From positions 1-22,636 of the IMG/VR virus record IMGVR_UViG_3300009024_000077: 22,636 bases of DNA; one strand, given 5' to 3'. The notes under the pieces are model-generated. The model was not told where the DNA came from. It did not search any database and saw nothing but the letters and a program-made list of their open reading frames with translations. Below are positions 1 to 22,636 of the stretch, piece after piece. Numbering within the stretch: the first letter of the stretch is position 1; the number at the start of each line of letters is the position of its first letter. The stretch is from a virus. Made by a program: the position numbers and the translations under genes.

Positions 1-158
1 GGGCTATCAGACAAAAAGGTGGCACGGTGTGCGGACTAAGTTTTCTTGCTTTTTTCACGTAAATGTGTATCATACATAACTAAAAAATATTCAGATTTTG
101 CCAAAAATAGATTTTTTCAGATTTTCCAGGTATAGAATAAGTGGGGTATACTAGATAT
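1..158. other. left edge, no assignable gene
   Basis: Three plus-strand frames are open from the window edge and stop at 39, 62 and 79. One may be the 3' end of a gene that begins outside the window, but the remnants are too short to choose between. From about 80 on the DNA is AT-rich and non-coding. It contains a direct repeat, TTCAGATTTT, at 90-99 and 116-125, and ends in the -10 box for the microprotein at 159. No hairpin terminator is seen. Confidence 0.4.
147..152 (+). promoter_or_regulatory. -10 box TATACT, leaderless start at 159
   Basis: TATACT ends 7 nt before the A of the ATG at 159, so the predicted transcription start coincides with the start codon. There is no Shine-Dalgarno sequence in between. 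The geometry is the same as at 2292, 3996, 7597, 8253 and 20926. No clear -35 box is seen. Confidence 0.6.
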
Positions 159-239
159 ATGACAGATGAGATTAAGATTGTACTAGGAACAGCCGTAATA
201 TGTACGGTATTTGCTCTGATATCAGTACTTATTGGGTAA
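159..239 (+). CDS. 26-residue single-span membrane microprotein
   Basis: This is a short open frame of 26 codons starting MTDEIK. The polar N-terminus is followed by a continuous hydrophobic stretch (residues 7-26, VLGTAV...ISVLIG) that is long enough to cross a membrane once and runs to the C-terminus. I do not recognise a family. What supports it as a gene is the promoter: TATACT at 147-152 places +1 exactly on its ATG, the same arrangement as the well-supported genes here. It ends 3 nt before the stop of the convergent gene at 243. It could be a small lysis or superinfection-exclusion peptide, but nothing in the sequence decides that. A chance ORF remains possible at this length. Confidence 0.45.
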   Translation: MTDEIKIVLGTAVICTVFALISVLIG

Positions 240-242
240 TAA

Positions 243-443
243 TTACTCGACGGTATCCTTAGAAACAACACCATTAGCTATAAGAGCATCTAAAACCATC
301 TCATTAGCATAATCCAAGGCAGGTCTATTCCAATTTAGCTGTTCTGATATCTCTTTATCGTTCATTCCTTGGTATCGCATTAGATCCTCATTGGACTTAG
401 CAATCGCTTCTGACATAATGTCTATAATATCTTCTTTATACAT
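243..443 (-). CDS. small hypothetical protein, paralogue of 1058-1252
   Basis: The product is 66 residues, acidic and probably helical, starting MYKEDIIDIM. I do not recognise a named family. It aligns end to end without large gaps with the protein at 1058-1252. Shared features are ED at residues 4-5, M10, QG near 25-26, P-x-L-D near 41-44, N-E near 47-48 and D-x-L near 52-54. The two genes flank the oxygenase gene. The start is set by TATAAT on the minus strand (455-450), 7 nt upstream of the ATG with no Shine-Dalgarno, so the mRNA is predicted to be leaderless. The gene is divergent from the oxygenase at 486 and convergent with the microprotein at 159. Confidence 0.75.
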   Translation of the reverse strand: MYKEDIIDIMSEAIAKSNEDLMRYQGMNDKEISEQLNWNRPALDYANEMVLDALIANGVVSKDTVE

Positions 444-449
444 GGTTAT

Positions 450-455
450 ATTATA
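450..455 (-). promoter_or_regulatory. -10 box TATAAT, leaderless start at 443
   Basis: On the minus strand, TATAAT is followed by six bases and then the ATG at 443, so +1 equals the A of the start codon. It lies back to back with the plus-strand box at 475-480, so the two divergent genes share under 45 bp of promoter DNA. Confidence 0.65.
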
Positions 456-471
456 CAGTATCGCTAGGGTA

Positions 472-480
472 TGGTAAAAT
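472..480 (+). promoter_or_regulatory. extended -10 TGGTAAAAT for the oxygenase gene
   Basis: TGG followed by TAAAAT ends 6 nt before the ATG at 486 and overlaps the alternative ATG at 471. This favours 486 as the true, leaderless start of the 2OG oxygenase. The TATGG lead-in matches the boxes upstream of 7597 and 1460 (minus strand). Confidence 0.5.
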
Positions 481-485
481 TAACT

Positions 486-1061
486 ATGAGCATTGATCAA
501 ATCCATATATTAAAGGACTTTATCTCAAAAGAAGAGTCAGAGTATCTGATTAGCTATATTAACAGCAAGCTAGAAATTATGAAGGGTAGTGAGATCTACG
601 GAGATCGGAGAAAGTTCTTATCATTTGGAAAAGACTCATTCCATAGAGACTCACAAACAGATTTCTCCTTGATCTCAGAGATAGAACCTATGCTCCGTAA
701 TGACATATTCCCTAAGATGGAAAAGCAAATACAAGAAGTATTCGGCAATAGAAGAAAGATTATGGTAAATAACTTCTTCCTAGCAAAGCAATATCCAGGA
801 GCACGCATTGACTCTCATGTTGACACTGATGGTGGTAAAAACATGCAATTCAAGTACAGTGGCATACTATACCTTAATACAATGTCTTCTGGAGGCGAAT
901 TAAACTTCCCTGATCTCGATTATAAGTATAGTCCAGTACAGGGAGATCTAGTTACATTTCCTTCTAAGCCATTAGAATTTGTACACTCCGTAGAGGAGAT
1001 CTACGAGGAAAGATATACCATTCCTATTTGGCTTACCGAATACGAGTTCTTTAAGATTTAA
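486..1061 (+). CDS. 2OG-Fe(II) oxygenase, prolyl 4-hydroxylase-like
   Basis: The product is 191 residues from the ATG at 486 (196 if the in-frame ATG at 471 is used). It has the double-stranded beta-helix signature of 2-oxoglutarate/Fe(II) dioxygenases. Visible are H111-x-D113 (DSHVDTD), a GILYLN strand, GGELNFP near 136-142, GDLVTFPS, and the distal iron ligand H167 (EFVHSVEE) with R176 nine residues later to bind 2-oxoglutarate. The order and length fit the phage prolyl 4-hydroxylase-like group, so catalytic competence is likely. The substrate is unknown; collagen-like proteins encoded 1.6 kb downstream are attractive candidates. The start at 486 is chosen because the box at 475-480 puts +1 there and no Shine-Dalgarno is present. 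Its stop overlaps the stop of the convergent gene at 1058. Confidence 0.85.
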   Translation: MSIDQIHILKDFISKEESEYLISYINSKLEIMKGSEIYGDRRKFLSFGKDSFHRDSQTDFSLISEIEPMLRNDIFPKMEKQIQEVFGNRRKIMVNNFFLAKQYPGARIDSHVDTDGGKNMQFKYSGILYLNTMSSGGELNFPDLDYKYSPVQGDLVTFPSKPLEFVHSVEEIYEERYTIPIWLTEYEFFKI

Positions 1062-1252
1062 CCGTGTAGGTTAATAATACCAGCCTCGTACAGGACATCG
1101 AACAACTGTTCATTTACCCTGTCTAGTTCTGGCTTCATCTGCTCAAGCGTATTTACAATTTGCTGCTCTGGGATACCCTGCTGTTCTCCCAGGCCTCTGT
1201 TCATATCCAATACATGCTTTGTCATTAGATTTACAGCGTCTTCTCTTCTCAT
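1058..1252 (-). CDS. small hypothetical protein, paralogue of 243-443
   Basis: The product is 64 residues, charged and helix-prone, starting MRREDAVNLM. It shows the same spacing of ED, QG, P-x-L-D, N-E and D-x-L as the 66-residue protein at 243-443, so the two look like diverged duplicates. It is the downstream gene of a two-gene minus-strand unit. The stop of the six-cysteine gene (1256-1254) lies one base before this ATG, and GGAAGGA inside the end of that gene is a good Shine-Dalgarno, so translation is probably coupled. Its TAA (1060-1058) overlaps the TAA of the oxygenase (1059-1061) within TTAA. Confidence 0.75.
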   Translation of the reverse strand: MRREDAVNLMTKHVLDMNRGLGEQQGIPEQQIVNTLEQMKPELDRVNEQLFDVLYEAGIINLHG

Positions 1253-1253
1253 A

Positions 1254-1460
1254 CTATTCCTTCCAGTATCCCATAGGACATTTTGCTAATTCTAGTGTTG
1301 TCTTTTTATTCATGAAGCATCCGCAAAGCTTACACCTTTTAGATCCTTTAAGGAAGAATTCGCAAGTGCGGCATACAGCCATTCTAGCTTCTTTTAATTC
1401 CTCAGAGGACCTGGGTGCATTTGGATTAAATAAATCAAATACGCTTACGTCATCTCCCAT
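1254..1460 (-). CDS. six-cysteine zinc-ribbon-like mini-protein (DUF6171-like)
   Basis: The product is 68 residues. After a polar ~25-residue N-terminus comes a compact metal-binding-looking module: C30-x2-C33, then C43-x2-C46-G-C48 (KRCKLCGC), a K-x-L stretch, and C61-P near the end (CPMGYWKE). The spacing resembles small rubredoxin/zinc-ribbon proteins common in phages; it recalls DUF6171, from memory. The exact role is unknown. The mRNA is predicted leaderless: TGGTAGAAT at 1475-1467 puts +1 on the ATG at 1460. An out-of-frame ATG at 1464 is ignored because it closes after four codons. It heads the unit that includes 1058-1252. Confidence 0.75.
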   Translation of the reverse strand: MGDDVSVFDLFNPNAPRSSEELKEARMAVCRTCEFFLKGSKRCKLCGCFMNKKTTLELAKCPMGYWKE

Positions 1461-1466
1461 TCATCT

Positions 1467-1475
1467 ATTCTACCA
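1467..1475 (-). promoter_or_regulatory. extended -10 TGGTAGAAT, leaderless start at 1460
   Basis: On the minus strand TGG-TAGAAT is followed by six bases and the ATG at 1460, so +1 is the start codon. It drives the two-gene unit 1460-1058. The same TGGTAGAAT core occurs on the plus strand at 17352-17360. Confidence 0.65.
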
Positions 1476-1557
1476 TACATCACGGATGTTGTCTTGTTAT
1501 AACTTTGTTATATATTTAGACGTTATATGTCGTGTACTTTGGTTGGAGTATTTCTCG

Positions 1558-1622
1558 CCACGACTTAAAACCGAACTTTAAAACCGAACTTACACCCCGA
1601 ACTTACAGCCCAGTGTTTAAGC
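1558..1622. repeat. 13-bp tandem repeats, CCGAACTT core
   Basis: Three perfect copies of CCGAACTT begin at 1571, 1584 and 1597, exactly 13 bp apart. A degenerate copy precedes them (CCACGACTT at 1558) and another follows (CCAGTGTTTA at 1610). The tails differ (TAAAA, ACACC, ACAGC). The array lies in the non-coding gap between the divergent genes at 1460 (minus) and 1653 (plus). Iteron-like or operator-like binding sites fit, but no binding protein is visible. The rest of the 1461-1652 gap is AT-rich with the two promoters at its ends. Confidence 0.7.
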
Positions 1623-1643
1623 CGCATTGTCATAAAAAGTATT

Positions 1644-1649
1644 TATAAT
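1644..1649 (+). promoter_or_regulatory. -10 box TATAAT before 1653
   Basis: TATAAT ends 4 nt before the ATG at 1653 and 10 nt before a second in-frame ATG at 1659. If +1 falls at the usual 7 nt, transcription would begin between them and favour translation from 1659. This is the one box here whose spacing does not match the leaderless rule. Confidence 0.5.
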
Positions 1650-1652
1650 TGT

Positions 1653-1958
1653 ATGGTTATGACCCCACTAGACCAGCTGAATTTATCAATAGGAATACTC
1701 GTAGGTATTGGATCAATTCTTACAATGCTGGGGGTCGCAATCAGATGGATGGTTAAGCATTATCTAGAGGAAATTAAGCATGAGCTTAAGCCAAACGGCG
1801 GAGGTAGTATAAAAGATCAGGTTAACCGTCTAGAACAAAGACAAGATGCAGCAGACGCAATTAGAAAAGATAATTACTTAAAAATGGAAAAGCTAGAAAG
1901 AAAAATAGATGATCTGTACGATAAAATGATTGAATACTTGTCTAATAGAAACTCTTAA
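1653..1958 (+). CDS. membrane protein with cytoplasmic coiled coil, holin candidate
   Basis: The product is 101 residues. There is one strong membrane span at about 11-33 (LSIGILVGIGSILTMLGVAI), a positively charged exit (RWMVKH), an ELKPNGGGSIKD linker at 44-55, and a charged heptad-rich C-terminal coiled coil to the end. The span, KPNGGGS linker and coiled coil resemble small actinophage membrane proteins of the DUF2746 type, often found near lysis genes. That match is from memory. A holin or spanin-like lysis role is possible but unproven, and the only lysin-like gene in the window is 5 kb away. The start may be M3 (1659), judging from the -10 box at 1644-1649. No Shine-Dalgarno is seen. 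Confidence 0.75.
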   Translation: MVMTPLDQLNLSIGILVGIGSILTMLGVAIRWMVKHYLEEIKHELKPNGGGSIKDQVNRLEQRQDAADAIRKDNYLKMEKLERKIDDLYDKMIEYLSNRNS

Positions 1959-2182
1959 TATAATATATATAATATATAAGTAAATATAAGTAAATTCACT
2001 AAACTCTACTTAGAGATGATTTGAATTAATATATATATAACAATCAACCCTTTTATATAGTAGCAGAAAAAGTAAGTTGTCAAGTCTTTTTTTAATAACA
2101 GTTCTATAACAATATGTTATATAGTAGTTATTTAAAGAAAAGTTCTTATATCTTGATACCCTGTTATCCTTTTGTTACTTTA
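1959..2182. other. AT-rich non-coding stretch
   Basis: This is the first part of the 333-bp gap between 1958 and 2292. It is dominated by TA-rich runs, with a short direct repeat TAAGTAAAT (around 1977-1996) and an imperfect inverted repeat TATAAC-aatat-GTTATA at 2105-2121. No convincing gene or terminator is seen. The low melting stability could suit a replication or promoter region, but there is no iteron cluster here to support an origin. Confidence 0.5.
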
Positions 2183-2191
2183 TGGTATAAT
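2183..2191 (+). promoter_or_regulatory. extended -10 TGGTATAAT feeding a hairpin
   Basis: This is a perfect extended -10 (TATGG lead-in and TATAAT at 2186-2191). The predicted +1 is about 2198, the first bases of the hairpin at 2197-2245. No ORF starts at +1. It is therefore a promoter for a very short transcript, or for read-through into 2292. Confidence 0.65.
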
Positions 2192-2196
2192 ATACT

Positions 2197-2248
2197 AAAC
2201 TGGTACTTAGAATGTCTCTCATACCCACTTTCTAGGTACCAGTTTTTT
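2197..2248 (+). ncRNA. predicted ~50-nt hairpin RNA / terminator
   Basis: Bases 2197-2212 (AAACTGGTACTTAGAA) pair with 2230-2245 (TTCTAGGTACCAGTTT), 16 pairs with a single G-U. They enclose a 17-nt loop and are followed by six Ts (2243-2248). The 3' side is a classic intrinsic terminator. What is unusual is the promoter at 2183-2191, whose +1 lies on the first bases of the stem, so the whole transcript would be one hairpin. The conservative alternative is a terminator for upstream transcripts with a fortuitous -10 beside it. Confidence 0.6.
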
Positions 2249-2276
2249 ATTCCTGAGACTTTATTTATTTTATTGA

Positions 2277-2285
2277 TGTTATAAT
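2277..2285 (+). promoter_or_regulatory. extended -10 TGTTATAAT, leaderless start at 2292
   Basis: TATAAT at 2280-2285 (with TGN before it) ends 7 nt before the ATG at 2292, so +1 is the start codon. It lies just downstream of the terminator-like hairpin and so opens a fresh transcription unit for the appendage genes. Confidence 0.7.
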
Positions 2286-2291
2286 ATATCT

Positions 2292-2678
2292 ATGACATCA
2301 GCATGCGGACCAGAAGTTTTTGGAGCTAATCCTGCCAACATTAAGTGGAACGTCGTAAGAGGCGACACGGCAGTCATTAGAATCCAATTTTTTGAAGACG
2401 ACGAGGCAACCGCTTACGATACCTCCACATGGGATTTTGCAGCATCAGCATATGACTACAAAAACGGTATCACAGATGAACTTGAAATTACTGCAGGTGA
2501 AGGCTACGTAGACGTCGTAGCACCAGCAGACATTACATCGCTATGGGGAGACGGATATAAGAAAACCGTAGCGGAATTGGCTTTTGATCTACAAGTTACA
2601 ATTGATAATGATACCGTCTGGACTCCAGTCATAGGCACTATCTCAGTACTTGGAGACGTTACAGGAGGTAGTTTATAA
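2292..2678 (+). CDS. Ig-like (BppU-N-type) virion appendage protein, copy 1
   Basis: The product is 128 residues and predicted all-beta. It has V-R-G-D-T (22-26) and a W near 47, and ends with W[13 protein letters not shown] (about 109-122). The same frame recurs in the proteins at 3996 (KGDT...GTISVTEQV) and 7597 (VRGDT...GKVVVIEDV). This pattern resembles the immunoglobulin-like N-terminal domain of phage baseplate upper proteins (BppU_N). It is probably a small structural adaptor or appendage subunit. The mRNA is predicted leaderless. Its TAA overlaps the ATG of the collagen-like gene at 2678, with GGAGGT at 2664-2669, so the two are translationally coupled. Confidence 0.75.
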
Positions 2679-3244
2679 TGCCAACAGTTAATATCGTACC
2701 ATTTCCAGGAGCACCTGGAGCTACAGGCCCAAGAGGCTTACAAGGCATCCAGGGTGAAACTGGACTAACGGGACCAATGGGTCTACAGGGCGAGCAGGGT
2801 CCACAAGGAGAGCAAGGAATCCAGGGAGAGTCTGGTGTTTCAGAAATCACTTCGTATATTGTAGGTGGGGGAACAGATGGAGCTCAGCCAACATTTAACG
2901 GAGATCCTCTATTTGCAGGAGAAGCGATTGTTATTGGAGACCTTGTACACTTTACAGTTAATGTAGATTTCGACAACATCACAAACTTCGGAACGGGACA
3001 GTATTACGTAACTTTGCCGTTCAATGCAAGAGATGAGTACTACTTTAGAGACGGACACATTTATGACCAGTCTAGTGGTAAGAGCTATGGTATTTCTGGA
3101 AATGTAAATGCAGGGTCTAGCCAGCTTAATCTTTACTACACCGCTAGTAACGGACAGGACGAGGCGTTTACTCCTACCACACCAGTCTCACTAACAGCAG
3201 AAGATAACTTTCATATTAGCGGAACGTACCTGAAATCTCAATAA
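2678..3244 (+). CDS. collagen-like tail fibre protein
   Basis: The product is 188 residues. After a 10-residue N-terminus come 15 uninterrupted Gly-X-Y triplets (residues 11-55), rich in Q, E, P and T (for example [13 protein letters not shown]). A globular, mostly beta C-terminal domain follows (about 60-188, starting [17 protein letters not shown]). Collagen-like segments of this kind form rigid trimeric shafts in phage fibres. The C-terminal domain would be a trimerising knob or binding head. Only GAP has proline in the Y position, the usual hydroxylation site; other prolines are in X. It overlaps the stop of 2292-2678 by one base and has a strong GGAGGT Shine-Dalgarno inside that gene. 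Confidence 0.85.
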
Positions 3245-3246
3245 TC

Positions 3247-3255
3247 TGAGATAAT
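3247..3255 (+). promoter_or_regulatory. extended -10 TGAGATAAT, leaderless start at 3262
   Basis: GATAAT (3250-3255) with TGA in front ends 7 nt before the ATG at 3262, within the 17-bp gap after the previous gene. No Shine-Dalgarno is present. Confidence 0.6.
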
Positions 3256-3261
3256 AGATAT

Positions 3262-3978
3262 ATGGCAAGTGATGTAGAGTTTCCAATTGTAAGAAAAAAA
3301 TCTCCTTATGAAAAAGAGGCAACACCATCTAAGGGAGCAATTCCCACAGATGGTCCACAGTATATAGCCGTACCAGGTCCAGCAGGCCCACAGGGCCCAA
3401 GAGGAGACATTGGTCCAGCAGGTGCCGAAGGAAAAGAAGGCAAAAAAGGTCCAAAGGGTGAGCCTGGTCCAGCTGGTAAAGATGGCATTAGCTACATGCC
3501 TGTTTACGGACAAGATTCTGGATGGGCAAGATACTCGCACAAAGATCTTAAACAGCTAGCCCTAGGGTCTAATCGTGGAGTAGACGGCTGGGTATCTTTT
3601 TCTGTAGATGGCAATGGTAAAGACACAGTAGAAAAGTTTTTGCCAAGAAACTCCGTATCTTTGTATAACACTTCTGCAAAAAGAATTAATACTAAGCACC
3701 TAGAAATAGGATCACAAGTTTCAATAACTTATAATTTTGATATATCTACACTTTCATCAAATACCGAGATCTGGATTCAAAGTCAGTTTCCAGCATCTAA
3801 AAAAGAATATACATCATTCGTAGCTTTGCTAAAGTATGAGTATGACTACAACTTTTCAGTCACACAGCATCTGACAATAGACAATGAAGCCGACAGGGCA
3901 GACGGTATTTTGCCATTGGTTCGTTCAGACAACAACTGTATCTTTATTCCTAAAAGCATAACTATTTCTGTAAGTTAA
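3262..3978 (+). CDS. second collagen-like fibre protein
   Basis: The product is 238 residues. A ~38-residue N-terminal anchor is followed by 13 Gly-X-Y triplets (about 39-77; GPAGPQGPRG, GKEGKKGPKG) and then a ~160-residue beta-rich C-terminal domain of unknown family (YGQDSGWARY, GVDGWVSFSVDG). Its triplets are richer in K and P than those of the neighbour at 2678, so it is not a simple recent duplicate. GEP has proline in the Y position. It is probably a trimeric fibre or appendage. The start is fixed by the -10 box at 3250-3255, which places +1 on the ATG; the mRNA would be leaderless. Confidence 0.85.
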   Translation: MASDVEFPIVRKKSPYEKEATPSKGAIPTDGPQYIAVPGPAGPQGPRGDIGPAGAEGKEGKKGPKGEPGPAGKDGISYMPVYGQDSGWARYSHKDLKQLALGSNRGVDGWVSFSVDGNGKDTVEKFLPRNSVSLYNTSAKRINTKHLEIGSQVSITYNFDISTLSSNTEIWIQSQFPASKKEYTSFVALLKYEYDYNFSVTQHLTIDNEADRADGILPLVRSDNNCIFIPKSITISVS

Positions 3979-3980
3979 CG

Positions 3981-3989
3981 TGCTATAAT
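3981..3989 (+). promoter_or_regulatory. extended -10 TGCTATAAT, leaderless start at 3996
   Basis: This is a perfect TGC-TATAAT ending 7 nt before the ATG at 3996, in the 17-bp gap after the collagen-like gene. No Shine-Dalgarno is seen. Confidence 0.7.
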
Positions 3990-3995
3990 ACTAGT

Positions 3996-4355
3996 ATGGC
4001 ATTTCCAGGAACTTATAACTTTTCGTACTACAAAGGGGACACCTTTGAGTTTAACGTATACCCCAAAGATTCTGCAGGCAACGTATTTGACCTGACACCG
4101 TATGAATCAATTTTTACTATCTCTACTTCACGTGGAGCAGACGGAGTAGCAAATAGAGTTGTAGCATATAGCTCTGTCCAGTCAGACCACATTCGCTGTG
4201 CAATTACTCCATCAGACTCAGCTGTTCTTGCTGAGGCAACATCATACGTATATGACGTAGAGATTAATGACCTAGATGCTACAGACTACCCACTAGTACA
4301 CACTCTCCTCACTGGCACTATATCTGTGACAGAGCAGGTAAGCGAGGCACCATAA
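3996..4355 (+). CDS. Ig-like (BppU-N-type) appendage protein, copy 2
   Basis: The product is 119 residues and beta-rich. It starts MAFPGTYNFSYYKGDT, then F-E-F-N-V and a D-L-T-P turn, with V-Y-D-V-E near residue 90 and L-L-T-G-T-I-S-V-T near 105-113. This is the same K/RGDT...G-T-I-S-V layout as 2292-2678 and 7597-7998, and the closest of the three to the classical BppU_N pattern. It is probably a structural adaptor. The mRNA is predicted leaderless. Its TAA overlaps the ATG of 4355-4642, as the other two copies overlap their partners. Confidence 0.75.
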   Translation: MAFPGTYNFSYYKGDTFEFNVYPKDSAGNVFDLTPYESIFTISTSRGADGVANRVVAYSSVQSDHIRCAITPSDSAVLAEATSYVYDVEINDLDATDYPLVHTLLTGTISVTEQVSEAP

Positions 4356-4642
4356 TGCCAAATATTGATGTATCAGCTATCGATGTTGTTGTTGTTGGTG
4401 GGGTAACCACAAAGAATGTTGATATCAACTATGGGCCACAGGGAACACGAGGCACTAGAATTTTTGGTATCTCTGCAGATCCAAGATTGGCGACAACAAC
4501 AAAGCCAGACGGTGTAATTCTATTTGACATTGTAATCGTAACATCTCCAGTCGAAGATGATTATAGGGTAATGTACCAGAAGACAGGTCCAGGAACAGAA
4601 GATTGGGCTCAGCTCATTGATCTTAATCTAGGGGCGGTGTAA
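4355..4642 (+). CDS. small virion-associated protein with short GPQGTRG motif
   Basis: The product is 95 residues. The N-terminal beta stretch (MPNIDVSAIDVVVVGG) leads to NYGPQGTRGTRIFG, a two-triplet collagen-like remnant, and then a compact C-terminal domain (DGVILFDIVIV...YRVMYQKTGPG...W). The ending resembles small domains that follow collagen-like segments in phage fibres. It occupies the same place after an Ig-like gene that the collagen-like fibre at 2678 occupies after copy 1, with the same TAATG overlap. It may therefore be a shortened relative of that fibre. Function is not known beyond a likely virion role. Confidence 0.65.
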   Translation: MPNIDVSAIDVVVVGGVTTKNVDINYGPQGTRGTRIFGISADPRLATTTKPDGVILFDIVIVTSPVEDDYRVMYQKTGPGTEDWAQLIDLNLGAV

Positions 4643-4643
4643 T

Positions 4644-5402
4644 ATGCCAGAGTCAATTGGTGCATTTTATCCAACACAGGTGCCAGCCTATTCAGAGTCA
4701 GCAGACATACGCCAAGCATTTAATCTTTATCACTATGGAACTACTACTGTTCCTGCATCTGAAGAAGAAATTCTCAATAGCTCTATGGCTGGGTATATTA
4801 GAGATACCCTTTCAGCATTGGAAAATGTTCAGGCAGGTGTCTCGGCAATTACACAGCTGCTGGGGTCTCAAAATCTAAATGATGTCACAAGCACTGGTGT
4901 CTACGCTTCTATATCTGCACCTACAGTTGTATTGGGCTATCCATCTACAACTGCTGGAATTCTAAATGTATTTTTTGCTAACTCAACTGCATTCCAAACA
5001 TATCATACATCTGGTGCAACAAATAACTTTTATTTTAGATCTACCACAGCAGGTACATCTACATGGTCTGGATGGAGCTTAGCCTCTAAAGATGGCCACT
5101 TGCATGACTCAAGATACTATACACAGCCTCAGATTGATTCCAGAATAAATTCCTCAGTCTCTGTAGATACAGTAGCAATTGTGGACAGTGCTGGCAAGTT
5201 TTCATCATCAGCACTAATCTCTACCACAGAGCTGAATGCTTTAGACGGTGTAGTTGGTAACATTCAATCACAGCTTGACGATAGGGCACTTGCTTCGCAC
5301 ACTCATAATGATCTTTACTATACAAAGAGTGAGCAGCCAAAGATTTATGTACAATCTGCGACACCTTCAGGAGCCTCCTCTGGAGACCTCTGGTTCTGGT
5401 AG
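4644..5402 (+). CDS. tail fibre protein with pyocin-knob-like and HxHD repeats
   Basis: The product is 252 residues. Residues 1-70 are a likely attachment domain. Residues 75-150 (SQNLNDVTSTGVY...FYFRSTTAGTSTW) match the knob-like domain found in pyocin and phage fibres. Then come short HxHDxxYYT fibre repeats (HLHDSRYYT, HTHNDLYYT) flanking an ELNALDGV element. The C-terminus YVQSATPSGASSGDLWFW is a short tag, with a counterpart at the end of the fibre at 14717. It is one base from the gene before and 7 bp from the gene after. Together with 5410-6897 it forms a pair duplicated at 14717-17346. Confidence 0.8.
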   Translation: MPESIGAFYPTQVPAYSESADIRQAFNLYHYGTTTVPASEEEILNSSMAGYIRDTLSALENVQAGVSAITQLLGSQNLNDVTSTGVYASISAPTVVLGYPSTTAGILNVFFANSTAFQTYHTSGATNNFYFRSTTAGTSTWSGWSLASKDGHLHDSRYYTQPQIDSRINSSVSVDTVAIVDSAGKFSSSALISTTELNALDGVVGNIQSQLDDRALASHTHNDLYYTKSEQPKIYVQSATPSGASSGDLWFW

Positions 5403-5409
5403 GTAGATA

Positions 5410-6897
5410 ATGGCTACTAAGACTTATGGAACGACAAGCACTTCTTGGGAACCTCGAGTAACAGATTTCAATGGATACCTTGTTTCAAGCTTTACTCCAG
5501 ATGACTGGGGCGGAAACACTAACCCTCAAGAGAGTAGACAGCTATACGTAGTTACACGAATAGTTGTATACGCTAGAGCAGCAGATGCCGATGCCCCTTC
5601 TGGCTCAAGAACTATCAAAGTAATCATGGGGCGAACCCCAGGTGGAACAGACAAGGCATCCTCAAATGCCTATAATACCTTCTCTGGCTCAGCAAGCTTA
5701 GGTAGCGGATACGCATATTTTGCAGGTAGTGCAGATGCAGTTCTTGGAAGCACAACAGAATACTATGCTGGAGCACTTGCCACTAGCACTTCTGGAGTTA
5801 TGAGTACTAGAACGGCTCCTGGCACTAGTCCAGGCGATAGTGTTTATGCAAACTCAGTTGAATCTGCAAATTCTCAGCAATACCTGTCGCTTGACTATTA
5901 TGGTCTACCAAATGCACCATCACAAATTGCTGCGTCTACAACTGGACAAAACAGTGTTAATGTTACATTTTCACAAGTGGCAGCATCGGGGGTAGCGACA
6001 TCAGCAGATGGATATACTATTCAGTATAAAAAAGCGGTAGACGCTGCATGGACAACCTTTACCAGCACAAGCGGATATCCTTTAACGGGAGTATCAGTAA
6101 CAGGACTTGAGGCTGGGGTCGCCTATAATTTTAGAGTAGCAGCCTATGACAATACGATTAGAAGCGTTGTGTCAGATTCTACTGGACCCTGGTCATCATC
6201 TGCATCTGCAACTACAGAGTCTGGAGCTCCACCAGTACCAGCACCAACTTGGTCTGGAAGTTTTAATTCTGGTCAAGTTAATACAACCTATACACAAGAC
6301 TATGCTAGGGCAACTGGGCATGACACTGCATATGGACCAATAACAATAAGCTCTGGATCTTTGCCACCAGGGCTTTCTGGAAATGCAAGCGGCGAATACT
6401 TTTATGTAAGTGGCACACCAACTACTGCTGGAACGTACTCATTTGATCTTAGGGCAGAAAATATTACTAACCCTACAACGCAGGGCTTTTCAATTATAAT
6501 TTCTTCACTACCAGCACCATCATGGATTGATCAAAGCCTTTCTGCTTTTGCAACAGTAGGAGTGTTTTATGATGACTCCGTATCTGCATCAAATGTCACA
6601 TCATGGTCCTATTCTGGAGTATTGCCAGCAGGTATGTATTTTAGTAATGGGAGGGTATATGGAACACCAACTTCACCAGGAGTTTCTACCTTTACAATTT
6701 ATGCATCAAACTCGGTAGATACTGCACAGAAAACATTTACGATTACTGTTGACTCAGCATTGTTGAATGGTGGTAACAGAATGACTGGATCTTCTAGCTC
6801 AACACCAATTACAATTTATAAAAGGTATGATGGTAGCTCGTGGACAGACCTAACAGTTGCAAAAAGATTTAACGGCAGTACCTGGGAAGATATTTAA
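5410..6897 (+). CDS. FN3 / He_PIG-repeat fibre or adhesin protein
   Basis: The product is 495 residues. Residues 1-165 are a beta-rich unrecognised head. A fibronectin type III domain follows (about 167-270: PNAPSQIAAS, GYTIQYKKA, YNFRVAAYD), and then two He_PIG-type Ig domains (278-366 and 369-449), each with LPxG and a GTPTxxG turn. The C-terminus carries two (F/Y)(N/D)GSxW tags (KRYDGSSWTDL, KRFNGSTWEDI). These are extracellular adhesion-type modules, consistent with a receptor-binding or spacer role on the virion. TAGGTAG just before the ATG is a weak Shine-Dalgarno. The gene is convergent with the lytic transglycosylase, with one base between the stops and no terminator hairpin. Confidence 0.85.
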   Translation: MATKTYGTTSTSWEPRVTDFNGYLVSSFTPDDWGGNTNPQESRQLYVVTRIVVYARAADADAPSGSRTIKVIMGRTPGGTDKASSNAYNTFSGSASLGSGYAYFAGSADAVLGSTTEYYAGALATSTSGVMSTRTAPGTSPGDSVYANSVESANSQQYLSLDYYGLPNAPSQIAASTTGQNSVNVTFSQVAASGVATSADGYTIQYKKAVDAAWTTFTSTSGYPLTGVSVTGLEAGVAYNFRVAAYDNTIRSVVSDSTGPWSSSASATTESGAPPVPAPTWSGSFNSGQVNTTYTQDYARATGHDTAYGPITISSGSLPPGLSGNASGEYFYVSGTPTTAGTYSFDLRAENITNPTTQGFSIIISSLPAPSWIDQSLSAFATVGVFYDDSVSASNVTSWSYSGVLPAGMYFSNGRVYGTPTSPGVSTFTIYASNSVDTAQKTFTITVDSALLNGGNRMTGSSSSTPITIYKRYDGSSWTDLTVAKRFNGSTWEDI

Positions 6898-6898
6898 T

Positions 6899-7495
6899 CT
6901 AGCCAGGAAAGCTAGAAACATTTGATTGTGCTTTTTTATGTGTTGTCCAAGCACCCCAATTGGTTCCACCAGCAGAAATCTTAAAAGCAACTTGAGCATT
7001 TACTAATGGGGTAAACAAGTCTTCATTTTTTTCTAGACCATATTTTTCAAGTCTAGCTGGGCCAAGGCCATCAATCATGTTGATTTGAAAAAGACCATAA
7101 GAGTTATCTCCAGTATTTCTGTTTCTATTGTGAGCATATACTCTAGATGTAGACTCTGCCCTTACAATGGCCCAAGCCATTCGTAAACCGTTACCAGAAA
7201 AACCAGCCTGCTTTAGTACTGAGATAAGCTCAGAGTCGGATAGCATAATTGACTGCATCTCTGGCTTAAGCCATGGGGCTACTTCAACAATTTCTGGCAT
7301 AGCTCTCATAAATCGCTTAGATTCTATTACTATTTCAATAATATCCATTGAGGTAGTGGGAACATTTAGTGTTTGTGTTTTTGGGGTATCTGCAACAGCG
7401 GACAGATCTCCAATCATTGCACATTCTGTCATTCCAAGAAGAATAATTCCTGTGAGTCCTGCTGTTCTTAAAACTTTATTATTGCTAATTACCAT
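6899..7495 (-). CDS. secreted lytic transglycosylase (lysozyme-like fold)
   Basis: The product is 198 residues. N-terminal charges (K7, R10) precede a hydrophobic core (TAGLTGIILLG, 11-21), and AVA-D at 33-36 is a plausible signal-peptidase I site. The catalytic domain (about 100-190) follows the SLT layout: WAIVRAES with candidate catalytic E114, NSYGLFQINM (131-140), NAQVAFKIS and GAW near 180-183. It would cleave the glycan strands of peptidoglycan outside the membrane, as an endolysin or a virion-associated lysin. Length is normal for a small SLT protein. The start has AGGGGGA five bases before it, and that site is buried in a hairpin (7502-7532). It is the only minus-strand gene within the appendage region. 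Confidence 0.85.
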   Translation of the reverse strand: MVISNNKVLRTAGLTGIILLGMTECAMIGDLSAVADTPKTQTLNVPTTSMDIIEIVIESKRFMRAMPEIVEVAPWLKPEMQSIMLSDSELISVLKQAGFSGNGLRMAWAIVRAESTSRVYAHNRNRNTGDNSYGLFQINMIDGLGPARLEKYGLEKNEDLFTPLVNAQVAFKISAGGTNWGAWTTHKKAQSNVSSFPG

Positions 7496-7501
7496 TTTTA
7501 T

Positions 7502-7532
7502 CCCCCTAAAAGGAAAAGCACCTTTTTAGGGG
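7502..7532 (-). promoter_or_regulatory. 5'-leader hairpin covering the lysin Shine-Dalgarno
   Basis: On the minus strand CCCCTAAAA pairs with TTTTAGGGG around a ~12-nt loop, and the 3' arm contains the AGGGGGA Shine-Dalgarno of the transglycosylase gene. Transcription from the box at 7561-7553 would start near 7546, so the ~50-nt leader is mostly this hairpin. There is no U-tract, so it is not an intrinsic terminator. It could throttle translation of the lysin. Confidence 0.55.
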
Positions 7533-7552
7533 TGCCGTCGTTTATTCCTACA

Positions 7553-7561
7553 ATTATACCA
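7553..7561 (-). promoter_or_regulatory. extended -10 TGGTATAAT for the transglycosylase
   Basis: On the minus strand TGG-TATAAT ends at 7553. The predicted +1 is about 7546, giving a ~50-nt leader with a hairpin before the ATG at 7495. It is divergent from, and 20 bp from, an identical nonamer on the plus strand at 7582-7590. Confidence 0.65.
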
Positions 7562-7581
7562 CCTAATTCTCTAAAAGTATA

Positions 7582-7590
7582 TGGTATAAT
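7582..7590 (+). promoter_or_regulatory. extended -10 TGGTATAAT, leaderless start at 7597
   Basis: This is a perfect TATATGG-TATAAT ending 7 nt before the ATG at 7597, so +1 is the start codon. It opens the second block of appendage genes. Confidence 0.7.
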
Positions 7591-7596
7591 TACTTT

Positions 7597-7998
7597 ATGG
7601 CCACAAGAAACTCAGGGTATAGCGTTGGTAACGCCCCACCACAAGTAACATGGACGGTAGTCCGTGGAGATACTGCAGCATTCAAGGTTTATGTTACGGA
7701 TGACGCAAAGTCCCCACTGAACATTCCAGACTGGACTATTGACATGGAAATCAAGAGGCCCTCAAGCCCATCTGATGCTGGCGTAATAACCGATGCAGCA
7801 ACTATCGTACTAACTCTAGAGCCAGCCCAAGACCCAGATGATGCAGCAGGAGAGTTTACGGTTTCCCTCACAGCAGCAGAGTCTTCACAGCTAGAAACTG
7901 GGGACATATTTGACATTGAGCTTAGGACTGCACAAGATGCAAAAGTTTGGACTGTTGCCCAGGGCAAAGTCGTAGTGATTGAGGATGTAACAAACTAA
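7597..7998 (+). CDS. Ig-like (BppU-N-type) appendage protein, copy 3
   Basis: The product is 133 residues. It has W-T-V-V-R-G-D-T (19-26, almost the same as NVVRGDT in copy 1), a W-T-I-D-M-E-I-K strand, F-D-I-E-L near 105-109, and V-W-T-V-A-Q-G-K-V-V-V-I-E-D-V-T at the end. This is the most similar copy to 2292-2678 and again the first gene of a two-gene TAATG-overlapping unit. It is a likely beta-sandwich adaptor on the virion. The mRNA is predicted leaderless. Confidence 0.75.
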   Translation: MATRNSGYSVGNAPPQVTWTVVRGDTAAFKVYVTDDAKSPLNIPDWTIDMEIKRPSSPSDAGVITDAATIVLTLEPAQDPDDAAGEFTVSLTAAESSQLETGDIFDIELRTAQDAKVWTVAQGKVVVIEDVTN

Positions 7999-8222
7999 TG
8001 GCAAAGGCGGTCATAACTAATGTTATAGGCCAAAAGCTTGTCTACATAAACAAAGTAAATGGCCATACGTCAAAAGTATATGACGATAAATATAATGCAA
8101 AAGTTGTAGATTTTCTTCCATTTCGTGTAAAGTTTACAACTATTGGAATTAATGCTTATGGCCCCAACAACCCAGCTCCTATCGGCATCGCCATCATTGG
8201 CTACAGCAACTATGTTTTATAG
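7998..8222 (+). CDS. small hypothetical protein partnered with Ig-like copy 3
   Basis: The product is 74 residues, basic, with alternating hydrophobic residues (probably beta). The C-terminus INAYGPNNPAPIGIAIIGYS is glycine/proline-rich. No family is recognised. Its ATG overlaps the TAA of the Ig-like gene, and a weak GAGGA lies upstream, so it is coupled to that gene. Its position is equivalent to 2678-3244 and 4355-4642 in the other two Ig-like units, suggesting a small partner or fibre tip in the same assembly. Confidence 0.6.
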   Translation: MAKAVITNVIGQKLVYINKVNGHTSKVYDDKYNAKVVDFLPFRVKFTTIGINAYGPNNPAPIGIAIIGYSNYVL

Positions 8223-8240
8223 TTTTGTTTAAAATGCCGC

Positions 8241-8246
8241 TATAAT
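8241..8246 (+). promoter_or_regulatory. -10 box TATAAT, leaderless start at 8253
   Basis: TATAAT ends 7 nt before the ATG at 8253, in a 30-bp gap. No TGN extension and no Shine-Dalgarno are seen. Confidence 0.65.
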
Positions 8247-8252
8247 TAGTAC

Positions 8253-8699
8253 ATGGCAAGAACATCTATCCCTTATATTAAGACACGCTTCGAGACTGGA
8301 GATCGTCCAGAACAAGCAGATTACGAAGATCTGATTGATACCGCTGCAGGTCAGGCAACCGACCTCGGTACCTCTGGAAATAACGAGAGCACCATTTCTG
8401 GAGTTGAAAACCCTACCGTAGTAGACAGCTTCGATGCTACTGTCTGGAGAATGGTGAAGTACATCATTTCTATCTCCAAGACCACAGAAGGGGATAATAA
8501 ATTCTACGCAACAGAGTTGACCGTACTAGTTGATGGAACAAACGTTTCAGTCAGCGAGTATGGCACAATAGACAATGATGGGAATATGGGCACCATTGAT
8601 GTCTCTAGGACTGGCGACACTGTAGCAGTTACAGTTACCCCAGACGCAGTCATTAAGCCTGTTACCGTGCGATACGCTCGCATGGGACTAAAAGCTTAA
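8253..8699 (+). CDS. virion protein with fibre-type C-terminal cap
   Basis: The product is 148 residues. The N-terminal part (IPYIKTRFETGDRPEQADY, about 6-24, then D-L-I-D-T-A-A-G) is a motif I associate with phage structural proteins that precede or anchor fibres. The C-terminal ~85 residues (VKYIISISK...VSVSEYGTIDNDGNMGTID) correspond to the last ~75 residues of the fibre at 8723 (AKFLVKVAS...IAITEYAMVGTNGSLATVT), so the cap domain is shared. It is probably a short appendage or capping subunit. The mRNA is predicted leaderless; the fibre gene follows 23 bp downstream with a normal Shine-Dalgarno. Confidence 0.7.
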   Translation: MARTSIPYIKTRFETGDRPEQADYEDLIDTAAGQATDLGTSGNNESTISGVENPTVVDSFDATVWRMVKYIISISKTTEGDNKFYATELTVLVDGTNVSVSEYGTIDNDGNMGTIDVSRTGDTVAVTVTPDAVIKPVTVRYARMGLKA

Positions 8700-8722
8700 T
8701 CTTTTATTAGGAGATAATCAAA

Positions 8723-10384
8723 ATGGCAACAGTAAACAAAAACTTTAAGATCAAACACGGTCTTGTAGTTGAAGGTACAACAGCAACAGTAAATACATTC
8801 GACATTCTTACAAAGAGTTCGGCAGACGTAAACTACATTATCGCACAGGTTGGTGGTTCTGGTGTTTCTACAAACACTCCAGATACGCTAGTACTTCGTG
8901 ACGCCAATGGAGACTTTACAGCAAACGAGATTACAGCAGATCAGGGATTTGTTGGAGATCTAACTGGTGATGTAAGTGGTGACGTAACTGGTACAGTATC
9001 AGACATTTCTAACCACGATACAGACAGCCTGTCAGAGGGTACTACAAACCAGTACTTCACTGACCAGCGTGCACTAGATGCTACCAATGCAGCTTACGAT
9101 GCAGCAGGTTCAGCAGCCACCGCAGAGTCTAACGCAAACACCTACACAGATGGCGAGATCACAACTCTTGACACATCTCTAAAGGCCTATGCAGATACAG
9201 CTGAGGCAGATGCAATCACTGCTGCCAACAGCTATACAGACGGTGAGATTGGTACACTAGACTCTGCTGCTCAGGGCTATGCAGATACAGCAGAATCTAA
9301 TGCAAACACCTACACAGACAGCCTAATCGGTGATGGCACAGTAGATGGCACGGGCGGAAACACTATTACAGACAGGATTGCAAGTGCAGTCGCTGACCTT
9401 GTAGATTCTGCTCCAGCTACACTAGATACTCTAAATGAGCTAGCTGCAGCCCTTGGTGATAACCCAGATGTAATCACTAACCTAACCACCGAGATCGGTA
9501 CTAAGGTAAGTAAGTCTGGCGACACCATGACTGGTGCACTAACTCTATCTGGTGCTCCAACAGTAGATCTACACGCTGCTACTAAGAAGTACGTTGACGA
9601 TGCTCAGGCAGCAGCAGAGCTATACGCAGACGGCATTGAGACAACCATCAACGGAACTATCGATGCTCTAACAACTGACGATGTAGCTGAGGGTACAAAC
9701 GAGTACTACACAACTGCAAAGGCACAGACAGATGCTGCATCACTTCTAACTGGTGCATCACTAACTAACATTACAATCACTGGTGACGGTGCTGGTCTAA
9801 CAATTACAGCAGAGAACGGTGTTGCAGATTCTGACACTGATGACCTAGCTGAAGGTGTTACCAACCTTTACTTCACCAATGCACGTGCTCAGGCAGCCGT
9901 AGCTTCAGACATTGCAACTGCTAAGTCAGAAGCAATCTCTACTGCAGCATCGGATGCATCTAGCAAGGCTACCGCAGCTCAGACTGCAGCTGAGGGCTAT
10001 GCAGACACCCTAGTAGCAACTGGTGACGCAACTGCAACACCAACCTACGAGGCAGTGGATGTAAACTCCGTTGCACTACAGGTAGCTGCAACTCAGAATG
10101 TTGCAACTGCTAGCCAGGTAGTTGGCTACGGATTCTCTGGAACTGCATACAGAACAGCTAAGTTCCTGGTAAAGGTTGCTTCTGGTGTTCACACAGAAGT
10201 ATCTGAGGTTCTAATTACTCTAGATACAGCTGACAACATTGCAATTACAGAATATGCAATGGTTGGAACTAACGGATCGCTTGCAACTGTTACTGCATTA
10301 ATGAACGGAACAGACGTAGAGCTTCTTGTAACAACACTTAACAATAATTCCGATGTTACTGTTGTAGGAACTCTGCTAGTATAA
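8723..10384 (+). CDS. long tail fibre with repeated shaft modules
   Basis: The product is 553 residues. The N-terminal anchor NKNFKIKHGLVVEG (5-18) is shared with 10408 and 10774. A GDLTGDVSGDVTG element lies at 78-90. Three L-x-E-G-x-x-N-x-Y-x-T fibre repeats occur near 103-113, 321-331 and 375-385. Coiled Ala-rich segments (AYADTAEADA, NANTYTD) and APATLDTLNELAAAL (230-244) follow the style of T4-like and cyanophage fibres. A GDTMTGALTLSGAPT repeat lies at 266-280. The C-terminal cap (about 475-553) is homologous to that of the gene at 8253. It is most likely a trimeric receptor-binding fibre. The start has AGGAGA about 8 bases upstream. Confidence 0.85.
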   Translation: MATVNKNFKIKHGLVVEGTTATVNTFDILTKSSADVNYIIAQVGGSGVSTNTPDTLVLRDANGDFTANEITADQGFVGDLTGDVSGDVTGTVSDISNHDTDSLSEGTTNQYFTDQRALDATNAAYDAAGSAATAESNANTYTDGEITTLDTSLKAYADTAEADAITAANSYTDGEIGTLDSAAQGYADTAESNANTYTDSLIGDGTVDGTGGNTITDRIASAVADLVDSAPATLDTLNELAAALGDNPDVITNLTTEIGTKVSKSGDTMTGALTLSGAPTVDLHAATKKYVDDAQAAAELYADGIETTINGTIDALTTDDVAEGTNEYYTTAKAQTDAASLLTGASLTNITITGDGAGLTITAENGVADSDTDDLAEGVTNLYFTNARAQAAVASDIATAKSEAISTAASDASSKATAAQTAAEGYADTLVATGDATATPTYEAVDVNSVALQVAATQNVATASQVVGYGFSGTAYRTAKFLVKVASGVHTEVSEVLITLDTADNIAITEYAMVGTNGSLATVTALMNGTDVELLVTTLNNNSDVTVVGTLLV

Positions 10385-10407
10385 TTAAATAGGAGGATGG
10401 GGCTGTA

Positions 10408-10755
10408 ATGTCTACTACAAGTGAAGACTTTAAGATAAAGCATGGACTGCAGGTCGCAGGAGATGCAAACTTTATTGGGTCTTTATCAGCTGCTGAGCCA
10501 ACTGAAAGTAATCATGCTGCAACAGTAGGATATGCTAGAAACCTTGGTTTAGCCACAGTAGATTCTACAGCCCCATCAACACTAGTACCTGGAAAGCTAT
10601 GGCTTGATATGTCAAATCCAGTAGAGCCTAGGCTAAAGGTCTATAATGGTTCAGATTGGACTTTGTTAGCAACCACAGAGGATGCAAACTTTATTCCTGA
10701 ACATATTCATGACACAGCAATTGACGGTACTGGAAGAATTATTGAGATACTTTAG
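10408..10755 (+). CDS. short fibre protein, paralogue of 10774
   Basis: The product is 115 residues. The N-terminal anchor EDFKIKHGLQVAGDANF is followed by a E-x-x-H-A-A-T-V-G-Y repeat, STAPSTLVPGKLWLD, a VYNGSDW tag near 82-88, and EHIHDTAIDGTG near the end. The same order is found in the protein at 10774. These are small fibre or adaptor subunits using the same anchor as the long fibre at 8723. AGGAGG lies 11 bases before the ATG; a three-codon ATG-GGG-CTG-TAA sits between them and overlaps the start as TAATG. Confidence 0.75.
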   Translation: MSTTSEDFKIKHGLQVAGDANFIGSLSAAEPTESNHAATVGYARNLGLATVDSTAPSTLVPGKLWLDMSNPVEPRLKVYNGSDWTLLATTEDANFIPEHIHDTAIDGTGRIIEIL

Positions 10756-10773
10756 GTAGGAGACTAGTTATTA

Positions 10774-11229
10774 ATGGCAATATCAGATAAAGACTTTAAA
10801 GTCAAAAATGGAATTTACGTAAATGGAAATGCTGTAATACAGGGAACAGTTTCTGTATCGTCAGCTCCAACAGCTAACTCGCACATTGCAACAAAAGGTT
10901 ATGTAGATTCTGTTAGCTTGCCAGTTGTTGATAGCACAGCACCATCAACCCCAGAAAATGGTCAGATGTGGCTAGACACAGTGTCTCAAAGGCTTCATGT
11001 CTTTAGTGGTGAGCAGTGGATTGCACTTGCAACGCTAGATGATGCATCAGTACTGCAAGACCACATTCACGACACAGCAATTGATGGCACTGGACTTATA
11101 GTATCTATATTTATGGATGCTGGAACACCAACAAGCACATACTACTGGACAACAGATGCTGGCTCTGCTACAGACACAGACTGGGCAGACACTTGGAGCG
11201 GAGGGTTGGTTGTAGATCAGTACAACTAA
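10774..11229 (+). CDS. short fibre protein, paralogue of 10408
   Basis: The product is 151 residues. It has the same module order as its neighbour: KDFKVKNGIYVNGNA anchor, NSHIATKGYVDS, STAPSTPENGQMWLD, a VFSGEQW tag, and DHIHDTAIDGTG (about 90-101). It adds a ~40-residue C-terminal extension rich in T, D and W (TYYWTTDAG, TDWADTWSGG). The pair is clearly a tandem duplication, and the extension may be the specificity part. The Shine-Dalgarno GGTAGGAG lies about 11 bases before the ATG. Confidence 0.75.
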   Translation: MAISDKDFKVKNGIYVNGNAVIQGTVSVSSAPTANSHIATKGYVDSVSLPVVDSTAPSTPENGQMWLDTVSQRLHVFSGEQWIALATLDDASVLQDHIHDTAIDGTGLIVSIFMDAGTPTSTYYWTTDAGSATDTDWADTWSGGLVVDQYN

Positions 11230-11250
11230 TCATAGTTTTAAAAAGCAGTA

Positions 11251-11256
11251 TATAAT
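11251..11256 (+). promoter_or_regulatory. -10 box TATAAT with Shine-Dalgarno leader before 11295
   Basis: The predicted +1 is about 11263, giving a ~30-nt leader that ends in AGGAGA about 10 bases before the ATG at 11295. This gene therefore uses conventional initiation, unlike the leaderless genes. Confidence 0.6.
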
Positions 11257-11294
11257 TGTATAGTTGGGAAAACCCCATTAGGAGAAAGTAAATT

Positions 11295-12950
11295 ATGGCA
11301 ACGAGAATGCAACAGCGTAGAGGTACAGCTGCAGAATGGACAGCTGCAAACCCGATCCTTGCAGCAGGTGAGTTCGGTTACGAGACAGACACTGGCAAGT
11401 TTAAGATTGGTGATGGCACCAATACATGGAGCAACATTGAGGCATTCTCAGATGCTTCGGCAATCCTGGGAGCAGCCCCAGCTACTCTAGATACACTAGA
11501 AGAGCTAGCCGCTGCTATCGACAATAACCCAGACTTCTTCTCTGTTGTTGGTGGAAACACAACTTCTATTGCAAACCTTACTCAGGATTTGGCAGATGCA
11601 ACCACTACTATTAACGGGTCAATTGCACAAACCCTTTTAGATGCAAACGGCTATACTGACACAGAAGTTGCAGACGCTGTTGCTGACCTAGAGGTAGCCG
11701 ATTCAACCCTACAGTCAAACATTGACTCTGCAAACTTGCAAATTACTGCTGTAGAAGCAGACGTTACTACACTTTCTGGAAGAGTAGACGATGCCGATGC
11801 AGCAATTGCCCAGGAAGTTACTGACAGAGATGCCGCTATTGCTGCATTTAGCGTACTAACTGCAAATGTTCACGGTATTGCAGACACGACTGTACTTGCA
11901 ACAACCACTAACGTCTCCGATGCCCAGGCAGCAGCCGAGGCAACGGCAGAAGCTTACGCAGATGGTCTTGCCAGCAACTATGATTCGGCAGGAGCAGCAT
12001 CCTCAGCAGTAACAAGCCACAATGCAGAGACAACATCTGTCCACGGTATTGCAGATACATCACTTTTGGCAACTACTTCAGATGTCTCCACAGCTCAGAC
12101 AGCTGCACAGACATATGCAGATGGACTAGCCTCTAACTACGATGCAGCAGGATCTGCAGCAACAGCACAAACAGCTGCTGAGGGGCACGCAGATGGAGAG
12201 ATTGTAGCTCACGCTGCAGTCACCACAAATGTTCACGGAATTGCTGATACATCAGACCTAGCACTCCTAAGTGCAGTAGCCCAGACATTTGATGGAGATA
12301 TTACAGTTGCTGGAAACTTCACAGTATCTGGTACTACCACCACAGTTAGCACACAGGACCTAGTCGTAAATGACCCAATGATTTACATTGGTGAGGGTTC
12401 AACAGGAAACACTGCAGACCTAGGTCTTGTAGGTTCGTTTGATGACGGAATCTACCAACACTCAGGTATTGTCCGTGACTCTTCTGAGGGCATCTGGAAA
12501 CTATTCAAGGGCGTTACAGATGAGCCAAGCACAACGATTAACTTTGGTCAAGGATCACTCGATGACCTAGCAGTCAACAATGTTGAGGTGGCTGGTGTTG
12601 TGTTCACAGATGGAACCCAGACAAAGGTTGGAGTGCCTTCAATTACCCCAATCTCTGAGAAGACCGCATCATACACACTATCTGCAACTACAGAGCGTGA
12701 TACAATTGTTGAGGTAAACAGCTCATCTGCAACAACTTTGACGATTCCAACAGATGCAACTTTAGACTTCCCAGTAGGTACTACTCTAGATGTAATTCAG
12801 ACTGGTACTGGCCAGGTCACCATCGCAGGTGAAGTAGGAGTTACAGTTAATGCAACTCCAGGGCTAAAGCTACGTGCACAGTGGTCATCTGTTACTCTGC
12901 TAAAGCGTGGAGCTAACAACTGGCTAGTCTTTGGTGACACATCAGCTTAA
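11295..12950 (+). CDS. modular tail fibre with Mtd-like N-terminus
   Basis: The product is 551 residues. Residues 5-50 (QRRGTAAEWTAANPIL, GEFGYETDTGKFKIGDGT) match the phage tropism-determinant-like N-terminal domain that attaches fibres; the fibre at 14717 has the same domain. APATLDTLEELAAAI at 61-75 is shared with 8723. The shaft holds three VHGIADT repeats with Ala-rich YADGLASNY segments. A domain with DPMIYIGEG, YQHSGIVRDSSEGIWKLF recalls virion proteins of marine T4-like phages. The last ~100 residues (EKTASYTLSATTERDT to the end) form a small beta cap ending GANNWLVFG. It is probably a receptor-binding fibre. Confidence 0.85.
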   Translation: MATRMQQRRGTAAEWTAANPILAAGEFGYETDTGKFKIGDGTNTWSNIEAFSDASAILGAAPATLDTLEELAAAIDNNPDFFSVVGGNTTSIANLTQDLADATTTINGSIAQTLLDANGYTDTEVADAVADLEVADSTLQSNIDSANLQITAVEADVTTLSGRVDDADAAIAQEVTDRDAAIAAFSVLTANVHGIADTTVLATTTNVSDAQAAAEATAEAYADGLASNYDSAGAASSAVTSHNAETTSVHGIADTSLLATTSDVSTAQTAAQTYADGLASNYDAAGSAATAQTAAEGHADGEIVAHAAVTTNVHGIADTSDLALLSAVAQTFDGDITVAGNFTVSGTTTTVSTQDLVVNDPMIYIGEGSTGNTADLGLVGSFDDGIYQHSGIVRDSSEGIWKLFKGVTDEPSTTINFGQGSLDDLAVNNVEVAGVVFTDGTQTKVGVPSITPISEKTASYTLSATTERDTIVEVNSSSATTLTIPTDATLDFPVGTTLDVIQTGTGQVTIAGEVGVTVNATPGLKLRAQWSSVTLLKRGANNWLVFGDTSA

Positions 12951-12980
12951 TAACTAAAATTACGACAGGAGATAATTAGC

Positions 12981-13826
12981 ATGGCAATTGGAAAAAATCT
13001 GGGTGCAAACTCACAGAGCTCTAACGACTTTTTGGAGCCACTGGCACCCATTAGCGTAACACCAAGCAACGTGACTGACCGTCCATACAACAATGGTGCG
13101 GTTTCCGTAAGCTTCTCATTGCCTGCTAATTCTCCTGCTGCAACATCCTATACAGTTACAGCAACACAGAGTGGTGAGCCAACTAGGACTGCATCTGGAT
13201 CTTCTTCTCCAATCGTCGTAGAGGGCCTAGCTTCTGCCGTAGACACATTTGTTACAATGATTGCTACAAATGCCTCAGGCGACTCTCCTGTAGCTGATGG
13301 TGGTCAGCTTGTAGTCACAACAGTGCCAGCAACTCCTTCGGCACCAACAGTTACCACACCAGTACCATCAGCTGGAACTAACGTTACTGGAGCAAGCCAG
13401 GATGTTGTAAGCTGGACCACTCCAACAAGCGGTGGTAGTGCCATAACTCAGTATACATGGACATCTTCAGATGGAAAGACTGGAACTACAACATCTAACT
13501 CTGTTACCGTAGATCAAGAGGGTGGAACTGCTCAAACCTATCAGGTACGTGCTGAAAACGCCAATGGTGTTGGAGTTTATTCTGCAAATTCAGCAAGCAT
13601 AACTACTTTTGGATTTACTCCATTTAGCTTTGTACCATTTGGAAACTTTGGCTTTGTACCATTTAGCTTTGTGCCATTCGGAAACTTTAGCTTCGTGCCA
13701 TTTAGCTTTGTACCATTCAACAACTTTGCATTTACACCATTCAACTTTGTTCCATTTGGAAACTTTGCATTTACACCATTCAACTTTGTTCCATTTTCCT
13801 TTACGCCAAGAGTACGTGCTGTATAG
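12981..13826 (+). CDS. FN3-like protein with Phe-Pro 13-residue tandem repeats
   Basis: The product is 281 residues. Two FN3-like domains (about 22-115 and 118-209) have the usual strands, for example TSYTVTATQSG and TYQVRAENANG. From 211 to 274 there are five tandem copies, the last cut short, of a 13-residue unit x-F-(T/V)-P-F-(S/N)-F-V-P-F-(G/N)-N-F. About half the residues in the unit are Phe. A basic TPRVRAV end follows. I know of no described function for such a tail; a hydrophobic, self-associating or membrane- or wall-inserting adhesive tip is conceivable. The repeat is in frame and uses the same codons as the rest of the gene. AGGAGA sits about 11 bases before the ATG. Confidence 0.8.
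   Translation: MAIGKNLGANSQSSNDFLEPLAPISVTPSNVTDRPYNNGAVSVSFSLPANSPAATSYTVTATQSGEPTRTASGSSSPIVVEGLASAVDTFVTMIATNASGDSPVADGGQLVVTTVPATPSAPTVTTPVPSAGTNVTGASQDVVSWTTPTSGGSAITQYTWTSSDGKTGTTTSNSVTVDQEGGTAQTYQVRAENANGVGVYSANSASITTFGFTPFSFVPFGNFGFVPFSFVPFGNFSFVPFSFVPFNNFAFTPFNFVPFGNFAFTPFNFVPFSFTPRVRAV
13611..13802 (+). repeat. 39-bp coding tandem repeat, five copies
   Basis: The copies lie at 13611-13649, 13650-13688, 13689-13727, 13728-13766 and 13767-13802 (partial). Each encodes one 13-residue F-x-P-F unit. The last two copies are identical over their first 30 bases, suggesting recent duplication. Each unit also contains two ~6-residue half-repeats built on xPF. Confidence 0.9.
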
Positions 13827-13836
13827 TAAACCTTTA

Positions 13837-13845
13837 TGCTATAAT
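13837..13845 (+). promoter_or_regulatory. extended -10 TGCTATAAT before 13879
   Basis: The predicted +1 is about 13852, with a second TATAAT at 13853-13858. The leader contains GGAGGAGG almost touching the ATG at 13879, so initiation is Shine-Dalgarno-type with unusually short spacing. Confidence 0.6.
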
Positions 13846-13878
13846 TGTTTTATATAATTACAGTAGAATGGAGGAGGA

Positions 13879-14544
13879 ATGCAGGAGCATCCTCAGTATG
13901 ACCCAAGAATAAGCAAGAGTCACTCTTCCCAACCACATAGGTTCTTCGAGAAAAATGTGGGCAACAACCTTACAGAGTTATCAGAAGCTTTGCTAGATAG
14001 GTATGGAAGAATCGAGCGTGCAGAGCTTGAGGGGGTAACTCCAGTGACAGATAGTGACTACTGGAAAGAATCTAATAGTGTATCCACTATGAAGTGGAGA
14101 CAGTATAATGTATTTCAATTTTACATTCCAGGAATACGAAAGCTTTACGATGCAGTCAGCGAAATGGTTCATGAAGCTTGTGAATACTATGAGATAGACT
14201 TTGATGAACAACAGTACATGATTCAGGGTTGGTTTAATGTAAACTACTCTAAAAAGGGCAGACTAGACTGGCATGATCACTCACCTGTTGGTGCACCATT
14301 CTTTCATGGCTACTACGCCGTATCTGCAGAACCATCTGAAACTCACTACTATACATTCGGTGAGCACAAGATTAACAACAACGTAAATAATAAGGCCATA
14401 TTGTCAGAGATGGGGCACTCACACGCCATGGCCGACTGGGACTGGGACGGACCAAGAATAACGGTAGCCTATGATGTATCGCCGCTATCTTCATTAGAAG
14501 GTTTAGGCCCAGAGGATGAACAGCATTGGACTCCTCTTCGATGA
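13879..14544 (+). CDS. putative 2OG-Fe(II) oxygenase (PF13759-like)
   Basis: The product is 221 residues. The C-terminal half has the arrangement of the phage 2OG-Fe(II) oxygenase group that reads G-W-F-N-x-N ... H-x-H ... G-Y-Y-x-V ... H ... R-I-x-x-x-Y. Here that is QGWFNVNY (116-123), WHDH (H132, H134), FHGYYAVSA, GHSH (H180, H182) and RITVAYDV (R193). A metal-binding double-stranded beta-helix is likely. The first iron-ligand motif is H-x-H rather than H-x-D, and which residue coordinates is unclear. Sequence similarity to the oxygenase at 486 is weak. The start at 13879 is used; the ATG at 13868 is out of frame. The gene overlaps the Cys-rich mini-gene by ATGA. Confidence 0.7.
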   Translation: MQEHPQYDPRISKSHSSQPHRFFEKNVGNNLTELSEALLDRYGRIERAELEGVTPVTDSDYWKESNSVSTMKWRQYNVFQFYIPGIRKLYDAVSEMVHEACEYYEIDFDEQQYMIQGWFNVNYSKKGRLDWHDHSPVGAPFFHGYYAVSAEPSETHYYTFGEHKINNNVNNKAILSEMGHSHAMADWDWDGPRITVAYDVSPLSSLEGLGPEDEQHWTPLR

Positions 14545-14678
14545 AAGCACTTCTATGTAAGTTAAGAGGGCATAAGGTATCAATAAATCAATGCCCAGTG
14601 ACTGGAATTAAGGCTTATAGCTGTAATGCTTGTGGACCATTAGACAAGCATGAAAAAAGCAAAATGTCCTTCAACTAA
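14541..14678 (+). CDS. 45-residue Cys-rich zinc-ribbon-like mini-protein
   Basis: The ATG overlaps the TGA of the oxygenase gene (ATGA), a standard coupling arrangement. The product starts MKALLCKLRGHK and has C6, C18 and a C28-N-A-C31-G knuckle, suggesting a four-cysteine metal site. It resembles short phage proteins of the DUF1660 kind (M-x-x-L-L-C-K-x-x-G-H-K then a C-x-x-C-G), from memory. Function is unknown. It is basic and may bind nucleic acid or act with the oxygenase. Confidence 0.65.
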   Translation: MKALLCKLRGHKVSINQCPVTGIKAYSCNACGPLDKHEKSKMSFN

Positions 14679-14687
14679 TGGTATAAT
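14679..14687 (+). promoter_or_regulatory. extended -10 TGGTATAAT before 14717
   Basis: This is a perfect extended -10 just after the stop of the mini-gene. The predicted +1 is about 14694, giving a ~23-nt leader with AGGAGA before the TTG start. Confidence 0.65.
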
Positions 14688-14716
14688 AGGTTAGATATCT
14701 ATTAGGAGAACTAACC

Positions 14717-15793
14717 TTGACAGTTCAAAGAATTACCCTTAGGCGTGGAACCGCCGAGCAGTGGACTACCGCTAACCCAGTTCTGGAATTTGGAGAGCTT
14801 GGTGTTGAGATCAGGCCAGACGGTACTACTGGATTTAAAATGGGCGATAGCTCTACTACATGGACAGACCTTCCTTATTTTGAAAGTGGTAGCTTTGCAG
14901 ACTTTCTTCTTGCATCAGCTGTAGGAGAAAACGATGGAGTTGCATCATTGGATTCCAATGGCCAAGTGCCACTAACTCAGCTAGCTAATGCTGTAGCTAA
15001 GATTAACACAGAATTAAATACCCACAACTCAGACACAACATTGGTTCATGGGATTGCAGATACTTCCAGGCTAGCAACTATAGACTATGTCGATAGTGTC
15101 GCAGCAGGAATCGTAACAAAACCTGCTGTTGAAGCAGCAACTACTACTGCCCTAGATACCACGTATGATAACGGTGCACTTGGTGTTGGTGCAACCCTTA
15201 CCTCTAACTCAAATGGTGAGTGGCCAGGCCTAGATGATTTGACAACTGGGTGGAACCAGTACGATGGAATTTTGGTAAAAGATCAGACAAATTCAGCAGA
15301 AAATGGTCGCTATGTCCTGCTTGACTCTGGATCATCATCAACACCATGGGTTCTTAGAAGGTGTAGTCTTTGCGACACAGCAGACGAAATACCAGGAATG
15401 TATCTTTTCGTAAAATATGGAACTCTTAATGCAGGTGCTGGATATGTAGCCTTAGTAGATAATCCAAGCACATTTACTGTAGGAACAGATAGTATAACTA
15501 TGACGCAATTTGCTGGAGGGCTATCTGTTACGCCAGGAGTTGGAATCGTTGTTAATGGAACACAAATTTCAATTGACCAAGCAGTAGTTGCAAAGCTAGC
15601 AGACCCAACTTTTACTGGCACTCTATCTGCTAATGCAATATCAGCATCAAGCGTAAACGCTACGTCAATTACTGGCTCCCTAACTGGTACAGCAAGCAAT
15701 GCCTCAAAGATTAACAATAGGTCTTTATTTGTTCAATCTACTCAGCCTACAAGCGGCATGGTATCTGGGGATATTTGGGTTAAGACAGCTTAG
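14717..15793 (+). CDS. tail fibre with Mtd-like N-terminus, TTG start
   Basis: The product is 358 residues. The N-terminal domain (LRRGTAEQWTTANPVL, GFKMGDSSTTW; 7-50) matches that of 11295. Next come a DGVASLDSNGQVP element, one VHGIADTS repeat, and a central module (about 130-260) with YDGILVKDQTNSAENGRYVL, a repeat common in phage fibres. Then PTFTGTLSANAIS, and a C-terminal tag FVQSTQPTSGMVSGDIWV that parallels the end of the fibre at 4644. TTG is taken as the start because AGGAGA lies 8 bases upstream and the RRGT domain begins directly after it. It is followed 8 bp later by its partner, as 4644 is by 5410. Confidence 0.85.
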   Translation: MTVQRITLRRGTAEQWTTANPVLEFGELGVEIRPDGTTGFKMGDSSTTWTDLPYFESGSFADFLLASAVGENDGVASLDSNGQVPLTQLANAVAKINTELNTHNSDTTLVHGIADTSRLATIDYVDSVAAGIVTKPAVEAATTTALDTTYDNGALGVGATLTSNSNGEWPGLDDLTTGWNQYDGILVKDQTNSAENGRYVLLDSGSSSTPWVLRRCSLCDTADEIPGMYLFVKYGTLNAGAGYVALVDNPSTFTVGTDSITMTQFAGGLSVTPGVGIVVNGTQISIDQAVVAKLADPTFTGTLSANAISASSVNATSITGSLTGTASNASKINNRSLFVQSTQPTSGMVSGDIWVKTA

Positions 15794-15801
15794 GGGATTC
15801 T

Positions 15802-17346
15802 ATGGCTGGAACAAGTGGTAGCGAAACATCAGCTGCAGGTGTTGGTGGATATAAGATTAAAACAGACTGGTCAACTGTTATTATAGATGCTAACGGATCT
15901 CCTCGCCCTACAGCAAGAACTACAGTCAGAACGTATGTTATTGCACCAAGCAATAACTACTTTACTAACTACACCATAACTAGCTCTATAAAGGTTGGAA
16001 GCGTCACCCTGGCGTCAGCATCTCAACAGTATAGTACTAGTTACAATGCAACGCTACTTCTAGTTGAGAGCGTAGATAGAGACACTGACTATGCCTCAAA
16101 TAGCGGTGGCACCTGGACAAAATCTTGGACAGTAGATGTCTCTGTAGATGGTAGCGGAACCAGTTCCGTTGTTCCTCAAAATATGACGCAGTCTTTAAGC
16201 GTTCCATTTGCCAATGTATATACCGTCAGCTATGACGCTAATGGTGGATCTGTTTCAACATCATCTATTAGGGCTGGATCAGGAGATGGAGTAACCCTGC
16301 CCACCCCCAGCAGAACTGGATATACATTTAACGGATGGTACAGTGCAGCATCTGGAGGAAGCTATCGTGGTGGGGCTGGCAGCTATTTTGCTGTAACCTC
16401 AACACAAACTTTATATGCTCAGTGGACTATATCAACACCAGCACCTGTTTTCTGGGATACAACGCTCGGTGATTATTCTTATGGTGCATATAATAGTTCC
16501 AACAGGGTTCAGGCGTACGACACAAACTCTTATTCATGGACCAGCAAGCCGTCCTGGGCTACTGGAGGAACAAATGGATACCTTTCAGGAACACCAAACC
16601 AATCTGGCACTTTCTATTGGTCAGTAACTGCAATTGGAGATGGTGGATCAACCCCACTTAATGGAAGTAGCTACGTATATTACCCAATACCTTCCTGGTC
16701 AGATTCATCCATGGGATCATCTCTTCGTAGAGGAACATACTACAATGACTCAGTTTCTGCAACCATAGCCGATAGCTCAGCTATAACATACTCTTCTTCT
16801 GTGGTCAGCGGATCTTTAGTGTCTGGACTGAGCTTGGGTACAAACTCATTATCTGGTACTCCAACATCTTATGGATCTTTTACTGTAAGATTTTATGCAA
16901 GCAATTCAGATGGTGGTGCAACATCAATAGATAGAGCATTTACAGTGAGTGACTATTTTCCAGTATGGTCAGATCAGACAGTTTCAAGCGGAAACTATTC
17001 AGTAGGGCAGGCCTACTCTGACTCTGTCAGTGCAATAGATGCTGCATACTACTCAGTATCTGGAACTCTTCCACCTGGAATAACACTGAATGTATCAACT
17101 GGACTACTGTCTGGATCTTTTACAGCATCTGGAACATACGTCTTCACTATCAGAGCATATAACAACACAAGCGAGTATATTTCTACACCTACATACACAA
17201 TGACAGTCTCTGATATCGGAGGCAGGGTATATGTCTTCAATGGATCTATCTGGGAAGAAAAAGATATGATGTTCTATAACGGTAACTGGAACACACGTGG
17301 AACAGTATATTACTATGATGGGTCGCAGTGGCAAAAATCAATATAG
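15802..17346 (+). CDS. adhesin-like fibre with InlB B-repeat and He_PIG domains
   Basis: The product is 514 residues. Residues 1-138 are an unrecognised beta domain. Residues 139-209 are a clear Listeria-Bacteroides (Flg_new/InlB B) repeat: VSYDANGGS, TPSRTGYTFNGWY, TLYAQWT. Three He_PIG-type Ig domains follow (about 213-295, 296-385 and 390-475) with GTPN/GTPT turns and a LPPGI motif. The C-terminus has three aromatic-N/D-G-x-W tags (YVFNGSIWEE, MFYNGNWN, YYYDGSQWQ). The architecture parallels 5410-6897, with the B-repeat where FN3 is in that protein. It is probably an extracellular receptor-binding or adhesion protein on the virion. Confidence 0.85.
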   Translation: MAGTSGSETSAAGVGGYKIKTDWSTVIIDANGSPRPTARTTVRTYVIAPSNNYFTNYTITSSIKVGSVTLASASQQYSTSYNATLLLVESVDRDTDYASNSGGTWTKSWTVDVSVDGSGTSSVVPQNMTQSLSVPFANVYTVSYDANGGSVSTSSIRAGSGDGVTLPTPSRTGYTFNGWYSAASGGSYRGGAGSYFAVTSTQTLYAQWTISTPAPVFWDTTLGDYSYGAYNSSNRVQAYDTNSYSWTSKPSWATGGTNGYLSGTPNQSGTFYWSVTAIGDGGSTPLNGSSYVYYPIPSWSDSSMGSSLRRGTYYNDSVSATIADSSAITYSSSVVSGSLVSGLSLGTNSLSGTPTSYGSFTVRFYASNSDGGATSIDRAFTVSDYFPVWSDQTVSSGNYSVGQAYSDSVSAIDAAYYSVSGTLPPGITLNVSTGLLSGSFTASGTYVFTIRAYNNTSEYISTPTYTMTVSDIGGRVYVFNGSIWEEKDMMFYNGNWNTRGTVYYYDGSQWQKSI

Positions 17347-17351
17347 TAGTA

Positions 17352-17360
17352 TGGTAGAAT
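17352..17360 (+). promoter_or_regulatory. extended -10 TGGTAGAAT before 17375
   Basis: The predicted +1 is about 17367, inside the GGTAGGAG Shine-Dalgarno. The mRNA would begin GGAG and have a leader of only ~8 nt before the ATG at 17375. Confidence 0.55.
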
Positions 17361-17374
17361 AAGGTAGGAGAAAA

Positions 17375-20300
17375 ATGTCACAACCATCTAATCTTTATGC
17401 AGAGAAAGTGTTTTCAGAACACCCAGTGGCATTGTGGGCTCTTGACGACCAAGTAGATTTCTTATCCTTCCTATCGTCAGCTGACAAAAAAATGTCTTCC
17501 TGGTCAATCAGCGGTGGGGAGTCATCTCTAGAGAGCCTTTCTGGTATAGCTAGACCGACAGAGTCACCAACAGTAAGGCTAGACGTCCAGGCATCAGATC
17601 AGTTAGTTGCAACTAGTAATGGAATTATTAGCCCTGTCTTGATGGATCAGAGTAAAGAAAACTTTAATATATCAACGTACGTTTACTCTCAGAATTCAGC
17701 AATCACATCTATTGATATTGGCTACGAATATACTGATGGTAGTGTAATACAGGTACTGGAAAACTTTTCAATATCTGGCACTGGAGTTTGGGCATTTTTA
17801 TCTAAGACCTTTGACATGCCAGATACAAATGAGCCATTAAGGTTGGTGGTAAGGGTCAATGCTTCTTCTATTGGGGACTATGCATTGTTTATTAATGGAA
17901 TTTCATTTTCACAGTGGAGTGAAAACCAAAACACAAAAACCTCTGGAACTTCAGGAACAAGTCTTTATTCCCTCGCCCCAAGCATAGCCATCGCTGACCA
18001 GCCAGCAATTGAAGCTCCTGCATATGGTCTAAAAAGCAGTCCTGGATACTATCTAGCATCCGATAGCAGCTTGTTGTCGTATAACGATGGACTACCAATT
18101 GTGTATGGTTCATCAAATGCAACTAAAATTAGACAAAGTGATTATGGACCATCTCTCGTACTTCCAGGCTTCGGATTCTTAAATGATGTTGGTAGAAATA
18201 AGAACATGACTTTAGAGACATGGATTCGGGTTTCTACTTCGTCCTATACTCCAACAAGAATTTTAGGACCAATAGGTTCAGATGACGGACTATATGTAGA
18301 TGGCCAATTTCTAACATTTAAGCTAGATAACCAGACAATGTCTCACTTTGTTGGAAGCTGGGGAAGACCAATGTTGGTTCACATTAGAGTAATTAGAAAC
18401 TCTGTGTCAATGCTCATCAACGGGGAGCTAACATCTTCAATGACGATAGATACTGATACGGTGACACTGCCAAGCTCAGACAATAACACTCTTTCATCTC
18501 TTTACTATGGCAAAAACCAGGACTGGATAGGATTTTATGGGAGCAACGACCTATTGTATTTTGACATTGAGTCACCAGCCATATATCCATACTCTGTTCC
18601 AGAAATAGTTGCAAAAAGAAGGTTTGTGTATGGACAGGGGGTAGAGTACCCAGAAAGCAATAATAGCTCATTCGGAGGGTCCTCAGCCATCATTGACTAC
18701 AGAAATGCTGGATACGCAAATAACTACTTATACCCAGACATGGGTAGGTGGAACCAGGGAGTCGTAGAGAATCTATCTGTTGATGATAACGTCTTAACAT
18801 CACCAGAATATCCTCTGCCAGAAATTATACTTAATAACACAGACAGAGAGTCGTGGCTAGAATCTAATCTCTCTGCTAACAACGACTCCACTGACCCAAG
18901 AAAGTTCATAAATCTATCCTTAGATAACTCAGATGGAGGATATCTATTCTTCAATAGTCTGGCAGTGCTTAGGCAAGATCTTAAAGCACTTTACGTTGTT
19001 TTTAGATCCACAGAAGACTCTGACCAGACCATTCTTAAAATTGAAGATTCTGTAACTAAAAACTTTTTTAGCATTACTATCACTGGTACAGAAATTGTAT
19101 ATACTTTGAAGTATGGAGCTAACATCACAACGGTAACTTCTGAGTCACAGCATACAGTTGGATTGGCCACCACTGCAGGCATTGATATTGACAAGTTCTC
19201 TTCTGTATATGGTTCTAACATTGCTACATTCTTTGGAGCCAAGAGTACTCTAAAGATGTACGTAGGAGATGAGCCAGATTTTTCAAGTACATTTACTGGA
19301 AAGATATATCGTGTAGGACTATCTACAAAAAGAAACCTACAAAAAATATCTCAATACTTCAATAGCAGTGGAACGGTTGCAAACATAGAAAACGTTTTCG
19401 ACCAGTATGATAGTGCAACAGAGCTATCTGGTGGAGCATATGATACAGAAATAACAGACTTTTTAGATGGTGGAGACCCAACATCATTTATAGCTAGTCA
19501 GCTTTATACTCATACAGCAAGCTATACGGTATCACCAAGGGAGTACCTGGGGTATTTTGACATAGATATTGCAATAGATGCTTCTTGGCAAGACTATATT
19601 CCACTTCAGTACTTTGCTAAAACAATAACCGACGGCTCAGGTCAGTCATCGTATAGGCTAGATTATCTACAACTAAATGTTGACAACCCAATTGTGTATA
19701 CACAAGCTGGCAATAGCTTTAACACTGATGGCTCTCCAGTCAGAACATATCTGTCTTTTCAATATATGGGAAGTAACCCCAACAGCCTATCTGAGAGCAT
19801 ACCAAATGCATTGCCAGCACCTGTAGATAAAGTAATTCAGCCAGGATTAGAATGGACTAATACCAGGTATGAGTTTGTAGACGGAACCGTTGTCTTCCCT
19901 CCAGAAGGCCAAGACTTCTCCAAAATAGCTTTGGTAGTTCATATAGACGCTATCATCCCTGGAATTCAAAGCTCTAAGGTAATGATTAAGTCACTGCAGA
20001 TAGCTTCTCAGGTAAACGAGGTGTACAAACAAACACCAGTTGGAACTAAGCTTGGTAATGATGTGTACCCTTATGTAAAGAGTGGCATCTATAATGACTA
20101 TAAGGCAAAAAATCCAATACAAATTTATAAGGGCACAAGCCCATACCTATACCTGACCGATGATGGAGGAATCAGGTTACTGGGCAGCACAGCCACTGAT
20201 CGTGGAATCATGTTCCCAGTAAATCCAGAAAAGTCATTGTCTTATCGTGTCGGTGGCATCCAGCTATTTGCCAAGTATAACTATTCATCATTTCCGCAGG

Positions 20301-20908
20301 TAGCAGAAAAGATTCTGGAGATAGAGTCGTATAGAAAAACTATCTATGCTTATGTAGTTGCAGACAATACGTCTGGATCAAGAGGTAGGATATTCTTCAC
20401 CGATGACTTGGGAGAGGCTGTTGGAGGTCTTTCTCTTTATGTAAATGGAAATCTTGTATCTTCGGGATACTTATTGCCAAACGAGTGGGCAGTGCTTTCC
20501 ATTCAGTCAGCGGAAAGCCTAAACTTTGACTCATTTACTGGAAACATAAAGCTAGTTGGAAATCTATCTGTTGACTCTGTAGCTTCCTACAGGATCACAT
20601 CTGATAAGACTGGTATTACAAATAAGTTTAGAACATGGGCAGAGCTAGAAAGCATTCTCGATGCTGAGGGAATTAATCCAGCAACATGGGAAGACTTTCT
20701 TTCACAAGTTCCAGCTATTACTTGGGAAAATGTATTGTATATACCAACAACAAAACGGTATTTAATTGATTTAGTAGCAATATATAAAGCTTACATAGGC
20801 ACAAACAAGTTTATTGTTGGAGATTCTAGCACTTTGTCCTTTAAAAATTATGCTTATCGTGGATATATTGGTGCAGAATGGAACACAAAGGTTGTTTCTC
20901 CAGTTTAA
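17375..20908 (+). CDS. large minor tail protein with LamG-like domains
   Basis: The product is 1177 residues, the largest in the window. The N-terminus LYAEKVFSEHPVALWALDD (7-25) resembles the start of LamG-type actinophage minor tail proteins. Residues 40-185 look like a carbohydrate-binding jelly roll (FNISTYVYS, LRLVVRVNA, ALFINGISFS). Residues 262-415 form a good LamG/concanavalin-like domain (MTLETWIRVS, HIRVIRNSVSMLINGEL, IYPYSVPE). A second, weaker one appears around 490-660. The rest is beta-rich and unrecognised, ending in an Arg/Trp-rich region near AELESILDAEG. It is likely a cell-wall-glycan-binding tail tip protein. The start is supported by GGTAGGAG a few bases upstream. Confidence 0.85.
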   Translation: MSQPSNLYAEKVFSEHPVALWALDDQVDFLSFLSSADKKMSSWSISGGESSLESLSGIARPTESPTVRLDVQASDQLVATSNGIISPVLMDQSKENFNISTYVYSQNSAITSIDIGYEYTDGSVIQVLENFSISGTGVWAFLSKTFDMPDTNEPLRLVVRVNASSIGDYALFINGISFSQWSENQNTKTSGTSGTSLYSLAPSIAIADQPAIEAPAYGLKSSPGYYLASDSSLLSYNDGLPIVYGSSNATKIRQSDYGPSLVLPGFGFLNDVGRNKNMTLETWIRVSTSSYTPTRILGPIGSDDGLYVDGQFLTFKLDNQTMSHFVGSWGRPMLVHIRVIRNSVSMLINGELTSSMTIDTDTVTLPSSDNNTLSSLYYGKNQDWIGFYGSNDLLYFDIESPAIYPYSVPEIVAKRRFVYGQGVEYPESNNSSFGGSSAIIDYRNAGYANNYLYPDMGRWNQGVVENLSVDDNVLTSPEYPLPEIILNNTDRESWLESNLSANNDSTDPRKFINLSLDNSDGGYLFFNSLAVLRQDLKALYVVFRSTEDSDQTILKIEDSVTKNFFSITITGTEIVYTLKYGANITTVTSESQHTVGLATTAGIDIDKFSSVYGSNIATFFGAKSTLKMYVGDEPDFSSTFTGKIYRVGLSTKRNLQKISQYFNSSGTVANIENVFDQYDSATELSGGAYDTEITDFLDGGDPTSFIASQLYTHTASYTVSPREYLGYFDIDIAIDASWQDYIPLQYFAKTITDGSGQSSYRLDYLQLNVDNPIVYTQAGNSFNTDGSPVRTYLSFQYMGSNPNSLSESIPNALPAPVDKVIQPGLEWTNTRYEFVDGTVVFPPEGQDFSKIALVVHIDAIIPGIQSSKVMIKSLQIASQVNEVYKQTPVGTKLGNDVYPYVKSGIYNDYKAKNPIQIYKGTSPYLYLTDDGGIRLLGSTATDRGIMFPVNPEKSLSYRVGGIQLFAKYNYSSFPQVAEKILEIESYRKTIYAYVVADNTSGSRGRIFFTDDLGEAVGGLSLYVNGNLVSSGYLLPNEWAVLSIQSAESLNFDSFTGNIKLVGNLSVDSVASYRITSDKTGITNKFRTWAELESILDAEGINPATWEDFLSQVPAITWENVLYIPTTKRYLIDLVAIYKAYIGTNKFIVGDSSTLSFKNYAYRGYIGAEWNTKVVSPV

Positions 20909-20910
20909 TG

Positions 20911-20919
20911 TGGTATACT
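20911..20919 (+). promoter_or_regulatory. extended -10 TGGTATACT, leaderless start at 20926
   Basis: TATACT (20914-20919) with TGG in front ends 7 nt before the ATG at 20926. It fixes that ATG as the start rather than upstream in-frame codons inside the LamG gene, and opens the transcription unit that includes the portal gene. Confidence 0.7.
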
Positions 20920-20925
20920 AGTGTC

Positions 20926-21309
20926 ATGAATAAAGAAAAGCCTGACGCTATGGAGCAAGCACTAAAAAGTGCTAAGCTAACAATGATGCCAAAGTCTGGT
21001 TACGCCTGGGGTATTTATGCCTGGAAGAAGTCAAATGGAAAGTTCTTTACAGATGGAAGCGGTAACGTTTTGAACATACCAGCTAACAAGGGTGACCAAA
21101 ACCAGATTCAAAAACTTAAGACAGCAGCAGCTCATCACGGAGAGCCAGACGGCGAGGCCGTATTCTTTCCTGGTACTGAAAGAATTAGCGATGAAGAGTA
21201 CTCAGAACAGATTGACAGAATGAAGCAGGGACTTATCCCTAGCATGAATGACGTTGGTGCACTTCTTGCTGCTAAGAAGAGTCTTGATGCCTATGGAGAT
21301 GAGGGATAA
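20926..21309 (+). CDS. hypothetical protein upstream of portal
   Basis: The product is 127 residues from the ATG at 20926 (MNKEKPDAMEQ). It is soluble, with a small W/Y/G-rich domain (SGYAWGIYAWKKSNGKFFTDGSGN, middle of the first half) and then charged helices to the end. No family is recognised. Its TAA overlaps the ATG of the portal gene, so it is probably co-expressed with it and linked to head assembly or DNA packaging. The frame stays open upstream to 20878, but the leaderless promoter at 20914-20919 and the overlap with the previous gene argue for 20926. Confidence 0.75.
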   Translation: MNKEKPDAMEQALKSAKLTMMPKSGYAWGIYAWKKSNGKFFTDGSGNVLNIPANKGDQNQIQKLKTAAAHHGEPDGEAVFFPGTERISDEEYSEQIDRMKQGLIPSMNDVGALLAAKKSLDAYGDEG

Positions 21310-22636
21310 TGTCAGAATACATTATTAATGCAAGAATGGGCGAGTTTGACCCAGAGCCAAACGAATTTAAAGCAAAGGATCCATTTAATAAGTCTTGGGA
21401 TACACTAAAGACTCTTGGTGGGATAGATTCTAACTTTAAGCGTAGAGCTACCAGAATTTCTAAGGCTGTTGCTGTAGAGCCAACAGATAGATATCTTACA
21501 TCTGCTGGTGCCATCAAGACTGGTGAGGGTGCTAGCTCAAAGGAGATCAATCCTGGTTCTGTTTATCACAATGGTTACGGAATGTTTGATGTCATTACGC
21601 CACCATGGAACCTTTACGAACTGGCAAACTTTTATGACACTTCGTTTGCAAACCACGCAGCTATTGACGCTAAGGTTGAAAACATTGTCGGTCTTGGCTA
21701 TGACTTTAGCATTGGCAAGAGAGCACTAATGCAGCTTGAGTCAAATACAAATGAGACTGCAACTCAAAAGGCACGAAAGCGTATTGAGAGGGCACGACTA
21801 GAGTTGACAGAGTGGCTAGAGAGTCTTAATCAGGACGACTCGATCACACACACCCTAATGAAATTTTTTACAGACGTACAGGCAACGGGCAATGGATATC
21901 TTGAAGTGGGACGAAAGACTAACGGTGAAATTGGTTACCTAGGTCACATACCTGCTACAACAATGCGTGTCCGTAGACTGAGAGATGGATATGTTCAGAT
22001 CATTGGTCAGAAGGTTGTTTACTTTAGAAACTTCGGGGCAAAGAATCAGAATCCTATCACTACTGACCCAAGGCCAAATGAGATTCTTCACTATAAGGAA
22101 TATTCTCCACTAAACACGTTCTATGGTATTCCAGATATTATGTCTGCTATTTCATCTCTACAGGGAGATCAGCTAGCCAGCCAGTACAATATTGACTACT
22201 TTGCAAATAAAGCAACTCCTAGGTACATCGTAACTCTAAAAGGTGCAAAGCTATCTGGAGATGCAGAAGATAAGCTATTCAGATTTTTACAGACAAGTCT
22301 TAAGGGACAGTCTCACAGAACCCTCTACATTCCTTTGCCAGGAGACTCAGATACCAACAAGGTAGAGTTTAACATGGAGCCAATCGAGAATGGTGTTCAA
22401 GAGGCATCCTTTAATGAGTACAGGCTTCGTAACCGTGACGATATTCTTGTTGCCCATCAGGTTCCGCTATCTAAGATTGGTGGTGCAGATGCATCATCTA
22501 TTGCATCAGCCTTGGCTCAAGATAGGACATTCAAAGAGCAGGTAGCAAGACCAGCACAGACAAATCTTGAAAAGATGATTAATAAGGTTGTTCGTGAAAA
22601 GACAGACTTGCTAGAGTTTAAGTTTAATGAGCTCAC
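21309..22636 (+). CDS. phage portal protein, PBSX/HK97-like (3' end missing)
   Basis: About 442 residues are visible; the frame is still open at the window edge. The protein shows the portal pattern of the PBSX family: PPWNLYELANFYDTSFANHAAIDAKVENIVGLG is read across residues ~98-130, in which NHAAIDAK and VENIVGLGY are typical. Then come TGNGYLEVG near 197-205, a LHYKEYSPLNTFYGIPDI region near 258-277, and the SASALAQDR-like ASSIASALAQDRTFKEQ near 396-412. It would form the dodecameric DNA channel of the head. The start overlaps the stop of the preceding gene (TAATG), with GAGGGA as Shine-Dalgarno. Capsid genes presumably follow. Confidence 0.92.
   Translation, partial: MSEYIINARMGEFDPEPNEFKAKDPFNKSWDTLKTLGGIDSNFKRRATRISKAVAVEPTDRYLTSAGAIKTGEGASSKEINPGSVYHNGYGMFDVITPPWNLYELANFYDTSFANHAAIDAKVENIVGLGYDFSIGKRALMQLESNTNETATQKARKRIERARLELTEWLESLNQDDSITHTLMKFFTDVQATGNGYLEVGRKTNGEIGYLGHIPATTMRVRRLRDGYVQIIGQKVVYFRNFGAKNQNPITTDPRPNEILHYKEYSPLNTFYGIPDIMSAISSLQGDQLASQYNIDYFANKATPRYIVTLKGAKLSGDAEDKLFRFLQTSLKGQSHRTLYIPLPGDSDTNKVEFNMEPIENGVQEASFNEYRLRNRDDILVAHQVPLSKIGGADASSIASALAQDRTFKEQVARPAQTNLEKMINKVVREKTDLLEFKFNEL

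Follow-up and report, generated by a model that had tools for sequence, protein, structure and literature searches.

A nearly frozen hairpin loop behind its own promoter points to an undescribed small regulatory RNA in a group of phages

A short intergenic element of a viral genome, in which an extended -10 promoter is joined to a single hairpin, suggests a so far undescribed regulatory RNA of phages, one that would act through its loop: among relatives the stem is freely rewritten, and the loop and the promoter hardly change. The element lies in a viral contig of 22.6 kb (22,636 nucleotides), analysed as a whole and here called the window (table 1). According to the mechanism that we propose, transcription from the promoter (P1) would begin on base one or two of a stem of 13-16 bp that doubles as the RNA's own intrinsic terminator. 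The product would be an RNA of ~50 nt that consists of a single hairpin, lacks a free 5' tail and ends in a short U tail. A nearly fixed loop of 15 nt, GUCUCUCAUACCCAC, with the core UACCCAC, would be displayed on the stem, and during infection this loop may act in trans, either by pairing with a host RNA, the option that we prefer, or by binding to a protein of the host or the phage. On balance, we consider it probable that this is a stand-alone phage small-RNA gene whose RNA acts in trans through the loop, with a target likelier in the host than in the phage. Transcription and termination as drawn, the action in trans and the binding partner are all parts that we infer.

Table 1. The element and its neighbouring features in the window (positions in nucleotides).
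Feature	Position	Strand	Basis
P1, extended -10 promoter TGGTATAAT (TG-G-TATAAT), without consensus -35	2183..2191	+	Sequence inspection; TGn plus TATAAT/TATACT or a one-base variant in 47/47 non-redundant relatives and 73/73 hairpin loci of the loop-blind set
Predicted small RNA, ~50 nt, one hairpin (start and end predicted)	2198..2248	+	Spacing from the -10; R1 match
Stem, 5' arm	2197..2212	+	Sequence, fold, covariation
Conserved loop GUCUCUCAUACCCAC, invariant core UACCCAC	2214..2228	+	Loop-blind loci and alignment
Stem, 3' arm	2230..2245	+	Sequence, fold, covariation
U-run (TTTTTT), intrinsic-terminator-like end; 2243-2245 also paired	2243..2248	+	Sequence
P2, extended -10 TGTTATAAT; the ATG of the leaderless gene follows after 6 nt, at 2292	2277..2285	+	TATAAT in 46/47 and 73/73
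First appendage-cluster gene, phrog_1084 family, 128 aa, adjoining the element	2292..2678	+	Protein family match
Pair of 11-bp tandem repeats, AATAACAGTTC/TATAAC, lying upstream of P1; candidate regulator site	2094..2110	+	Strict pattern upstream of the element in 18/47 relatives

A promoter scan returned no sigma-70-type promoter with a -35 at P1, which is therefore assigned to the extended -10 type. Transcription is predicted to start at about 2198, 7 nt past the -10, on the second base of the stem, in which 16 of 16 pairs are present (one of them G-U, 2207 with 2235) around a loop of 17 nt; the first three T of the terminal run pair with A2197-A2199. RNA folding of 2190-2255 gives -22.2 kcal/mol against -7.5 +/- 2.2 for shuffled sequences (z -6.67; 0/200 shuffles as good), and in this fold a stable stem leads directly into the U-run, as in an intrinsic (Rho-independent) terminator. 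A terminator scan gave no match at the hairpin and missed it because loops longer than the scan's maximum of 8 nt are disallowed there. The -10, the predicted +1, the 16-pair stem and the six T had been named in a preliminary description of this DNA, and the sequence and the fold agree with it. Our covariance model of the element, R1, matches the window copy at 2193-2251 (65.5 bits, E 2.6e-14).

In the first relatives, found by two protein-based scans, the stem differs and the loop, GTCTCTCATACCCAC, is unchanged. A scan of IMG/VR for this 15-mer gave, among the matches listed, at least ~75 loci that are this element. We also assembled a loop-blind set of 80 loci, fetched by alignment of the downstream protein alone, of which 76 have enough upstream DNA. 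P1, the hairpin and P2 are all present in 73 of these 76, and since the loci were fetched with no reference to the hairpin, the arrangement is beyond chance. As a control, 106 other extended -10 sites of the same loci were folded; seven clear a permissive fold cutoff, and no site among the 106 forms a long single stem comparable to that of the element. Exact GUCUCUCAUACCCAC occurs in 42/76 loci, the other hairpin loci having variants such as TTGTCCTATACCCAC, and the variants include GUCUCUCA.. as against UUGUCCUA.. at the loop. The core (TACCCAC in DNA) is kept in all 73 hairpin-bearing loci. Both in the loop-blind loci and in alignment A2 the loop is far better conserved than the stem, and this nearly frozen loop of 15 nt is, as far as sequence comparison can tell, the most telling feature of the element. 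The U-run is among its less conserved parts: at least five U fall within 8 nt past the stem in 38 of 47 relatives, and the run is weaker in nine, so that termination may be poor in lineages such as L009 and L018. Strong R1 matches number one per contig in nine near-full-length contigs and the window, with none in G015. By inspection, the alignment of relatives has no conserved start codon in the loop, and a peptide encoded there was rejected as a candidate, the window frame MSLIPTF* not being kept in relatives. At the level of sequence, the element thus has what is expected of a phage-encoded small RNA: a promoter of its own, a conserved structure and no coding role.

The DNA upstream of P1 has features of its own. 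The 11-bp tandem repeats take the form DATAACNNNNN, lie 57-155 nt upstream of the loop and reach up to four units in L015 and L107; they are a possible regulator-binding array for P1. Many relatives, L009, L124, L144 and L148 among them, have a direct repeat, TGTCCNTTTTGTCC, where the -35 of P1 would lie; the repeat is absent from the window's lineage, and it may replace a -35 or bind an activator. Furthermore, one lineage only (L009, L018, L063, L071, L096, L108, L123, L129, L141, L161, L163) carries a conserved noncoding block of ~115 nt, AGGGAAAGTCCCCCCCTCCCCCCATAGATTT...GTGCAAAGTCCCC..CAAACCC, ~70-190 nt upstream of P1. The block has no Rfam match; it may be another RNA or a region to which a protein binds.

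Covariation was analysed in 47 non-redundant copies, which share a consensus helix of 13 pairs. Compensatory changes on both sides occur in 13/13 pairs and 96.1% of cells pair, a result that 0/500 shuffles reach by any of the measures, and slid controls fall to 31-49% paired. The last base of the -10 lies 3-10 nt before the first consensus pair in 47/47 copies and 5-9 nt before it in 45/47, and for this reason the RNA is predicted to start at the stem. The preliminary description had proposed a dedicated one-hairpin RNA, to be checked in relatives by covariation of both arms and by the spacing from the -10. Both arms covary and the distance is near-constant, which, together with the joint loss of promoter and hairpin described below, lends support to such an RNA at the level of sequence. 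The case in which the -10 is lost and the hairpin retained, which would have indicated a plain terminator, was not encountered; the one hairpin-less lineage has also lost the -10.

Among paired cells, G-T outnumbers A-C by 72 to 1, and selection therefore acts on the folding of one strand, the + strand, which is the strand that P1 would transcribe. This bias excludes a symmetric cruciform rather than proving an RNA, because DNA also tolerates G-T better than A-C. It is accordingly compatible with one DNA strand folding, as in a DNA-level site where a single-stranded hairpin would serve replication or packaging; the single copy per genome and the AT-rich intergenic setting with tandem repeats upstream fit such a site too. 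However, neither a promoter in fixed register nor a U-run is expected of it, and in neither G001 nor G004 does the cumulative GC skew turn abruptly at the element, so we regard it as very improbable. GC skew likewise gave no support to a replication origin. The element could instead be a plain terminator that insulates lysis-type from appendage genes, preceded by a fortuitous -10. The stem and the U-run of most relatives are what such a terminator would have, but a terminator of this sort has no need of a fixed loop or of a -10 at constant spacing, the U-run belongs to the less conserved parts, and the -10 has disappeared along with the hairpin; this we consider extremely unlikely. A more serious alternative is a cis-acting attenuator, in which transcripts from P1 stop at the hairpin until a phage factor that reads the loop permits timed readthrough into the appendage operon, as Q does at lambda pR'/tR'. 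The constant place of the element, immediately ahead of the first appendage gene, speaks for it, as do the U-run of most relatives and the case of L108, where a hairpin with a weaker U-run is directly followed by a gene with a Shine-Dalgarno sequence. Against it, the downstream gene is leaderless, with its own extended -10 directly before the ATG in 73/73 loci, P2 persists where P1 and the hairpin are lost, and the distance from the hairpin to the gene varies (about 70-113 nt, measured from the loop to the gene match). Thus, the terminated transcript, as read from the sequence, would not be the sole source of downstream mRNA, as it is in an attenuator of the lambda type, and we hold this alternative to be unlikely.

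The same loci bear on the status of the element as a gene. P1 and the hairpin have both decayed in L228, L236 and L241 and are likewise lacking in G015, with P2 and the gene kept throughout; a search of the whole 109-kb contig of L228 gave no copy of the element elsewhere. In L108 a 2OG-Fe(II)-oxygenase-like gene, the one with the Shine-Dalgarno sequence, lies between the hairpin and P2. These joint losses and the arrangement in L108 indicate that P1 and the hairpin are kept or lost as a unit separable from P2. The roadblock or attenuator of the preliminary description is therefore weakened, since P2 is present in all hairpin loci, survives loss of the hairpin and can be parted from it by a gene, although the position before the first appendage gene still speaks in its favour. 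An independent RNA gene would fit the sequences better than a leader or attenuator; the element always stands just upstream of the same gene, or one gene away (L108), and with this constant synteny a role in cis would also agree. In the lineage that lost it, the element is not essential.

Returning to an RNA that acts in trans, the contrast between a stem that drifts and a loop that is nearly frozen implies that the partner is conserved. We favour pairing of the loop with a host RNA, as the C-rich loops of 6C RNA suggest by analogy. Twenty phage records share no long complement to the loop elsewhere, and the phages' own translation starts have no conserved site complementary to it; at 58 phage gene starts, mean duplex energies are no better than those of shuffled loops, and 32% of shuffles reach the best observed. 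In the absence of a conserved or shared complement in the phages, the host is the likelier place for a target. E. coli rRNA, used as a stand-in, offers no complement to the loop better than shuffled sequence. Antisense pairing with start codons was rejected, the complement of AUG being missing in the loop variant UUGUCCUAUACCCAC. As a sub-case of the preferred explanation, the RNA might be a decoy or sponge whose loop titrates an RNA-binding protein of host or phage with no RNA pairing at all. A conserved pyrimidine-rich loop on a variable stem would suit this, and so would the finding that neither the phages nor E. coli rRNA offer a conserved RNA complement, but there is no candidate protein, and a comparison of gene content with the element-less lineage yielded no clear partner, only two weak co-lost candidates (G015 may be incomplete). 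We entertain a protein decoy as a tentative possibility.

The carriers are a family of large aquatic phages whose hosts, judging from the phage genes, are most likely actinobacteria (Actinomycetota). Their genomes measure ~105-118 kb and share a core of 55-60 genes, over which the most distant members average ~54-58% identity. The assignment to Actinomycetota rests on two proteins that the phages encode. One is a WhiB-like regulator, a type of protein taken as a mark of actinophages (PMC10202952); the other is a DnaE-type polymerase, which shares 54.6% identity with the one from Streptomyces phage BillNye, of the family Stanwilliamsviridae. R1 found no match in the whole BillNye genome. Among named phages, there is no DNA match to window 1500-4500, only a short weak match to the element, and no tblastn match of the downstream protein. 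Bacterial and archaeal genomes contain no match to P1 plus loop and no relative of the downstream protein, and hence the host is not identified beyond phylum. The appendage cluster of the window includes three proteins that match the uncharacterised phrog_1084 (2292-2678, 3996-4355, 7597-7998). Inside this plus-strand cluster, a protein with a lysozyme-like SLT_3 domain (Pfam PF18896) is encoded on the minus strand at 6899-7495.

If transcribed as predicted, the element would be among the smallest and most uniform of phage RNA genes, with a promoter, a hairpin and a terminator combined within ~60 bp, and it has been maintained among phages whose core proteins have diverged to ~54-58% identity. 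The identity of its partner would reveal a host function on which these phages, probably infecting aquatic Actinomycetota, need to act, and the loop sequence can serve directly as a probe and as the basis for a set of mutants.

Rfam has no gathering-level match in the window, only chance microRNA models appearing at E up to 5. The identical 15-mer GTCTCTCATACCCAC is found in the PhotoRC-II (RF01717) psbA leaders of cyanophages, at no fewer than ~40 loci (e.g., L117:941-1035, L083:1385-1479), where its first part forms a single-stranded linker that is conserved and its last part belongs to a stem. PhotoRC-II is a two-hairpin leader upstream of psbA, whereas the element has a single hairpin and precedes a gene of the phrog_1084 family; RF01717 has no match in the window, the GAGAC of the first PhotoRC-II loop is absent near 46/47 elements, and R1 aligns to PhotoRC-II only at the loop. 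The shared 15-mer is probably a coincidence, which is the default because the match came from a database-wide 15-mer scan that returned unrelated chance matches too. That GUCUCUCAUACCCAC is instead a shared functional RNA motif, a loop here and a linker in PhotoRC-II, with a target common to actinobacterial and cyanobacterial hosts, seems to us a distant prospect.

There are other parallels. In the 6S RNA leader of lambda pR'/tR', ~194 nt long, a terminator likewise comes immediately after the promoter, in front of the late genes, but the same promoter serves the late operon, whereas the gene after our element has its own. The 6C RNA of Actinobacteria (RF01066) consists of two hairpins with runs of C and, like the predicted RNA, is small and has C-rich hairpin loops. 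In M. tuberculosis it is reported to bind mRNAs through these loops (Mai et al. 2019, as cited in PMC9569102). In contrast to 6C RNA, the element has one hairpin, the loop GUCUCUCAUACCCAC, and no Rfam match even at a permissive threshold. DicF, an RNA of 53 nt cut out of a longer transcript, is, like the element, a very short (pro)phage RNA resembling a terminator. This E. coli prophage sRNA comes from the dicB operon and has been described as resembling a Rho-independent terminator (PMC12197685). The element differs from it in having a dedicated promoter that starts at the stem and in that the conserved part is the loop. We found no description of the element in the open-access literature, nor any earlier account there of the combination of a start at the stem, a hairpin as the entire RNA, a nearly frozen loop and one copy per genome. 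The element would thus be a new RNA family of a kind already known, that of short terminator-like phage RNAs such as DicF.
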